From positions 310,001 through 374,000 of the forward strand of contig NZ_MKVA01000008.1 of assembly GCF_001899075.1 (NCBI RefSeq): a stretch of DNA of 64,000 nucleotides, in the 5' to 3' direction. This stretch comes from Devosia sp. 67-54. GTDB lineage: Bacteria; Pseudomonadota; Alphaproteobacteria; Rhizobiales; Devosiaceae. Positions 1 through 64,000 of this stretch are shown here, one piece after another. Within the stretch, counting starts at the first letter, position 1. Each line of letters opens with the position of its first letter. Below the pieces are notes generated by a model that made no database searches, had not been told where the DNA came from, and worked only from the letters and a program-made list of their open reading frames with translations. A program made the position numbers and the translations under genes.

Positions 1-2985
1 GTAGCGGTCCTGCGTCTTGAGGAAATCGAGGAAGACCTTGGGGTACATGAGGTAGGAGGCGAGGCGGAAATCGTCGATCTTCTCGCCGGTCTCCTTGGCC
101 ACCCTGGCCCGCTCCGCCTCGAGGTCGACGTCCTTGAGATAGGAGCCGGGCCGCTCGGTGAGCGGCGTGCGGCCCTTCAGCACCTTCTTCTGCAGGTTTT
201 TGGGGAATCCGCCCGGCGGCTGCCCGAGATCGCCGGCGAAGAACCCGACCACCGAATCCGGGAACGCGATCTCGCGGTTCGGGTCCTCGACGTCGGCGCG
301 CGTCAGCCCGGAGCTGACCATGGCGAGCGCCATGTCGCCCACCACCTTGGAGCTCGGCGTCACCTTGACGATATCGCCAAACATCCGGTTGACGTCGGCA
401 TAGGTCTTGGCCACTTCGTGCCAGCGGCTCTCGAGCCCCAGCGAACGCGCCTGTTCCTTGAGGTTGGTGAACTGCCCGCCCGGCATTTCGTGCAGGTAGA
501 CTTCCGACGCGCCGCCCTTGAGGTCGCTTTCGAAGGCGCGGTACTGCGTGCGCACCGCCTCCCAGTAGAACGAGATTTCGCGGATCACCTTGGCATCGAA
601 TCCGGGATCGCGATCGGTGTCGCGCAGCGCCGCCGCCACCGAGCCGAAAGTCGGCTGGCTGGTGGTGCCCGAGAACGCGTCCATCGCCGCATCCACCGCG
701 TCGACGCCGGCCTCGACCGCCGCCATCAGCGTCGCCGAGGCGGCGCCCGACGTGTCGTGCGTGTGGAGGTGGATCGGCAGCCCGATCTCCTGCTTCAGCG
801 CCGAGATCAGCACCTTGGCGGCCGCCGGCTTCAGCAGCCCCGCCATGTCCTTGATGCCGAGGATGTGCGCGCCTGCCGCCTCCAGCTCCCTGGCCAGTCC
901 GACGTAATATTTGAGGTCGTATTTCGGCCGGCTCGCATCGAACAGGTCGCCGGTGTAGCAGATGGCGCCCTCCGCCACCTTGCCCGCCTCGGCCACCGCG
1001 TCGATCGACACGCGCATGTTTTCGACCCAGTTGAGGCAGTCGAAGATGCGGAACACATCGACGCCGCCCTTCGCCGCCTGGCGCACGAAGAACTTGACCA
1101 CATTGTCGGGATAGTTGGTGTAGCCGACGCCGTTCGATCCGCGCAGCAGCATCTGCGTCAGGATGTTCGGCGCGCCCTCGCGCACCGCCGCCAGCCGCTC
1201 CCACGGATCCTCGTTGAGAAAGCGCATCGCCACGTCGAACGTCGCGCCGCCCCAGCATTCGAGCGAGAACAGATTGGGCAGCCCGCGCGCATAGCTCTCG
1301 GCGATGCGCGTGATGTCGTAGCTGCGCATGCGCGTCGCCAGCAGGCTCTGATGCGCGTCGCGCATCGTGGTGTCGGTGAAGAGCACTGCCTTTTGCGCCT
1401 TCATCCACTCGGCGAGGCCCTTCGGCCCCTGCCGCTCCAGCACCTGCCGCGAGCCGTCGATCAGCGTCACCGGCTCGTAGAGCGGCGGCACCGGCTCGAT
1501 GGCGTCGGCCGGCGGCCGCGGCCGGTCTCGCACTTCCGGATGGCCGTTGACCGTGACGTCGGCGATATAGGTCAACAGCTTGGTCGCCCGGTCCTTGCGG
1601 CGCTCGAACTGGAACAGCTCCGGCGTCGTGTCGATGAACCGCGTGGTGTAGCGGTTGTTGACGAAATCGGGATGCGTGATGATGTTCTCGAGGAAAGCGA
1701 GATTGGTCGCGACGCCGCGGATGCGGAACTCGCGCAGCGCCCGGTGCATGCGGGCGATCGCCTCTTCCGGCGTCGGCGCCCAGCAGGTGACCTTCTCGAG
1801 CAGCGGATCGTAGAACCGCGTGATGATGGCGCCGGCATAGGCCGTGCCCCCGTCGAGCCGCACCCCGAACCCGGTCGCCTCGCGATAGGCGGTGATCCGC
1901 CCGTAATCTGGAATGAAATTCTCTTCCGGATCTTCCGTCGTCACCCGGCACTGGATGGCGTGGTCGCGCAGCTTGATGTCCTGCTGCTTCGGCACGCCCG
2001 ATTCCGGCGTGCCGATCACCGCGCCCTCCATGATGCGGATCTGCGCCTTGACGATGTCGATATCGGTAACGATCTCGGTGACCGTGTGCTCCACCTGGAT
2101 GCGCGGGTTCACTTCGATGAAGTAGAATTTGTCGGTGTCGGCATCGAGCAGGAATTCGACCGTGCCGGCGCAGCGATAATTGGCGCTGCGCCCGAGCCGC
2201 AGCGCCGCCTCGGTCAGGTCGTGGCGTACCGCGTCGCTCAGATACGGTGCCGGCGCCCGCTCCACCACCTTCTGGTTGCGCCGCTGCACCGAGCAGTCAC
2301 GCTCGAACAGATGCACGAGGTTGCCGTGGTCGTCGCCGATGAGCTGCACCTCGACGTGCCGCGCCCGCTCGATCAGCTTTTCGAGATACATCTCGTCCTT
2401 GCCGAACGCCGCCTTGGCCTCGCGCTTGCCCTCGCTCACCTCGGCGACCAGCGATTTCTCGTCCATGATCCGGCGCATGCCGCGCCCGCCGCCGCCCCAG
2501 CTCGCCTTCAGCATCAGCGGATAGCCGATGGCGGCGGCGAGGCGCTTCACCTCCTCCATGTCGTCGGGCAGCGCCTCGGTGGCCGGCACCACCGGCACGC
2601 CGGCGGCGATCGCCATGTTGCGCGCCGCGACCTTGTTGCCGAGGTCGCGCATGGTCTGCGGCTTCGGCCCGATGAAGATGATCCCGGCATCCTCGCAGGC
2701 TTCGGCGAACTCCGGCGATTCCGACAGCAGCCCATAGCCGGGATGGATGGCGTCGGCGCCCGCCGCCCGCGCCACGCGGATATATTCGTCGATCTGCAGG
2801 TACGCCTCGACCGGCCCCTTGCCCTTGCCGATCAGGTACGCCTCGTCGGCCTTGAAGCGGTGCAGCGCCAGCTTGTCCTCTTCGGCGTAGCAGGCAACGG
2901 TCTTGATGTTCAGCTCGTTGGCCGCGCGGAACACGCGGATGGCGATTTCGCTGCGGTTGGCGACGAGGATTTTCTTGATCGGCAT
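1..2985 (-). CDS. pyc: Pyruvate carboxylase, C-terminus cut by window edge
   Basis: Biotin-dependent, anaplerotic carboxylation of pyruvate to oxaloacetate. 995 codons are visible of a family length near 1150. The N-terminal biotin carboxylase/ATP-grasp part starts MPIKKILVANR and carries the Gly-rich ATP loop (GGGGRG) near residue 165. The carboxyltransferase domain follows, with the TDTTMRDAHQS motif near residue 537 that contributes metal-site residues. The last visible residues are in the conserved region before the biotinyl domain, so the biotin-accepting lysine lies outside the window. The ATG at 2985 matches the conserved N-terminus of the family. The terminator of the upstream gene lies between the two, so pyc probably has its own promoter in 2986-3033. 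Confidence 0.97.
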   Translation of the reverse strand, partial: MPIKKILVANRSEIAIRVFRAANELNIKTVACYAEEDKLALHRFKADEAYLIGKGKGPVEAYLQIDEYIRVARAAGADAIHPGYGLLSESPEFAEACEDAGIIFIGPKPQTMRDLGNKVAARNMAIAAGVPVVPATEALPDDMEEVKRLAAAIGYPLMLKASWGGGGRGMRRIMDEKSLVAEVSEGKREAKAAFGKDEMYLEKLIERARHVEVQLIGDDHGNLVHLFERDCSVQRRNQKVVERAPAPYLSDAVRHDLTEAALRLGRSANYRCAGTVEFLLDADTDKFYFIEVNPRIQVEHTVTEIVTDIDIVKAQIRIMEGAVIGTPESGVPKQQDIKLRDHAIQCRVTTEDPEENFIPDYGRITAYREATGFGVRLDGGTAYAGAIITRFYDPLLEKVTCWAPTPEEAIARMHRALREFRIRGVATNLAFLENIITHPDFVNNRYTTRFIDTTPELFQFERRKDRATKLLTYIADVTVNGHPEVRDRPRPPADAIEPVPPLYEPVTLIDGSRQVLERQGPKGLAEWMKAQKAVLFTDTTMRDAHQSLLATRMRSYDITRIAESYARGLPNLFSLECWGGATFDVAMRFLNEDPWERLAAVREGAPNILTQMLLRGSNGVGYTNYPDNVVKFFVRQAAKGGVDVFRIFDCLNWVENMRVSIDAVAEAGKVAEGAICYTGDLFDASRPKYDLKYYVGLARELEAAGAHILGIKDMAGLLKPAAAKVLISALKQEIGLPIHLHTHDTSGAASATLMAAVEAGVDAVDAAMDAFSGTTSQPTFGSVAAALRDTDRDPGFDAKVIREISFYWEAVRTQYRAFESDLKGGASEVYLHEMPGGQFTNLKEQARSLGLESRWHEVAKTYADVNRMFGDIVKVTPSSKVVGDMALAMVSSGLTRADVEDPNREIAFPDSVVGFFAGDLGQPPGGFPKNLQKKVLKGRTPLTERPGSYLKDVDLEAERARVAKETGEKIDDFRLASYLMYPKVFLDFLKTQDRY

Positions 2986-3033
2986 CGATTTAAGGTCCGG
3001 TCACGAGGGGACGAGGGCGTTGCCGCCGGCTCG

Positions 3034-3066
3034 AAAAACAAAGGGCCCCGCATCGACGAGGCCCCG
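3034..3066 (-). terminator. Rho-independent terminator of the DUF442 gene
   Basis: Read on the minus strand, GGCCTCG pairs with CGGGGCC around a 6-nt loop (one G-U pair, one more G-C outside) and is followed by TTTGTTTTT. It sits just after the stop codon of the gene at 3070-3489 and before the pyc start. Confidence 0.8.
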
Positions 3067-3069
3067 GGC

Positions 3070-3489
3070 TTACTGTTTCTGGCTGAGATGGCCCAAGAGG
3101 TGGGACATGTCGTAGCCGGCGCGCGCCGCCGCCGCGACGATCTCCTCTGCCGGCAGCTTTCCGGCCTGCGACAGCGCCCACAAGGTGGTGGAGCGCGTGC
3201 CGGATCGGCAGAATGCCAGGACGGGCCCGGCGCTCCCCTCGAGCGCCGCCTCCGTCTCGACCACCATCTGCGACGACACCCCGTCGCGTCCGAGCGGGAT
3301 GTAGTGGTAGGCGAGCCCGGCCTTTTCGGCCGCCGCCTGCATCGTCGCCGAGGACGGCTGGTCAGGCGATTCCCCGTCCGGCCGGTTGTTGATGACGGCG
3401 GTGAAACCGAGGGCCTTGAGCGCGGGAAAATCCTCCGGGCTGATCTGCGGGGCGACGCTCACGTGCTCGTTGATCCGCTTGACGTCCAA
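3070..3489 (-). CDS. DUF442 / TIGR01244-type phosphatase-like protein
   Basis: 139 residues with the tyrosine-phosphatase-like fold typical of DUF442, the domain fused to the beta-lactamase-like hydrolase Blh in rhizobia and present alone in many alphaproteobacteria. The signature is a Cys-Arg-Ser-Gly-Thr-Arg-Ser loop near residue 95, preceded by a small hydrophobic strand. Cys and Arg are four residues apart, one fewer than in the classic CX5R loop, which is usual for this family. The substrate is unknown; rhizobial relatives have been linked to sulfide and biofilm functions, which cannot be concluded here. The reading frame starts at TTG (3489) with GGAG about 8 nt upstream. A strong terminator follows. 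Confidence 0.85.
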   Translation of the reverse strand: MDVKRINEHVSVAPQISPEDFPALKALGFTAVINNRPDGESPDQPSSATMQAAAEKAGLAYHYIPLGRDGVSSQMVVETEAALEGSAGPVLAFCRSGTRSTTLWALSQAGKLPAEEIVAAAARAGYDMSHLLGHLSQKQ

Positions 3490-3576
3490 TACTCTGCTCC
3501 AACTCGCGCCTTCGGGCTTCCCGGGGGAGGGTTATAGACGCCGGCCGCCGCCGGAGGCAACCGCGGCCTGCTCGGC

Positions 3577-3600
3577 AAAAAGGCGGAGGCCCGCCCGCCT
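3577..3600 (-). terminator. Terminator overlapping the stop of the betaine-binding-protein gene
   Basis: On the minus strand AGGCGG pairs with CCGCCT across an 8-nt loop, followed by TTTT. The 5' arm overlaps the TAG stop codon of the upstream gene. Confidence 0.65.
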
Positions 3601-4669
3601 ATTGCGCCGGCTTGCCCACCCAGGGCTGCCAGATTTCGCCGCGCGCCGCGACGAACGCGTCGGCGACGCTCTCGATCGTCGCCCCGGGCTCGCTGAGGTT
3701 CTGCAGCAGCGTGTTCATCTCGGCGAACGGCATGTGCGCACGCTGGAAATACGCCGCCACCTCCGGCGCATCGAGGAACACCCATTGCGCCAGCGCCACG
3801 ATCACCGGATCGGGCGAGAACCCGGACGGCTTCGGGTCGGCGCAGGCGACCCGGCCGAGGCACACGAAGCTGTCCTTGTCGAACGGCCCCAGATCCACCT
3901 GCTTGAAGGCGAATTGCGCAAGCACCGCATTGGGTTGCCAATAGTAGAACAGGATCGGCTGCTTGCGGCTCTCGGCCTCAGAGATCAGCGTGTCGAGCTC
4001 GAACCGATTGGCCGGCTCGACGATGTCGAACACCCCCTCGAGCCCGTTGGCGCGGATCAAATTGCGGTTGATCACCGAGCAGGCCCAATCCGGCGGGCAC
4101 GAGATGAACCGCGCCTTCTTCTGCCCGGGGGCGAGGAAATCCTTCCAGTTCGCCTTGAGGCCGGCGATCGTCGTCACGTCGGGGTGCGCCGCGACCTCGT
4201 AATCGGGCACGAACCAGCCCTCGAACGTGGCGTCGGAATAGGTGGTGCCGGCCTGCCGCACCTCCTCGGTCTTGAGCGCGGTGTTCCACACGTCGGCAAC
4301 GCGGGTGATCCACAATTCCGGCGCCACCGCCGGCTGCCCGTTGGCCCCCATCGACGACGGCGTCACCGCGAGGTCGCCCGGCACCACCTCGACGTCGCAG
4401 CCGAATTGCTGCTGCACCAGCCGGGCGTGGATTTCGGCCAGCAATTGCGCCGTCGGCCATGGCATGCGGGCGATGGTGATGGTCTTGCCGCCGCAGGGCG
4501 GCGGCGGTCCCGGCTCCTCCGACGACGAGGCGTCGGCGTCGTCGGCCGTGTCGGGCACGCTCACCGCCTCGCTGGCGCCGGGCGGCTGCAGCGAAATCAC
4601 CGAGTCCTGCGCGAACACCGGCCCCGCCAGCAGCACGGCCAGGGTGAGACAGCAGGAAAATCGGAGCAT
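3599..4669 (-). CDS. Glycine betaine/proline-type ABC substrate-binding protein (OpuAC/ProX-like)
   Basis: 356 residues. A signal peptide (about residues 1-20, MLRFSCCL... ending VFAQ) is followed by an acidic, proline-rich linker and the OpuAC-type periplasmic binding domain from about residue 55 to the end. Features of the family seen here are the MPWPTAQ start of the domain, a conserved FEGWFVPDY segment and FYYWQPN. Such proteins deliver quaternary amines to an inner-membrane permease. No permease or ATPase gene of this type is adjacent, so it is an orphan binding protein within this window. The ATG at 4669 was chosen because it places the signal peptide at the N-terminus; a longer frame upstream lacks sense. 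It is divergent from livK and ends in a terminator. Confidence 0.88.
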   Translation of the reverse strand: MLRFSCCLTLAVLLAGPVFAQDSVISLQPPGASEAVSVPDTADDADASSSEEPGPPPPCGGKTITIARMPWPTAQLLAEIHARLVQQQFGCDVEVVPGDLAVTPSSMGANGQPAVAPELWITRVADVWNTALKTEEVRQAGTTYSDATFEGWFVPDYEVAAHPDVTTIAGLKANWKDFLAPGQKKARFISCPPDWACSVINRNLIRANGLEGVFDIVEPANRFELDTLISEAESRKQPILFYYWQPNAVLAQFAFKQVDLGPFDKDSFVCLGRVACADPKPSGFSPDPVIVALAQWVFLDAPEVAAYFQRAHMPFAEMNTLLQNLSEPGATIESVADAFVAARGEIWQPWVGKPAQ

Positions 4670-4743
4670 CGGAGGTCCGCCGCGCACAAAAACCGGGGCG
4701 AGCGTAAGCGCTTCGCCGCCGTTTACGCAACCGCGCGAACGCC

Positions 4744-4781
4744 TTGACCGCCCGATCAAATCCGGGTGACTCGCGATTACG
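4744..4781. promoter_or_regulatory. Candidate operator upstream of livK
   Basis: TTGACC-N4-GATCAA (4744-4759) is followed 22 bp centre-to-centre by a TCGCGA palindrome inside ACTCGCGATTACG (4769-4781). A very similar pair stands upstream of livG at 10744-10779. The regulator is not identified. Basis: direct reading; the function is inferred. Confidence 0.45.
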
Positions 4782-4896
4782 ATTTGTGCAATATCGGCCG
4801 CAGCGGAGCGTCGTAAGGGGCTCCCATAAGATGTTGCGCCGGTTGAACAAGGTCCGAAACGGCCGCCGAGCGGGGCAACCATTGCAGAGGGACATC

Positions 4897-6108
4897 ATGA
4901 TCAATGTGAACAAATTCGTCGGTCTCGCGGCCGCTGCTGCCATCCTGGCGGCGACCCCCGCGCTGGCCGCCGACGTCAAGGTCGGTATTCTCGGCGACAT
5001 CACCGGACCGATCGAAGCCCTGGCCGGCCCGATCGTCAAGGCGGCCCAGCAGGCCTTCAGCGACGTCAATGCCCAGGGCGGCATCCTCGACGGCAAGCTG
5101 GTCGTGGTCACCGGCGACAGCGCCTGCGACCCGTCCGTGGCCGGCCCGGCCGCCGACAAGCTCGTCAACACCGACCAGGTCGTCGGCATCGTCGGCGCCT
5201 TCTGCACCGGCGCCACCATCGGCGCCGCGACCGCCGCGGGCATCCCCGGCGGCGTCGTCATGATCTCGCCGTCCGCCACCGCGCCGGCGCTGACCACCCT
5301 CGACGACAAGGACCTCGTCTTCCGCACCGCCCCGTCGGATGCGTTCCAGGGCGTCAAGCTCGCCGACCTGCTCATCCAGAAGGGCATCAAGTCGGTGGCG
5401 CTCACCTATGTGAACAACGACTACGGCAAGGGCCTCGCCGACGTGTTCAAGGCGACCTACACCAAGGAAGGCGGCACCATCTCCGCCGACGTGTCGCATG
5501 AAGACGGCAAGGCCGACTATCGCGCCGAGCTCGGCCAGCTGGCCGCCGGCGGCGACAAGAACCTGGTGATCATCGCCTATGCGTCGGGCTCCGCCCACAC
5601 CATCCTGCAGCAGGCGGTCGAGGCCGGTGACTTCACCACCTATATCGGCGTCGACGGCGTGATCGGCGACGACCTGCTCAAGGGCATCGACCCGGCGGCC
5701 GTCAACGGCCACCTGTTCGCCACCCGCGCCGGCGCTTACACCGGCGACGGCGCTGCGGCCTTCGACAAGAACGAAGCCGCGCTCAAGAACGACAAGGGCC
5801 AGTACGACACCTACGTGCCGCAGGCCTACGACGCCGCCTTCCTGCTCGCCCTCGCGATCGAGAAGAACGGCAAGGCCGACCGCGCCGGCCTGAGCCAGGC
5901 GCTGCGCGACGTCGCCACCGCCCCGGGCGAGAAGATCCTGCCCGGCGAGTGGAAGAAGGCCGTCGAGCTGATCAAGGCCGGCAAGGACATCGACTATGAG
6001 GGCGCCTCGGGCCCGGCCGAGTTCGACAAGGCCGGCGACGTCGACGGCATCATCGTCGAGGTCGACGTGCAGGACGGCAAGTTCGTCGAAGTCGGCCCGG
6101 TCAAGTGA
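4897..6108 (+). CDS. livK: Branched-chain amino acid ABC transporter substrate-binding protein
   Basis: 403 residues. The Sec signal peptide (residues 1-25, ending PALAA) is followed by the ligand-binding receptor fold of the LivJ/LivK family: DVKVGILGDITGP at the mature N-terminus, the two Rossmann-like lobes, and the CDPSVAGPAADKLV segment. It captures Leu/Ile/Val-like ligands in the periplasm for the LivHMGF complex encoded at 6897-10668 on the other strand. The ATG at 4897 has an AGAGGGA ribosome site 7-8 nt upstream; a longer frame from 4744 would put the signal peptide inside the protein. It has its own strong terminator, so it is made separately from the permease, which fits a binding protein needed in excess. 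Confidence 0.93.
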   Translation: MINVNKFVGLAAAAAILAATPALAADVKVGILGDITGPIEALAGPIVKAAQQAFSDVNAQGGILDGKLVVVTGDSACDPSVAGPAADKLVNTDQVVGIVGAFCTGATIGAATAAGIPGGVVMISPSATAPALTTLDDKDLVFRTAPSDAFQGVKLADLLIQKGIKSVALTYVNNDYGKGLADVFKATYTKEGGTISADVSHEDGKADYRAELGQLAAGGDKNLVIIAYASGSAHTILQQAVEAGDFTTYIGVDGVIGDDLLKGIDPAAVNGHLFATRAGAYTGDGAAAFDKNEAALKNDKGQYDTYVPQAYDAAFLLALAIEKNGKADRAGLSQALRDVATAPGEKILPGEWKKAVELIKAGKDIDYEGASGPAEFDKAGDVDGIIVEVDVQDGKFVEVGPVK

Positions 6109-6133
6109 TCGGCTGGCATCGCTGAGTTGACGA

Positions 6134-6159
6134 GGCCCGGGAGCGATCCCGGGCCTTTT
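6134..6159 (+). terminator. Strong rho-independent terminator after livK
   Basis: GGCCCGGG (6134-6141) and CCCGGGCC (6148-6155) form a perfect 8-bp stem with a 6-nt loop, followed by TTTT. It lies 26 nt after the livK stop. Confidence 0.93.
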
Positions 6160-6248
6160 CGTTGCCGCCCGGCAGAAAAATCGCGACCGGCTGTCGAAAG
6201 CCGCTCGGCTCCGTCGATTAGATGCAACACCCATCACGGAGCAGCAGC

Positions 6249-6890
6249 ATGACCCCGACCATCACCGCTTTTGAACGTTCGCCCGATGGCGGCAAGGGCC
6301 TGGCCCGCGACATGCGCGTGCGCTGGGCGCTCGAGGAGGTCGGCCAGCCCTACGAGGTCCGCTACGTGTCCTTTGCGGCGATGAAGCAGCCAGCCCACCG
6401 GGGGCGCAATCCCTTCGGCCAGATCCCGACCTATGAGGACGGTGGCCTGGTGCTGTTCGAAAGCGGCGCCATCATCTTTCACATCGCCGGGCGGCATGCC
6501 GGCCTGCTGCCGGCCGACGCCGATGCCCGGGCGCGCGCCATCGCCTGGATGTTCGCCGCGGTCAGCACCGTGGAGCCGCCGATCCTGGAATTTGCCAGCG
6601 CCTGGCTGTTCGAGAGCCCGCAGAGCTGGGCCGCCGAGCGCATGCCGATGCTCGAGGAGCGCGTGCATGTCCGGCTCCGCGACCTGTCGGCCCGGCTCGG
6701 CGAGGCCGAGTGGCTGGACGGAAACTTCAGCGCCGGCGATCTGATGATGGTGCATGTGCTGCAGCGCCTCGCGCCGTCCGGCATGCTGGCCAAACACCCC
6801 AGCCTTGCCGCCTACGTCGCCCGCGCCGAAGCCCGCCCCGCCTACCGGCGCGCCTTTGCGGCGCAATACGCCGTGAATGCCGCGGCGTGA
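6249..6890 (+). CDS. Glutathione S-transferase family protein
   Basis: 213 residues with the two-domain GST layout: an N-terminal thioredoxin-like half (to about residue 80), including the glutathione-site NPFGQIPTYED and the ESGAI motif that binds the gamma-glutamyl group, and a C-terminal helical half. The class and substrate cannot be told from sequence. GGAG at 6238-6241, 7 nt before the ATG at 6249, decides the start over an in-frame ATG at 6222. It converges on livM with 6 nt between the stops, so transcripts probably overlap. Confidence 0.9.
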   Translation: MTPTITAFERSPDGGKGLARDMRVRWALEEVGQPYEVRYVSFAAMKQPAHRGRNPFGQIPTYEDGGLVLFESGAIIFHIAGRHAGLLPADADARARAIAWMFAAVSTVEPPILEFASAWLFESPQSWAAERMPMLEERVHVRLRDLSARLGEAEWLDGNFSAGDLMMVHVLQRLAPSGMLAKHPSLAAYVARAEARPAYRRAFAAQYAVNAAA

Positions 6891-6896
6891 GGCGCC

Positions 6897-8177
6897 CTAC
6901 CGCTCGCGCCGCACCACTTCGGGGATCAGGCCCTTGGGGGCGTAGCGCAGCGCCAGGACGATCACCACGCCGAGCACGAACACGCGCATCTGCAGCGACC
7001 GTGAATCGATGTCGGGGATGGCGCCCCAGCCGAGCTGCGTGGTCCAGCCGGAAATGGCGTAGAATAGTGCCTGGCTGAGTGGCCCCGACAGCGTATAGAC
7101 CAGATAGATCAGCATCGCGCCGAGCAGCGCGCCCCAATTGTTGCCGGCGCCGCCCACGATCACCATAACCCAGAACAGGAAGGTGTGGTTGATCGGCTGG
7201 TACGAGCCCGGATCGAAGATCTGCAGCATCGACACCAGCATCGCCCCGCCGATGCCCATCAGCACCGCGCCAAGCACGAACAGCTCCAGCTGCCGTGCGG
7301 TGACGTTCTTGCCCATCGAATTGGCGGCAATGAAGTTGTCGCGGATCGCCCGCATCATCCGCCCCCACGGCCCGCCATAGGCGCGCTGGATGAGGAACAT
7401 CACGATGGCGACGACGACCAGCGCCAGCGCCAGATAGCCGCCGCGCGCATAGATGAAGGACACCGCCGGCGCGACGCCGTGATCCTGATAGTCGCCCGGC
7501 GTCGGCACCGGCCAGGGGATCGGCGACACGGTGAGCGTGCCGCGCGTCAGCCAGTCGGCGTTCTTGATCAGCGCCCGGATGATTTCGGAGATGCCGATGG
7601 TGGCGATGGCGAGATAGTCCGACCGCAGCCCGAGCGCGATCTTGCCGATGATCCAGGCGACGCCGCCGGCGAGGATGCCGCCGAAAATCCAGCCGAGCAC
7701 CGGATGCAGGCCAAGGCCGCCGATGAAGCCGTCATGCTTTTCGATGTAGTTCGCCGCCGGATCGATCTGGCTGCGATAGACGACATAGGCGATGAAGTAG
7801 CACAGCACCATCAGCGCCGCCTTCCAGCCGCCCTTGAGCGGCAGCCGCCGGGCGCCCCACACCAGCGCGAACCCGGCCGCGAACGCCACCAGCGCACGCA
7901 GCAGCCAGATCGGCCCCTCGCCGGTCCAGAACGTCTTGCTGACCGGATAGGAGACGAAGGTGACGGCGAAGCCGCCGATCATCACGAAGCCGAGGATGCC
8001 GAAATTGAACAGCCCGCCATAGCCGAACTGCACGTTGAGCCCGAGCGCCACCAGCGCGAAGGCGGTGGATTGCAGCAGCAGCAGCGAGATGTTGGCCGGT
8101 CCCTGCCACAGCCCGACCAGCACGATGAAGACGGCCAGCCCCAGATAGAGCAGCGCCGCCCGCGAGACGCTGTTCAT
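6897..8177 (-). CDS. livM: Branched-chain amino acid ABC transporter permease LivM
   Basis: 426 residues, a polytopic inner-membrane subunit of the LivM type (BPD_transp_2). It has multiple hydrophobic segments throughout and the conserved GYGGLFNFGILGF stretch near residue 57. Together with LivH it forms the membrane channel. The ATG at 8177 overlaps the livH stop in an ATGA, showing translational coupling; the frame extends further upstream, but that would run deep into livH. It is the last gene of livG-livF-livH-livM. The region around residues 85-150 looks longer than in the E. coli protein. Confidence 0.92.
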   Translation of the reverse strand: MNSVSRAALLYLGLAVFIVLVGLWQGPANISLLLLQSTAFALVALGLNVQFGYGGLFNFGILGFVMIGGFAVTFVSYPVSKTFWTGEGPIWLLRALVAFAAGFALVWGARRLPLKGGWKAALMVLCYFIAYVVYRSQIDPAANYIEKHDGFIGGLGLHPVLGWIFGGILAGGVAWIIGKIALGLRSDYLAIATIGISEIIRALIKNADWLTRGTLTVSPIPWPVPTPGDYQDHGVAPAVSFIYARGGYLALALVVVAIVMFLIQRAYGGPWGRMMRAIRDNFIAANSMGKNVTARQLELFVLGAVLMGIGGAMLVSMLQIFDPGSYQPINHTFLFWVMVIVGGAGNNWGALLGAMLIYLVYTLSGPLSQALFYAISGWTTQLGWGAIPDIDSRSLQMRVFVLGVVIVLALRYAPKGLIPEVVRRER

Positions 8178-9178
8178 GTCGAGGCCCCCTTGAAGATCCC
8201 CGTCGGGCGCCACAGCAGGGTGATCACCAGGATCACGAACGACACCGTCAGCTTGTATTCGGTGGGCACGAGGCTGAGATCGGGCGGAATGACGATCCAG
8301 TCCGGCAGCACGCCGGCCAGCGGCCGCAGGATGGTCGACCAGTTGAAGACGCCGAGCGTTTCGGCAAAGCCCAGCAGGAAGCCGCCGGCGATGGCGCCGT
8401 ACACCTGCCCGAGCCCACCCACGATCGCCGCCGCGAAGATCGGCAGGATGATGTTGAAGGCGAGGTCCGGCTTCAGCGACACGTCGAGCGACAGCATGGT
8501 GCCGGCGGCGCAGGCGAGCGCCGCGGCGATGACCCAGGTCAGCCGCACTACCAATTGCGTGTTGATGCCCGAGACCTGCGCCAGGTCGGCATTGTCGGCC
8601 ATGGCCCGCATCGCCTTGCCCAGGCGCGTGCCGGTGAGGAAGAAGTTGAGGATCAGCACCAGCACCACGGTGACGATCACCATCAGCACCTGCGGCTGCG
8701 TGAAGGTGATCGGCCGCGCCCCGGCCCAGCTCATGTCGATGCGGAAGATCGATTTGGTCTCGCCATAGTCGAAGAAGCTGTACTGGCCGGTGCCGAAGAA
8801 CAGCCGGATCAGCCCCTGCAGCATCAGCGTGACGCCGATCGAGGCGATCAGCAGCGTCACCGGCCGCGCGCCGCGGCGCCGGAGCGGCGCATAGACGGTC
8901 TTGTCGATGCCGAGCGCCACCGCGATGGTCAGCAGCATGGCCAGCGGCATCACCACGAAGCCCATCGGCACCGGCAGGTAGATGCCGTAATGATAGAAGA
9001 CGAGCGCGATGAGGAAGGCGAAGAAGGCCCCCATGGTCATCATGTCGCCATGCGCGAAATGCGCAAAGCGCAGGATGCCGAAGATCAGCGTCGCGCCGAT
9101 CGCCCCGAGCGCATAGATCGAGCCGAGCACCGTGCCGGCGACGAGGACCTTGTTGATGAAGAAGACGAGCACGTCCAT
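8174..9178 (-). CDS. livH: Branched-chain amino acid ABC transporter permease LivH
   Basis: 334 residues, a polytopic inner-membrane permease of the BPD_transp_2 family. The N-terminus shows GSIYALGAIGATLIFGILRFAHF-type residues followed by HGDMMTMGA, the typical LivH segment linking early membrane helices. It pairs with LivM. The start codon lies 4 nt after the livF stop and the stop overlaps the livM start, so the gene is embedded in the operon. Confidence 0.93.
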   Translation of the reverse strand: MDVLVFFINKVLVAGTVLGSIYALGAIGATLIFGILRFAHFAHGDMMTMGAFFAFLIALVFYHYGIYLPVPMGFVVMPLAMLLTIAVALGIDKTVYAPLRRRGARPVTLLIASIGVTLMLQGLIRLFFGTGQYSFFDYGETKSIFRIDMSWAGARPITFTQPQVLMVIVTVVLVLILNFFLTGTRLGKAMRAMADNADLAQVSGINTQLVVRLTWVIAAALACAAGTMLSLDVSLKPDLAFNIILPIFAAAIVGGLGQVYGAIAGGFLLGFAETLGVFNWSTILRPLAGVLPDWIVIPPDLSLVPTEYKLTVSFVILVITLLWRPTGIFKGAST

Positions 9179-9181
9179 CGC

Positions 9182-9886
9182 CTAACCCCCGAGAAAACTT
9201 CTGGCGACTTCGGGATCGGCGATGAGCTCGGGCCCGGTTCCGGTGAAGCGGTTGGCGCCCTGCGCCAGAACGAACCCGCGCGAGGCGAAGGCCAGCGCCT
9301 GCCGCGCGTTCTGCTCGACCATCAGGATGGCGACGCCCGCCTTGTTGACGGTGACGATGTGCTCGAAGATTTCGAGCACATAGCGCGGACTGAGGCCGGC
9401 CGACGGCTCGTCGAGCAGCAGCAGCTTGGGCTTGCTCATCAGCGCCCGGCCCATCGCCACCATCTGCCGCTGGCCGCCCGAGAGTTCGCCCGCCGGCTGC
9501 CGGCGCTTCTCCTTGAGCACCGGGAACATGGCGTAGATTTCGTCGCGCGTGCCCGAAATGTCGTCGCGCCGGGTGAAGGCGCCCATCTCGAGGTTTTCCT
9601 CGACGCTCATCGAGGTGAAGACGTTCTTTTCCTGCGGCACGAAGCTGAGCCCCAGCGGCACCAGCCGGTCGGGCAGCGCGTTGGCGATGTCGTGGCCCTC
9701 GAAGGTGATCGACCCCGACGTCACCTTCAGCAGCCCGAAGATGGCCTTCAGCGTCGTCGACTTGCCGGCGCCGTTGGGGCCGACGATGACGCCGATGTCG
9801 CTCTGCTCGATGGCGATGTTGACGCCGTTGAGGATGGGCGCACCACCATAGCCGCCGACGACGTTCTTGACTTCGATCAGCGGCAT
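9182..9886 (-). CDS. livF: Branched-chain amino acid ABC transporter ATP-binding protein LivF
   Basis: 234 residues, the usual LivF length. Walker A GPNGAGKST lies near residue 37, the ABC signature is LSGGQRQM and Walker B is LLLLDEPSAGLSP. It hydrolyses ATP for the LivHM channel as a heterodimer with LivG. The ATG at 9886 shares one base with the livG stop (TGATG), so translation is coupled. A longer open frame continues inside livG and is not used. Confidence 0.93.
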   Translation of the reverse strand: MPLIEVKNVVGGYGGAPILNGVNIAIEQSDIGVIVGPNGAGKSTTLKAIFGLLKVTSGSITFEGHDIANALPDRLVPLGLSFVPQEKNVFTSMSVEENLEMGAFTRRDDISGTRDEIYAMFPVLKEKRRQPAGELSGGQRQMVAMGRALMSKPKLLLLDEPSAGLSPRYVLEIFEHIVTVNKAGVAILMVEQNARQALAFASRGFVLAQGANRFTGTGPELIADPEVARSFLGG

Positions 9887-10668
9887 CAGGCGGCCTCGAC
9901 CGGGGCGCCGAAATAGGCTTCGATGATCTGCGGATTGGCGCGGATTTCGCGCATCGGGCCCTCGGCGATCTTTTCGCCCTGCGCCATCACGATCACCGGA
10001 TCGCACAGGCGGCCGATCAGATCCATGTCGTGCTCGATGACGAAAAAGGTGTAGCCCAGCTCCTGGTTCATGCGCTCGATATTGGCCGCCAGATCCTGCA
10101 ATAACGTGCGATTGACGCCGGCGGCCACCTCGTCGAGCAGCACCACCTTGGCGTCGACCATCATGGTGCGGCCGAGCTCCAGGAGCTTCTTCTGGCCGCC
10201 CGAAAGATTGCCGGCGAGCTCGTTCTTGACGTGGGCGAGCTTGAGGAAGTCGATGACGTCGTTGGCCTTCTCGCGCACCTCGCGTTCGCGCGAACGCACC
10301 GCCCCGGGCATCAGCCAGGTCTTGAGCACGCTCTCGCCCACCTGATCGCCCGGCACCACCATCAGATTCTCCAGCGCCGTCATGTTGGAGAATTCATGCG
10401 CGATCTGGAAGGTGCGCAGCATGCCGCGGCCGAACAGCTCGTAGGGCGGCAGGCCGGTGATGTCCTGGCCGTCGAACACGATCCGGCCGCTGTCGGGGAC
10501 GATATTGCCGGCGACGAGGTTGAACAGCGTCGACTTGCCCGCGCCGTTCGGGCCGATCAGCCCGGTGATCGAGCCGCGCTTCACCTGCAGCGAACACTCG
10601 TGCACTGCCCTCAGGCCGCCAAAGCTCTTGCTGACGTTCTGGACGTCGATAACTGCGTCGATGCTCAC
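9886..10668 (-). CDS. livG: Branched-chain amino acid ABC transporter ATP-binding protein LivG
   Basis: 260 residues from a GTG at 10668 (a GGGGG ribosome site is close upstream); an ATG at 10713 would add 15 residues rich in Gly/Arg and is less likely. Walker A is GPNGAGKST, the signature LSGGQKKL and Walker B VVLLDEVAAGVN: the Asp-Glu pair is intact, but the proline usual after it is valine. It is the first gene of the minus-strand liv operon. A candidate double-palindrome operator lies 75-110 nt upstream. Confidence 0.92.
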   Translation of the reverse strand: MSIDAVIDVQNVSKSFGGLRAVHECSLQVKRGSITGLIGPNGAGKSTLFNLVAGNIVPDSGRIVFDGQDITGLPPYELFGRGMLRTFQIAHEFSNMTALENLMVVPGDQVGESVLKTWLMPGAVRSREREVREKANDVIDFLKLAHVKNELAGNLSGGQKKLLELGRTMMVDAKVVLLDEVAAGVNRTLLQDLAANIERMNQELGYTFFVIEHDMDLIGRLCDPVIVMAQGEKIAEGPMREIRANPQIIEAYFGAPVEAA

Positions 10669-10735
10669 CCGGCCCCCGCCTGCACTGCGGGCCTCCCCGC
10701 CCGTCGGGCGCACTTAGCACATATGGGGCCGGTCG

Positions 10736-10779
10736 GGTCAATGTTGACCACCCGGTCAAAGCAGCACGTCATCGCGAGT
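10736..10779. promoter_or_regulatory. Candidate operator/promoter upstream of livG
   Basis: TTGACC-N4-GGTCAA at 10744-10759 overlaps a second dyad GGTCAA-TG-TTGACC at 10736-10749. A TCGCGA palindrome follows 23 bp away (10772-10777), as upstream of livK. On the minus strand the inner TTGACC is followed after 16 nt by TGCTAA, a possible -35/-10 pair. The last bases run into the mgsA stop codon. Confidence 0.45.
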
Positions 10780-11141
10780 TAGAACGTCGCCAGCACCGCG
10801 TCGGCGGTGGCGTGGTTGACCGCAAAGGGGATGTTGTAGAGCGTCGCCAGCCGCGTCAGCGCCTTGACGTCGACATCGTGCGGCAGCGCCGTCAGCGGGT
10901 CCTGGAAGAAGATCAGCGCGTCCAGCCGGCCTTCGGCGATCATCGCCCCCAATTGCGCGTCGCCCCCGAGCGGACCGCTGAGCAGCCGGGTGACGCTGAG
11001 GCCCGTGCCCTCGATCACCCGCCCGCCAGTGGTGCCGGTGCCCCACAGCTCGTGCTGCGCCAGCCGCTCGCGATGCTTGAGCGCCCAGGCGACCAGTTCG
11101 TCCTTCTTGTCGTCATGCGCCACGAGGCCGATCCGGGCCAT
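10779..11141 (-). CDS. mgsA: Methylglyoxal synthase
   Basis: 120 residues, short of the roughly 150 of E. coli MgsA but covering the full MGS-like fold. It converts dihydroxyacetone phosphate to methylglyoxal and phosphate, a bypass used when sugar phosphates build up. Diagnostic features are the N-terminal VAHDDKK, the phosphate-binding GTGTTG, and SGPLGGDAQLGAMI with the catalytic aspartate, followed by FFQDPL and the ending VNHATAD. It lies upstream of livG on the same strand, with the liv control region between, and 35 nt after the DUF1801 gene. Confidence 0.92.
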   Translation of the reverse strand: MARIGLVAHDDKKDELVAWALKHRERLAQHELWGTGTTGGRVIEGTGLSVTRLLSGPLGGDAQLGAMIAEGRLDALIFFQDPLTALPHDVDVKALTRLATLYNIPFAVNHATADAVLATF

Positions 11142-11176
11142 GCAGTCCTCCGAGCGGAACGGCTCTTGATAGCCGC

Positions 11177-11539
11177 TTAGCTGCGAAGTGCAATGGCCTC
11201 GGCGAGCAGGATGGCGATGTCGTCGACCGGAATGGCCTCGCCCGGCGCGAAGGGGATCCAGCGCACGCGCTTGACCTTGTCGTCGTCGACCAGCCGCGGA
11301 TGGTCGAGCAGCCGCCCGTCGGCGAACACCAGCGCGGCGTGCTCCTTGCCGGGATAAACGCAGCAGAGATAGCCGAGCCGGGGATGGGTGAAGTTGACCG
11401 AGCCCCAGCCCAGCCGCACGGTCGCGTCGAGGTCGGGCCGGATGTCGCGCAGCGTCGCGATCAGCGCGCGCGACATTGTCGCAACGCCGGGCGGACGGCG
11501 GGCCAGCAGGTCATCGAGGTCGCGGTCGAAGCGGGACAT
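11177..11539 (-). CDS. DUF1801-domain protein
   Basis: 120 residues with the DUF1801 (YdhG-like) pattern: an N-terminal helix, LRDIRPDLDATVRLGWGSV-type core residues, and the VYPGKEHAALVFADG strand region. The family is uncharacterised and related in fold to the SCP2/iron-chaperone-like group. It has no signal peptide or membrane segment. It may be co-transcribed with mgsA (gap 35 nt), but no functional link can be drawn. Confidence 0.75.
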   Translation of the reverse strand: MSRFDRDLDDLLARRPPGVATMSRALIATLRDIRPDLDATVRLGWGSVNFTHPRLGYLCCVYPGKEHAALVFADGRLLDHPRLVDDDKVKRVRWIPFAPGEAIPVDDIAILLAEAIALRS

Positions 11540-11589
11540 GCGAAGCTCTATCGCACATCGTCGTGCCAGGAGCTGTCAGGCTTTCCGCC

Positions 11590-14112
11590 TCAAAATTCTT
11601 CCCAGTCCTTGTCGACCGCGGCGTTGCCGTGCGCCAGGTAGGATTTGGCGGCGGTCCTGACCCGCTCCTGCAGGCCCTTGATGCCGCGCGAGAATGCCGG
11701 CGCCGGGGCCGGCCGGGAGCTGCGCGACGGCGCATCCGGGCTGGCGATGGTGAAGACCTCGACGATGCGGTCGAGCTCGGTCGCCTGCTCCTCGGTGCGC
11801 TCGATGGAGGCATTGGTCTCTTCGACCAGCGCCGCATTGTGCTGGGTCATCTCGTCCATGGTGCGCACTGCGGCGTTGACCTCCTCGATCGAGGCGGCCT
11901 GCTCCTGGCTCTCCCTGGCGATCGAATCCATCAGCCCGTTGGAGGAACGGGCGGCCGCCAGCATCGCCTCGAGCTTGCTCGCCGCTTCGGTGACCAGCTT
12001 GGAGCCGGTCTTGACCTCGGCGCCGGACTGCTCGATCAGCCCCTTCACCTCGCTCGAGGCCTGCGCCGCCGATTGCGCCAGCCGCCGCACTTCCACGGCG
12101 ACGACGGCAAAGCCCTTGCCGGCCTCGCCGGCGCGCGCCGCCTCGACCGAGGCGTTGAGCGCCAGCAAATTGGTCTGGAACGCGATGTCGTCGATCAGCC
12201 CGATGATGTTGGAGATCTTGCCCGACGAGGCGGTGATCCGCTCCATGGCGTCGGTGGCCTTGAGCATGACCTCGCCGCCCTCCTCGGCCGTCCGCGTCAC
12301 CGACGCCGCGACCACGCTCGCATCCTTGGCCCGCTGCGCGTTCTGCAGCACGGTGCTGGCCAGTTGCTCCATCGCCGCCGAGGTTTCCTCGATGGTCGCC
12401 GCCTGCTTGGTGGTGCGCTCGGAAAGGTCGTTGGCGCCCGACAGGATTTCGCTGGTCGCCGTCTTCAGCGTCCGCGAGGTTTCCCGCAACCGCCCGACGA
12501 TCTCGCCGAGCTTTTCGGCCACCGCATTGGTGTCGGCCTTGAGCTGCGCAAAGGCGCCCTGGTAGTCGCCCTCGACGCGGTGCGTGAGGTCGGTATTGGC
12601 CAGCGCCGACAGCACCCGCCCGGTCTCGCCGAGGCCGCGATCCACGGTCTCCACCAGATTGTTGATCGAGGCGGCGATGACGTTGAGCTCGCGGTCGGGA
12701 AACTCGGCCTCGACGCGCTTGGAGAAATCGCCGGCGACGGCGGCGTCGACCACCTGCCCGAAGGCCTGCTGCAGCGCCTGCATCATGGTGGTGCGCTCGA
12801 TACGGCGGCGCTCGGAGGCCGCCCGCTCCTCGTCGGTCATGTTGTTGATCTTGAGCGCGTTCTCGCGGAACACCTCGACCGTGCGCGCCATCTCGCCGAT
12901 TTCGTCGGAACGCGTCGCGCCCTTCACCTCGACATCGAGCTGCCCGTCCGCCAGCGCCTTCATCGTTCCGGTCAGCCGGGTGATGGGCTTGGTCACCGAG
13001 CGCGAGAACAGCAGGCCGCCTGCCGCCGCGACCAGCAGCAGCGCGCCGCCCACCAGCAGCATCCAGTTGCGCATCGACACCACCGGCGCGAACAGCTCGG
13101 CTTCCGACTGCATGGCGACCACGGCCCATTTGGTGCCCTGGAAGGCGAACGGCGCCGCTTTGGCGATCATCGGCTGGCCGCGGAAATCGGCAATGACGCC
13201 GTCGACCGCCTGCCCGGCGATCGCCGCCTTGACGATGTCGCTGCGCACCGGCGTGATCAGCACGTTGGGGTCGCTCGAAAAGCTCGACTGCGTGCGCATC
13301 AGCCCGTCGGCGCCGACGATGATCGCCTCGCCCGACTGGCCGAGGCCGCGGATCGAATGCATCTTGGACGAGATGCCGGTGGCCGAGATCTCGAACATCA
13401 GCACGCCGTCGACGGTCTTGCCCTTGTAGACCGGCGTCGCCATGAAGCTCTCCGGCCGGCCGGCCGGCTCGTAGAAGCTGAAATCGGCGAACGCCACCTC
13501 GCCCTCCTGCAGCCCGGCCGCCTGGCGCAGCAGCGCGCCCACCGGGCCTTCCGACAGCGGGTTGCCGCTGCCCTTGGCGAAACTGGTGGCGAAATCGGCG
13601 TTCTTCTGCACCGAATAGACGAGGATGCCGTCGGCATTGAACAGCAGGACGTCCTCGTAGCCCTTCTGCTCGAGCAGGTTGTGCCAGGTCGGATGGAAGC
13701 GCTTGTGCTGGCTGTCATAGGTGCCGCCGATCGCCCCGACGCCATCGACCTTCGCCCGCTCCCATTGCGGGTTCGGGTTGTTCTTGATGTAGGCCATCTG
13801 CAGCACGTCGGAGCCTTTGCCCTGCACGTCCGCCTCGACATAGGAGCGCGTCATGTTGTCGATCTGCGTCGCCGTATCGCCGCGCGCCGCGAACATCGTG
13901 AGATCGACCGCGATGTCCTTGAAGTAGGAGCCGACCTGGTCCGCCGCCGACTCGACCGACGCATCGAAGCTGCGCGCCCGCTGCTGCTCGACCGTCTGCA
14001 GCCCGATCATGTATGCCGCAGCGCCGATGCCGAGCCCGACCACCAATGCCGAACCGATCAGCGCGAGCGGCAGTTTCTGGGCGATCTGGAACTTCGGCAA
14101 GGTGAGGGACAT
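11590..14112 (-). CDS. Methyl-accepting chemotaxis protein with C-terminal CheR/CheB tether motif
   Basis: 840 residues. TM1 lies at about 12-35, a large periplasmic sensor of Cache type at about 36-345, TM2 at 349-370, followed by HAMP and the methyl-accepting signalling hairpin with the conserved tip ([19 protein letters not shown]). The last residues are K-DWEEF, matching the xWxxF pentapeptide that E. coli Tar/Tsr use to bind CheR and CheB; the segment before it is a flexible Pro/Ser-rich linker. cheR and cheB lie nearby at 14760-16651. The ATG at 14112 places TM1 at the N-terminus; an ATG at 14190 is a possible alternative. The ligand is unknown. Confidence 0.93.
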
Positions 14113-14272
14113 GGGCGGATGCTCCGTTGTCTTGGGGAGCACAGGCAGCCGCCAGCGGGCCCGCCCTGACCTCTCCCCCAATAAGGCCATGGTGAATGCG
14201 GGTGAAACTATAGGCAGCGGCGGATGAACAAGTCCTTACGGGAGCTTGCGTACGAACCGGCGGCGCCGGACG

Positions 14273-14662
14273 TCAGGTGAGCGCGCCGATGACCGCTTCG
14301 ATGCGCTTCTTCATCGTGCCGGCGTCGAACGGCTTGATGATGTAGTTGTTGACGCCGAACGAGATGGCCTCCTTGACCTGCTCCTTGTCGGAGCGGCCGG
14401 TGGCCATGATGAACGGCATGCTGGCGGTCTTGGGGTGCTTGCGGATGACCCGCAGCAGCGTCAGCCCGTCGATGTCCTCCATGTTCCAGTCCGAAATGAT
14501 CAGCTGGACGTTGGACTTTTCGAGCTTGCCCAGGGCATCGCGGCCGCTCTTGGCCTCGATGATGTCCTTGAAGCCCAGTTGCGTCAGGATGTACTTGCAG
14601 ATGCCGCGCATCGACTGCTGGTCATCCACGATCAGAACGCTGACATCACTGGCCTTGGGCAT
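14273..14662 (-). CDS. cheY2: Chemotaxis response regulator, CheY2-type
   Basis: A 129-residue single receiver domain. It has the acidic pair in VLIVDDQ, the phospho-acceptor Asp in IISDWNM near residue 57, the Thr of MATGRS and the Lys of IIKPF. Its ending (IEAVIGALT) and length closely resemble rhizobial CheY2, which binds the flagellar motor, rather than the CheY at 22905-23264. The ATG at 14662 is preceded by an in-frame GTG at 14665; AAGG upstream serves either. It sits between cheB and the mcp with about 95 nt upstream and 160 nt downstream, so it may have its own promoter. The symbol is given by analogy. Confidence 0.88.
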   Translation of the reverse strand: MPKASDVSVLIVDDQQSMRGICKYILTQLGFKDIIEAKSGRDALGKLEKSNVQLIISDWNMEDIDGLTLLRVIRKHPKTASMPFIMATGRSDKEQVKEAISFGVNNYIIKPFDAGTMKKRIEAVIGALT

Positions 14663-14759
14663 CACGCACTACCTTATGGTGCCGGAAAACCGGAAACTCG
14701 ACACTCGCCGCCGACGCTAGGCAAAAAGCGTTACCATTTCTTCAATTGCGACCTTGGCC

Positions 14760-15803
14760 TTATGCCGCAGACTTCAACCTGTTGAGGGCCGCCGCGAGCC
14801 GGCCGGCGATCATGTCGATCGGCGCCTGCTCGGCCACCGCGCCCTCCTCGAAGGCGACGCGCGGCATGCCATAGACCAGCGCCGAGGCCTGCGACTGGCC
14901 CACCGTATAGGCGCCCGCCTCGCGCATCAGCTTGAGGCCCCGCGCCCCGTCGCGGCCCATGCCGGTGAGGATGGCGCCAACCGCCAGCGCGCCCACCGTA
15001 TGGGCGACGGATTCGAACAGCACGTCGACGCTGGGCCGGTGTCCCGAGGTCAGCTCGTCCTGCCCCAGCCGGCATTTGAGCTGGCCGGAACTGCGCTCCA
15101 CCCGCAGATGCCAGTCGCCGCGGGCGACGTACGCCCTGCCGGGCTCGAGCGGCATGCGGTCTTCGGCCTCGACCACCCGCACGTCGCTGAGCTCGTCGAG
15201 GCGGGCGGCAAAGCGCGTGGTGAAGCCGGCCGGCATGTGCTGCGCGATGACGATCGGCGGGCAATCGGCCGGCATGTCGCCCAGCACCACGCGGATCGCC
15301 TCGACGCCGCCGGTGGACGCCCCGATGGCGATCAGCGCCCCGGCGGGCGCCGCCGCGGTGCGCAGCTTGGTGGAGGCGGCCGGCTTCATCGCCTGGGCCC
15401 GCACGTCGGAAGTCGCGGCGGCGCGCACCTTCTCGCGCAGATTGGCGCCGAACGCCTCGAGCCCGCCGGCGAGATCGGTCGAGGGCTTGGCGACGAAGTC
15501 GACGGCGCCGAGCTCCAGCGCCAGCAGCGTTTCGCTCGCGCCCTTGGTGGTGAGGGTCGAGACCATCACCACCGGCAGCGGATGCAGGCGCATCAATTTG
15601 TCGAGGAACGCCAGCCCGTTCATGTTGGGCATTTCGATGTCGAGCGTCACCACGTCCGGATTCAGCGCCTTGATCTTGGCGCGTGCATCGATGGGGTCCT
15701 CGGCGGTGCCGACCACGCTGATGTCGCCGTCGCGTCCGAGCGTCCGGCTCAGCACTTCCCGGATCAGGGCAGAATCGTCGACGATCAGTACCCGAATGCT
15801 CAT
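14760..15803 (-). CDS. cheB: Protein-glutamate methylesterase/glutamine deamidase CheB
   Basis: 347 residues. The N-terminal receiver (1-120) has VDDSA, the phospho-acceptor Asp in VVTLDIEMP and a Lys in FVAKPS. A linker follows, then the C-terminal methylesterase with the catalytic Ser in GASTGG, the His in AQHMPAGF and the Asp in TGMGRDG. It removes methyl groups from receptor glutamates, with activity raised by CheA phosphorylation. The ATG at 15803 overlaps the cheR stop (ATGA). A longer frame reading into cheR is not used. Confidence 0.95.
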   Translation of the reverse strand: MSIRVLIVDDSALIREVLSRTLGRDGDISVVGTAEDPIDARAKIKALNPDVVTLDIEMPNMNGLAFLDKLMRLHPLPVVMVSTLTTKGASETLLALELGAVDFVAKPSTDLAGGLEAFGANLREKVRAAATSDVRAQAMKPAASTKLRTAAAPAGALIAIGASTGGVEAIRVVLGDMPADCPPIVIAQHMPAGFTTRFAARLDELSDVRVVEAEDRMPLEPGRAYVARGDWHLRVERSSGQLKCRLGQDELTSGHRPSVDVLFESVAHTVGALAVGAILTGMGRDGARGLKLMREAGAYTVGQSQASALVYGMPRVAFEEGAVAEQAPIDMIAGRLAAALNRLKSAA

Positions 15804-16651
15804 GCCGCGTCCTTCGCCCGCTCCAGGCGGGACTGGTAGATGGTCTTGCCGACGAGGCGGAATCCTGCGCCGCCGGCCCCCAGATTTTCCGAATGCCCGA
15901 TATAGAGGAAGCCGCCCGGCGCCAGGATGCGGCCCAGCCGGCCGAACATCTCGCCCTGCGTCGCCTTGTCGAAATAGATCGCGACGTTGCGGCAGAAGAT
16001 GGCATCGAACGGCCCCTTCATCGGCCACGCCGCCATCAAGTTCAGCGGCTTGAACGACACCAGCGACGCCACCGGTTGCGGAATCCGCACGCGCCCGTCG
16101 CCGGTACGCTCGAACAGCCGCGCCCGCTCCAGCGACAGGCCGTTGAGCTCGCTGTCGGGATAGACGGCGGTGGCCGCCTTGGCGATGACGTTGGTGTCGA
16201 TGTCGGTGGCGAGGATCTTGAAGTCCCAGCGCCTGAGGTCCGGATGGGCCGCCAGCAGCGACAGCGCGATGGTGTAGGGTTCCTGCCCGGTCGAGCAGCC
16301 CGCCGACCAGATGCGCAGCCGCTTCTGCGATTGCGACAGCCGCGTCTTCATCAGCTCGCCGACATAGCCGACGAGATGCTCGAAATGGTGCTCTTCGCGC
16401 CAGAAGCGCGTGAGATTGGTGGTCAGCGCGTTGACGAAATCCTGCGCGTCGTCGGCGCTCCCCTCGGTCTCGAGGAAGTCGAGATAGGCGTCGAACGACG
16501 GCAATTGCCGCGTGCGCAGGATGCGGCTCAGCCGGGCGATGACCAGCGTGCGCTTGGCGTCCGACAGCGAGATGCCGGCAACGTCGTAGAGCCGCTCGCG
16601 AATGCGCGTGAATTCGCGCTCGCTGAGGGCAAATTCGCTTTGCTCCATCAT
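15800..16651 (-). CDS. cheR: Chemotaxis protein methyltransferase CheR
   Basis: 283 residues. The N-terminal helical CheR_N domain (about 1-75) is followed by the SAM-binding methyltransferase domain with [16 protein letters not shown] near residue 117 and [10 protein letters not shown] near residue 224. It methylates receptor glutamates using S-adenosylmethionine. Two consecutive ATGs (16651, 16648) overlap the stop of the preceding mcp; either makes a coupled start. It is coupled to cheB at its other end, giving an mcp-cheR-cheB unit. Confidence 0.95.
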
Positions 16652-18189
16652 CCCCCGTTCACCGCCCTCTGCTGCCGGCGCGCCGGCAGGGTCAGGGCTC
16701 GCGACGCCTCGTCCTCGAGCGAGGTGATTTGCGTTCCGAGCCGGCTGATTGCCCCGCTGCCCTCGTCGAGGGCGCCGGCGATCATGTCGGTCTCATTGCT
16801 TAGATTCTCTAAATGTCCGGCGAGGCCGCCCAGAATATTCCTGAGCGCCTCGGCCTCCGCCACGCCGGCGCCGGCCTGGCCGCGGCTGGTCCCGACCAGG
16901 CCGCGGATGTCGCGCGCCGTCTTCTGCGTCGATTGCGCCAGCATGCGCACCTCGTCGGCGACGACGGCGAAGCCTGCGCCCTTTTCGCCCGCCCGCGCCG
17001 CCTCGACGGCGGCGTTGAGGGCGAGGAGGTTGGTGCGGAAGCTCACATCCTCGATGGCTGCCACCAGCTTGTCGATCTCGGCCGTGGTGCCGTCGACGCC
17101 GTTGACCGCCTGCGTACTGCGCTCGGCCGCCACCGCCGCCTCGCCGACGATGTCGCGCACCTGCCGCTCCAGCGCCCGCGCCATCCTGGTGTGGTCGCGC
17201 CCGCGCTGCACGGCGTCGCCCGCAACGGCGACGCCGGTGCGCGTGCCCTCGGCGGCCTCGGACATCGACACCACCGCGAGGCGGTATTTGTCGATGGCGT
17301 TGAGCACCGCCTCGCATTTGCGCTCCAGCGCCGCGCGCACCTCGAAATGCTCGTCGCGCTCGTCGGTCAGCGCCGCCACGAGATCGGCGAGGTCGCGCAC
17401 CTGCGGCGCGATGCCGGCATTGGCCCGCCGCATCTCCGGCGTCAGCGGCTCGCCGGCCAGCACGCGGTTCAGCGCCGCCATGCCGAGATCGAGGCTCTCG
17501 AGCCCCTCGCCCAGCGCCCGCAGCGCCGGCGACGCCTGCAGCGCCCTGGCATCGAAGCGGAAGCTCGTCTGCCCGCCGGCAAGCGCCGCGGCGAAGGCGT
17601 CGAGATCGTCGTCGGCGATGTAGGCGCCGGCCGGCACGAACTCGATGACGCTGCGCCCGGCGCCGGCGGCACGGTGGCGGGCGGTGTGGCGGACCCCCGC
17701 CAGATTGACCAGCTCTTCCTCGGCGAAGCCGGCGGCGGCGTAGCCGGGCCCGAGCAGCACGTCGAGCCGCGCCCCCTCGACCGCCCGCGGCTCCAGCGCG
17801 GTGAGGCCGCGGCTCACGCCCACGATCTCGCCATCGGCCCCGGCCACCAGCGCCGGTTGCGACAGCCCCGAGAACGCCGCCTTGAACTGCGTCGCCCGCT
17901 CGAGCCGCCCGGCGAGATTGGCGACGATGGCCTCGACGCTGACCCCGTCGCGCAAATCGCGGCCGCTGGCGGCGCCCACCGCCTGGCCGAGTTGGGCGAG
18001 CTTGCGCTGTACGGTCTTTTCCGCCTGCGCCGCAAACATCAGGCTCGCGCCGATGGCGAGGAGCGCGAACAGGGCGCAGAGACCATAGCCAAGCCAGCCG
18101 GCCCCGAGCAGCGCGACTGCACTCGTCCCGGCGGCGAAGGCCGCGAGCCAGACGAGATCGACGATCAACGCAACCCTGGTGCGGCGCAT
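16648..18189 (-). CDS. Methyl-accepting chemotaxis-type receptor with short N-terminal membrane anchor
   Basis: 513 residues. Two hydrophobic segments at about 8-30 and 34-54 are separated by only a few residues, so there is essentially no periplasmic sensor. A PAS-like region (about 95-200) and a helical linker follow, then an MCP signalling domain with the conserved tip ([19 protein letters not shown]) at about residues 382-400. No clear HAMP and no tether pentapeptide are seen at the C-terminus (it ends RAVNGG). This architecture suggests sensing of an internal signal. It is translationally coupled to cheR. Confidence 0.88.
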
Positions 18190-18304
18190 CCGGACAGTCG
18201 GGGTGAAACGGGCAGTCCGACCCTAAAATCCGAATGGTTAACCAAACCTATATGCCGGCGGCGGCCGGTAAGATTTCGGTCAGGATGTCGGGTTTTCCAC
18301 CGTC

Positions 18305-18910
18305 TCAGAACAGCTCGATGTCGTCATTGGCCGGCTGCCGCGGCGCGAACGCCTGCGCCATGCGCCGGCCCACGATCGACAGTTCCTCGCGCGCCACGCT
18401 CGAGGCGGCCACCGAGTCGAGCCGCTTGACGAAGGCCCGCCCCGAATGCGGCTTAAACATCACTCGGCGGGCGAAGCTGCCGCCCACGTCCTCGCTGGCG
18501 ATGACATAGCCTTCATTGCCGAGGAATTCGCGCACGAATTCGATGTTCTTGGCCCCCACATCGGTCAGCGCCGAATTGATCAGCCCGCCGCCGAAGATCT
18601 TGATCTCGAGATTGGCCTTGCGGCCGCTGCCGCGCGTCAGCACCTTGTTGATCAGCTGCTCCATGGCGAAGGCGCCGTAGCGCGCCGAAGCGCCGTAGCG
18701 GTCGCGGGCGCTGCCCGAGGGCTCGGCCAGGAGGAAATGGTTCATGCCGCCGACGCGCGCCTCGATGTCGCGGATGCAGGCGGCGACGCACGAGCCCAGG
18801 ATGGTCGAGAAGGTCAGGTCCGCTTCGCCGCCCACGAGGCAGTCGCCCTGGTGAATCGTGGTCACGACGCCGCGGTCGAACGCGGGTGCGCTGGCGCGGG
18901 CCTGCATCAT
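18305..18910 (-). CDS. cheD: Chemoreceptor glutamine deamidase CheD
   Basis: 201 residues with the CheD fold: the catalytic Cys in TILGSCVAACI and the His of GGMNHFLL, followed by IFGGG. It deamidates receptor glutamines and in other bacteria works with the phosphatase CheC; in rhizobia the partner system includes CheT. The C-terminus ends NDDIELF, a tail also seen in the divergent neighbouring gene (NGDVDLF). Two ATGs (18910, 18907) are possible starts. Transcription is divergent from the cheT-like gene across 162 nt. Confidence 0.93.
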   Translation of the reverse strand: MMQARASAPAFDRGVVTTIHQGDCLVGGEADLTFSTILGSCVAACIRDIEARVGGMNHFLLAEPSGSARDRYGASARYGAFAMEQLINKVLTRGSGRKANLEIKIFGGGLINSALTDVGAKNIEFVREFLGNEGYVIASEDVGGSFARRVMFKPHSGRAFVKRLDSVAASSVAREELSIVGRRMAQAFAPRQPANDDIELF

Positions 18911-19072
18911 GTTTTCTGTGTCGTTCCTGACAAGGTTGTCATCAGGATAGGGGAGGAGTCCTTAGTGAACTTCTAACCAGTTTCGGCAACCATTATTCAT
19001 CGCGTATGCCGGCAATAAGAGCTTTAGACTTGTGCGGGTATATCATGTGAACGTCCAGGGGTTGGCCCTTCC

Positions 19073-19426
19073 ATGTCGCTGCAGAAGCTTGCACGAGAAC
19101 TCGACGAAACCGCGCGCCAGACGGCCGCGATGGTGGATGGCATCACCTACGCCCTCGAGATTCTCGCCGACCCGTCGTTGAGCTGCGAAGCCTCCAAGAA
19201 GGAAGCGGTGGCCATGATCGTCAGCGCCCTGCAGGGCCAGGACCGCATCGAGCAGCGCTGCCAGAACATGGCTCTTGCCGTGCGCCAGTTCGCCCTGCTG
19301 CCGCCGACCGCGCCGGATTCCGACTACGACGAGATCTGGGCCAATCTGGTGCTCGACGAATTGCGCGTGCCGGCGCTGCACGGCGTCGCCGCCACGCCCT
19401 CGAACGGCGACGTCGACCTGTTCTAG
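19073..19426 (+). CDS. CheT-like chemotaxis protein with DxxxQ motif (putative)
   Basis: 117 residues, mainly helical, with no signal or membrane segment. Residues D-R-I-E-Q near position 60 form a DxxxQ motif on a predicted helix, the catalytic signature of CheZ and of rhizobial CheT (a CheY-P phosphatase encoded next to cheD in Sinorhizobium). Its size is close to CheT. The C-terminus ends DVDLF, like the IELF ending of CheD. Position beside cheD supports a chemotaxis role, though here it is divergent rather than downstream. Overall similarity to CheT cannot be measured here, so the function is an inference. Confidence 0.7.
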   Translation: MSLQKLARELDETARQTAAMVDGITYALEILADPSLSCEASKKEAVAMIVSALQGQDRIEQRCQNMALAVRQFALLPPTAPDSDYDEIWANLVLDELRVPALHGVAATPSNGDVDLF

Positions 19427-20059
19427 CCGCAGCGTCAGAATTGTGGGCGAGCGGACACCTCCACCGGCCCGACCGGCGATGTCAAAGAGCAGCGCCGCCT
19501 GTGACATGCGGCATGGCGAGGCTCCGCTCCCGGAGCCGGTAGACGGCGTGTAGTGAGACCGGAGCCTCGCCACGCGACCGGGGTTTGCGACCAGGTCCTG
19601 CCTTCGACCAGCCTCTTGACTGCGGCGCGCAGGGACCGCGTCGAGGTGCGGGGTCTTGCCGAGTTGGCCCCACAGCTCCAAGCCCCTCGGATGGCAACAC
19701 CCTCGGAGCGATCCCCGGACCCTGGGTGCAGGATTGGCTCACCCATGGTTCCCGGCAGAACCGGCCCGGATGGGGTCGACACCCCACCCACACCGGCCTC
19801 CCCCCGCCGACCGTTCGTCGCGACCTCGCAATCGCGAGGGGATGGAGCGGAGAGTACACCCGGGCAGGAGGGTGGTGGATTGGCGGACGGTGGATTTGTT
19901 GCAGGGGATTGTGGGGGAAGGGGAAATCGGCGGTGACGTGGGGGATAGAGGTGTCGGGGGTACTCGGTTTCGCCGTCCTCCACCGGGTGTCATCCCCGCG
20001 CAAGCGGGTGGTGGTTGGGGGGCGACGGTGCAGTCGGGGTCCTTCTTCTGACTAGGGCC
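19427..20059. repeat. Non-coding, repeat-like intergenic region inside the chemotaxis cluster
   Basis: About 630 bp without a convincing gene; the open frames on both strands are low-complexity and overlap each other. It holds several dyads: GGCGAGGCTCC (19515-19525) pairs with GGAGCCTCGCC (19561-19571), with a competing inner hairpin GGCTCC/GGAGCC (19520-19537). There is also a CCTCGC/GCGAGG hairpin near 19834 and a GTCATCCCCGCGCAAGCGGG-type sequence near 19988, which resembles dispersed alphaproteobacterial intergenic repeats. The motif GCAGTCGGG-GTCCTTC near 20030 recurs at 31850. Composition is less codon-structured than the flanks. Confidence 0.6.
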
Positions 20060-20089
20060 ACAAAAGCCAAGGGCGCCTCGCGGCGCCCT
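20060..20089 (-). terminator. Rho-independent terminator after cheW
   Basis: On the minus strand AGGGCGCC and GGCGCCCT make a perfect 8-bp stem with a 4-nt loop, followed by TGGCTTTT. It lies 25 nt after the cheW stop and ends the cheS-Y-A-W transcript. Confidence 0.88.
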
Positions 20090-20114
20090 CGATGCGATTT
20101 ACTGATTCATTGTT

Positions 20115-20603
20115 CTAGCTATCGACTTTGGCGCCGGAGACGACGGCGTGCAGGTCGATGAGGCCAACCATGCGGCTGTCGTGGGTGACGATGCCGTTGA
20201 GGAGCTCGGTGTCCATCGAATTGCCTTCCGGCACGTTGTGGATCTCGTCCTTGCTGACGGTGAGGATGTCGCTGACGGCGTCGACCAGGATGCCGACCCA
20301 TTTGTCGCCGACCGACATCACCACCACCACGTGGTTCTTGGTGGGCGAGGTCTGGCCCTCGCCGAAGCGGGCGCGCAGATCGAAGATCGGCACGATGGTG
20401 CCGCGCAGATTGATCACGCCGCGCACATATTCGCGCGTGTTGGGCAGCGGCGTCGCGCCGTTCCAGGCGCGGATCTCGCGCACCGTGGTGATCTCGACGC
20501 CATAGGTCTGCTCGCCGATCGAAAACGCGATGAGCTGCAGTGAATTCTGCGCATTGACCTGCGCGCCGGTGCCGTAATCGTCCTTGAGGGCGAGGCTTTC
20601 CAT
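20115..20603 (-). CDS. cheW: Chemotaxis coupling protein CheW
   Basis: 162 residues, a single CheW domain covering about 20-155. Conserved features are FSIGEQTYGVEI, the VREI and LPNTREYVRGVINLRGTIVP region (the receptor- and CheA-binding face) and ILVDAVSDIL. It couples the receptors to CheA. The gene is 24 nt after cheA and is followed by a strong terminator. Confidence 0.95.
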   Translation of the reverse strand: MESLALKDDYGTGAQVNAQNSLQLIAFSIGEQTYGVEITTVREIRAWNGATPLPNTREYVRGVINLRGTIVPIFDLRARFGEGQTSPTKNHVVVVMSVGDKWVGILVDAVSDILTVSKDEIHNVPEGNSMDTELLNGIVTHDSRMVGLIDLHAVVSGAKVDS

Positions 20604-20627
20604 CTTCTGATCCTTCTGCCGACCCTT

Positions 20628-22868
20628 CTAGGCGGCGTTCTTGTGCAGGCTGTTGCTCGCCTTGAGCCCCTGCACGTCCACGATGAGAGCGACGTTGCCG
20701 TCGCCCAGAATGGTGCCGCCGGCGATGCCGTCGATCGACTCGAAGTTTTCCTCGAGGCTTTTGATCACCACCTGCTGCTGGCCGATGATGTCGTCGACGA
20801 CGAGCGCGATCTTGACGCCGCCCTCGGCCTCGCACAGCACCACGAAGCGGTTGGCGAGCTCGGCATCGCCGCGCAGCTGGAAGCGCTCGGAGAGGTCGAC
20901 CACCTGCACGTATTCGCCGCGCACCCGCAGCACCTTGGCGCCGGACGGCGCGCGGCCGAAATCGGCGCGCGAGCACTGGATGGTCTCGACGATCGAGCTC
21001 AGCGGAATGACGTAGGGGCTGGGGCCGACCTTGACCAGCATGACGTCGAGCACCGCCAGCGTCAGCGGCAGCCGGAGCGTCATGCGCGTGCCCTGCCCGC
21101 TGCGGCTCTTGACGTGCACCGAGCCGCCGATCTTCTTGATGTTGGACAGCACCACGTCCATGCCGACGCCGCGCCCGGAGATGTCGCTGACCGCCTCGGC
21201 GGTGGAAAAGCCCGGCGCGAAGATGAGCTGGTCGATCTGCTCGTCGGTCGGAGTCGTGTCGGCGGCGACGATGCCCTTGTCGCACGCCACCTGCAGCACG
21301 CGCTCGCGGTTGATGCCGCCGCCATCGTCCTCGACGGCGATCAGGATGTTGCCGCCCGCCTGCTCGGCCGACAGCCGGATGGTGCCGATCTCGGGCTTGC
21401 CCAGGCGCAGCCGCTTGTCCGGCGCCTCGATACCGTGGTCGGCGGAATTGCGGATCATGTGCGTCAGCGGATCGGACAATTGCTCGATCACGGTCTTGTC
21501 GATCTCGGTGGCTTCGCCGATGGTCTCGAGCTTGATCTTCTTGCCGGTCCTGGTGGCGAGCTCGCGCACCAGCCGCGGCATGCGCGAGAACACCGATTTG
21601 ACCGGCTGCGCCCGGATGGCCATTACCGCGTCCTGCAGGCCGCGCGTGGTCTGCGCCAGCACTTCGAGGCCGCGCACCAGCTCCTGGTAGCGGGCCCTCA
21701 GCGTATCGTCCATCTGCTGGCTGAGCATCGACTGGGTGATCACCAGCTCGCCCACCATGTTGACGACGCGGTCGACCTTGTCGAGGTCGACGCGGATCGA
21801 CTGCACGCCGGCATTGCGGCGCTCCTCGGGGCCGGCGCGGCGCTCCTCGTGCTCGTCGGCGATGGCCGCCGGTTCGGCCTCGACCAGCTTGATTGCCGGC
21901 GCGGGGGCGGGCGCCGGGGCGGCGGGGCGCGCCGGCATCTCCTGTTTCACCGTCTCGGCCAGCTCGGCGAAGCTGAGCGCCGGCGAATCCGGGGGGGCAG
22001 CCGGCGCCACGAGTTGCGCCAGCTCCGCCAGCGACGGCTCGGGCGCCGGCGCGGCGCGGCTGGGCAGTTGCGCGATCGAGAGCTCGCAATTGCCCTCGAC
22101 GAATTCGAACACTTCGGCGATCGCCTCGGCGCTCGCCGTCGGCGACACCAGCGTCAGCTCCCAGGTGCAGTAGATACCGAACGGCTCGAAATCGGCGAGC
22201 GGCGGGATGTCGGTGAGCCTCGCGACCACGGTCAGCTCGCCGAAATTGGCGAGCTCGCGGAACAGCAGCAGCGGATCGTTGGCGCGCGCATAGAGCTCGC
22301 TGTGCGGCGCGAAGCGGATCTCCCAATGGCCCTTTTCGACCGTCAGCGGCGCCGAAGCGAAGCTGTCCTCGGCGGGCTCGGGCGCGGCCGGAGCGGCGGC
22401 GCCGAGATCGACCATCACCGGCACGAAGTCGATGTCGAAATCTTCCATCGGCGCCTCGGCGTCGGCCTCCCCGCCGGGGGCGTTGCCGCTGGTCAGCGCG
22501 TCGAACTGGTGCCGTTCGACGTCGCCATAGGCCGGCCCGAGGCTGGCCCCGGTCTTGGCGGCGTTGACGAAGTCGGCGACGATGTCGTTGGCCCGGATGC
22601 ACAGCGTCGTCACCGGCCCGCTGAGCTCGATGCGGCCGTCGCGCACATGGTCGAGCAGCGTCTCGTAGGCATGCGCGAAGGCCACCAGCTCGGCAAAGCC
22701 GAAGGCGCCGCCGCCGCCCTTGATCGAGTGGATGGCGCGGAACACCGCGTTCAGCCGGTCGGGCGTGCGCTCGCCCGCCTCGATGGCGGCGAACTGCTCC
22801 TCGAGCTCGGTCAAAAGCTCGGAGCATTCGTCGAAATAGGTGGCCTTGAAGTCGTCGAGATCGCTCAT
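20628..22868 (-). CDS. cheA: Chemotaxis histidine kinase CheA
   Basis: 746 residues. The HPt domain (1-105) has the phosphorylated His47 in RAIHSIKGG. A Pro/Ala-rich region and a P2-like segment (about 170-300) follow, then the P3 dimerisation helices (about 365-425), the ATPase domain with its N box (RNSADHGIE), G1 (DDGGGI) and G2 (GRGVGMDVV), and the C-terminal CheW-like P5 (about 605-740). It autophosphorylates in response to receptors and passes phosphate to CheY1, CheY2 and CheB. It lies between cheY1 and cheW in one operon. Confidence 0.96.
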   Translation of the reverse strand: MSDLDDFKATYFDECSELLTELEEQFAAIEAGERTPDRLNAVFRAIHSIKGGGGAFGFAELVAFAHAYETLLDHVRDGRIELSGPVTTLCIRANDIVADFVNAAKTGASLGPAYGDVERHQFDALTSGNAPGGEADAEAPMEDFDIDFVPVMVDLGAAAPAAPEPAEDSFASAPLTVEKGHWEIRFAPHSELYARANDPLLLFRELANFGELTVVARLTDIPPLADFEPFGIYCTWELTLVSPTASAEAIAEVFEFVEGNCELSIAQLPSRAAPAPEPSLAELAQLVAPAAPPDSPALSFAELAETVKQEMPARPAAPAPAPAPAIKLVEAEPAAIADEHEERRAGPEERRNAGVQSIRVDLDKVDRVVNMVGELVITQSMLSQQMDDTLRARYQELVRGLEVLAQTTRGLQDAVMAIRAQPVKSVFSRMPRLVRELATRTGKKIKLETIGEATEIDKTVIEQLSDPLTHMIRNSADHGIEAPDKRLRLGKPEIGTIRLSAEQAGGNILIAVEDDGGGINRERVLQVACDKGIVAADTTPTDEQIDQLIFAPGFSTAEAVSDISGRGVGMDVVLSNIKKIGGSVHVKSRSGQGTRMTLRLPLTLAVLDVMLVKVGPSPYVIPLSSIVETIQCSRADFGRAPSGAKVLRVRGEYVQVVDLSERFQLRGDAELANRFVVLCEAEGGVKIALVVDDIIGQQQVVIKSLEENFESIDGIAGGTILGDGNVALIVDVQGLKASNSLHKNAA

Positions 22869-22904
22869 TGGCGGCGTCTCCCCTTCTGGGTCAGCGCCCG
22901 AACG

Positions 22905-23264
22905 TCAGTGCACCACGCGGTGGATCACCGAGATCAGCTTCTCGGGATCGAAGGGTTTCACGATCCAGCCGGTGCCGCCCGCGGCGCGGCCCTGGTCGCG
23001 CTTGTCCTGGCTGGTCTCGGTGGTGAGGATCAGGATGGGCAGCGAATTGTGCTCGCCCGACGCGCGCACCCGCTTGATGAACTCGATGCCGTCCATCACC
23101 GGCATGTTGATGTCGGTGATCACCACGTCGACATCTTCCGTCGCCAGCACGTCGAGACCCTTCTGGCCGTCCTCGGCCTGCAGCACCTCGAACCCGGCAT
23201 TGCTCAGGGTGTGGTGCAGCATCGCGAGGATCGTGCGGGAATCGTCAACCGTCAGCACGCGCAT
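22905..23264 (-). CDS. cheY1: Chemotaxis response regulator, CheY1-type
   Basis: A 119-residue receiver domain with VDDSRT, the phospho-acceptor Asp in VITDINMP (about residue 51), Thr in ILTTE and Lys in VKPFD. Its place directly after cheS and before cheA matches rhizobial CheY1, which acts as a phosphate sink for CheA rather than as the main motor ligand. The role is assigned from gene order and is an inference. The start lies 6 nt after the cheS stop. Confidence 0.92.
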   Translation of the reverse strand: MRVLTVDDSRTILAMLHHTLSNAGFEVLQAEDGQKGLDVLATEDVDVVITDINMPVMDGIEFIKRVRASGEHNSLPILILTTETSQDKRDQGRAAGGTGWIVKPFDPEKLISVIHRVVH

Positions 23265-23270
23265 GCGCCA

Positions 23271-23561
23271 TTATCCTTTCATCAAACCCGAAAAGCTCGC
23301 GCCCAGGCCGAGCCGGTCGATGGCCGCGAGCATGGAGGCGCTGGCCCCCGAAATGGCGAACGGGAAATTGCTGCGCCGCGAGGTTTCGGCGGCGCTGATC
23401 AGCATCAGGAGCGCATTGGTCGCCACGCGCTCGACCTTGCTGGCGTCGATCTCGACGGCGCCGGTCTCGACGCAGTCGATCAATCCGTCGCGCACGATGT
23501 CGAGCGCGTCCAGATCGACGATCGCCGGCAATGCCACGACCCGCGCCGCTGCTTCGGACAT
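23271..23561 (-). CDS. cheS: STAS-domain protein, CheS-like
   Basis: 96 residues, a single STAS-like fold (strand-helix alternation, EIDASKVERVATNALLML in the switch loop). In Sinorhizobium meliloti a 97-residue protein in the same position (cheS-cheY1-cheA-cheW) binds CheA and speeds removal of phosphate from CheY1. Length and order match here, so the same role is likely but not proven. It is the first gene of this minus-strand operon. The promoter should lie in the 103 nt between it and the hydrolase gene. Confidence 0.82.
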   Translation of the reverse strand: MSEAAARVVALPAIVDLDALDIVRDGLIDCVETGAVEIDASKVERVATNALLMLISAAETSRRSNFPFAISGASASMLAAIDRLGLGASFSGLMKG

Positions 23562-23664
23562 GAAGAGGCCGTCCCCCGAGGGTGTTTCCCTGGCCGGCAG
23601 TGTCCATGCGAACGGTTTAAGAAGTGCTAACCGTGTTCGCCCGGCAGCGCGAAAATCGCTGCTG

Positions 23665-24705
23665 TTACGGGCCTTTCACCGCCCTGAGGATGGGCCCGGC
23701 GTCGCGCTCGACATCGAGCTCGGCGAGCGTCGCCGGCGTCCATTTCGGCGCCTGGTCCTTGTCCACCAGCACCGCCCGCACGCCCTCGGCGAAATCCGGC
23801 CGCCGCGCCATCACCCGGGCGAGGCGGAGGTCCATCGCCAGCGTCGCGGTCACGTCCATCAGCCGCCGCGCCGCGTGCTGGGCAAAGAAGGTCGCGACCA
23901 GCGAGCCCGGCGAGCGGGTGGGCAGCAGCGCCGCGATCTCACCCAGCGCCGGCACCGCCGCCACCGCGGCGACGAACTCGGCCGGCGACTCGGCGGGCTC
24001 CGCCGGCAGCAGATCGGCGAGGGCGCAGAACGGCGCCGCACCCGCCACCACGGAGTCCGCCTGCATCAGCCGGCCGATGGCGGCGGCCGGCTCGGGCGCG
24101 GCGGCCGCGCCCGCGAGGTCGGCGCGGAGGCCGGCGACGCGCTCGGGCGCCACCACCGCGTCGGCGAGGCCGAGCGCCACCGCGTCGGCGGCCCCGACGC
24201 TGGCGCCCGACAGCATGAACAGCAGCGCCCGGTTGAGCGGCGCCTTGGCCAGAATGGCGTTGACCCCGACATCGCCGAAAAAGCCGATCGCCGATTCCGG
24301 CATGGCGAAGCGCGCCCCCGGCTGCGTGAAGCGGAAGCCGCAATGGCCGGCGATGCCGATGCCACCGCCCATGGTGATGCCGTGCCCCAGGACCGCCAGC
24401 GGCTTGGGATAGGTGGCAATCAGCCGGTTCATCTCGTATTCCGAGGCGAAATACGCATCGGCCAGCTCCGGCGTGCCCGCCACGACCAGCGCCCGCGCCG
24501 CCCGCACGTCGCCGCCCGAGCAGAAGCCCTTGGGCGAATTGCCCTCGAACAGCACCGCCCCGATGCCCGGATCGTCGCGCCAGCCGAGCAGCGCCGCCTT
24601 GATGCCTTCGATCATCGACAGGCTGAGCGCATTGATGGCCGCCGGCCGGTCGAGCGCGATGCGGCCCAGATGGCCGTCGGTGGAAATCAGGAGGTCGTCG
24701 GTCAT
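23665..24705 (-). CDS. 3-hydroxyisobutyryl-CoA hydrolase (enoyl-CoA hydratase superfamily)
   Basis: 346 residues with a crotonase fold. An N-terminal GRIALDRPAAINAL is followed by the oxyanion-hole FCSGGDVRA and the GITMGGGIGIAGH loop. A C-terminal extension contains RRPDFAEGVRAVLVDKDQAPKW, the arrangement that separates HIBCH-type hydrolases from plain hydratases. It releases 3-hydroxyisobutyrate in valine breakdown, consistent with the branched-chain amino acid uptake genes in the window, though those are 13 kb away. It is oriented upstream of cheS, but the intervening gap makes co-transcription uncertain. Confidence 0.9.
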   Translation of the reverse strand: MTDDLLISTDGHLGRIALDRPAAINALSLSMIEGIKAALLGWRDDPGIGAVLFEGNSPKGFCSGGDVRAARALVVAGTPELADAYFASEYEMNRLIATYPKPLAVLGHGITMGGGIGIAGHCGFRFTQPGARFAMPESAIGFFGDVGVNAILAKAPLNRALLFMLSGASVGAADAVALGLADAVVAPERVAGLRADLAGAAAAPEPAAAIGRLMQADSVVAGAAPFCALADLLPAEPAESPAEFVAAVAAVPALGEIAALLPTRSPGSLVATFFAQHAARRLMDVTATLAMDLRLARVMARRPDFAEGVRAVLVDKDQAPKWTPATLAELDVERDAGPILRAVKGP

Positions 24706-24819
24706 GACGTGTTCCTAGCCTGACTGAGCAGTCGGCACCACCCTCTGCTGCAGCCGGCGGCGATCTTCCGCAATCTCCCGTTTCCCTCGCTCACCTTCAA
24801 TGCTAGACCCCGCCGCGAC

Positions 24820-26151
24820 ATGCCGACCTACCAGCCTTTGACCAATGTGCATCTGACCGGGCTTGCCCGCGACCTGGCCCGGCGCGCCGACGAGAACCGG
24901 CCGATCCGCATCGGCGTCATCGGCTCGGGCGAGATGGGCACCGACCTCGTAACCCAGGGCATGCTGATGCGCGGCATCGAGGTGGCGGCCATCGCCACGC
25001 GCCGGCCGCACACCGCGCTCGAGGCCACCGCGATTGCCTATGGCGACACCTCGCACGCCGTCGAGGCCGAGACGCTGGGCAAGGTGTCGGCCGCCATCGG
25101 CCAGCACAAGCTCGCCATCACCTCGGCCGACGTGCTGGTCAAGACGCCCGAGATCGACGTGGTCATCGACGCCACCGGCAAGCCGGGCGTCGCCGCCGAC
25201 TACGATCTGATGGCGATGGAGCACGGCAAGCACCTGGTGATGATGAACGTCGAGGCCGACGTCACCATCGGGCCCTACCTCAAGCAGCAGGCCGACCGGC
25301 TGGGGGTGGTGTATTCGGTGGGCGCCGGCGACGAGCCGTCGAGCTGCATGGAGCTGATCGAGTTCGCCACCGCGCTCGGCTACCGCATCGTGTCGGCCGG
25401 CAAGGGCAAGAACAACCCGCTCAACCACGACGCCGTGCCCGACGATTATCGCGAGGAAGCGGCGCGCCGCAACATGAACCCGCGCATGCTGGTGGAGTTC
25501 GTCGACGGCAGCAAGACCATGGTCGAGATGTGCGCCATCGCCAACGCCACCGGCCTCGTTCCCGATGTTCCGGGCATGCATGGCCCGAAGGCCGACCGCG
25601 ACCAGATGGTCAAGGTGCTGATCCCCAGGGAAGATGGCGGCATCCTTGACAGCAAGGGCGTCGTCGACTTCACCATCGGCAAGGGCGTGGCGCCCGGTGT
25701 GTTCGTGATCGTCGAGGCCGAGCATCCGCGCATCATCGAGCGCATGGACGATCTGCACGTCGGGCACGGGCCGTATTATTCGTTCTTCCGCCCCTACCAT
25801 CTGACCTCGCTGGAAGTGCCGCTGACCGCCGCCAGAATCATGCTCTACGGGCGCCCCGACATGGTGCCGCTGCCCAATCCGGTGGCGGAAGTGTGCGCCG
25901 TGGCCAAGCGCGACCTCGCGATCGGCGAGAGCTTCGATGCCATCGGCGAGACCTGCTACCGCAGCTTCATCCTCAGGATCGGCGACGCCCGCGCCAAACA
26001 GGCCGTGCCGGTCGGACTGCTCGAAGGCGGCAAGGTGATCGCGCCGGTCAGGAAGGGCGAGCTCTTGACCCGCCACAATGCCGCGCCCGACCAGACGACG
26101 CGGCTCTATGCGCTGCGGCAGCGGCAGGACCAGATGTTCGGGCTGAGCTGA
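24820..26151 (+). CDS. DRL-type (DXR-like) NAD(P)-dependent oxidoreductase with SAF-like C-terminus
   Basis: 443 residues. An N-terminal Rossmann domain (GVIGSGEMGTDLV near residue 33) is followed by a catalytic part similar to homoserine-dehydrogenase-like enzymes (IDATGKPGVAADYDLMAMEHGKH) and a C-terminal SAF-like domain from about residue 345. This is the layout of the DRL family, named for the Brucella enzyme that replaces DXR in the first committed step of the MEP isoprenoid pathway. The family also contains members with other or unknown substrates, so the reaction cannot be fixed from sequence alone. The following SDR gene overlaps its stop codon. Confidence 0.8.
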   Translation: MPTYQPLTNVHLTGLARDLARRADENRPIRIGVIGSGEMGTDLVTQGMLMRGIEVAAIATRRPHTALEATAIAYGDTSHAVEAETLGKVSAAIGQHKLAITSADVLVKTPEIDVVIDATGKPGVAADYDLMAMEHGKHLVMMNVEADVTIGPYLKQQADRLGVVYSVGAGDEPSSCMELIEFATALGYRIVSAGKGKNNPLNHDAVPDDYREEAARRNMNPRMLVEFVDGSKTMVEMCAIANATGLVPDVPGMHGPKADRDQMVKVLIPREDGGILDSKGVVDFTIGKGVAPGVFVIVEAEHPRIIERMDDLHVGHGPYYSFFRPYHLTSLEVPLTAARIMLYGRPDMVPLPNPVAEVCAVAKRDLAIGESFDAIGETCYRSFILRIGDARAKQAVPVGLLEGGKVIAPVRKGELLTRHNAAPDQTTRLYALRQRQDQMFGLS

Positions 26152-26699
26152 TGGCCATCCTCATCCTCGGCTCCGAGGGCAATATCGGCCGGCGCCTGCG
26201 CGCCGCGTTTCCCGGCGCCATCGGCATCGACCGCGCCGCCGGCGCCGACATCGTCGCCGACCTCGCCGACCTCGACTACGACGCCCCGGCGATCCGCGCC
26301 GCCTTTGCGCAGGCCGAGGGCCTGATCCACGTCGCCACCTCCTACGACGTCGACGATCCGCCCGCGGTGCACTGGGCCGCGGTGCGCGACACGGCGCGGC
26401 TGCTCGCCGCCTGCGACCGCTACGACATCAAGCGCGTGGTGCTCCCCTCCTCCGACTGGGCGCAGCCGCGCACCCGCTGGGCGGCGCACCAGATCAACCC
26501 CTATGGGCATTCCAAGCGCGTGTTCGAGGCGATGGCCGAGATGTACAGCGCCACTCCCGGCCGCGTCGCCGTGGCCCTGCGCTTCGGCTGGGTGCCGCGC
26601 CACCCCGACGAGCTGCTGACCGCCAGCGACTGGCTCAAGGCCAATTACTGGGACGACGCGCGGCTGGTCGGCCAGGTGCATGGCGCGCTCGGGCTGTAG
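26151..26699 (+). CDS. Short NAD(P)-dependent epimerase/dehydratase-like protein
   Basis: 182 residues, far shorter than the roughly 300 of typical extended SDR epimerases. The N-terminal cofactor motif is LILGSEGNIGRR, a catalytic-type Tyr-x3-Lys is seen in PYGHSKR near residue 121, and a Ser pair in LPSSDW precedes it. The C-terminal substrate domain is reduced to a short tail. The ATG overlaps the stop of the DRL-like gene (TGATG), so the two are translated together and may act on related substrates. The substrate is unknown. Confidence 0.78.
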   Translation: MAILILGSEGNIGRRLRAAFPGAIGIDRAAGADIVADLADLDYDAPAIRAAFAQAEGLIHVATSYDVDDPPAVHWAAVRDTARLLAACDRYDIKRVVLPSSDWAQPRTRWAAHQINPYGHSKRVFEAMAEMYSATPGRVAVALRFGWVPRHPDELLTASDWLKANYWDDARLVGQVHGALGL

Positions 26700-26759
26700 C
26701 GTCGGATGCCGGTGAGCAGATGGACTGGACGGCGAGTTTTCAACCATTCGGGGCACACC

Positions 26760-27092
26760 ATGATCTGGCTCTATGATCTGGCTTATTTCGTCGGCGGCAT
26801 GTTCCTTGCAAACGCCGTTCCACATTTCGTGCATGGCGTTGCGGGCAAGCCGTTTCAATCGCCCTTTGCCCGGCCGCGCGGCATCGCGCAATCGAGTTCG
26901 GTGGTCAACATGGCGTGGGCGCTGGTGAACCTGGTCATCGCCTGGCTGCTGCTCGCGCGGGTCGGCAGCTTCGACCTGCGCGATCTCGGCGACGCGCTGA
27001 GCCTCGGCATCGGCGTGGCCTTCATCGGCCTGTTCCTCGCCTATCATTTCGGCCGCCACAATGGCGGCAACAGCCCGGCGACAACGCCATGA
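26760..27092 (+). CDS. Small membrane protein of unknown function
   Basis: 110 residues with three hydrophobic segments (about 3-25, 46-66 and 80-100) and a short polar ending. I do not recognise a characterised family. GGGG about 6-9 nt upstream supports the ATG at 26760 over an in-frame upstream start at 26706. Its stop overlaps the next ATG (ATGA), tying it to the isochorismatase-fold gene. Confidence 0.68.
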   Translation: MIWLYDLAYFVGGMFLANAVPHFVHGVAGKPFQSPFARPRGIAQSSSVVNMAWALVNLVIAWLLLARVGSFDLRDLGDALSLGIGVAFIGLFLAYHFGRHNGGNSPATTP

Positions 27093-27640
27093 GCGTGTCC
27101 CGGCTCGATCCCGTCGCCGCCCTCGTCGTCATCGACCTGCAAAAGGGCGTGCTCGGCATGCCGACGGCGCATCCGGCCGCCGACATCCTGGCGCGCGCGG
27201 CGCGCCTTGCCGCTGCCTTCCGCGCGAAAAACCTGCCGGTGGCGCTGGTCAACGTCGCTGGCCGCGCCCCGGGCCGCACCGCCAATCCGCGCAATTTCGC
27301 CCCGCCGCCGGGCTGGGACGAGCTGGCGCCCGAGCTCGACGCGCAGCCGGCCGACATCCGCATCACCAAGTACAATATCGGCGCCTTCTACGGCACCGGT
27401 CTCGACATGCAGCTGCGCCGCCGCGGCGTGACGCAGATCTTTCTTGCCGGCATCGCCACCTCGAGCGGCGTCGAAGCCACCGCCCGCGCCGCCTACGATC
27501 ACGGCTACAACGTCGTTTCGGTGAGCGACGCGATGACCGACGGCGACGCCGCCGCACACGAGCACGCCGTGACCGTGCAGCTCAAGAAGATCGGCGAGGT
27601 GGCGACGACCGATGATGTGCTGGCGCTGCTCGCATCCTAG
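27089..27640 (+). CDS. Isochorismatase-fold protein lacking the catalytic cysteine
   Basis: 183 residues of the isochorismatase/cysteine-hydrolase fold. The Asp in LVVIDLQKG and the Lys in IRITKYN are present, but the position normally holding the nucleophile (C-V after a T-x-x stretch) reads ATSSGVEATAR, with Gly in place of Cys. Members with Gly there, such as the EntB isochorismatase domain, use a different, cysteine-free chemistry, so hydrolysis of amides is unlikely and the real reaction is open. The ATG at 27089 overlaps the preceding stop. A repeat-like intergenic stretch follows. Confidence 0.85.
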   Translation: MSVSRLDPVAALVVIDLQKGVLGMPTAHPAADILARAARLAAAFRAKNLPVALVNVAGRAPGRTANPRNFAPPPGWDELAPELDAQPADIRITKYNIGAFYGTGLDMQLRRRGVTQIFLAGIATSSGVEATARAAYDHGYNVVSVSDAMTDGDAAAHEHAVTVQLKKIGEVATTDDVLALLAS

Positions 27641-27668
27641 GCGATGCTTGCAGCGAACATGGGTGAAC

Positions 27669-27747
27669 CTGGTGCGTTGCGGGCAGCGTCACTGTAGCCG
27701 AGAGATCGCCCCCCTCACCGGCTTGCCGGCTCGCTCGGCTCGCCAGG
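27669..27747. repeat. Intergenic dispersed repeat, copy A
   Basis: This stretch (GTGCG-TTGCGGGCAGCG... to GGCTCGCCAG) aligns with 31681-31760 at roughly three bases in four by eye. Both copies are intergenic, between convergent or terminal gene ends. It is followed by a GC-rich CCCCTCTCCCCTGGGGG dyad. Confidence 0.5.
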
Positions 27748-27804
27748 TGCGCCCCCTCTCCCCTGGGGGTGAGCCCGACTGCGAGATCGGGGAAGAGGCA
27801 AGAC

Positions 27805-28965
27805 CTAGTCCAGCGTCTGCCGGTAGCGCAGCATCGCGATGATCGAGATCACCACCAGGATGGCGCCCAGCGCGAGGCATTCGGCGCCCACGTCGTGGAT
27901 GTCGCCGCCCTTCAGCATCACGGCGCGGATGATGCGCAGGAAATGCGTGGCCGGCACGCCCTGGCCGATGAATTGCGCCCAGCCCGGCATGCCGGCGAAC
28001 GGAAACATGAAGCCCGACAGCAGGATCGAGGGCAGGATGGTGAAGAAGCTGAGCTGCATCGCCTGCATCTGGTTGCGCGCCGCGGTGGAGATGAGAAAGC
28101 CCAGCGCCAGATTGACCACGATGAACAGGTTGAAGCCGACGAAGAACGCCCACCAGCTGCCGTCGAACGGCACCTGGAACACCAGATAGGCCGAAATCAG
28201 GAACACGATGGTCTGCACGTAGCCGACGAACACATAGGGCAGAATCTTGCCCAGCATCACCTCGAACGGCCGCACCGGGGTGGCGATCAGCATCTCCATG
28301 GTGCCACGCTCGGTTTCCTTGACGATGGCGACGGCGGTGATCATCACCATGGTCATCGAGAGGATGATGGCGAGCAGGCCCGGCACGATGTTGGTCGAGG
28401 TCTTGCCCTCGGGGTTGTATTCGCGGTGCACCACGATCGAGAACGGCGGCGGGCTGCCGGCTTTCGCCAGCGGCCCGACCAGCGCCTCGCCCACCGCCGA
28501 TTGCACGATGCCCGAAAGCGCCGCCGCGGCGCCGCCGACCGCCGAGGGATCCGATGCGTCGGCCGCGACGAGAATTTCCGGCGCTCGCCCCCGTACCACG
28601 TCGCGCTCGAAATTCTGCGGGATCACCACCACGAAATTGGCGTCGCCGCGCCTCAGCGCCTCTTCGCCGGCGGCGGTGCCGGCCACGGGCCCGCGAAAAT
28701 CGAAATAATCCGATTGCTGCATGGCGGCGATCACCGCGCGGGTGATCGGACCATTGTCGCCCATTTCCACCAGCGTCGGCAGGTGCCGCGGGTCGGCGTT
28801 GATGGCAAAGCCGAACAGGAACAGCTGAATCAGCGGCAGCCCGATCATCATGCCGAAGGTGACGCGGTCGCGCCGCATCTGGATGAATTCCTTGTAGAGC
28901 ACGGCGCCGAAGCGGCGCAGCGAGAAGCCGCTGCGGCGCGACAAGATCTCCTTCGCCTCGGTCAT
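27805..28965 (-). CDS. ABC-2 type transporter permease
   Basis: 386 residues. A cytoplasmic N-terminus (RFGAVLYKEFIQMRRDR) is followed by TM1, a large external domain (about 45-180) and five C-terminal membrane segments, as in the YhhJ/YbhR family of drug or multi-substrate exporters. The ATG at 28965 overlaps the stop of the ATPase gene (ATGA); the frame stays open further upstream but lies in the ATPase. It is the third gene after hlyD-type and ATPase genes. The substrate is unknown. Confidence 0.92.
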   Translation of the reverse strand: MTEAKEILSRRSGFSLRRFGAVLYKEFIQMRRDRVTFGMMIGLPLIQLFLFGFAINADPRHLPTLVEMGDNGPITRAVIAAMQQSDYFDFRGPVAGTAAGEEALRRGDANFVVVIPQNFERDVVRGRAPEILVAADASDPSAVGGAAAALSGIVQSAVGEALVGPLAKAGSPPPFSIVVHREYNPEGKTSTNIVPGLLAIILSMTMVMITAVAIVKETERGTMEMLIATPVRPFEVMLGKILPYVFVGYVQTIVFLISAYLVFQVPFDGSWWAFFVGFNLFIVVNLALGFLISTAARNQMQAMQLSFFTILPSILLSGFMFPFAGMPGWAQFIGQGVPATHFLRIIRAVMLKGGDIHDVGAECLALGAILVVISIIAMLRYRQTLD

Positions 28966-29912
28966 GCCGCCACGCCCTGCGGGTCGCCGGCGAAATTGTC
29001 GCGCGCCCCCGCCATCAGGTAGATGAACGCCTCCTCGAGGCCGGCGACCTGCTTGCTCCAGCGATGCGTGCCCTCGGCCTCGAGCCGCCGAACCGTGGCC
29101 TCTAGCGCCGGCCTGTCGGTGCCCGAAACGTGCAGCACCGCCCCGAAGCGCGCCACCTGCTCCACCCCCGGCTCGTGCTTCAGCCGCTCTTCGAGCCGCG
29201 CGAGATCGGGGCCTTCGACCCGCCAGGTCTCGAGCCCGACCAGCCTGGGGATGTCGGCCGAGGGGCCGTCGATCAGCTTCCTGCCATAGGCGATGTAGGT
29301 GATGAAATCGCATTGCACCGCCTCGTCCATGTAGTGGGTCGAGACCAGCACGGTGACGCCCCCGGCGCTCAGCCGCCGGATCTCGTCCCAGAAATCGCGC
29401 CGCGCCTTGGGATCGACGCCGGCGGTGGGCTCGTCGAGCAGCAGCAATTGCGGCTCGTGCAGCAGGCAGGCGGTGAGCGCCAGCCGCTGCTTCCAGCCGC
29501 CCGACAGCGAGCCGGCGAGTTGCTTCTGCCGGTCGGCGAGGCCGAGATCGCGCAGCGCCGCGTCGACCCGCTCGCGCCGCCGGTCGAGCCGGTACATGCG
29601 GGCGACGAAATCGAGGTTCTCGCGGATGGTCAGATCCTCGTAATACGAGAATTTCTGCGTCATGTAGCCCACCGCCTCCTTGATGCGGCCGGCCTCGTGC
29701 CGCACGTCGAGGCCGAGGCAGGTGCCCTCGCCCTCGTCCGGCGTCAGCAGCCCGCACAGCATGCGGATGGTGGTGGTCTTGCCCGAGCCGTTGGGGCCGA
29801 GGAAGCCGTAGATGGCGCCGCGCGGCACGCGGATGTCGAAATGATCGACCACCGTGCGCGTACCGAAGCGCTTGGTGAGGCCGCGCACATCGATGACGGC
29901 GGTGTCGCTCAT
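28962..29912 (-). CDS. ABC transporter ATP-binding protein
   Basis: 316 residues with one nucleotide-binding domain: Walker A GPNGSGKTTT, signature LSGGWKQRL and Walker B LLLLDEPTAGVDP, followed by the H-loop STHYMDEA. A C-terminal extension of about 90 residues is typical of ATPases driving ABC-2 exporters such as YhiH/YbhF, but only one ATPase domain is present where YbhF has two. Its ATG at 29912 overlaps the stop of the membrane-fusion gene. Confidence 0.93.
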   Translation of the reverse strand: MSDTAVIDVRGLTKRFGTRTVVDHFDIRVPRGAIYGFLGPNGSGKTTTIRMLCGLLTPDEGEGTCLGLDVRHEAGRIKEAVGYMTQKFSYYEDLTIRENLDFVARMYRLDRRRERVDAALRDLGLADRQKQLAGSLSGGWKQRLALTACLLHEPQLLLLDEPTAGVDPKARRDFWDEIRRLSAGGVTVLVSTHYMDEAVQCDFITYIAYGRKLIDGPSADIPRLVGLETWRVEGPDLARLEERLKHEPGVEQVARFGAVLHVSGTDRPALEATVRRLEAEGTHRWSKQVAGLEEAFIYLMAGARDNFAGDPQGVAA

Positions 29913-30856
29913 TGCAGCGGCTCGATGCTCACCGGCTGGCCAGGGCGAACGGCGTTCTGCTGATCGAGCCGCGCCTCGGTGAGAAAGCTCAGCCGGCTGC
30001 GTTCGTCGCGCGAATAGATGATCGGCGGGGTGAATTGCGGATCGGAGGCGAAGCGGCTGATGGTGGCGGTGAGGCCGGCGGCGCAGCCGTCGCAACTGAC
30101 CCGCACCTGCTGGCCGAGCGCGAAATGCTGCCGGTCGGCCTCGCTCAGATAGAACAGCACTTTCATGCTGCCGGCGCCGCTCAGCGACACGACCGGCGCT
30201 CCGGCCGCTGCCACCTCGCCGGCCTTGTAGTAGAGCTGCTCGATGCGGCCGTCGGCGGGCGCCGTGACGGTGCGCATGTCGAGCGCCACCTTGGCGCTGG
30301 CGGCATCGGCGTTGGCCGCCGCGACATTGGCCTCGGCGGCGATCTGCTGCGCGTCGCGCGCCGGCAGCTCCTGCACCTTGAGCTGCGCCGTGAGCTGGTC
30401 GACCGCCGCCTGCGCCGCCTTGACCGTGGCCTTGCTTTGGTCGAGCGTCGCCACCGGCGTCAGCCCGCGATCGAACAGATCCTGCGTGCGCGCGAGGTTC
30501 TGCTGCGCGAGGCTCAGATCCGCCTCGGCCTTCATCAACTGCGCCTTGGTGACGTCGATCTCTTCCTGCCGGCTGCCCGTCTGCAGATTGGCCAGCGTCG
30601 CCTCGGCGGCGTCGGCCCGCGCCCTGGCGGCGTCGTACTGCGCCTGCTGCTGGCTGGTATCGAGTACGAACAGCACCTCGCCCTTGCGCACGAGCTGGCC
30701 GTCGGTCACCGGCAGCGCGGCGATGGGACCGGCCGTGGCCGCGGCGGCATAGAGGTAGTCGTCCTCGGCGTAGCCGTTCCAGGCCGGCGGCGCGGCCGGG
30801 CCGAAGCCGGGCAGGATGGCGACGAGTCCCGTCAGCCAGGCAAGAACGGTGCCCAT
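29909..30856 (-). CDS. HlyD/YbhG-type membrane fusion protein
   Basis: 315 residues. An N-terminal membrane anchor or signal (about 1-20) is followed by a lipoyl-like half motif ([20 protein letters not shown]), long coiled-coil hairpin helices (about 70-195) rich in Ala/Gln, the second lipoyl half ([20 protein letters not shown]) and a beta-barrel. It bridges the inner-membrane ABC exporter to the outer membrane. It is the first transport gene of the operon, 10 nt after the TetR gene. Confidence 0.92.
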
Positions 30857-30866
30857 GCGCGCCTCC

Positions 30867-31529
30867 TCAGGTCGCCATGAAGCGGCGCTCGCGCTGCGGT
30901 GCGCTGAGGCCGTCGAACAGGATGGTCAGGTGGTTGTCGATCAGCCGCTCGATCTCGAGCCCGCCCGCCGGCCGGATGCCGAACAGCTCCGACATCAGCA
31001 TGTGGGCGATCACCGGCCCGATCACCGAGCGCAGCGTCAGCTCCGGATCGACCGGCCGGAAATAGCCCTCGCGCACGCCGCTGGCGATCAGCGCCGAAAC
31101 CGCCGGGATGACGCGGTCGAGCACCTCGCGCCGGTACATCTGCGCCAGCTCGGGGAAGTTGACCATCTCGCGCACCAGGAGGCGCGGGATGGCGACGAGC
31201 ATGGGGTCGGCGAGCCGGCCGGCGACCATCTTCAGCACCGTGCCGATCACCGACCGCGGATCGCCGGCGTAGTTCTCGAGAAAGCCCAGCGCGTTGTCGG
31301 CGATCGGCCGCACCGCCCGCTTCACCAGCCCCTCGAGGATCGCCTCCTTGCTCGGAAAATAGAGGTACACCGCCCCTTTGCTGAGCCCGGCGCGCGCCGC
31401 GATGTCCTCGACCCGCGTGGCGGCGAACCCCTTTTCCACGAACAGCGCCAACGCCGCATCCAGCACCTCGTCCGGCCGCGCCTCGGCCCGCCGCCGGAAT
31501 TTCGGCCCCCGTTGCAAGGCATCTGCCAT
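30867..31529 (-). CDS. TetR family repressor of the export operon
   Basis: 220 residues. The N-terminal helix-turn-helix ([15 protein letters not shown]...[17 protein letters not shown], about residues 20-65) is standard TetR; the C-terminal helical domain is the ligand pocket. It heads the operon tetR-hlyD-ATPase-permease and probably represses it from the inverted repeats at 31542-31579, directly upstream. The inducer is unknown. Confidence 0.93.
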
Positions 31530-31541
31530 GCGATCACTCCA

Positions 31542-31579
31542 ACTGACTGCTCGGTCAGTAATGTAATAACCGACCGGTC
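31542..31579. promoter_or_regulatory. TetR-type operator upstream of the export operon
   Basis: ACTGAC-N6-GTCAGT (31542-31559) is a perfect inverted repeat. GACCGGTC (31572-31579) is a second, 8-bp palindrome, followed by another CAGTCAGT. Both lie within 50 nt of the tetR start codon, as expected for autoregulation. Confidence 0.75.
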
Positions 31580-31680
31580 AGTCAGTTGCAAGGGGAATGG
31601 GGATGGGGGGACGGGAGAAGTGGGGCGGAGGGTGCGGCTGGGAGCGAGCGGGAGTGGGAGAGGCGGTGCGGTGGTGAGGC

Positions 31681-31760
31681 TTGCGCGTTACGGGCAGCAT
31701 TTCCGTGACCGAGACATCGCCTCCTCACCCGATTGCCAGGCTCGCTGATGCTCGCCAAGC
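31681..31760. repeat. Intergenic dispersed repeat, copy B
   Basis: Similar by eye to 27669-27747 (GCGTTACGGGCAGCATT... to ATGCTCGCCAAG). It leads straight into the hairpin block that follows. Confidence 0.5.
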
Positions 31761-31766
31761 GCGCGA

Positions 31767-32000
31767 CCCCGGATCAAGTCCGGGGGCAGGCTCTCTCCCT
31801 GACGGGACGAGGTGCAGCTGGCTGTGGGATCAAGAGAAACGAAAGCGCCGCAGTCGGGTCCTTCCCCTGCGCAGCGGGGGAAAGTGTCGCGAAGCGACGA
31901 AAGGGGGCGGGCCACCGGCACGGTGGTTGGGGCCGCCCCCTCCACCACGCTGCGCGTGGTCCCCCTCCACCGCAAGCGGGAGAGGAGTCCCGACTGCCGC
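31767..32000. repeat. Multi-hairpin intergenic repeat block (REP/MITE-like)
   Basis: No gene is seen between the TetR operator and gltD. The block contains, in order: CCCCGGA-TCAAG-TCCGGGG (31767-31785); TTCCCC/GGGGAA (31862-31882); GTCGC-GAA-GCGAC (31886-31898); an 8-bp stem GGGGGCGG/CCGCCCCC (31903-31940) enclosing CCACCG-GCA-CGGTGG (31912-31926); and ACCACGC-TGC-GCGTGGT (31944-31960). The ends near 31850 (GCAGTCGGG) and 31990 (CCCGACTGC) are inverted copies, so 31850-32000 looks like one palindromic element. Elements of this style are common between alphaproteobacterial genes. Confidence 0.8.
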
Positions 32001-32017
32001 GGTGCTTACCGCGGCAG
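31994..32017 (-). other. Perfect hairpin spanning the gltD stop codon
   Basis: CTGCCGCGGT and ACCGCGGCAG form a perfect 10-bp stem with a 4-nt loop; the TAA stop of gltD lies at the loop. No T-run follows on the minus strand, so it looks like a 3'-end stabiliser or rho-assisted stop rather than an intrinsic terminator. Confidence 0.6.
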
Positions 32018-33424
32018 CGTTGTGGCGCCCATCAGGGTCTGGTCGATGGCGCGAGCGCATTGGCGGCCTTCGCGGATGGCCCAGACCACCAGCGATTGGC
32101 CGCGGCGCATGTCGCCGCAGGAGAACACCTTCGGCCGGCTCGTCTGGTAGCGTACCGTGTCGGCCTGCACGTTGCCGCGCCGGTCGAGCTCGACGCCGAA
32201 CTGCTTGAGCATGCCGTCCTGCACCGGGCCGAGAAAGCCCATGGCGAGCAGCACCAGATCGGCCTTGAGCTCGAACTCCGTTCCAGCAATGGGCTGGAAC
32301 TTGCTGTCGGCGCGGGCGCAGATCAGCTTCCTGACCTGCCCGTTCTCGCCCTCGAAGCGCACCGTGGCCACCGCGAAATCGCGCGTCACGCCCTCTTCCT
32401 GCGACGACGAGGTGCGCATCTTCATCGGCCACAGCGGCCAGGTGAGCTCCTTGTTCTCCTTGAGCGGCGGCGCCGGCATGATCTCGATCTGCGTCACCGA
32501 CAGCGCCCCCTGGCGGTTGGAGGTGCCGATGCAGTCCGAGCCGGTGTCGCCGCCGCCGATCACCACCACGTGCTTGCCGCCGGCGAGGATCGGCTTGACG
32601 TTGTCGAGCGGCTCGTCGGAGACGCGGCGGTTCTGCTGCGGCAGGAACTGCATGGCGAAGTGGATGCCGTCGAGCTCGCGCCCGGGGATCGGCAGATCGC
32701 GCGGCAGCTCGGCGCCGCCCGCCAGCGCAATGGCGTCGTACCTGTCCTCGAGCTCGGCGACGCTGACGTCGCGGCCGACATGCACGCCGTAGTGGAAGGT
32801 GACGCCTTCGGCCTCCATCTGCGCGACGCGCCGGTCGATGTGCCGCTTCTCCATCTTGAAGTCGGGGATGCCATAGCGCATCAGCCCGCCGGCCTTGGCG
32901 TTCTTTTCATAGAGATGCACATCGTGGCCGGCACGGGCGAGCTGCTGCGCGCAGGCGAGGCCCGACGGCCCCGAGCCGATCACCGCGACCGTCTTGCCGG
33001 TCTTGACCGGATTGATCTCCGGCGTGATCCAACCGCTCTCCCAGCCCTTGTCGACGATGGCGCATTCGATCGTCTTGATGCTCACCGGCTGCTCGATGAT
33101 GTTGAGCGTGCACGCCGCCTCGCACGGAGCGGGGCAGATGCGGCCGGTGAATTCGGGGAAGTTGTTGGTCGAGTGCAGATTGCGCAGCGCCCGTTGCCAG
33201 TCACCGCGATAGACGAGGTCGTTCCAGTCGGGGATCTGGTTGTTGACCGGGCAGCCGGTATGGCAATAGGGCACGCCGCAATCCATGCAGCGCGCCGCCT
33301 GGTCGCGCGTACCCTTGTCGCCGAGCGGAATGACAAATTCGGCGTAGTTCTGCAGCCGATCCTTGACCGGAAGATAGTCGCGGTCGTCCTTGTCGATTTC
33401 GAGGAAGCCGGTGATCTTGCCCAT
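32006..33424 (-). CDS. gltD: Glutamate synthase small subunit (NADPH)
   Basis: 472 residues. The N-terminal Fe-S region has [14 protein letters not shown] and CPAPCEAAC, followed by an FAD-binding [10 protein letters not shown] near residue 150 and an NADPH-binding GGGDTGSDC. It passes electrons from NADPH to GltB for glutamate formation from glutamine and 2-oxoglutarate. The ATG at 33424 has an AGGGGAGGA ribosome site. The last gene of gltB-orf-gltD: the small exported-protein gene stops 2 nt before it. Confidence 0.96.
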
Positions 33425-33426
33425 GA

Positions 33427-33770
33427 CTAATTCCTCCCCTTGGGCAAAGCCCCAGCGGTCATCTTGATATTTCCAGCCCTGTCCCGCACGCACTCTCCTC
33501 CATTGGCATACCAGCGCCCCTGTAGTTTGAGATTGCGATCTAGAACGTGCCTACTCAACCTGAGCAGACTCATTTCGCTCGTGCACATCGTCATCACCGC
33601 CTCGACGCTGCTGCCTTGCATCGGGTAAACGAACGTCTTGGGCGGCGGGGTCGGATCGTCGGTCAGTTTTATGTAGCTGAGCTGAACCCAGTAGTTGACG
33701 GGCGCTGCAGCGGCGGGAGCCGCCACTCCGGCAAGCAACAATCCTGCAGCCGAGAGGATGACGGGATACC

Positions 33771-33774
<4 letters not shown>
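33427..33774 (-). CDS. Small exported protein encoded between gltB and gltD
   Basis: 115 residues. A clear signal peptide (about 1-22, [12 protein letters not shown]...AAAA, with an AxA-type end) is followed by about 90 residues with two Cys residues (TMCTSE, GGECVRD), which could form a periplasmic disulfide. I do not recognise the family. The ATG at 33774 overlaps the gltB stop (ATGA) and the stop is 2 nt before gltD, so it is translated within the glutamate synthase operon. The common arrangement is gltB directly followed by gltD, so this is an insertion. The function is unknown. Confidence 0.75.
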
Positions 33775-38474
<4,700 letters not shown>

Positions 38475-38922
38475 CGGCGATGTCCTTCGATCAGAGAAAT
38501 CAGGTCAGGGGGAGCCGGCAAGCCGGCGCGTCGGTCCTTTCAGGGCAGGAAGGTTTTCGTTTTATCGGCTCGGTATCGGTCATTGGCGTCCACGCTCCGT
38601 CTGTCTTACCCACGATTGCCGGGCGGGGGCCCGGATCGTGATGAGTGCAGCCCGTGAGGGCAAGTCACAATGTCAACAGGGAGCGGCGCTGCATCCAAAT
38701 GGCCGCTCATTCGGGCACGAAGCCCCGCCTTCCGTTTCCGCTCTCGACGAACGGGCCAGCCGGTCCGGCGTGCGGCCAGTCCGGGGAGACCGGATGCCCG
38801 CGCGATTAAGACAGCAAAGCTGTCCTATCGAGGCTACATTTGCACAACTCTAAACTGCGGGCAAGCGCACTCTGCGACTTTTTCGTGGCAGCAGGTAAAA
38901 TGCTCAAATCTTGGGCAGCAGA
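38475..38922. other. Intergenic region upstream of gltB
   Basis: About 450 bp without a credible gene, presumably the gltB leader and promoter. On the minus strand a TTGACA (38676 to 38671) could be a -35 box, but no good -10 follows at 17 nt. A perfect hairpin GACAGC-AAA-GCTGTC lies at 38810-38824. Base composition is less GC-rich than the genes around it, most clearly at 38800-38920. I see no recognisable riboswitch. Confidence 0.4.
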
Positions 38923-38968
38923 CTGCCTAAAATACGTGCGGCGCCCTCACGGACGCCGCATCAGGCAG
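38923..38968 (-). terminator. Nested stem-loop terminator after dps
   Basis: An inner stem GCGGCG (38938-38943)/CGCCGC (38954-38959) lies inside an outer stem CTGCCT (38923-38928)/AGGCAG (38963-38968). On the minus strand the inner stem is followed by ACGTATTTT. The dps stop lies 17 nt upstream. Confidence 0.65.
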
Positions 38969-38984
38969 GGAGACAGATGGACCG

Positions 38985-39458
38985 TTATTCGAGATGGCTC
39001 TTGAGGAACCACATGTCCTTGTCGAGGTCGCGCGAGAACGCGGTGAAGATGTCGGAGGTGCCGGCATCGCCCGCGTCGTCGGCGGTGTCGATCGCCTCGC
39101 GCACCGATTTGCTGAGCGCGCCGTAGCGCTCGACCAGCGCGCCGACATGGTCGGCCACCTTCTTGATGTCGGTCGGATAGGCCGGCAGCGCGCTCTTGTC
39201 GCCGACGATTTGCGTGGTGCCCAGCGCCACGCCGTCGAGCTGCGCCACGCGCTCGGCCACGGTGTCGATGTTGTTGTCGAGATTGGTGCGCAGCATGTCG
39301 AGCAATTCGTGCACGGCGATGAAGGTCGGGCCCTTGAGGTTCCAGTGCGCCTGCTTGACCGCCAGCGCCAGATCGATCGTATCGGCGAGCCGCGCATTGC
39401 ACAGCTCGACCATGGCGGTCTTGGTGTTGGACTTGAGGCCGATATCGGGGGATTTCAT
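38985..39458 (-). CDS. dps: Dps family DNA-binding ferritin-like protein
   Basis: 157 residues of the ferritin-like Dps fold. The ferroxidase-site residues between subunits are visible: His in AVKQAHWNLKG, then Asp/Glu in LDMLRTNLDNNIDTVAERV. It protects DNA in stress by oxidising and storing iron. The ATG at 39458 matches the family N-terminus; the frame is open for far longer upstream, but that region is opposite the kinase gene. It is divergent from the kinase. Confidence 0.94.
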   Translation of the reverse strand: MKSPDIGLKSNTKTAMVELCNARLADTIDLALAVKQAHWNLKGPTFIAVHELLDMLRTNLDNNIDTVAERVAQLDGVALGTTQIVGDKSALPAYPTDIKKVADHVGALVERYGALSKSVREAIDTADDAGDAGTSDIFTAFSRDLDKDMWFLKSHLE

Positions 39459-39545
39459 GGGAAACTGTCCTGTTGACGCTGCAATGGGTGCAAAACCCAT
39501 ACGATAGCTAGGCGGTTCCGTCCGGGACAAAAAGGGCATCCGGGC

Positions 39546-40049
39546 ATGGCGGGCACGATGACGCAGGCGATCTTCTTCAGCGGCCCGATCGGCGCCGGCA
39601 AGACCACGCTCGGCCGCGCCGTCGCGGCGCGTCTCGGCGCCGCCTTCCTCGACGGCGACGATTACGCCGAGCACGACCGCCCCTGGTACGCCTCGAGCCT
39701 CGGCACCAGCCGCGGCATCGCCGAGGCGCTGCTGGCGGCGCTGCGGCAGCACCCGGCGGCAATCGTCGCCTATCCGCTGCGCTGCACCAATTATCTCTAT
39801 TTCCGCCGCCGCCTGGCCGATGCCGGACATGGCTGCCTCGTCGTCAATCTCGGCGCCTCCTACGACGCGCTCGTCAACGCCGGCCGCGGGCGGGTGTTTT
39901 CCGCCGACGAGCGCGCCCGCATCGCCGAAATGCTGGCCCAGGGCTACGCCGACCGGCCGTTCGGCGATCTCGCGGTCGACACCGCCGCCGCCGGTTTCGC
40001 CGCCACCGTCGACATCCTCGTCGCCCGCCTGCGCCCGCGCCTCGGCTGA
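39546..40049 (+). CDS. Small P-loop kinase-like protein
   Basis: 167 residues with Walker A GPIGAGKTTLG near residue 14 and a LDGDDYAEHD motif resembling the Asp-containing substrate site of shikimate/gluconate kinases and related small-molecule kinases. A Tyr/Arg-rich segment (YPLRCTNYLYFRRRL) lies mid-protein. The phosphate acceptor is not determinable. AAGGG about 9 nt before the ATG at 39546 supports the start; a second ATG lies at 39558. Confidence 0.78.
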   Translation: MAGTMTQAIFFSGPIGAGKTTLGRAVAARLGAAFLDGDDYAEHDRPWYASSLGTSRGIAEALLAALRQHPAAIVAYPLRCTNYLYFRRRLADAGHGCLVVNLGASYDALVNAGRGRVFSADERARIAEMLAQGYADRPFGDLAVDTAAAGFAATVDILVARLRPRLG

Positions 40050-40054
40050 CACGC

Positions 40055-40084
40055 AAAAGGCGCGGACCCTGCCGGATCCGCGCC
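40055..40084 (-). terminator. Rho-independent terminator of the hsp20 gene
   Basis: On the minus strand GGCGCGGA and TCCGCGCC form a perfect 8-bp stem with a 10-nt loop, followed by TTTT. The same stem lies only 9 nt past the + strand kinase gene, so it may serve both. Confidence 0.85.
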
Positions 40085-40101
40085 CCAATTCCAATCGCCT
40101 G

Positions 40102-40144
40102 CCGGTCAGGAGAGGGCCTGATTGAGCAGGCCGTTCGTGACCGG
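40102..40144 (-). other. Two-tier stem-loop directly after the hsp20 stop codon
   Basis: CCGGTCA (40102-40108) pairs with TGACCGG (40138-40144), enclosing a second stem GGCCTG-ATTGAG-CAGGCC (40115-40132). It starts 2 nt after the stop of hsp20 and precedes the terminator. Confidence 0.6.
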
Positions 40145-40146
40145 AA

Positions 40147-40596
40147 TTAGTTGACCTGCTCGAGCACCTTCGGGGCGTTGCCCTTGATCTCGATGGTGCG
40201 GGCCTTCTTGGACTCGGGCAGCTCGCGCTTCAGCTCGATGTGCAGCAGGCCGTTCTCGAGCGCGGCGCCCGACACTTCCACATACTCGGCAAGCTGGAAG
40301 CGCAGCTCGAAGGCGCGCTCGGCGATGCCGCGATGCAGGAATTCGCGCTTGTCCTCGGAGGCCGGAGCCTTGGCGCCTTTGACGACGAGGCCGTTCTCCT
40401 TGGACTCGATCACGAGGTCGCTCTCGGCAAAGCCGGCGACGGCGATCGAGATGCGGTAGGCGTCATCGCCGACCTTCTCGATATTGTAGGGTGGGTAGGT
40501 CTTGGCCTCCTGGCCGACGAGGCCGTCGAGGCGGTTGAACAGCCGGTCGAAGCCGACGGTCGAACGATAGAAGGGGGAAAAATCGTAGGTCTGCAT
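40147..40596 (-). CDS. Small heat-shock protein, Hsp20/IbpA family
   Basis: 149 residues with an alpha-crystallin domain at about 35-130. The IbpA-type N-terminus (DFSPFYRSTVGFDRLF), YPPYNIEK, and the C-terminal part with ENGLLHIEL are diagnostic. It binds unfolding proteins as oligomers. The ATG at 40596 has GGAG 8 nt upstream inside a small hairpin (see the leader entry). Dps and two small downstream structures follow. Confidence 0.94.
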   Translation of the reverse strand: MQTYDFSPFYRSTVGFDRLFNRLDGLVGQEAKTYPPYNIEKVGDDAYRISIAVAGFAESDLVIESKENGLVVKGAKAPASEDKREFLHRGIAERAFELRFQLAEYVEVSGAALENGLLHIELKRELPESKKARTIEIKGNAPKVLEQVN

Positions 40597-40597
40597 T

Positions 40598-40622
40598 TCA
40601 CATTCTCCGTGTGAGCAACGTG
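40598..40622 (-). promoter_or_regulatory. Candidate thermometer-type hairpin masking the hsp20 ribosome site
   Basis: In the mRNA, TCACA and TGTGA form a 5-bp stem with the GGAG ribosome site in the loop. A UUGCU, the short motif seen in ROSE thermometers of rhizobial small heat-shock genes, overlaps its 5' side (40618 to 40614). The full ROSE fold needs more leader than I could model by eye. Confidence 0.4.
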
Positions 40623-40817
40623 GTTCTGGCGGGTGTCCCACGCGCCCTCCCGCACATCGGCGAAGGCGCATTCCCGGGTGGCCCGGTCCCCGGCGTCAAC
40701 CGGCGGACAGCATGGAGATAGGTCGGGGTTTTGGCGGTTCAAGGGTCATTCGGCGGTCATCGATATGCACATAGTATTCACTTGTGTGCAGAACCGAACG
40801 CCGCTACGTCACCCGCC

Positions 40818-40958
40818 ATGACCGATCTCGACCACCCGCCTGCCGTCCCGCCGCGCCGCCGCAGGGGCCGGCGGTCCTGGCAGCGCGAGGCGGTGGTGGT
40901 GCTGCTGGCGCTGCTGCTGTTTCTGGGCCTCGCCGCCTGGCTCTGCCTCGGCCGCTGA
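40818..40958 (+). CDS. Possible 46-residue single-span membrane protein
   Basis: A basic, proline-rich N-terminus ([11 protein letters not shown]) is followed by one hydrophobic stretch (about 26-43, VVVLLALLLFLGLAAWLCL). No family is recognised and no ribosome site is seen, so it could be chance. It is included because the charge-then-hydrophobic pattern is that of a real small membrane protein. Confidence 0.35.
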   Translation: MTDLDHPPAVPPRRRRGRRSWQREAVVVLLALLLFLGLAAWLCLGR

Positions 40959-41118
40959 GGCGATTTTTCCCGATGAACGGAATCTGAACGGTCGTCTCAG
41001 GGTCGCTTCAGCCTGCCCCTTATAGAACCAGCACTGTGCTCGCTGTCTGCTGCAACGGCACATCGATTGATCCGCCGTCACCCGCCCCCCGCACGGCGAT
41101 CAATTCTGAGGAAAGCCA

Positions 41119-42150
41119 GTGTCTCGCAAGGGACGCTGGCTTTTCCGCATCCGGGTCCTGCGCTACGCCAAACCCATGACCGCGATTGTCGACCCCGAGG
41201 GGCCAAAGCTCGCCATCCTGCCGTCCAATCCGGCGCCCGAGGGCCTGCGTGCCGGCTATTTCGTCACGCCCGACAAGGTGCGGCTGCGCTACGCCACCTT
41301 CCCCAAGACCGAGGGCGCCGCCAAGGGCACCATCTGCCTGGTGCAGGGGCGCACCGAATTCATCGAGAAATATTTCGAGACCATCGCCGATTTCCAGAAG
41401 CGCGGCTTCGCCGTCGCCACCTTTGACTGGCGCGGCCAGGGCGGCTCCGACCGCCTGATCGGCAACCGCACGCTCGGCTATGTCCGCAGCTTCGACGATT
41501 ACTGGACCGATCTGCGCGCCTTCCATGCCAACGTGCTGCTGCCCGATTGTCCCGGCCCGTTCTACCTCGTCGGCCATTCCATGGGCGGGCTGGTGTCGCT
41601 GATCGCCGGCACGCGCGACCGCATGATGTTCGACCGCATCTTCGTGTCCGCTCCAATGGTCGGGCTCGACCGCCAGCCGCTGAGCTTTGCCGGCATGGCG
41701 GTGCTGAGCGATGCGCTGTCGCTCCTCGGCATGGGCCGCCTGCCGGTCGGCCGCGCCCAGGACGCGCCGCCGACCGAAAAGAGCTTCCCCTCCAATGCGC
41801 TGACCTCCGACCTCGTGCGCTACATGCGCACCGTCGACACCTGGCGCGAGCGCCCCGACCTGCTGATCGGCCGGCCCACCTACCGCTGGGCCGCCGCCGC
41901 CATGCACGCCATGGCCTATGCCGCCACCGACCGTTTCCCGCAGGCGGTCAAGGTGCCGGTGCTGATCCTCGCCGCCGCCCTCGACCAGGTGGTGTCGACC
42001 GCCTGGACCGAGCAGCTCGGCCTCCGGATGCGCACCGGCCGCCACATGGTGATCCCCGCCGCCCGGCACGAGCTGTTCATGGAAAACGACGCCATCCGCG
42101 CCCAGGTCTTCGCCGCCTTCGACGCCTTCATCACCAACCAGAGCGCATGA
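41119..42150 (+). CDS. Alpha/beta hydrolase, lysophospholipase-like
   Basis: 343 residues from a GTG at 41119 with GAGGAAA 4 nt upstream; an ATG at 41176 gives 324 residues without a ribosome site. It has the alpha/beta-hydrolase fold of the PldB/monoglyceride-lipase group: QGRTEFIEKY near the oxyanion strand, FDWRGQGGSDR, and the nucleophile Ser in GHSMGG. The catalytic Asp lies in AALDQVV and the His in ARHELF. It likely acts on lysophospholipid or monoacylglycerol esters. It converges with ligD. Confidence 0.87.
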   Translation: MSRKGRWLFRIRVLRYAKPMTAIVDPEGPKLAILPSNPAPEGLRAGYFVTPDKVRLRYATFPKTEGAAKGTICLVQGRTEFIEKYFETIADFQKRGFAVATFDWRGQGGSDRLIGNRTLGYVRSFDDYWTDLRAFHANVLLPDCPGPFYLVGHSMGGLVSLIAGTRDRMMFDRIFVSAPMVGLDRQPLSFAGMAVLSDALSLLGMGRLPVGRAQDAPPTEKSFPSNALTSDLVRYMRTVDTWRERPDLLIGRPTYRWAAAAMHAMAYAATDRFPQAVKVPVLILAAALDQVVSTAWTEQLGLRMRTGRHMVIPAARHELFMENDAIRAQVFAAFDAFITNQSA

Positions 42151-42151
42151 G

Positions 42152-42198
42152 CCGCCGCAGCGCATGGCGCGACTGGACTGTCGTTCCAGCTGCGGCGG
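42152..42198. terminator. Inverted repeat between convergent genes
   Basis: CCGCCGCAGC (42152-42161) and GCTGCGGCGG (42189-42198) form a perfect 10-bp stem, loop 27 nt, filling the gap between the two stop codons. There is no T-run on either side, so it is a possible bidirectional barrier rather than a proven terminator. Confidence 0.5.
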
Positions 42199-44769
42199 TC
42201 AGGCGCCCACCGCCTTCAGCATGGGCTTGGTGATGGCCTGCTTCTGCTTGAAATAATCCGGCCAGGGATCGGCCGCCTGCGCCCGCGCCGCGGCTTCGGC
42301 GATCGAAAAGACGTTGGCGGCGGCGATGTCGGGCAGCTCGTCCCAGCTCAGCGGCACGGCGCAGGAGGCCCCCGGCTTGGCGCGGGTCGAGAACGGGCAG
42401 ACGGCGGTGGCGCCGCGTTCGTTGCGCAGATAGTCGACGAACATGCGGCCCTTGCGGTTGACCTTGCGGATATTGGCGGTGAAGCGGTCGGGCTCGTCGG
42501 CCGCGAGCCGCTCGGCGAAGGCGTGGCAGAACGCCTTGACCTCGGGCCATTCCAGCGTCCGCCGCAGCGGCGCGATGACGTGGATGCCCTTGCCGCCGGT
42601 GACCATCGGATAGGTCGTGAGGCCGAGCGCGCCCAGCCGGTCGCGGATGTCGAGCGCCGCCTGCCTGGTCGCCGCGAAATCCAGCCCCTCGTCCGGATCG
42701 ATGTCGAAGATGATGCGGTCGGGCTGCTCCAGCCGGTCGATATGGCTGCCCCAGATGTGGAGCTCGAGCACGTTCATCTGCACATTGGCCGCGAGCCCCG
42801 CCGCGTCCTCGATATAGAGGTAGATGTCGGTGGGGCCGGTGGTCTCGGTGATCTTCACCTTCTTGAAGGCGCCGGGGAAACCGCCGGAATCGTGCTTCTG
42901 GAAAAACGGCGTCTTGCTGCCGGTGGGCAGCCGCACCAGCGATAAAGGCCGCCGCGCGATGTGCGGCAGCATGCGCTCGGCCACCGCATCGTAGTAGGCG
43001 ACGAGCTGCGCCTTGGTGATGGCCGGCTCGTAGACGATCTTGTCCGGATGGGTGAGGCGCACGCCGAGGCGGTCGGCGGCGGCGATCCCCATCGCGTCGG
43101 TCAGCTCGATCTGCGGCAAGGGCGTCGCCTTCTTCGGTTTCGCTTTGGCCTTGGCCGCCGCGGGCGGCGCCGCCGGAAGCTCCAGCGTCACCTCGCGGCT
43201 CGCCTTATCCTCGCGCAAACCCATGAACGAAGGGTGGCGAAGGTGGTTGTCGGGGGTGACCTCCGAATATGCCACCTCCCCCACCAGCTTCGGCTCGACC
43301 CAGCGGGCGCGGCGCGAAATGTCGCGCGGGGCGTCGGCGAAGGGCGAGGTCTTGCGCGCCAGCCCGTCGAGCTGCTGCTGCAGCTCGGCGGCGCTTGCCG
43401 CATTGAAGCCGGTGCCGACGCGGCCGCGATAGCGCAGCCTGTCGCCCTCCCAGGTGCCCAGCAGCAGCGAGGCGAAGCCGGACTTCTTGTCCGACGGTCG
43501 CCAGCCGCCGATGACGAATTCCTGCCGCTGCGTGCACTTGATCTTGAGCCAGTCGCGCGTGCGCTCGCCGAGATAGGGGCTCTGCCCGAGCTTGGCGATC
43601 ATGCCCTCGAAGCCGCCCTCGCACATGGCGGCGAAGAACTTGTCCCCCTCCCCGACGATGTGCTCGGAATATTGCACCGGATCGCTGGCGCGCGGCTTGC
43701 CGAGCAGCTGCAGCAGCCGCGCCTTGCGCTCGGTGAGCGGCAGCCGGCGCAGATCCTCGCCGTCGAGCTCCAGCAGGTCGAAGGCGAAATAGGTGAGCGG
43801 CGCGCCCGACGAGAGCGCGTCCTTGAGCGTCGAAAAGTCGGTCTTGCCGTGCTTGAAGGCGACGATCTCGCCATCGATCAGCGCGCTGCCCTTGGTGACG
43901 GTGGAAAGCGGTTCCACCAGCGTGTGGAACTGCGCCGTCCAGTCGTTGCCGTGGCGGGTGTAGAGGCGCACCTGCCCCCCCGCGAGCGCGGCGAGGGCGC
44001 GATAGCCGTCATATTTCATCTCGAACAGCCAGTCGCGGCCGGTCGGGATGTCGTCGACGAGGGTGGCGAGCTCCGGCGGCTGGAACTCGGGCAGCGCCAC
44101 CGCGCCGGCGCGGGTCCAGACATTGGCGCTGGGCACCTCGAGCCCGGCGGCCTTGCGCGGACGCTTCGGCGTGCTGCCCTTGGCGATGCCGTCGAGGTCG
44201 CGGCCGGTCTCGACGCTGGTGGTGAATTTCTCGGTGAGGCCGTCGCTGCGCGTGGCATAGGCGTCGTCGTGCTTGATCAGCAGCCAGTTCTCGCGCGTGC
44301 CGTGGCGGGTCTTCTGGTCGCGGCCCTGCATGTGGACCAGCACCCATTCGCCCTTCATGCGCTTGCCCTTGAGGGTGAATTTGAGCTCGCCCCTGGCGAG
44401 GCCCTGGTGCGGATCGCCGATCGGCTCCCAGGTGCCTTCGTCCCACAGCATCACCGTGCCGCCGCCATACTGGCCGGCGGGAATGGTGCCCTCGAAGCCG
44501 CCATAGTCGAGCGGGTGGTCCTCGACGCGCACCGCGAGGCGCTTGTCGGCGGGGTTCGTCGACGGCCCCTTGGTGACCGCCCAGCTCAGCAGCACGCCGT
44601 CGAGCTCGAGGCGGAAATCGTAGTGCAGGCGCGTCGCATCGTGCTTCTGCACCACAAAGCTCAGCGCCCTGGCCTTGCGGCGGCCGGGCTTGCCGGCCGG
44701 CTCGGCGGTTTTGCCGAAATCGCGCTTGGCGTTGTACGCCTTGAGCTTGTCGCTGGAGGTGGCCGGCAT
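42199..44769 (-). CDS. ligD: Multifunctional ATP-dependent DNA ligase LigD
   Basis: 856 residues in the order phosphoesterase (about 1-170, with HDATRLHYDFRLE and the HPLDYGGFEG metal site), ligase (about 220-530, nucleotidyl-accepting Lys in FEMKYDGYR), and primase-polymerase (about 565-850, with the metal-binding DIDPDEGLDF). With Ku it repairs double-strand breaks by end joining. The ATG at 44769 shares a base with the Ku stop (TGATG), so both are made together. It converges on the hydrolase gene. Confidence 0.96.
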   Translation of the reverse strand: MPATSSDKLKAYNAKRDFGKTAEPAGKPGRRKARALSFVVQKHDATRLHYDFRLELDGVLLSWAVTKGPSTNPADKRLAVRVEDHPLDYGGFEGTIPAGQYGGGTVMLWDEGTWEPIGDPHQGLARGELKFTLKGKRMKGEWVLVHMQGRDQKTRHGTRENWLLIKHDDAYATRSDGLTEKFTTSVETGRDLDGIAKGSTPKRPRKAAGLEVPSANVWTRAGAVALPEFQPPELATLVDDIPTGRDWLFEMKYDGYRALAALAGGQVRLYTRHGNDWTAQFHTLVEPLSTVTKGSALIDGEIVAFKHGKTDFSTLKDALSSGAPLTYFAFDLLELDGEDLRRLPLTERKARLLQLLGKPRASDPVQYSEHIVGEGDKFFAAMCEGGFEGMIAKLGQSPYLGERTRDWLKIKCTQRQEFVIGGWRPSDKKSGFASLLLGTWEGDRLRYRGRVGTGFNAASAAELQQQLDGLARKTSPFADAPRDISRRARWVEPKLVGEVAYSEVTPDNHLRHPSFMGLREDKASREVTLELPAAPPAAAKAKAKPKKATPLPQIELTDAMGIAAADRLGVRLTHPDKIVYEPAITKAQLVAYYDAVAERMLPHIARRPLSLVRLPTGSKTPFFQKHDSGGFPGAFKKVKITETTGPTDIYLYIEDAAGLAANVQMNVLELHIWGSHIDRLEQPDRIIFDIDPDEGLDFAATRQAALDIRDRLGALGLTTYPMVTGGKGIHVIAPLRRTLEWPEVKAFCHAFAERLAADEPDRFTANIRKVNRKGRMFVDYLRNERGATAVCPFSTRAKPGASCAVPLSWDELPDIAAANVFSIAEAAARAQAADPWPDYFKQKQAITKPMLKAVGA

Positions 44770-45659
44770 CAGCTCGCCTTCCGGCGCGGCGCCGCCTTGG
44801 CCGCGGCCTTCTTGGCGGGCGCCTTCTTCGCCGGCGCCTTGCGGGCGGCGGATTTGGCCGGCGTGCGCTCACCGCTTTCGAGGCTCTTCTTCAGCGCCGC
44901 CATCAGGTCGATGACGTTGCCCGATTCCTGGCGCGGCTTTTCCTCCTCGACCTCGATGCGCCGGCCCTTCGATTTGAGCTTGCGCTGGATCAGCTCGCGC
45001 AGCGCCGCCTGGTAGTGGTTCTTGTACTCGGTGGGATCGAACTTGGCCGTCTTCTTGTCGATCAGTGCCGTCGCCACCTCGAGCAGGTCGGGGTCGGCCG
45101 ATTTGGCGGGAATCTCGGAAAAGAAGCTGTCGGACTTCCGGATTTCCTCCTGGTAGTGCAGGGTTTCGAGCAGCATGCCCTTGCCGCAGGGGCGGATGGC
45201 GACGAGGTATTCCTTGCCGCGCAGCGCCAATTGCCCGAGGCCGACGCGCTTCGATTTGCGCAGCGCGTCGCGAACCACGCGGAAGGCGTCCTCGGCCAGT
45301 TCGTCGGCCGGCACCAGGAAATAGGCGCTGTCATAGTAGAGCGGCGGGATTTCCGCCTCGTCGACGAACTGCACCAGATCGAGCGTCTTCTTGGTTTCGA
45401 GCTTCACCGCGTCGAGCTCGTCGTCCTCGAGCAGGACATATTCGCCCTTTTCGTACTCGTAGCCCTTGCGGATCTCGTCGGCCGGCACCGGCCCGACGCC
45501 GTCGACCACCTTCTGGTAGTGGATGCGCTTGCCGGTGGGCGCGTGAATCTGGTTGAAGCTGGTCGTCGCGCCGGATTTATGGGCCGGAAACATCTCGACA
45601 TTGATCGAAACCAGGCTGAGGCGGAGCTGTCCCCGCCAGATCGGCCGCGCTGCCGCCAT
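44769..45659 (-). CDS. ku: Bacterial Ku protein
   Basis: 296 residues. The Ku core (about 1-250) begins IWRGQLRLSLVSINVEMFPA and includes the YEKGEYVLLEDDEL region of the DNA-encircling barrel. A C-terminal tail (about 262-296) consists of repeated Lys/Ala/Pro units, as in bacterial Ku extensions that bind DNA. It holds broken ends and recruits LigD. The start lies 150 nt from the divergent qmcA gene. Confidence 0.95.
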   Translation of the reverse strand: MAAARPIWRGQLRLSLVSINVEMFPAHKSGATTSFNQIHAPTGKRIHYQKVVDGVGPVPADEIRKGYEYEKGEYVLLEDDELDAVKLETKKTLDLVQFVDEAEIPPLYYDSAYFLVPADELAEDAFRVVRDALRKSKRVGLGQLALRGKEYLVAIRPCGKGMLLETLHYQEEIRKSDSFFSEIPAKSADPDLLEVATALIDKKTAKFDPTEYKNHYQAALRELIQRKLKSKGRRIEVEEEKPRQESGNVIDLMAALKKSLESGERTPAKSAARKAPAKKAPAKKAAAKAAPRRKAS

Positions 45660-45815
45660 GGTTCATACCTCGTTCAGACACACCACAGTCGATTCAACGG
45701 AACTTTGCGGGCATTCGTTCCGGCTCCATTGCGTCGAGCCCGCGCGCCACATACTTGTTGAACAGAACGGCGCCGCAGTCCCGCATCCACCCCGGCGCCG
45801 GCGAGGGAGATGTCG

Positions 45816-46793
45816 ATGCTTCTCGATGGTATGAGCATTACGCTGATCGTGATTGGCGTGCTGTTGGTGCTGGTGCTGCTGGCAGCGGTGAAAACCGTGC
45901 CGCAAGGCTACAATTACACGGTCGAGCGCTTCGGGCGCTACATCCGCACCATGAAGCCGGGGCTGAGCCTGATCATTCCCTTCGTCGACGGCATCGGCCG
46001 CAAGATGAACATGATGGAGCAGGTGCTGGAGGTGCCGCAGCAGGAGGTGATCACCAAGGACAACGCCACGGTGACGGCGAACGCGGTGACCTTCTACCAG
46101 ATTCTCGACGCCGCGGCGGCCGCCTACGAGGTGGCCAATCTGCAGAATGCCGTGCTCAACCTGACGATGACCAACATCCGCACCGTGATGGGGTCGATGG
46201 ACCTCGACGAGCTCCTGAGCCATCGCGACGAGATCAATTCGCGGCTGCTGCGCGTCGTCGACGCGGCGGTCAGCCCCTGGGGCCTCAAGATCACCCGCAT
46301 CGAGATCAAGGACATCGATCCGCCGCGCGACCTGGTGGAATCGATGGGCCGGCAGATGAAGGCCGAGCGCGAAAAGCGCGCCGCCATTCTCGAGGCCGAG
46401 GGCCGGCGGCAGTCGGCCATCCTGCAGGCCGAGGGCATGAAGCAGGCGCAGGTGCTGGAGGCCGAGGGCCGGCGCGAGGCGGCGTTCCGCGACGCCGAGG
46501 CGCGCGAGCGCTCGGCGGAAGCCGAGGCCAAGGCGACGCAGATGGTGTCGGACGCCATCGCCTCGGGCAACGTGCAGGCGATCAACTACTTCGTCGCCAA
46601 CAATTACATCAAGGCGCTGGAAGGATTGGCCAAGTCGCCCAACCAGAAGGTGCTGATGCTGCCGGTCGAGGCGGCCAGCGTCATCGGCGCCATCGGCGGC
46701 ATCGCCGAGATCGCCAAGGAGACGTTCGGCGGCGAACGGCCGGCGGCGACGCCGCCGCGCGGCAGCGGCCGCCCGCCCTCCGCCGGCAATTGA
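45816..46793 (+). CDS. qmcA: SPFH/band 7 membrane protein, QmcA-like
   Basis: 325 residues. An N-terminal membrane helix (about 5-28) is followed by the SPFH domain ([15 protein letters not shown], about 30-190) and a coiled-coil with repeated EAEG units (about 190-240), then a short tail. Such proteins form membrane scaffolds. GAGGGAG at 45803-45809 spaces well to the ATG at 45816; an in-frame ATG at 45810 is too close. NfeD follows 27 nt later, the usual SPFH partner. Confidence 0.93.
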
Positions 46794-46819
46794 GGCGAAA
46801 CGATTAGAGGGGAATTCCA

Positions 46820-47269
46820 ATGGTTCTGCTCGACCTGTTCGTCACCTACGGACCCTGGGCCTGGTTCGTCACCGGGCTGGTGCTGCTGGCGCTGGAGCTG
46901 GTGGCGCCCGGCGGCTATTTCCTGTGGCTGGGCGCCGCCGGCATCGCCACCGGGCTGCTCGCCTTCATCCCCGGCCTCGGCTGGCCGTGGCAGGTGACCA
47001 TCTTCGGCATCCTCGCCATCGCCATCGTGGTGGCGTGGACGCTGGTCTCGCGCAACCGCCGGCATCGCACCGACAACCCGTTCCTCAACCGCCGCGCCGA
47101 CCGCTTCATCGGCCACGAGGCGATCATCGACGAGCCGATCCGCGACGGCTTCGGCCGGCTGACGCTGGACGACACCATCTGGCGCATTGCCGGCCCCGAC
47201 CTCGCCGCCGGCGAGAAGGTGCGGGTGGTCGGCGCCGACGGCGCGGTGCTGAAGGTGGAGCCGGCCTGA
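46820..47269 (+). CDS. NfeD-family membrane protein, SPFH partner
   Basis: 149 residues. Two or three hydrophobic segments (about 10-30, 32-54 and 57-75) are followed by an OB-fold-like soluble domain (about 85-149, FIGHEAIIDEPIRDGFGRLTLDDTIW). It is encoded with qmcA as in many genomes; the two probably act together in membrane quality control or microdomain formation. Confidence 0.9.
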   Translation: MVLLDLFVTYGPWAWFVTGLVLLALELVAPGGYFLWLGAAGIATGLLAFIPGLGWPWQVTIFGILAIAIVVAWTLVSRNRRHRTDNPFLNRRADRFIGHEAIIDEPIRDGFGRLTLDDTIWRIAGPDLAAGEKVRVVGADGAVLKVEPA

Positions 47270-47273
47270 CGCT

Positions 47274-47323
47274 GCTGTTGGAGTCGTGGACAACAGCCGG
47301 CTGTTGGAGTAAAGTCCAACAGC
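47274..47323. promoter_or_regulatory. Two tandem palindromes upstream of the TumE-like gene
   Basis: GCTGTTG-N10-CAACAGC (47274-47297) is followed by GCTGTTGGA-N6-TCCAACAGC (47300-47323), a perfect 9-bp inverted repeat that ends 1 nt before the toxin start codon. A typical autoregulatory toxin-antitoxin operator; no ribosome site is left between, so the mRNA may be leaderless. Confidence 0.75.
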
Positions 47324-47324
47324 G

Positions 47325-47621
47325 ATGGATGCTCGGCTGATCTTCAATGAAGAGTCCCCGGCGGGCGACACCGCCGTTGCTCGCATTGTGATTTGGGAGC
47401 TTCCCAGGAAGCTGCCTGGCAGCGACCACAGCTACAAATACAGCCTCGCGCTGATCGATGGGCGGACCAATATATTCCGCTATGACAATGAGGCCGGCAA
47501 AGGTGACCACCGGCACGTCGGTCGCCGCGAGTTCCCCTATTGGTTCGTGAGCATCGATCAGTTGCTGGAGGACTTCTGGAAGGACGTGGACGAGTGGCAA
47601 AAGTCGAAAAGAAAGTCGTAA
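47325..47621 (+). CDS. TumE-family (DUF6516) toxin-like protein
   Basis: 98 residues of the DUF6516/TumE type: ARIVIWELPRKLPGSDHSYKYSLALID followed by the FRYDNEAGKGDHRH box, whose Asp/Asn/His residues look like an active site, and the ending SIDQLLEDFWKDV. Family members are annotated as toxins of a type II system. It overlaps the downstream HTH gene by 28 nt and sits behind a double palindrome. The molecular target is unknown. Confidence 0.82.
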   Translation: MDARLIFNEESPAGDTAVARIVIWELPRKLPGSDHSYKYSLALIDGRTNIFRYDNEAGKGDHRHVGRREFPYWFVSIDQLLEDFWKDVDEWQKSKRKS

Positions 47622-47974
47622 CCATCGGCGTCACAACGATCGAGGAGGCCAAAGCCCGAGCATCGCGGGCTATCCGGACGCGGGAGTTTCCCGGCTATGG
47701 CATCTATTTTCTCGATCTCGAACTGATGTGGCGCGTACTTGCTCCCAAGCGCTGGGACATCCTGAGGGCAATGGTCGGGCAAGGACCAATGTCCATTCGT
47801 GAAGTGGCACGGCGTGTGGGACGTGACGTGAAGGCTGTCCACGGTGACGTCAAGGCGCTGAAGCTCACCGGTATCGTCAAGGCCGAGGAGCGCAAGGTCG
47901 TCTTTCCCTATGACGAGATCCACATCGACGTGACCATCCGGCCGTCAACAGAAGCCCTGACGAAAGCCGCCTGA
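47594..47974 (+). CDS. HTH antitoxin-like protein (TumA / HVO_A0114 type)
   Basis: 126 residues from a GTG at 47594 with GGAAGGA about 9 nt upstream; the frame is open to a TTG at 47540. A winged-helix-type HTH lies at about 50-110 (PKRWDILRAMVGQGPMSIREVARRVGRDVKAVHGDV). Its order after the DUF6516 gene with overlapping frames fits a neutralising, operator-binding partner. It probably binds the palindromes at 47274-47323. Confidence 0.8.
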   Translation: MAKVEKKVVTIGVTTIEEAKARASRAIRTREFPGYGIYFLDLELMWRVLAPKRWDILRAMVGQGPMSIREVARRVGRDVKAVHGDVKALKLTGIVKAEERKVVFPYDEIHIDVTIRPSTEALTKAA

Positions 47975-48048
47975 GCACGCTCGCAAGGCTTCCTTAACCA
48001 TAAGCTGCAAGGGTTTGTTTACGCCGCCCGAGGCGTGGGAGCCCGAGT

Positions 48049-49254
48049 TTGCGCCGCCCGATCCGCATCGCCGGAGCCCTGTCTGCTGCCCTTGTCGTCG
48101 GCGGCGGGCTGGCGCTTGCCGGCGCGGCGCTGGCGCAGGAGGCGCCGGCGAACGACGATCCCGGCGGGCCGCTGATCGATCTCGACTGGAGCGTGGCGCT
48201 GCGCGGCAGCTATACCGCCGACAGCGCCAAGGGCTCGCGCTACGAGGCGATCGTGGCGCCGGAGGTGTCGCTGACGCGGCACTATCTGGGGGGCGACGCC
48301 AGCATCGGCGCGGGCGCCGCGGTGTCGGTCGACCAGAACAAGACCATCCGTGTCGACGAGGCACACGCCAATGCCGCCTTGAGCTTCACGCTCGACCAGT
48401 TCACCACACTCAAGGGCAGCCTGTCGCTTTCCGATACCCAGCTCAGCCCGTTCGATGCGTCACTGCCCGCCAATACGCTGAGCGGGCCGAACGAGCTGAC
48501 CGGCACGGCCACGGGCAGCGCCACCCGCCGCTTCGGCCAGTTCGACGTGACCGGCACCCTCACCGGCGAGCGCTTCATCAAGGGGCCGACGACGCTTGCC
48601 GACCTCAGCACCATCGACAATTCCGACCAGAGCTACTGGATGGGACAGGCGAGCCTGCGCACCGGGCTGGAGTTCACCGCCAAGACCTCGGTGTTCGTCG
48701 AGGCGAGCGAGGCTTACACGCTCTACGACAGGCCCAACCCCTCGCTGCTCGTCCACACCAACAACCGCACGCTGCAATTGCGCGGCGGCGTGGCGTTCAC
48801 GCAGCCCGGCACGCTGACCGCGGAACTGTCGGCGGGCCGCGCCTGGATCGACTACGCCGACTCCACCCTCACCGACCGCCCGGCCTGGGTAGCCAATGGC
48901 AGCGTCAGCTTCACCCCGGACGAGACGGTGACGCTGGCGGCCTCGCTCGACACCAGCGTCGGGCCATCGGCAAATACGGCGGGCGACACCGATGTCGCCT
49001 ATACGCTGACCGGCAATGCCGGCTACCGGGTCAACCCCTGGCTCACGCTGCGCGGCTCGGCCGGGTTCAACCACACGCTGACGCTGGGCACTTCGGCGGT
49101 GGACCAGGGCTACAATGCCGGCGTCGGCGCCGACCTCTCGACGTCGCGCCACACGGCGTGGACTTTCGACTATCTGTTCAGCCACGACCAGAAGACCGGC
49201 AATCCGGCGACCGACAGCCACAGCGTGACCCTGGGCCTGAAATTCCGGAAATAG
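48049..49254 (+). CDS. Outer-membrane beta-barrel protein
   Basis: 401 residues. The signal peptide (about 1-27, ending AGAALAQ) is followed by alternating short amphipathic strands with aromatic girdle residues and a terminal K-F-R-K strand, as in autotransporter-like or TonB-independent barrels. I do not recognise a specific family. The TTG at 48049 has GGGAG upstream and gives the signal peptide directly. It converges with galU with a short dyad (CGGCTGA/TCAGCCG) across the stop. Confidence 0.72.
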   Translation: MRRPIRIAGALSAALVVGGGLALAGAALAQEAPANDDPGGPLIDLDWSVALRGSYTADSAKGSRYEAIVAPEVSLTRHYLGGDASIGAGAAVSVDQNKTIRVDEAHANAALSFTLDQFTTLKGSLSLSDTQLSPFDASLPANTLSGPNELTGTATGSATRRFGQFDVTGTLTGERFIKGPTTLADLSTIDNSDQSYWMGQASLRTGLEFTAKTSVFVEASEAYTLYDRPNPSLLVHTNNRTLQLRGGVAFTQPGTLTAELSAGRAWIDYADSTLTDRPAWVANGSVSFTPDETVTLAASLDTSVGPSANTAGDTDVAYTLTGNAGYRVNPWLTLRGSAGFNHTLTLGTSAVDQGYNAGVGADLSTSRHTAWTFDYLFSHDQKTGNPATDSHSVTLGLKFRK

Positions 49255-49267
49255 CCGCCGGCTGATC

Positions 49268-50140
49268 TCAGCCGAGCTGGAGTTTCCTGAGCTCGGCGCG
49301 GAACGGGCCCGACAGGTCCGGGCGGTCGAGCGCGTAAACGACATTGGCGAGCAGGAACCCGACCTTGCCGCCGCAATCGAAGGACTGGCCCTTGTATTTG
49401 ACGCCGGTGAAGCGCTGCGTGGTCATCAGCGTCTGCATGGCGTCGGTCAGCTGGATCTCGTTGCCGGCGCCGCGCTTCTGCCCGGCGATCAGCGAGAAGA
49501 TCTCGGGCTGCAGGATGTAGCGACCGGAAATGATGAGGTTGGACGGCGCCTCTTCGCGCTTTGGCTTTTCCACCATGGCGGTGATGGCGAACCCCTCGTC
49601 CGGCCCCTCGCCGCGGGCGACGATGCCGTATTTGAAGACGTCGTCCATCGGCACTTCCTCGACGGCGATGACGTTGGCGCCGTCCTCATAGGCGTCCATC
49701 ATCTGCCTGAGCACGCCCGGCGTGCCCTTGAACAGCATGTCGGGCAGCAGCAGCGCAAACGGCTGGTCACCCACCAGTTCGCGAGCGCACCACACGGCAT
49801 GGCCGAGGCCCAGCGGCTCCTGCTGGCGGGTGAAGCTGGCCTGGCCGGCCTGCGGCAGCTCGCGCTGCAGCTCGTCCAAGGCCCAGGTCTTGCCGCGCGC
49901 CTCGAGCGTGTGCTCGAGCTCGAATTGCTTGTCGAAATGATCCTCGATAACACCCTTGTTGCGGCCGGTGACGAACACCAGGTGCTCGATCCCCGCCTCG
50001 CGCGCCTCGTCGACGGCGTACTGGATCAGCGGCTTGTCGACGACGGTCAGCATCTCCTTGGGCATGGCCTTGGTGGCCGGCAAAAACCGTGTGCCGAGGC
50101 CGGCCACCGGGAACACCGCTGTGCGAACGCGCTTGGACAA
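49268..50140 (-). CDS. galU: UTP-glucose-1-phosphate uridylyltransferase
   Basis: 290 residues. The nucleotide-binding N-terminus [22 protein letters not shown] and the [25 protein letters not shown] and [11 protein letters not shown]-type motifs (here [12 protein letters not shown]) are diagnostic. It makes UDP-glucose for envelope polysaccharides. It is divergent from galE across 82 nt, so the two sugar-nucleotide genes may share a control region. Confidence 0.96.
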
Positions 50141-50222
50141 GGGGAGACGCTCCGAATCGGGGCATAAGAGTGTTTCAACCAGGCGACATTAGCATTTTGC
50201 CGCTTAATTGGAGATTAGCCGG

Positions 50223-51209
50223 ATGACGGTGCTTGTAACGGGTGGTGGCGGCTATATCGGCAGCCATATGGCGCTGAGGCTGGGCGACGCCGGCGAGCCG
50301 ACGGTGGTGCTCGACAATTTCACCACCGGTTTCGACTGGGCCGTCGATCACCGGGCGACGCTGGTGACTGGCGATGCCGGCGACATGGAGTTCGTCGGCG
50401 GGCTGATCGCCGAGCACGGGATCACCGAGATCATCCATTTCGCCGGCTCCATCGTGGTGCCGGAATCGGTGACCGATCCACTCAAATACTACCGCAACAA
50501 CACCGCCACCTCGCGCAATCTGCTGGAGGCGGCGGTGAAGGGCGGAGTGCAGCGCTTCATCTTTTCCTCGACCGCCGCCGTCTATGGGATGACCGGGCTG
50601 GCGCCGGTGGAGGAAACGACGCCGCTGAGCCCGATGTCGCCCTATGGCCGCTCCAAGCTGATGACCGAGTGGATGCTGGCCGACGTCGCCGCAGCGCATC
50701 CGATCAAATACGGCGTGCTGCGCTATTTCAACGTCGCCGGCGCCGACCCCAAGGGCCGCTCCGGCCAGTCGACGCCGCTCGCGACGCATCTGATCAAGGT
50801 CGCAGCGCAAACGGCGCTCGGGCAGCGGCCGAAGATGGACATTTTCGGCACCGACTATCCGACGCCCGACGGCACCTGCGTGCGCGACTACATCCACGTC
50901 ACCGATCTGATCGAGGCGCACAAGCTGCTGCTCGACCATCTGCGGGCCGGCGGCGAGTCGACCACGCTCAACTGCGCCTATGGCCAAGGCTATTCGGTGC
51001 GGCAGGTGGTGGATACGGTGAAGGCCGTGTCGGGCGTCGATTTCCGCGTCGACGAAGGCCCGCGCCGCGCCGGCGACCCGGCCTCGATCACCGCCACCGG
51101 CGAGAAGGTGCGCCAGCAACTGGGCTGGGTGCCGCAGCACGCCGATCTGCGCGAGATGGTGCAGACGGCGCTCGACTGGGAGCGGTACCTGCAGCGGCGG
51201 AATCGGTAG
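50223..51209 (+). CDS. galE: UDP-glucose 4-epimerase
   Basis: 328 residues of extended SDR type: NAD-binding TGGGGYIGSH at residue 6, catalytic Ser/Thr in SSTAAVYG and Tyr-x3-Lys in YGRSK. RDYIHVTDL is conserved in GalE. It interconverts UDP-glucose and UDP-galactose. GGAG upstream supports the ATG at 50223. Together with galU it supplies sugars for surface polysaccharide. Confidence 0.95.
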   Translation: MTVLVTGGGGYIGSHMALRLGDAGEPTVVLDNFTTGFDWAVDHRATLVTGDAGDMEFVGGLIAEHGITEIIHFAGSIVVPESVTDPLKYYRNNTATSRNLLEAAVKGGVQRFIFSSTAAVYGMTGLAPVEETTPLSPMSPYGRSKLMTEWMLADVAAAHPIKYGVLRYFNVAGADPKGRSGQSTPLATHLIKVAAQTALGQRPKMDIFGTDYPTPDGTCVRDYIHVTDLIEAHKLLLDHLRAGGESTTLNCAYGQGYSVRQVVDTVKAVSGVDFRVDEGPRRAGDPASITATGEKVRQQLGWVPQHADLREMVQTALDWERYLQRRNR

Positions 51210-51285
51210 AGGCGGCCGTCAGGTTTCCAACACACTTGCGTGGCACCATTCCCGCATCGTCATTCCCGCGCATGGGGAACGAGCA

Positions 51286-52479
51286 ATGCGACTGCTGATA
51301 TTGGTATTGCTGGCTTCGTTCCTCGCGGCTCCCGCGCACGCCGCGTCGTTTTCCGACTTCCTGCATGCGTTTCGCGCCACCGCCATCGCCTCGGGGGTGA
51401 GCCCCGACGTCTATGATCTGTCGACCGCCGGGCTGACTCCGGACCCGACGATCAAGACCCTGGTCGAGACGCAGCCGGAATTCACCACGCCGATCTGGAG
51501 CTATATCGACCAGCGGGTGAGCGACACGCGCATCGCCAGCGGCAAGGCGGCGATCGACAAGAACCGCGCTCTGTTCGCCGCGACCGGCAAGCGTTTCGGC
51601 GTCGACCCCTATGTGCTCGGCGCCATCTGGGGCATCGAGACCAATTACGGCTCGGTGCTGGGCAACAAGAAGCTGATCAAGCCGGTGATCCGCTCGCTGG
51701 CGACGCTGGTGTGGCAGCATCGCGGCCGCTACGAGGGCGACAAGGCCGATTTCATCGCGGCGCTGAAGCTGGTGCAGCGCGGCCCGCTCGATGCCCGCCA
51801 CCTGCTCGGCTCGTGGGCCGGCGCCATCGGGCACCTGCAGGTCAACCCCAGCAACGTCATCGCGCACGGCACCGATGGCGACGGCGACGGCAGGATCGAT
51901 CTGCAGGATTCGCTCGCCGATGCGCTGGCGACCAGCGCCAAATTCCTGCTCGACCTCGGCTATGCCCCCGGCGTCGACTGGGGCTTCGAGGTCAGCGTGC
52001 CGCGCAATTTCGACTACATGCTGGCCGACCGCACCACGCTGAAGCCGATCTCGGTGTTCGCCGGCCTGGGCGTGAAGCGGGTCAGCGGCAAGCCCTTCGC
52101 CGACCCCTCCGTGCCGGTGTTCTTCTACGCCCCGGCCGGTGCCAAGGGCCCGAAATTCCTGATGACCAGGAACTACCTCGTGCTCAAGGGCTACAATTTC
52201 TCCGACAGCTACGCGCTCGCCGTGGCGCATCTCGCCGACCGGCTGAAGGGCGCCGGCGCGTTCCAGGCGAGCTGGCCGCGCGACACGAAATTCCCCGACC
52301 TTGCGCAGCGCAAGGACATCCAGGCGGCGCTGATCCGGCTCGGCCTGCTCAAGGGCGAGGTCGACGGCCGGCTCGGGCCGATAACCTCGGCCGCCTACGC
52401 CCGCTACCAGGCGAGCCGCGGCGAGGTGGCCGACGGCTTCATCACCCTCGACAGCTGGCGCGAGCTCACGGGGCAATAG
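51286..52479 (+). CDS. Lytic murein transglycosylase (MltB family) with peptidoglycan-binding domain
   Basis: 397 residues. A signal peptide (1-19) precedes the SLT-like MltB domain (about 25-320) with the catalytic Glu in GIETNYG (about residue 125) and a DGDGDGRIDL calcium-loop motif as in MltB. A C-terminal PG_binding_1 domain lies at about 335-397. It cleaves peptidoglycan to 1,6-anhydro products in the periplasm. Confidence 0.94.
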   Translation: MRLLILVLLASFLAAPAHAASFSDFLHAFRATAIASGVSPDVYDLSTAGLTPDPTIKTLVETQPEFTTPIWSYIDQRVSDTRIASGKAAIDKNRALFAATGKRFGVDPYVLGAIWGIETNYGSVLGNKKLIKPVIRSLATLVWQHRGRYEGDKADFIAALKLVQRGPLDARHLLGSWAGAIGHLQVNPSNVIAHGTDGDGDGRIDLQDSLADALATSAKFLLDLGYAPGVDWGFEVSVPRNFDYMLADRTTLKPISVFAGLGVKRVSGKPFADPSVPVFFYAPAGAKGPKFLMTRNYLVLKGYNFSDSYALAVAHLADRLKGAGAFQASWPRDTKFPDLAQRKDIQAALIRLGLLKGEVDGRLGPITSAAYARYQASRGEVADGFITLDSWRELTGQ

Positions 52480-52633
52480 TGGGGTGGCGCGAGGCGGCGC
52501 CCGAAGGTGGATGAGGGGGAGCCCAAGCCGGTTTTGCTTGTGCTCTGTCCGACCGATGCCAAACGGGATCGCTCGGCCAACCGCCGTGAGGGAGAGCCTT
52601 CATTTCGCCGCGCCGAACGGGCATAAGGGCGTC

Positions 52634-53812
52634 ATGCTCCGCCGTCTCGTCGTCCTGATCCTGGTCGCGCTGTTCGTTGCCGGCGATGTCGCGCCGGTGG
52701 CGGCGCAGGGGCTGTTCGGCGGCGGCGGCGACCAGTCGCAGAGCCAGCAGCCGCAAAAGAAGCGGCGGACGCTGTTCGACATGCTGTTCGGCGGCGGCCA
52801 GCAGGAAGAGACGCCGCCCCCCGCGCCGGTGGTGGTGAAGCCCAAGAAGGCGACGCTGCCCGCTCCCGCCAAGCCGGCGGCCGAGAAGGCGGCGAACGCG
52901 ACGCGGCTGGCGGTGTTCGGCGACTCCATGGCGGTCGATCTCGCCAAGGCGCTCGACCGGCTGTACCAGGACGATCCCAACATCGTGGTGATCAACCAGG
53001 GCGTCGGCTCGTCCGGCTTCGCGCGCCCGGATTTCTTCGACTGGGACAAGACGGCGGTCGATCAGGTCAGCAAGAACAGCTTCGACATCGCCGTGATGAT
53101 CGTGGGCATCAACGACCGGCAGACGATCAAGCTGCCCGACGGTTCGGTGAAGCCGCTGACGCCGGAATGGACCGACGCCTACAAGCAGCGCGTGGCCGAT
53201 TTCGTCGCCGCCATCAAGGGCGCCAACAAGCCGCTGATCTGGGTCGGCCTGCCGCCGATGGCCAAGGCGGATTTTTCCACCGCCATGGGACAGATCAGCT
53301 CGATCCAGCGTTTGGCGGTGTTCGCCGGCGGCTCGGACTTCCTCGACATCTACGACAAATTCGTCGACGACGACGGCAACTACACCTCGACCGGCCCCGA
53401 CATCAACGGCACCATCGTGCAGATGCGCAAGGGTGACGGCATCCATTTCAGCGCCGCCGGCGCCGATAAACTGGCGTTCTATGTCAGCCAGTCGCTGAAA
53501 CTCTATTACCATGGCAGCGGCGGGGTGGGCATCGACATCGCCGACGTGCTGGCCGGCACCGACGCCGCCGTGATGGTGCGGCCGCCCTACCAGGGGCTGG
53601 GGCAGACGCGGCTGCTCGAAATCGCCGGCGCCGTGGTGCCGCTGAGCCAGACGCCCAAGCGCGCCGCCGAACTCGTCACCGCGTCGGCCGTGCGTACGGA
53701 TACGCCCTTCGACCTCAGCCAGATGCTCGATGCCCCCAAGGGCCGCGTCGACGCCTTCGGCGTGGGCAAGGACCCGGCGCAGCCCGAGCCGGCCGCCGCG
53801 GCGGCCAACTGA
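52634..53812 (+). CDS. SGNH-family (DUF459) exported hydrolase-like protein
   Basis: 392 residues. A signal peptide (about 1-23) is followed by a Gln/Pro/Ala-rich linker and an SGNH-hydrolase fold with the block I Ser in GDSMAVDL, block III GINDRQ, and the block V Asp-x2-His in DGIHFS. DUF459 members occur in cell-surface polysaccharide and peptidoglycan acylation contexts; the substrate here is unknown. AAGGG supports the ATG at 52634. It converges with hemH. Confidence 0.85.
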   Translation: MLRRLVVLILVALFVAGDVAPVAAQGLFGGGGDQSQSQQPQKKRRTLFDMLFGGGQQEETPPPAPVVVKPKKATLPAPAKPAAEKAANATRLAVFGDSMAVDLAKALDRLYQDDPNIVVINQGVGSSGFARPDFFDWDKTAVDQVSKNSFDIAVMIVGINDRQTIKLPDGSVKPLTPEWTDAYKQRVADFVAAIKGANKPLIWVGLPPMAKADFSTAMGQISSIQRLAVFAGGSDFLDIYDKFVDDDGNYTSTGPDINGTIVQMRKGDGIHFSAAGADKLAFYVSQSLKLYYHGSGGVGIDIADVLAGTDAAVMVRPPYQGLGQTRLLEIAGAVVPLSQTPKRAAELVTASAVRTDTPFDLSQMLDAPKGRVDAFGVGKDPAQPEPAAAAAN

Positions 53813-53827
53813 TCCGCGAGGTCCGGC

Positions 53828-54889
53828 CTACAGCCAGCCCGCCAGCTCGCGCCGCACCACCGCCTCCAGCATCGCCATGCCGCCGTCGCTGTCGTTGAGG
53901 CAGGGGATGTAGGCGTAGTCGTCATGATTGCCGCCGGCATGCACATATTGCTCGCGGCCGGTGATCGCCAGCTCCTCCAGCGTCTCGATGCAGTCGACCG
54001 AGAACGCCGGCGCCAGCAGCGCCACCTTTCGTTTCTGCCGGCCCAGCTCCTCGATAGTATCGGCGGTGTAGGGCTTGAGCCATTCGTCCGGGCCGAAGCG
54101 GCTCTGGAACGTCACTTTGAGATAGTCCTCGCTCCAGCCCAGCCGCTCGCGCACCAGCCGCGTCGTCGCGAGGCAGTCGCAATAATACGGATCGCCCTTC
54201 AGCAGATACTCGACCGGCATGCCGTGATACGAGGTCAGCACCACATCCGGCTTGAACGGCAGCGCCGCGACGCCCGCCGCGATGCTGTCGCTCAGCGCCG
54301 CTATGTATTCGGGCGTCGCGTAATAGGGCGGCAGCGTGCGCAGCGCCGGCTGCCAGCGCAGCCGCTTCAGCACGTCGAACACCGCATCGTTGGCGGTCGC
54401 CGTCGTCGTCGCCGAATATTGCGGATAGAGCGGACAGACGAGAATGCGGGTGCACCCCGCCGCGAGCAGCGCCCGCAGCGTGCTCTCGGTCGAGGGGTTG
54501 CCGTAGCGCATGCCGAAGGCCACCACCACCGCGTCGCCCAGCCGCGCCTGGAGCTTTTCCGCCTGCCGCCGCGAGATCACCCGGAGCGGGCTGTCGCCGG
54601 CCGCGTTGTCCCAGATCTTGCGGTAATTGGCGCCGCTCTTTTGCGGCCGCACATTGAGGATGATGCCCTGCAGGATCAGCTGCCAGATCGCCGGATTGGT
54701 CTCGATCACCCGCCGGTCACTGAGGAACTGGCTCAGATAGCGCCGCATCGGCCAGTAATCGGGCGAATCCGGGGTGCCCAGATTCAGCAGCAGCACGCCG
54801 ACCTTCGGGTCCTTGATCGTCGGGTGGTCGGCGGGTTTGAGGACCGGCATGGCGCTTTTGGTGAGAAAGGTCGAGGCGGCGCGCACCAT
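53828..54889 (-). CDS. hemH: Ferrochelatase
   Basis: 353 residues. LLNLGTPDSPDYWPMRRYL at the N-terminal domain, the metal-site His in TSYHGMP and the Glu in VDCIETLEE identify the enzyme that inserts Fe(II) into protoporphyrin IX, the last step of haem synthesis. The ATG at 54889 is preferred over one at 54850 for its better ribosome site. It lies directly downstream of mntH on the same strand (56 nt), so iron/manganese control may be shared. Confidence 0.95.
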   Translation of the reverse strand: MVRAASTFLTKSAMPVLKPADHPTIKDPKVGVLLLNLGTPDSPDYWPMRRYLSQFLSDRRVIETNPAIWQLILQGIILNVRPQKSGANYRKIWDNAAGDSPLRVISRRQAEKLQARLGDAVVVAFGMRYGNPSTESTLRALLAAGCTRILVCPLYPQYSATTTATANDAVFDVLKRLRWQPALRTLPPYYATPEYIAALSDSIAAGVAALPFKPDVVLTSYHGMPVEYLLKGDPYYCDCLATTRLVRERLGWSEDYLKVTFQSRFGPDEWLKPYTADTIEELGRQKRKVALLAPAFSVDCIETLEELAITGREQYVHAGGNHDDYAYIPCLNDSDGGMAMLEAVVRRELAGWL

Positions 54890-54945
54890 ATCTGCCGTCG
54901 CCCGCGACGCAAGCTCCGCGATTGTCGCGGGGGCCGGCCCGCGGC

Positions 54946-56304
54946 CTAACCCAGCCCGCCGGTCGCGAAGTCGAACAGCAGCTTGGCGTTGAGCCCGATG
55001 ATCAGCGTCGCCACCACGGCGGCGATCGCCGTCAGCCAGCGCGGCGAGACGAGATCGCCCAGCTTCTGCCGGCTCGCCGTGAACAGCACCAGCGGCACCA
55101 CCGCAAACGGCAGCTGGAAGCTCAGGATCACCTGGCTGAACACCAGCAAGCGGCCCGCCTGCGCCGCGCCGAACACATAGACCGCGATCAGCGCCGGGAT
55201 GATGGCGATGCCGCGCGTGATCAGCCGCCGCGCCCAGGCCGCCATGCGGAAGCGGATGAACCCTTCCATCACGATCTGCCCGGCCATCGTCGCCGTCACC
55301 GTCGAGTTGAGGCCGCAGGCGATGAGCGCGATGCCGAACAGGATCGGCGCCAGCGTCGAGCCGAGCAGCGGCGTCAGCAGATGCGAGGCCTGCCCGATGT
55401 CGGTCACCACCTCGTGGTGCGGGTAGAACACCGCCGCCGCCAGCACCAGCAGCGAGGCATTGATGGTGAGCGCGAAGGTGAGCGCGAACACCGAATCGAG
55501 CGTCGAGAATTTCAGCGCCTCGCGCTTTTCGGCGAGGCTGTCGCCATAGGCGCGCGTCTGCACGATACCCGAATGCAGATAGAGGTTGTGCGGCATCACC
55601 GTGGCGCCGATGATGCCCAGCGCCAGGTACAGCATGTTGGGATTGTGCACGATTTCGGTGGTCGGCGCGAAGCCGCGGATCACCCCGCCCCAGTCGGGAT
55701 TGGCGAGCATGATCTGCAACACGAAGCTCACCGCGATCACCCCCAGCATGGTGATGATGAAGGCCTCGATCCAGCGGAAGCCCTTGGCCTGCAGGAACAG
55801 GATCAGGAACACGTCGAGCGTGGTGATGATGATGCCGAGCTCGAGCGGGATGCCGAAGATCAGGTTGAGCCCGATCGCCGTGCCCACCACCTCGGCGAGG
55901 TCGGTGGCGACGATGGCGATCTCCGCCAGCGCCCAGAGCGGCCACGCGATCCAGTGCGGAAAGGCGTCGCGGCAGGCCTGCGCCAGATCCTTGCCGGTGC
56001 CGATGGCGAGCCGCGCGCACAGCGACTGCAGGATGATCGCCATGATGTTGCTGAGCAGCGCGACGAACAGCAGCGTGTAGCCGAACTGGCTGCCGCCGGC
56101 GAGCGAGGTCGCCCAATTGCCGGGGTCCATATAGCCCACGGCGACCAGATAGCCCGGTCCGACGAAGGCGAGGAACCGCCGCCAGGTCGGCGCATCCTTG
56201 GGCAGGTGGATGGAGCGGAACACCTCCACCAGCGGCGGGGTGGTGCTGTCGCGCAGCCAGCCGGGCCGGCGTGAGGGGAGGGCGTCCATGGTGTTCGTGG
56301 TCAT
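54946..56304 (-). CDS. mntH: Nramp-family manganese/divalent metal transporter MntH
   Basis: 452 residues, eleven predicted membrane segments. The Nramp signatures are visible: DPGNW in TM1 ([11 protein letters not shown]) and [10 protein letters not shown] in TM6, the metal-coordinating residues. It imports Mn(II) with protons. The ATG at 56304 follows an AAGGA-type site; another ATG is at 56289. A perfect 17-bp inverted repeat 37-82 nt upstream suggests regulation by a Fur-family protein (Mur type). Confidence 0.95.
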
Positions 56305-56340
56305 TGCGGGGACCGTCCTTGTAGCCGGCGCTATTCGCCA

Positions 56341-56386
56341 TTGCAAATCATTCGCAAGAGATATTCTTGTTGCGAATGATTTGCAA
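56341..56386. promoter_or_regulatory. 17-bp inverted repeat, Fur/Mur-like box, upstream of mntH
   Basis: TTGCAAATCATTCGCAA (56341-56357) and TTGCGAATGATTTGCAA (56370-56386) are exact reverse complements, separated by 12 nt. Each arm is itself near-palindromic (TTGC-AAT-type halves), as in two Fur-family boxes. It is also upstream of the small + strand gene at 56452. Confidence 0.8.
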
Positions 56387-56451
56387 GAAGCATCGGTGGA
56401 ACCAATCGCGATGTCGCGGATTCCTCGGCGGGGCTCAGAAATCGGGGTCGC

Positions 56452-56703
56452 TTGACTGAACTCACCAAGGACGAAGCGCGCGAGGAAACCCTCCGCCGCT
56501 GGCGGGCATTGCCCGCCCAGGAGCGCGAGACGGAGGACCAGATGCAGGTCTTTGCCGCCGCCCTCGCCGAAGAGCTGGATTTCCGCACCATGGCCAATTC
56601 CCGCAAGCTCATCGTGAGCTGGCTGCGGCGCGAGCGCGACGGCCTGCCGCCCTGGGGCAACGTGCCGCCGGAATCGGAAACGCGCCGGGACGCCGCCGAA
56701 TGA
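56452..56703 (+). CDS. Small uncharacterised protein, paralogue of the next gene
   Basis: 83 residues, mainly helical, no signal peptide. Starts at TTG (56452). It shares with the next gene the pattern LTK-DA-E-RRW-LP-R-FAA-LDF-L-WL-RE, so the two are tandem duplicates. The family is not recognised. It lies divergent from mntH and 73 nt before its paralogue. Confidence 0.6.
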
Positions 56704-56776
56704 GCGCCGCCGTTAACCTTTCGTTAGCCATGGCGGCCGATGCTGGCGGCTTCGGTTGCCCCTCAGGAGGCCCGAC

Positions 56777-57013
56777 ATGCAACTGACCAAACAGGACGCC
56801 GAAGCCGAAGCCATCCGCCGCTGGTACGAGCTGCCCGAGGATCTGCGGCAGACGCCGGACGACGCCGAGGCCTTTGCCGCCCACATCGCCCCGTCGCTGG
56901 ATTTTCCCTCGATCCTCGAGCGCGAAAAGCTGCTCGGCGCCTGGCTGATGCGCGAGCTGTTCCGCTCGCGCCAGGCCGAAAAGAACGCCGAGGCGAAGAC
57001 CCGGGCCGCCTAG
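56777..57013 (+). CDS. Small uncharacterised protein, paralogue of the previous gene
   Basis: 78 residues with the same helical pattern as the gene at 56452 (LTKQDAEAEAIRRW...FAA...LDF...WLMRE), ending in a charged tail. AGGAGG at 56765-56770 with 6 nt spacing gives a very strong start at 56777. Convergent with the next gene with 1 nt between stops. Confidence 0.7.
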   Translation: MQLTKQDAEAEAIRRWYELPEDLRQTPDDAEAFAAHIAPSLDFPSILEREKLLGAWLMRELFRSRQAEKNAEAKTRAA

Positions 57014-57014
57014 C

Positions 57015-58859
57015 TCATACGCTCGCCAGCAGCAGCACCACGCCGAACGCGAACACGCCAACGGCGGCCAGCAGCTCGGCCCACCACACCAGCATGCCGG
57101 TGATCTTGTTGTCGGCCCCGGCCACGCCGCGGGCGAGGCCCTTGAAACCCACCGCCAGCGCCGCCAGCGTGCCGGTGGTGATCGCCGTGCCCACGCCCAT
57201 CAGCAGCACCGCCACGATGCCCGCCAGCAGCAGCCCCTGGCTCAGCGCGAAGGCGAGCACGATCAGCGCCCCCGAGCACGGCCGGATGCCCACCGACAAC
57301 ACCACGCCCAGCTGCTCGCGCCAGCCGCCACTGAGTTGCGCCGGCGTCACGATATGGGCGTGCCCGTCGTCATGCTCGTCGTGGCCGTCGTCGCCGTGAT
57401 TGTGCCCGTAATGCGCGTGCCCCGGCAGCCGGCCATAGGCGTCGGGGCCGGCCTCGGCCACCCGGAACGCGGTGAGCGCCGGCCCGCCCGCCGCCAGCGC
57501 GTGCGCCGGCGTCCCCATATGCTTGCGCGCCAGCGCCTGCATCGGATTGGCCGCGGCCGCCATCGCCTCGGGCTCGTCATGGTGGTGATGATGGCCCCAG
57601 CCGAACAGCTTGCGCAGGATCAGCCACAGCCCGAGCAGCGCCACCAGCCCGTAGGACAGGATGCCGATCCAGTTGGCGGCATCGCTCATCGCCATCGCCG
57701 TCATGCCCAGCAGGCTCGCCGCCACCAGCACGAAGCCGATGGCCACCAGCGATTGCAGCATCGCGGCGATGAAGCTCAGCAGGATGCCGCGCCGCACCTG
57801 CGCCTCGTTGGCGAGCACGTAGGACGACACCACCACCTTGCCGTGCCCGGGCCCGGCCGAGTGGAACACCCCGTAGAGGAAGCTCAGCAGCCCCAGCACC
57901 CAGAAGCCGGTCCAGTCGGTCTTGAGCCCGCTGAGCGCGTGCTCCAGCGCCATGTAGAAATCCACCTGCTTCTGCTGCACCCAGCCGAGAAAGCCGGTGC
58001 GCGGCAGCTTGAGCCCCGGCTCGTTGGGCGCCGACCCGAACGGCAGATTGCCGGCAAGGATCGGCGAGGTCAGCCCCTGCTGCGCCGGCGGATTGGCGGC
58101 CGGCGTGGTCTCGGCCATCTGCGTCGCCGCATCGAGCGCGGTCGACGCCGCCGCCGGTGCGGTGGCCGCCGCGCCCTCGGCTGTCGCCGGCTTGCCGGTC
58201 AGGCTGCCGCCGGGGCAGTTGATCAGGATCGCCCCCTGCATGCCGCGCAGCGCCTGCTCCAGCTCGGGCGGCAGCTTGGTGACGTCGGGCGGCAGCGCGT
58301 AGAGCGCATCGGCCAGCTCCGGCGGCATCTCCTTGGCGTCCTGCATGGCGATGCTGCAGTTTTTCGGCGCGTTGACCAGCGTCACGTCGCTCGCGTCGTG
58401 GAAGGTGATGGCGACGTAATATTCCGGATCGTCGATGGAGAGCTCGAGCGATTTGCGGATGGCATAGGGCTTGGCCAGCGCCACGTCGAAATTCAGCGTC
58501 GTCTGCTTGCCGTCATAGTCGATGCTGGCGTGGCTGCCATGGCTGAACGGCAGGTTCGGATCGTTCCCCTCGCCGGCGAAGGTGTAATATTGGTAGTCGG
58601 CCAGCCCATTCATGTTGTCGTCGGCGAGCGGCTGCAGCTCGGCCCGCGAATATTTGCCGTCATTGTTGGTGTCGAGCCCTTGGATCGACCAGGCCGAATA
58701 GGCCTGGTCGAACGTCCAGGTGTTGTGGATCGACACCACCTCGCCCGCATCGTTGAAGGTGATGGCGGCCTTGGCATCGACGAAGATGTGCGGATGCGCC
58801 AGCGCGGGCAGGGGCAGCAGGGCGCACAACCCCACCAGCGCGGCAAAACGGCGACGCAT
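57015..58859 (-). CDS. DUF1007-NicO fusion: periplasmic domain plus nickel/cobalt transporter
   Basis: 614 residues. A signal peptide (1-20) is followed by DUF1007 (about 22-210), which contains an EF-hand-like DTNNDGKYSRAEL, an Ala/Pro linker (about 220-290), and a NicO/RcnA-type transporter with about six membrane segments (GPGHGKVVV in the first block, GIRPCSGALIV in the second). Two His-rich stretches (HHHHHDEPE and the segment HGDDGHDEHDDGHAH) lie between membrane segments, as in Ni/Co exporters. In many genomes the two parts are separate adjacent genes. It follows a LysR gene by 46 nt. Confidence 0.88.
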   Translation of the reverse strand: MRRRFAALVGLCALLPLPALAHPHIFVDAKAAITFNDAGEVVSIHNTWTFDQAYSAWSIQGLDTNNDGKYSRAELQPLADDNMNGLADYQYYTFAGEGNDPNLPFSHGSHASIDYDGKQTTLNFDVALAKPYAIRKSLELSIDDPEYYVAITFHDASDVTLVNAPKNCSIAMQDAKEMPPELADALYALPPDVTKLPPELEQALRGMQGAILINCPGGSLTGKPATAEGAAATAPAAASTALDAATQMAETTPAANPPAQQGLTSPILAGNLPFGSAPNEPGLKLPRTGFLGWVQQKQVDFYMALEHALSGLKTDWTGFWVLGLLSFLYGVFHSAGPGHGKVVVSSYVLANEAQVRRGILLSFIAAMLQSLVAIGFVLVAASLLGMTAMAMSDAANWIGILSYGLVALLGLWLILRKLFGWGHHHHHDEPEAMAAAANPMQALARKHMGTPAHALAAGGPALTAFRVAEAGPDAYGRLPGHAHYGHNHGDDGHDEHDDGHAHIVTPAQLSGGWREQLGVVLSVGIRPCSGALIVLAFALSQGLLLAGIVAVLLMGVGTAITTGTLAALAVGFKGLARGVAGADNKITGMLVWWAELLAAVGVFAFGVVLLLASV

Positions 58860-58905
58860 ATTCCCACCTGCCCCTGTTCCGGCACCGCCGGAACCAATCG
58901 TCCAG

Positions 58906-59802
58906 TCAGACCGGGTGGGCTTCGAACCACGCCACCAGGTGATCGATGAGCGCCCGCACCTTGCCGGCGAGATGCCGGCGATGCGGGTACACGGCCTGCA
59001 GGCTCGCGCCCGTCTGCACGTAGCCGTCGAGCACCCTGATCAGCCTGCCCGACGTCAGCATCGGATCGGCGAGGTAGCCGGGCAATAAGGCAAGCCCAAG
59101 GCCGGCCAGCGCCGCGTCGCGCGCCGACAGCGGCGAGTTGACCCGCACCGGCCCCTGCACGTGGATCGACACCGTCTGCCCGTGGTCGACGAAGCGCCAG
59201 TTCGCCTGCCCCTGCAGATTGGTGTCGACGATGCAGGCATGGTGCCTGAGCTCGTCCGGCGCCTGCGGCGCGGCATGCGCCCGCAGATAATCGGGCGAGG
59301 CCACCACCGAATGCTGCATGTCCGAGATCCTGCGCGCGATCAGCGAGGAATCCTGCGCCGCCGAAATGCGCAGCGCCACGTCGATCCCCTCCTCCACCAG
59401 GTCGACGAAGCGGTCCTCGAGCCGGAGGTCCAGCGTCACGTCCGGGTGCTCGGCGAGGAAGGCGAAGATCGCCGGCGCCAGGATCATCTCGCCGAAATTG
59501 CGCGGCGCCGACACCCTCAGCAGTCCGCGCGGCGCCGCCGTCTGGTCGAGGATCGACGCATCGAGGTCGTCGAGCTGCTGCAGCAGCTGGCTGGCCTCGC
59601 GGTAATACGCCTCGCCCGCCTCGGTGAGGCTGAGCTTGCGCGTCGTCCGGTTCATCAACCGCACCCCGAGATAATCCTCGAGGTCGGTCACGTATTTGCT
59701 CAGCAGCGCCTTGGACCGCCCATGCTGGCGCGCCGCCGCCGAAAACCCGCCGGCATCGAACACCTGCACGAACGCCCGAATGCGCGCGAGATCCTGAGAC
59801 AT
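58906..59802 (-). CDS. LysR family transcriptional regulator
   Basis: 298 residues. The N-terminal winged HTH (about 1-60: FVQVFDAGGFSAAARQHGRSKALLSKYV) and a substrate-binding effector domain follow the standard LysR plan, of the type that includes the SxAArxL-like helix. The target is not determinable; it lies between modB and the nickel/cobalt transporter gene and could act on either. Spacing (62 nt after modB, 46 nt before the transporter) allows one long transcript. Confidence 0.92.
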   Translation of the reverse strand: MSQDLARIRAFVQVFDAGGFSAAARQHGRSKALLSKYVTDLEDYLGVRLMNRTTRKLSLTEAGEAYYREASQLLQQLDDLDASILDQTAAPRGLLRVSAPRNFGEMILAPAIFAFLAEHPDVTLDLRLEDRFVDLVEEGIDVALRISAAQDSSLIARRISDMQHSVVASPDYLRAHAAPQAPDELRHHACIVDTNLQGQANWRFVDHGQTVSIHVQGPVRVNSPLSARDAALAGLGLALLPGYLADPMLTSGRLIRVLDGYVQTGASLQAVYPHRRHLAGKVRALIDHLVAWFEAHPV

Positions 59803-59864
59803 GCGAACAGTGATAGGCGATCGTTCGCCCTCGGGCAACGGCACCGGCCATGCCGTCGGCTGCA

Positions 59865-60548
59865 CTATCCCGTCAGCCGGCCGAACCTGCGATCCAGCAG
59901 CATCGTCGCCGTCACCACCACGAAGGCGAACACCACCATGCCGGCGCTCAGCCAGTGCGCCCCCGCCCATTCGCCGCGCTCGACGAAATCGTAGATGCTG
60001 ATCGACAGCACCTTGGTGGCGCCGGGAATGTTGCCGCCGATCATCAGCACCACGCCGAACTCGCCCACCGTGTGCGCGAAGGTGAGGATCAGCCCGGTGA
60101 CGAGACCGCTGGCGGACGCCCCCAGCACCACGCGCAGGAAGGTCTGCACCCGCCCCGCCCCCAGCGTCGCCGCCGCGTCGAGCGTATCCTGGTCGAGCCC
60201 CTCGAAGGCGACGCGCAGCGGCTGCACCATGAACGGCAGCGAATAAAACAGCGAGCCGATCAGCAGCCCGAGGAAGGAAAAGGCCAGCGTCCGCGCCCCC
60301 CACAGCGACGCCAGCGCCCCGCCCGGGCCGTTCGGCCCGAGCGCCAGCAGCAGATAGAAGCCGATCACCGTCGGCGGCAGCACCAGCGGCATCGCCACCA
60401 GCGCCGCGATCGGCTCGCGCCAGGCGGTGCGCGTCCGCGCCAGCCACCACGCGATGGGCGTGCCGACCAGCAGCAGCACCAGCGTGGTGGCCGCCGCCAG
60501 CGCCAGCGTCAGCGTGACGGGAGAAGCGATATCGGCCCAACTCGGCAT
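59865..60548 (-). CDS. modB: Molybdate ABC transporter permease ModB
   Basis: 227 residues with five or six membrane segments and the conserved EFGVVLMIGGNIPGATKVL-type EAA loop (here GEFGVVLMIGG) of molybdate permeases. With ModA it imports molybdate; the ATPase ModC, which usually follows, is missing here, the next gene being LysR. The start is 24 nt after modA. Confidence 0.94.
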   Translation of the reverse strand: MPSWADIASPVTLTLALAAATTLVLLLVGTPIAWWLARTRTAWREPIAALVAMPLVLPPTVIGFYLLLALGPNGPGGALASLWGARTLAFSFLGLLIGSLFYSLPFMVQPLRVAFEGLDQDTLDAAATLGAGRVQTFLRVVLGASASGLVTGLILTFAHTVGEFGVVLMIGGNIPGATKVLSISIYDFVERGEWAGAHWLSAGMVVFAFVVVTATMLLDRRFGRLTG

Positions 60549-60572
60549 GGCGACCTCTAAAACCGCGTTCCG

Positions 60573-61328
60573 CTACTCCACCGCGTACCCTGCGGCCTTG
60601 ATCACCGCCACGGCGGCGTCCGACTTCACGAAGTCGAGGAACGCCCTGGCCACCTCGTTGCTCTCGCCATGCTTGAGCAGAACTGCGTTCTGGCGGATCG
60701 CCGGATAGTCCTCCTGCGGCGGCAGCCAGATCTGCGTCGCCGGCTTGCCCATCACCTGGCTCAGCGCCACGAAGCCGAGCTCGGCCGAGCCGCTGTCGAC
60801 GAATTGCAGCGTTTGCGTGATGTTCTCGCCGGTTACGATCTTGGGCGTCACCGCCGCGGTCAGCCCGAGCTTGTCGAGCACCGCCATGGCAGCCGCGCCA
60901 TAGGGCGCCGATTTCGGATCGGCGATGGCGATGTGCTGGAACGCATTGGCCTTGAGCGCCTCGTCGCCCTTGCTCACGTCGAGCGTCGGCGAATACAGCA
61001 CCACCTTGCCCACCGCATAGGTGAACTCGGTTCCGGCGACGCCGAAACCATCCTTGACCGCCGTCGCCGTGCGCTTGTCGTCGGCGCTGAAGAACACATC
61101 GAACGGCGCCGCCTGGGTGATCTGCGTATAGAGCCCGCCGGTCGCCCCGAAGCTCAATTGCACGTCGTTGCCGGTCGCCGCCTTGAACCTCGCCGCGAGG
61201 TCGGTCGCGACCTGCGTGAAATTGGCAGCGACGGCGGCGTTGACGATGGCGGCCTCGGCTGCCGTGACACTCGCGAGGGCGGTGACGGCCAGCGCAAGCC
61301 CGAGGAAAGAACGGCGCGGCAGGCGCAT
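60573..61328 (-). CDS. modA: Molybdate ABC transporter substrate-binding protein ModA
   Basis: 251 residues. A signal peptide (about 1-26, ending AEAA) is followed by the ModA fold: AAVAANFTQVATDLAARFKAATG and SFGATGGLYTQI (oxyanion site), PFDVFFSADDKR and the late DSGSAELGFVALSQV. It binds molybdate in the periplasm. A Mo-box-like palindrome overlaps its leader (61338-61361), and a ModE-like regulator gene lies just upstream. Confidence 0.95.
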   Translation of the reverse strand: MRLPRRSFLGLALAVTALASVTAAEAAIVNAAVAANFTQVATDLAARFKAATGNDVQLSFGATGGLYTQITQAAPFDVFFSADDKRTATAVKDGFGVAGTEFTYAVGKVVLYSPTLDVSKGDEALKANAFQHIAIADPKSAPYGAAAMAVLDKLGLTAAVTPKIVTGENITQTLQFVDSGSAELGFVALSQVMGKPATQIWLPPQEDYPAIRQNAVLLKHGESNEVARAFLDFVKSDAAVAVIKAAGYAVE

Positions 61329-61337
61329 GGGGCGCTC

Positions 61338-61361
61338 CGATATGTTCGTTGAACCATATCG
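61338..61361. promoter_or_regulatory. Mo-box-like palindrome upstream of modA
   Basis: CGATATG-N10-CATATCG is a perfect inverted repeat 10-33 nt upstream of the modA start codon, resembling ModE-binding boxes (CG-TATAT ... ATATA-CG halves). The ModE-like gene at 61394-61765 is adjacent. Confidence 0.65.
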
Positions 61362-61393
61362 CTTGTCGCAAAGCCGCTGCGGCCGGGCAAGCG

Positions 61394-61765
61394 TTATTTC
61401 CGCCAGGAAATATCGAGCCGCTTGCCGACCGCCGCAACATCCGGTGCGATGGCGCGGCGCGCCGCCTGCTGCATGGCGCGGTAGCGCTCGAGCACGAATT
61501 GCCCGTCGGCGCTGAGGCTGGCGCCGCCCTGCCCGGCCCCGCCGCGCGAGGTTTCGACCAGCGGCCGGCCCCAGCCGGCGTTGAGCGCCTGCACCAGCCC
61601 CCAGGCGCGCTTGTAGCTCATGCCCATGCGCTTGCCCGCCGCGGCGATCGAGCCGGTCTCGGCGATGCCCTCGAGCAGGTCGGCCCGCCCCGGGCCGACA
61701 TAGAAATCGTCGGTGAAGGTGACGCGCAGATGCGTGAGGCCGGGCACCCTGCTCGGCGCCCGCAT
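61394..61765 (-). CDS. ModE-like molybdenum regulator, HTH domain only
   Basis: 123 residues matching the N-terminal winged-helix domain of ModE (ADLLEGIAETGSIAAAGKRMGMSYKRAWGLVQALN, then a Gly-rich GGAGQGGASL wing). The C-terminal TOBE molybdate-binding domains of full ModE (about 260 residues) are absent. It may sense molybdate through another protein or bind DNA constitutively. The ATG at 61765 overlaps the eda stop (TGATG). Confidence 0.85.
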   Translation of the reverse strand: MRAPSRVPGLTHLRVTFTDDFYVGPGRADLLEGIAETGSIAAAGKRMGMSYKRAWGLVQALNAGWGRPLVETSRGGAGQGGASLSADGQFVLERYRAMQQAARRAIAPDVAAVGKRLDISWRK

Positions 61766-62403
61766 CAGCCCCTCTTCAGCGCCGCGGCCTCGCGCGCCAG
61801 GCCTTCGATGCGGGCCCAGTCGCCCGCCTCGAGCGCATCCTGCGGCATCACCCACGAGCCGCCGACGCAGATCACATTGGGCAGCGCCAGGTAGGTTCTG
61901 GCCTTCACCGCGTCGATGCCGCCGGTCGGGCAGAAGGTGATGTCGCTGAGCGGCGAGGCGAACGCCTTCAGCACCGCCGCCCCGCCCAGCGCCTCGGCCG
62001 GGAAGAATTTGAGGAAATAATAGCCGTGCTCATGCGCCGTCATCGCCTCGGTCGGCGTGCCGATGCCGGGCAGCAGCGGGATCGACACCTCGTCGGCCGC
62101 CTCGAGCAGGCGCGGGCTCGCCCCCGGCGACACCATGAACTTCGCCCCCGCATCCACCGAATGGCCCATCTGCAGCGGCGAGCGCACCGTACCCGAGCCG
62201 ACCACCGCGCCCGGCACCTTGGCCATCTCCTCGATCACCTGCAGCGCGCGCGGCGTGCGCAGCGTCACCTCCAGCACCGGCAGCCCGCCGGCCACCAGCG
62301 CCTCGGCCAGCGGCCGCGCCTTCTGCACGTCGTCGAGGATGATCACCGGAATCACCGGCGCGAGGGACAGCGTCGAGCGCAGCACTTCGGCGTCTTGCGG
62401 CAT
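61765..62403 (-). CDS. eda: 2-dehydro-3-deoxyphosphogluconate aldolase (KDPG/KHG aldolase)
   Basis: 212 residues, a TIM-barrel class I aldolase. The catalytic Glu is in LEVTLRTP and the Schiff-base Lys in FLKFFPAE, followed by CPTGGID. It cleaves KDPG to pyruvate and glyceraldehyde 3-phosphate in the Entner-Doudoroff pathway, consistent with a sugar kinase gene nearby. It is followed directly by the overlapping modE-like gene. Confidence 0.95.
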   Translation of the reverse strand: MPQDAEVLRSTLSLAPVIPVIILDDVQKARPLAEALVAGGLPVLEVTLRTPRALQVIEEMAKVPGAVVGSGTVRSPLQMGHSVDAGAKFMVSPGASPRLLEAADEVSIPLLPGIGTPTEAMTAHEHGYYFLKFFPAEALGGAAVLKAFASPLSDITFCPTGGIDAVKARTYLALPNVICVGGSWVMPQDALEAGDWARIEGLAREAAALKRG

Positions 62404-62474
62404 GGTCGGCTCCTTGGCTCTGCTGGTGAGTTAGGGGGTTGTGTCGCGCTGGGCAAGAGCCATCAGTCAGGCTC

Positions 62475-63365
62475 CTATGACCCGCCCAGCAGATACGCCG
62501 CCACTGCCGCCCGGTCCGCGTCGGTCCAGTGCGAGGTCTCGTCCTCGATCACTTCGCCCATCGGCCCGCCCAGGCTGTCCATGTCCGGGGTGAAGGCGTC
62601 GACCAGCGCCTGCGCCAGCGACGCCGCGTCGTAGCCGTGCTTCTTGAGGTCGGCCGCGAGCAGCGACGGCGTGCGGCCGCCCGGGCTCGTCTTGTCGGGA
62701 TTGCCGCTCAGCTCCGTGCCGGCGTCGAGCCCGCCCAGCGCGTTGCGCGGGCTGTGGCAACTGACGCAGTGCCCAGGCCCGAACACGATGTACCGGCCGC
62801 GATTCCACGCCTCCGATTGCGCCGCGTCGGCCACGAAGCGCTGCGGGTGGAAAAACAGATGCTTCCAGCCGGCCAGCAGCCAGCGCTGGTTGAACGGGAA
62901 GGCCACCTCGTGCGGCTTGCTCGGCGTGTCGACCGGCGTCGTCGCCTCGATCGCCGCATAGAGGTCGGCCACCTCCTGGTCGCTCATCAGCGTGTAGCTG
63001 TCATAGGGGAACGCCGGGTAGAGATGCCCCTGCGGCCCCTCCCCGTCGCTCAGCGCGCTCGCAAACTGCGCCAGCGTCCAGTTGCCGATACCGGCGCTCT
63101 TCGACGACGTGATGTTGGGCGGATAGAAGGTGCCGAACGGCGTCTTCAGGCCGGCCGTCTGCGCCCCCGCCAGCACCGCGTCCTTGGTCTTGGGGTCGGT
63201 ATGGCAGGTCACGCACCCACCCAGCCGCATCAAATAGTTGCCGCGCTCGACGTCGCCCACCAGCGTCAGGTCCCGCGCCGGCCCGCGCACCGGCGTCAGC
63301 ATATAGAGGCCGACGCCCGCGCCGACCACGACCACCACCGCGATGAGCCACAGCACCACCCGCAT
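62475..63365 (-). CDS. Dihaem cytochrome c, exported
   Basis: 296 residues. An N-terminal membrane anchor (about 4-23) precedes two c-type haem motifs, CVTCH at 51-55 and CVSCH near 199. The rest resembles the cytochrome c subunits of alcohol and sugar dehydrogenases (MTDQEVADLYA-type segments, here MSDQEVADLYA). It probably takes electrons from a periplasmic dehydrogenase, but none is encoded nearby. 71 nt before eda. Confidence 0.9.
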   Translation of the reverse strand: MRVVLWLIAVVVVVGAGVGLYMLTPVRGPARDLTLVGDVERGNYLMRLGGCVTCHTDPKTKDAVLAGAQTAGLKTPFGTFYPPNITSSKSAGIGNWTLAQFASALSDGEGPQGHLYPAFPYDSYTLMSDQEVADLYAAIEATTPVDTPSKPHEVAFPFNQRWLLAGWKHLFFHPQRFVADAAQSEAWNRGRYIVFGPGHCVSCHSPRNALGGLDAGTELSGNPDKTSPGGRTPSLLAADLKKHGYDAASLAQALVDAFTPDMDSLGGPMGEVIEDETSHWTDADRAAVAAYLLGGS

Positions 63366-63462
63366 GCGCCGAACAAAGCAGAGCCGCGCGATACCGACAA
63401 CCCGACAAATATTTCAGTGATCGGGGAATAATCCCGCAGCGGCTGGCCGAGCGAGAACCAAG

Positions 63463-64000
63463 CTATCTCGCCACCACGGCATCCACCTCGGCCCGCGTCG
63501 GCGGATTGGCGCCGACGCGGCTGCAATTGATGCCGGCGGCCACGGCGCCGAACCACAGCATCTGCTGCAACTGCTCCGGGCGCAGCGTCCCGAGCCGGCC
63601 CGCCGCCAGCGCCCCGTGGTCCCTGAGCCAGGTGAGGATGCCCGCCATCAGCGTATCGCCGGCCCCGACATTGTCGCCGCCCGGCGCCGCCGGATAGATG
63701 TCGGCGTGCACGCTGGCATTGGCGGTGAACGCCCTCGAGCCCTCGGCCCCGAGCGTCACCACCACCAGCTCGATATTGGGCCGCTCGAGCAGCGCATCGG
63801 CGTGCTGCTCGATGCTCTTGCTCGCATCGAGCGTATGCAGATCCTCTTCCGAGAGCTTCACCAGGCTCACCAGATCGAGCGACGCCAGCACCCGCTGCCG
63901 GTAGGCGTCCAAATCGGCGATCAGCGACGGCCGGAGGTTCGGGTCGGTCGACAGCAGCGCCCCGCGCCGCCTGGCCTCGCGTGCCACCTCCAGCCACACC
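63463..64000 (-). CDS. PfkB-family sugar kinase, N-terminus cut by window edge
   Basis: 178 complete residues of a ribokinase/PfkB protein: DPNLRPSLIAD, VVVTLGAEGSRAF, and GAGDTLMAGIL carrying the catalytic Asp near the anion hole. The start and the substrate-determining N-terminal part lie beyond the window. Typical of fructokinases or 2-keto-3-deoxygluconate kinases; the specificity cannot be settled. Its neighbour eda suggests sugar-acid metabolism. Confidence 0.9.
   Translation of the reverse strand, partial: VWLEVAREARRRGALLSTDPNLRPSLIADLDAYRQRVLASLDLVSLVKLSEEDLHTLDASKSIEQHADALLERPNIELVVVTLGAEGSRAFTANASVHADIYPAAPGGDNVGAGDTLMAGILTWLRDHGALAAGRLGTLRPEQLQQMLWFGAVAAGINCSRVGANPPTRAEVDAVVAR

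Follow-up and report, generated by a model that had tools for sequence, protein, structure and literature searches.

A CheT-like gene divergent from cheD

The window (the whole stretch of 64,000 nucleotides that we analysed) contains a small gene for a CheT-like protein of 117 residues (19,073-19,426, forward strand; recognised from its open reading frame, alignment and AlphaFold2 model), which is divergent from cheD (18,305-18,910, reverse strand; PF03975, E 1.4e-24), the gene for a chemoreceptor glutamine deamidase of 201 residues. The divergent starts of the two genes are 162 bp apart (intergenic region 18,911-19,072). The CheT-like protein has a DxxxQ motif of the CheZ/CheT type (D57-R-I-E-Q61, codons at 19,241-19,255, forward strand; context ALQGQDRIEQR), and the first-pass annotation, which had described a DxxxQ protein of this length at this place, was confirmed in its coordinates, length and motif. 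According to the window translations the protein ends in SNGDVDLF, of which we refer to the last five residues (DVDLF; 19,409-19,423, forward strand) as the tail; CheD ends in NDDIELF, and its tail (DIELF; 18,308-18,322, reverse strand) is part of an extension that does not belong to the CheD fold. When all 318 closed frames in the window that reach 90 residues are screened with the strict C-terminal pattern [IVLAMFCP][DETQ][LF]F, these two proteins alone have the tail.

On the reverse strand the gene order is STAS-like gene, cheY, cheA, cheW, cheD, MCP-like gene, cheR, cheB, a second cheY and an MCP gene; the STAS-like gene, cheW, cheR and cheB are presumptive names, which we gave from the sequences of the genes. 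Both CheY proteins are candidate targets of the CheT-like protein: one is encoded upstream of cheA (22,905-23,264; PF00072, E 2.2e-27, and gene order), the other further along the cluster (14,273-14,665; PF00072, E 2.6e-28). We recognised cheA (20,628-22,868) from its reading frame and tblastn matches to annotated CheA, and cheW (20,115-20,603) and cheR (15,800-16,651) from their reading frames. The MCP-like gene (16,648-18,189; PF00015), which sits between cheD and cheR, encodes a protein of 513 residues whose C-terminus has neither a pentapeptide nor the tail, whereas the MCP at 11,590-14,190 was found in our survey of the MCPs of this genome to end in DWEEF, a CheR-type pentapeptide that contrasts with the tail. 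The CheT-like gene and cheW have convergent ends about 690 bp apart (19,427-20,114), with no clear gene between them.

The AlphaFold2 model of the CheT-like protein (25-row alignment, mean pLDDT 80) has helices at residues 3-31, 38-74, and 82-90. Prediction of the protein alone, which the first-pass annotation had proposed as a check, places the DxxxQ motif (residues 57-61) within the second helix, and residues 102-117, with the tail, are predicted to be disordered (pLDDT <50). As modelled, the monomer consists of a hairpin of two helices and a third, short helix; CheZ is characterised by a four-helix bundle made of two hairpins. In the CheD model (39 rows, pLDDT 89) an ordered core is followed by a flexible coil at residues 189-201 (pLDDT ~60), and F201 is invariant in all 39 aligned CheDs, the rows having been picked for having the tail. 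A Foldseek search with the CheT-like model returned nothing at E ≤0.001, its best rows being unspecific helical matches; VIA-align against the PDB also gave unspecific helical matches, and the absence of a CheZ chain from the rows shown excludes nothing.

Conservation and relation to CheT

Our search of 61 genomes, our own among them, found CheT-like proteins in 33, all 33 belonging to the same family as the window (37 genomes); the same search gave no CheT-like match in the 24 genomes of other families in the order. An alignment of 25 proteins from these 33 genomes (the window protein and 24 relatives) has D57 and Q61 invariant in all 25, and L53, Q54, Q56, R58, I59, R62, and F117 are likewise among the invariant residues. 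The first-pass annotation had made loss of the DxxxQ residues from orthologues, or of the tails from relatives, the grounds for rejecting its reading; the DxxxQ residues are kept throughout, and the strict tail is present on 28 of 30 CheT-like proteins (own genome plus 29 relatives) and a tail on CheD at all 30 loci. The two CheT-like exceptions are a frame extending 10 residues beyond AELF (L007) and a frame broken by a frameshift (L021), either of which may be an assembly error or a genuine change. At all 30 loci cheD lies beside the CheT-like gene on the opposite strand (recognised by the CheD motif in 29, and by the ending DDDIELF in L023), and the CheDs end in [DE][IV]ELF or alike in 29 cases and in EIEMF in the other (L015). 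At three loci from two genera (L027-L029), the CheT-like protein and CheD share identical last six residues, DDIELF.

In other alphaproteobacteria a small gene with a Q..D...Q motif and a similar end adjoins cheD, mostly downstream and on the same strand; for example, the encoded proteins end in SGDFELL (L049), DECEFF (L057), or GDFDFF (L076), and among the matches listed (80 of 262 loci), the carriers of GDFDFF-type ends are Rhizobium leguminosarum and other Rhizobiaceae. When our 25-row set was compared by hhalign with 17 CheT-type proteins from beside cheD, the score was 95% over 104 columns and fell to 83% when the last 8 columns were cut off, and none of 40 column-shuffled decoys exceeded 1.4%; CheTs outside our family were chosen for cheD adjacency, a Q..D...Q motif and, in most cases, the tail, which makes the counts of motif and tail among them partly a result of the selection; the decoy and no-tail runs address this in part. 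Two further CheT-looking proteins (L123 and L130) were excluded from the 17-protein set since our search pattern missed both. The comparison with Rhizobiaceae CheTs alone failed (0.36%), and the window protein was not matched by the NCBIfam CheT model NF047973 (cut-off 200 bits), nor by any other NCBIfam model at E up to 10. The Rhizobiaceae protein L076, a member of the 17-protein set that served as positive control, scored 214 bits against NF047973, and L049 scored weakly (35 bits, E 9e-9). Judged by its sequence, the window protein is a remote homologue of CheT, in a new subfamily outside the curated family, because it matches the mixed set at 95% with low decoys, fails against Rhizobiaceae CheTs alone and lacks a match to NF047973. 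The link to Rhizobiaceae CheT runs through intermediate families, and the earlier reading of the protein as CheT-like holds, one member of the very set that it matches passing the NCBI model.

Like the CheTs of the Rhizobiaceae (S. meliloti; A. fabrum Atu0522; the NF047973 family), the window protein is small, has a DxxxQ motif, ends in acidic and aromatic residues (GDFDFF in the Rhizobiaceae proteins that we read), and is encoded next to cheD; but the Rhizobiaceae gene is downstream of cheD whereas the window gene is divergent from it, and the motif reads QGIDLAVQ there and QDRIEQR here. The target of S. meliloti CheT is reportedly CheY1, and binding constants have reportedly been measured. 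A tblastn search of plasmids with a rhizobial-type CheT found nothing. The protein also resembles CheZ in its layout, in which a long helix with DxxxQ and a Q before it is followed by a linker and an acidic-hydrophobic C-terminal peptide (for the CheZ architecture, see the accessible part of PMC7750401), but the end peptide of CheZ is FliM-like and the window tail is not. It has no match to the CheZ family PF04344, which has none in our genome either, and the profile comparison with CheZ gave 1.4%; CheX (PF13690) with ExxN also had no match in the genome. A Pfam match to ParB (E 0.16, below the cut-off) and sequence matches in the PDB (E 0.4 or worse) were taken as chance.

The protein would act as CheZ does: its predicted helical hairpin would bring D57 and Q61 up to the phosphorylated aspartate of CheY and speed dephosphorylation of CheY~P, in a genome where we found no CheZ. 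S. meliloti CheT, which has a DXXXQ motif, speeds the dephosphorylation of one of the two CheYs only, according to the accessible part of PMC12654446. That report, and the fact that D57 and Q61 never vary in our alignment and sit in CheZ-like surroundings (QD...QR), make it quite unlikely that the window protein is no phosphatase and its DxxxQ is structural, with the protein serving as an adaptor, e.g. an analogue of CheC that regulates CheD; such a role would suit a gene found beside cheD at 30 of 30 loci, and contact between CheC and CheD in Bacillus is described as outweighing either enzyme activity (accessible part of PMC3513319).

The tail on CheD and on other DxxxQ proteins

Our search of the phylum covered 397 genomes and found CheD in 157. 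We sampled 138 loci (30 and 18 from the search of the order, the 30 best-scoring from the search of the phylum, and 60 picked for family spread) and, with three duplicate loci omitted, counted tails on 134 distinct CheDs: 107 have the tail (hydrophobic-[DETQHS]-[LF]-F, with at most 2 residues after it) and 27 do not. CheDs read without the tail include those of one family (L085, L089, L102, and L169). Counting frames with identical last 40 residues once, the strict tail is found on 39 of 41 CheTs of our own type, 58 of 70 other CheTs (here partly by construction, as noted above), 140 of 195 CheDs and 26 of 55 McpA-like proteins, against 5 of 6,079 other frames (distinct, closed and no shorter than 100 residues) in the loci collected; two of these five are CheX-like and a third is a piece of a receiver-domain protein encoded close to cheD. 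The shared acidic-hydrophobic ends of the CheT-like protein and CheD, to which the first-pass annotation drew attention, are therefore real. In locus L346 a receiver-domain protein (5,653-6,843) ends in DDDVELF, near a CheD ending in AVELFS. In the text that our searches of the open-access literature brought up, no paper links the tails of CheD, CheT, and McpA.

The tail had been likened to the CheY-binding peptides of FliM and CheZ, a likeness that is real only in a loose sense (IDALL/F against IELF, which is one residue shorter), because the 24 alphaproteobacterial CheZs that we read all end in a peptide of another, FliM-like kind and none has the strict tail; a docking pattern like Q-x-x-[IV]-D-x-[LI]-[LFI], as in FliM and CheZ, is absent from DVDLF and DIELF of the window.

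With the CheR receptor pentapeptide (x-[HFYW]-x2-[HFYW]) the tail has in common its C-terminal position, its acidity and its final F, but position 2 of the last five residues is V/I in the tail, and in neither DVDLF nor DIELF is it aromatic. The tail could be a variant of this pentapeptide that docks CheT and CheD on the CheR beta-subdomain (or on CheB), where they would compete with receptors or mimic them. S. meliloti CheT and CheR are reported to form a complex (accessible part of PMC12654446), five of the seven MCP-signal proteins of our genome end in DWEEF, DWSEF, or DWTEF, and D1, E3, and F5 are common to DWEEF and DIELF. This reading, which we favoured at first, was demoted because of the residue statistics and a published result on McpA, and we now think it improbable: position 2 of the 107 tailed CheDs is V in 51, I in 45, L in 10, and F in 1, and never W, and the C-terminus of P. 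aeruginosa McpA, which has V there, is reported to bind no CheR out of four (PMC7184735, accessible part, citing Garcia-Fontana 2014). Two genomes (G143 and G240) moreover have tailed proteins, and a W-type pentapeptide on none of the MCP-signal matches listed (6 and 7, respectively, each of which we read).

A class-wide search with the 25-row CheT-like profile gave matches in 3 of 385 genomes beyond our own, all of them MCP-like and none a further CheT. The three proteins have the motif QFQDxxxQ and the tails NIELF, DIELF, and NIDLF, and two are encoded directly before cheY and cheA; Q-F-Q-D...Q and the last F are common to six such MCP-like proteins. A profile of these McpA-like proteins, in a wider search, matched 56 of 299 genomes, and all 30 of its loci that we read have DxxxQ in the context Q-x-x-D...Q (Q[FI][QEH]D in 22, QFYD in 3, and Q[FV]DD in 5). 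Since the profile included the tail, we counted apart the 21 loci in which the match ends before it: the strict tail is present in 16 of these, and a tail in 20 if S, I, and M are allowed, L376 having none. McpA-like frames with both QFQDxxxQ and the tail are seen, for example, at L347 (8,296-9,534) and L348 (8,323-9,537), at L353, L354, and L356, and at others. McpA-like proteins carry the receptor signalling domain PF00015 and, from these sequence features, may be receptor-embedded CheY phosphatases.

Five loci (L359, L360, L365, L371, and L375) have small frames of 163-260 residues with DxxxQ and the tail and without a recognised receptor hairpin; they come from other families and end in IELF, IDLF, or VDLF, and the three that were scanned (L359, L360, and L371) gave nothing above the Pfam or NCBIfam cut-off. 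Five further loci (L363, L372, L373, L374, and L377) have frames of 574-665 residues with a QFDDITSQRLEHV-like DxxxQ in mid-protein and an FELF or FEMF end; QFDDITSQ-like motifs occur in all five, and L363 matched no Pfam family above the cut-off.

The MCP-like loci with DxxxQ look like those of the McpA-like receptors of F7 systems (PA0180/CttP and VCA1088 type), an assignment that rests on gene order and on the C-terminus described in PMC7184735. The likeness to the window protein lies in the CheZ-like QFQDxxxQ and the tail (NIELF or DITFF); the difference is that the F7 protein is fused to an MCP signalling domain whereas the CheT-like protein is free. Plasmids provide examples in Pseudomonas sp. 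HR96 (NDITFF) and Aeromonas sp. BC14 (ADVTFF), directly before genes for a response regulator, a STAS protein and CheA. The McpA-like C-terminus has been described as highly conserved, without the pentapeptide in all sequences analysed, and important yet of unclear role, and the accessible part of this 2020 source (PMC7184735) makes no mention that we found of a CheD tail or of DxxxQ in McpA.

At the loci that we looked at, genes for a STAS protein, a CheY-like protein and CheA adjoin the tailed McpA-like genes, and therefore any of these could be the partner of the tail. It is, in our estimate, unlikely that the tail addresses CheT and CheD not to CheY but to another shared component (CheA, CheW, the STAS protein or CheD itself): McpA-like proteins already have the signalling domain PF00015 and would hardly need a second tether to the array, and the CheD tail is itself predicted to be a flexible coil.

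We noted 11 genomes (not a full list) with both a CheD locus and a locus for a DxxxQ protein with the tail. CheD is tailed in ten, and eight of these ten pairs agree at position 4 (six LF/LF and two of the rare FF/FF, in G896 and G994), while two disagree (G843 and G888). Two McpA-like proteins, those of G883 and of the HR96 plasmid, have the tail where the CheD that we read does not.

CheC and CheX have a fold different from that of the CheT-like protein, and an ExxN active site. They resemble it in being CheY~P phosphatases; CheC is the partner of CheD in Bacillus, and three CheX-like proteins have the tail. Two of the three are in genome G710, with 181 residues (CheX 16.6 bits, below the cut-off of 27) and 318 residues (44.4 bits, above it). 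These two frames, at L327 (1,186-1,731 and 1,759-2,715), have ExxN motifs and end in GELELF and GELEFF, and at L414 (G848) a CheX-like frame of 287 residues with ExxN motifs (2,641-3,501), cut by the edge of the locus, ends in GEMEMF. None of the 30 top-scoring CheX loci has the tail. Of four weaker CheX loci, L414 is the one just described, L409 is without the tail, and in L412 and L413 the CheX frame was not identifiable.

A candidate docking motif for CheY

We are evenly balanced between belief and doubt that the partner of the tail is CheY. CheY is favoured by the range of proteins that have the tail, which takes in DxxxQ proteins built in several ways and three CheX-like ExxN proteins: if unrelated CheY phosphatases have the tail, what they share would be CheY. 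Against this, the tail is absent from the 30 top CheX loci, and the CheZs of the same class carry another CheY peptide.

From the DxxxQ motif, the tail, and the conservation and recurrence of both, which we observed directly, we infer, with slightly more doubt than confidence, that the window protein is a CheT-like CheY~P phosphatase with a docking tail for a partner that it shares with CheD, most likely CheY. The disordered tail, [DE]-hydrophobic-[DE]-L-F, would be a short docking motif common to the CheT-like protein and CheD, and the same motif would recur on other DxxxQ proteins, above all on McpA-like chemoreceptor-like proteins; its recurrence on CheD and on DxxxQ proteins therefore suggests a partner common to CheD and CheY phosphatases. 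Docking on CheY would hold the phosphatase close to its substrate and make CheD dependent on the level of CheY~P, a link that CheC provides for CheD in Bacillus.

The wider reading, that [DE]-hydrophobic-[DE]-[LF]-F is one proteobacterial docking motif that brings CheD and several kinds of CheY~P phosphatase (CheT, other free DxxxQ proteins, McpA-embedded DxxxQ and some CheX-like proteins) onto the same CheY, is one that we hold tentatively and with considerable doubt. If true, CttP and the other McpA-like "receptors" would be CheY phosphatases bound to the array, and sensing would be at most a part of what they do. The tail shared with CheD and CheT, together with DxxxQ in McpA-like proteins, suggests a testable role for the McpA C-terminus, as a common dock for enzymes of adaptation and of signal termination, and the tail could give CheD a link to CheY~P in bacteria without CheC.
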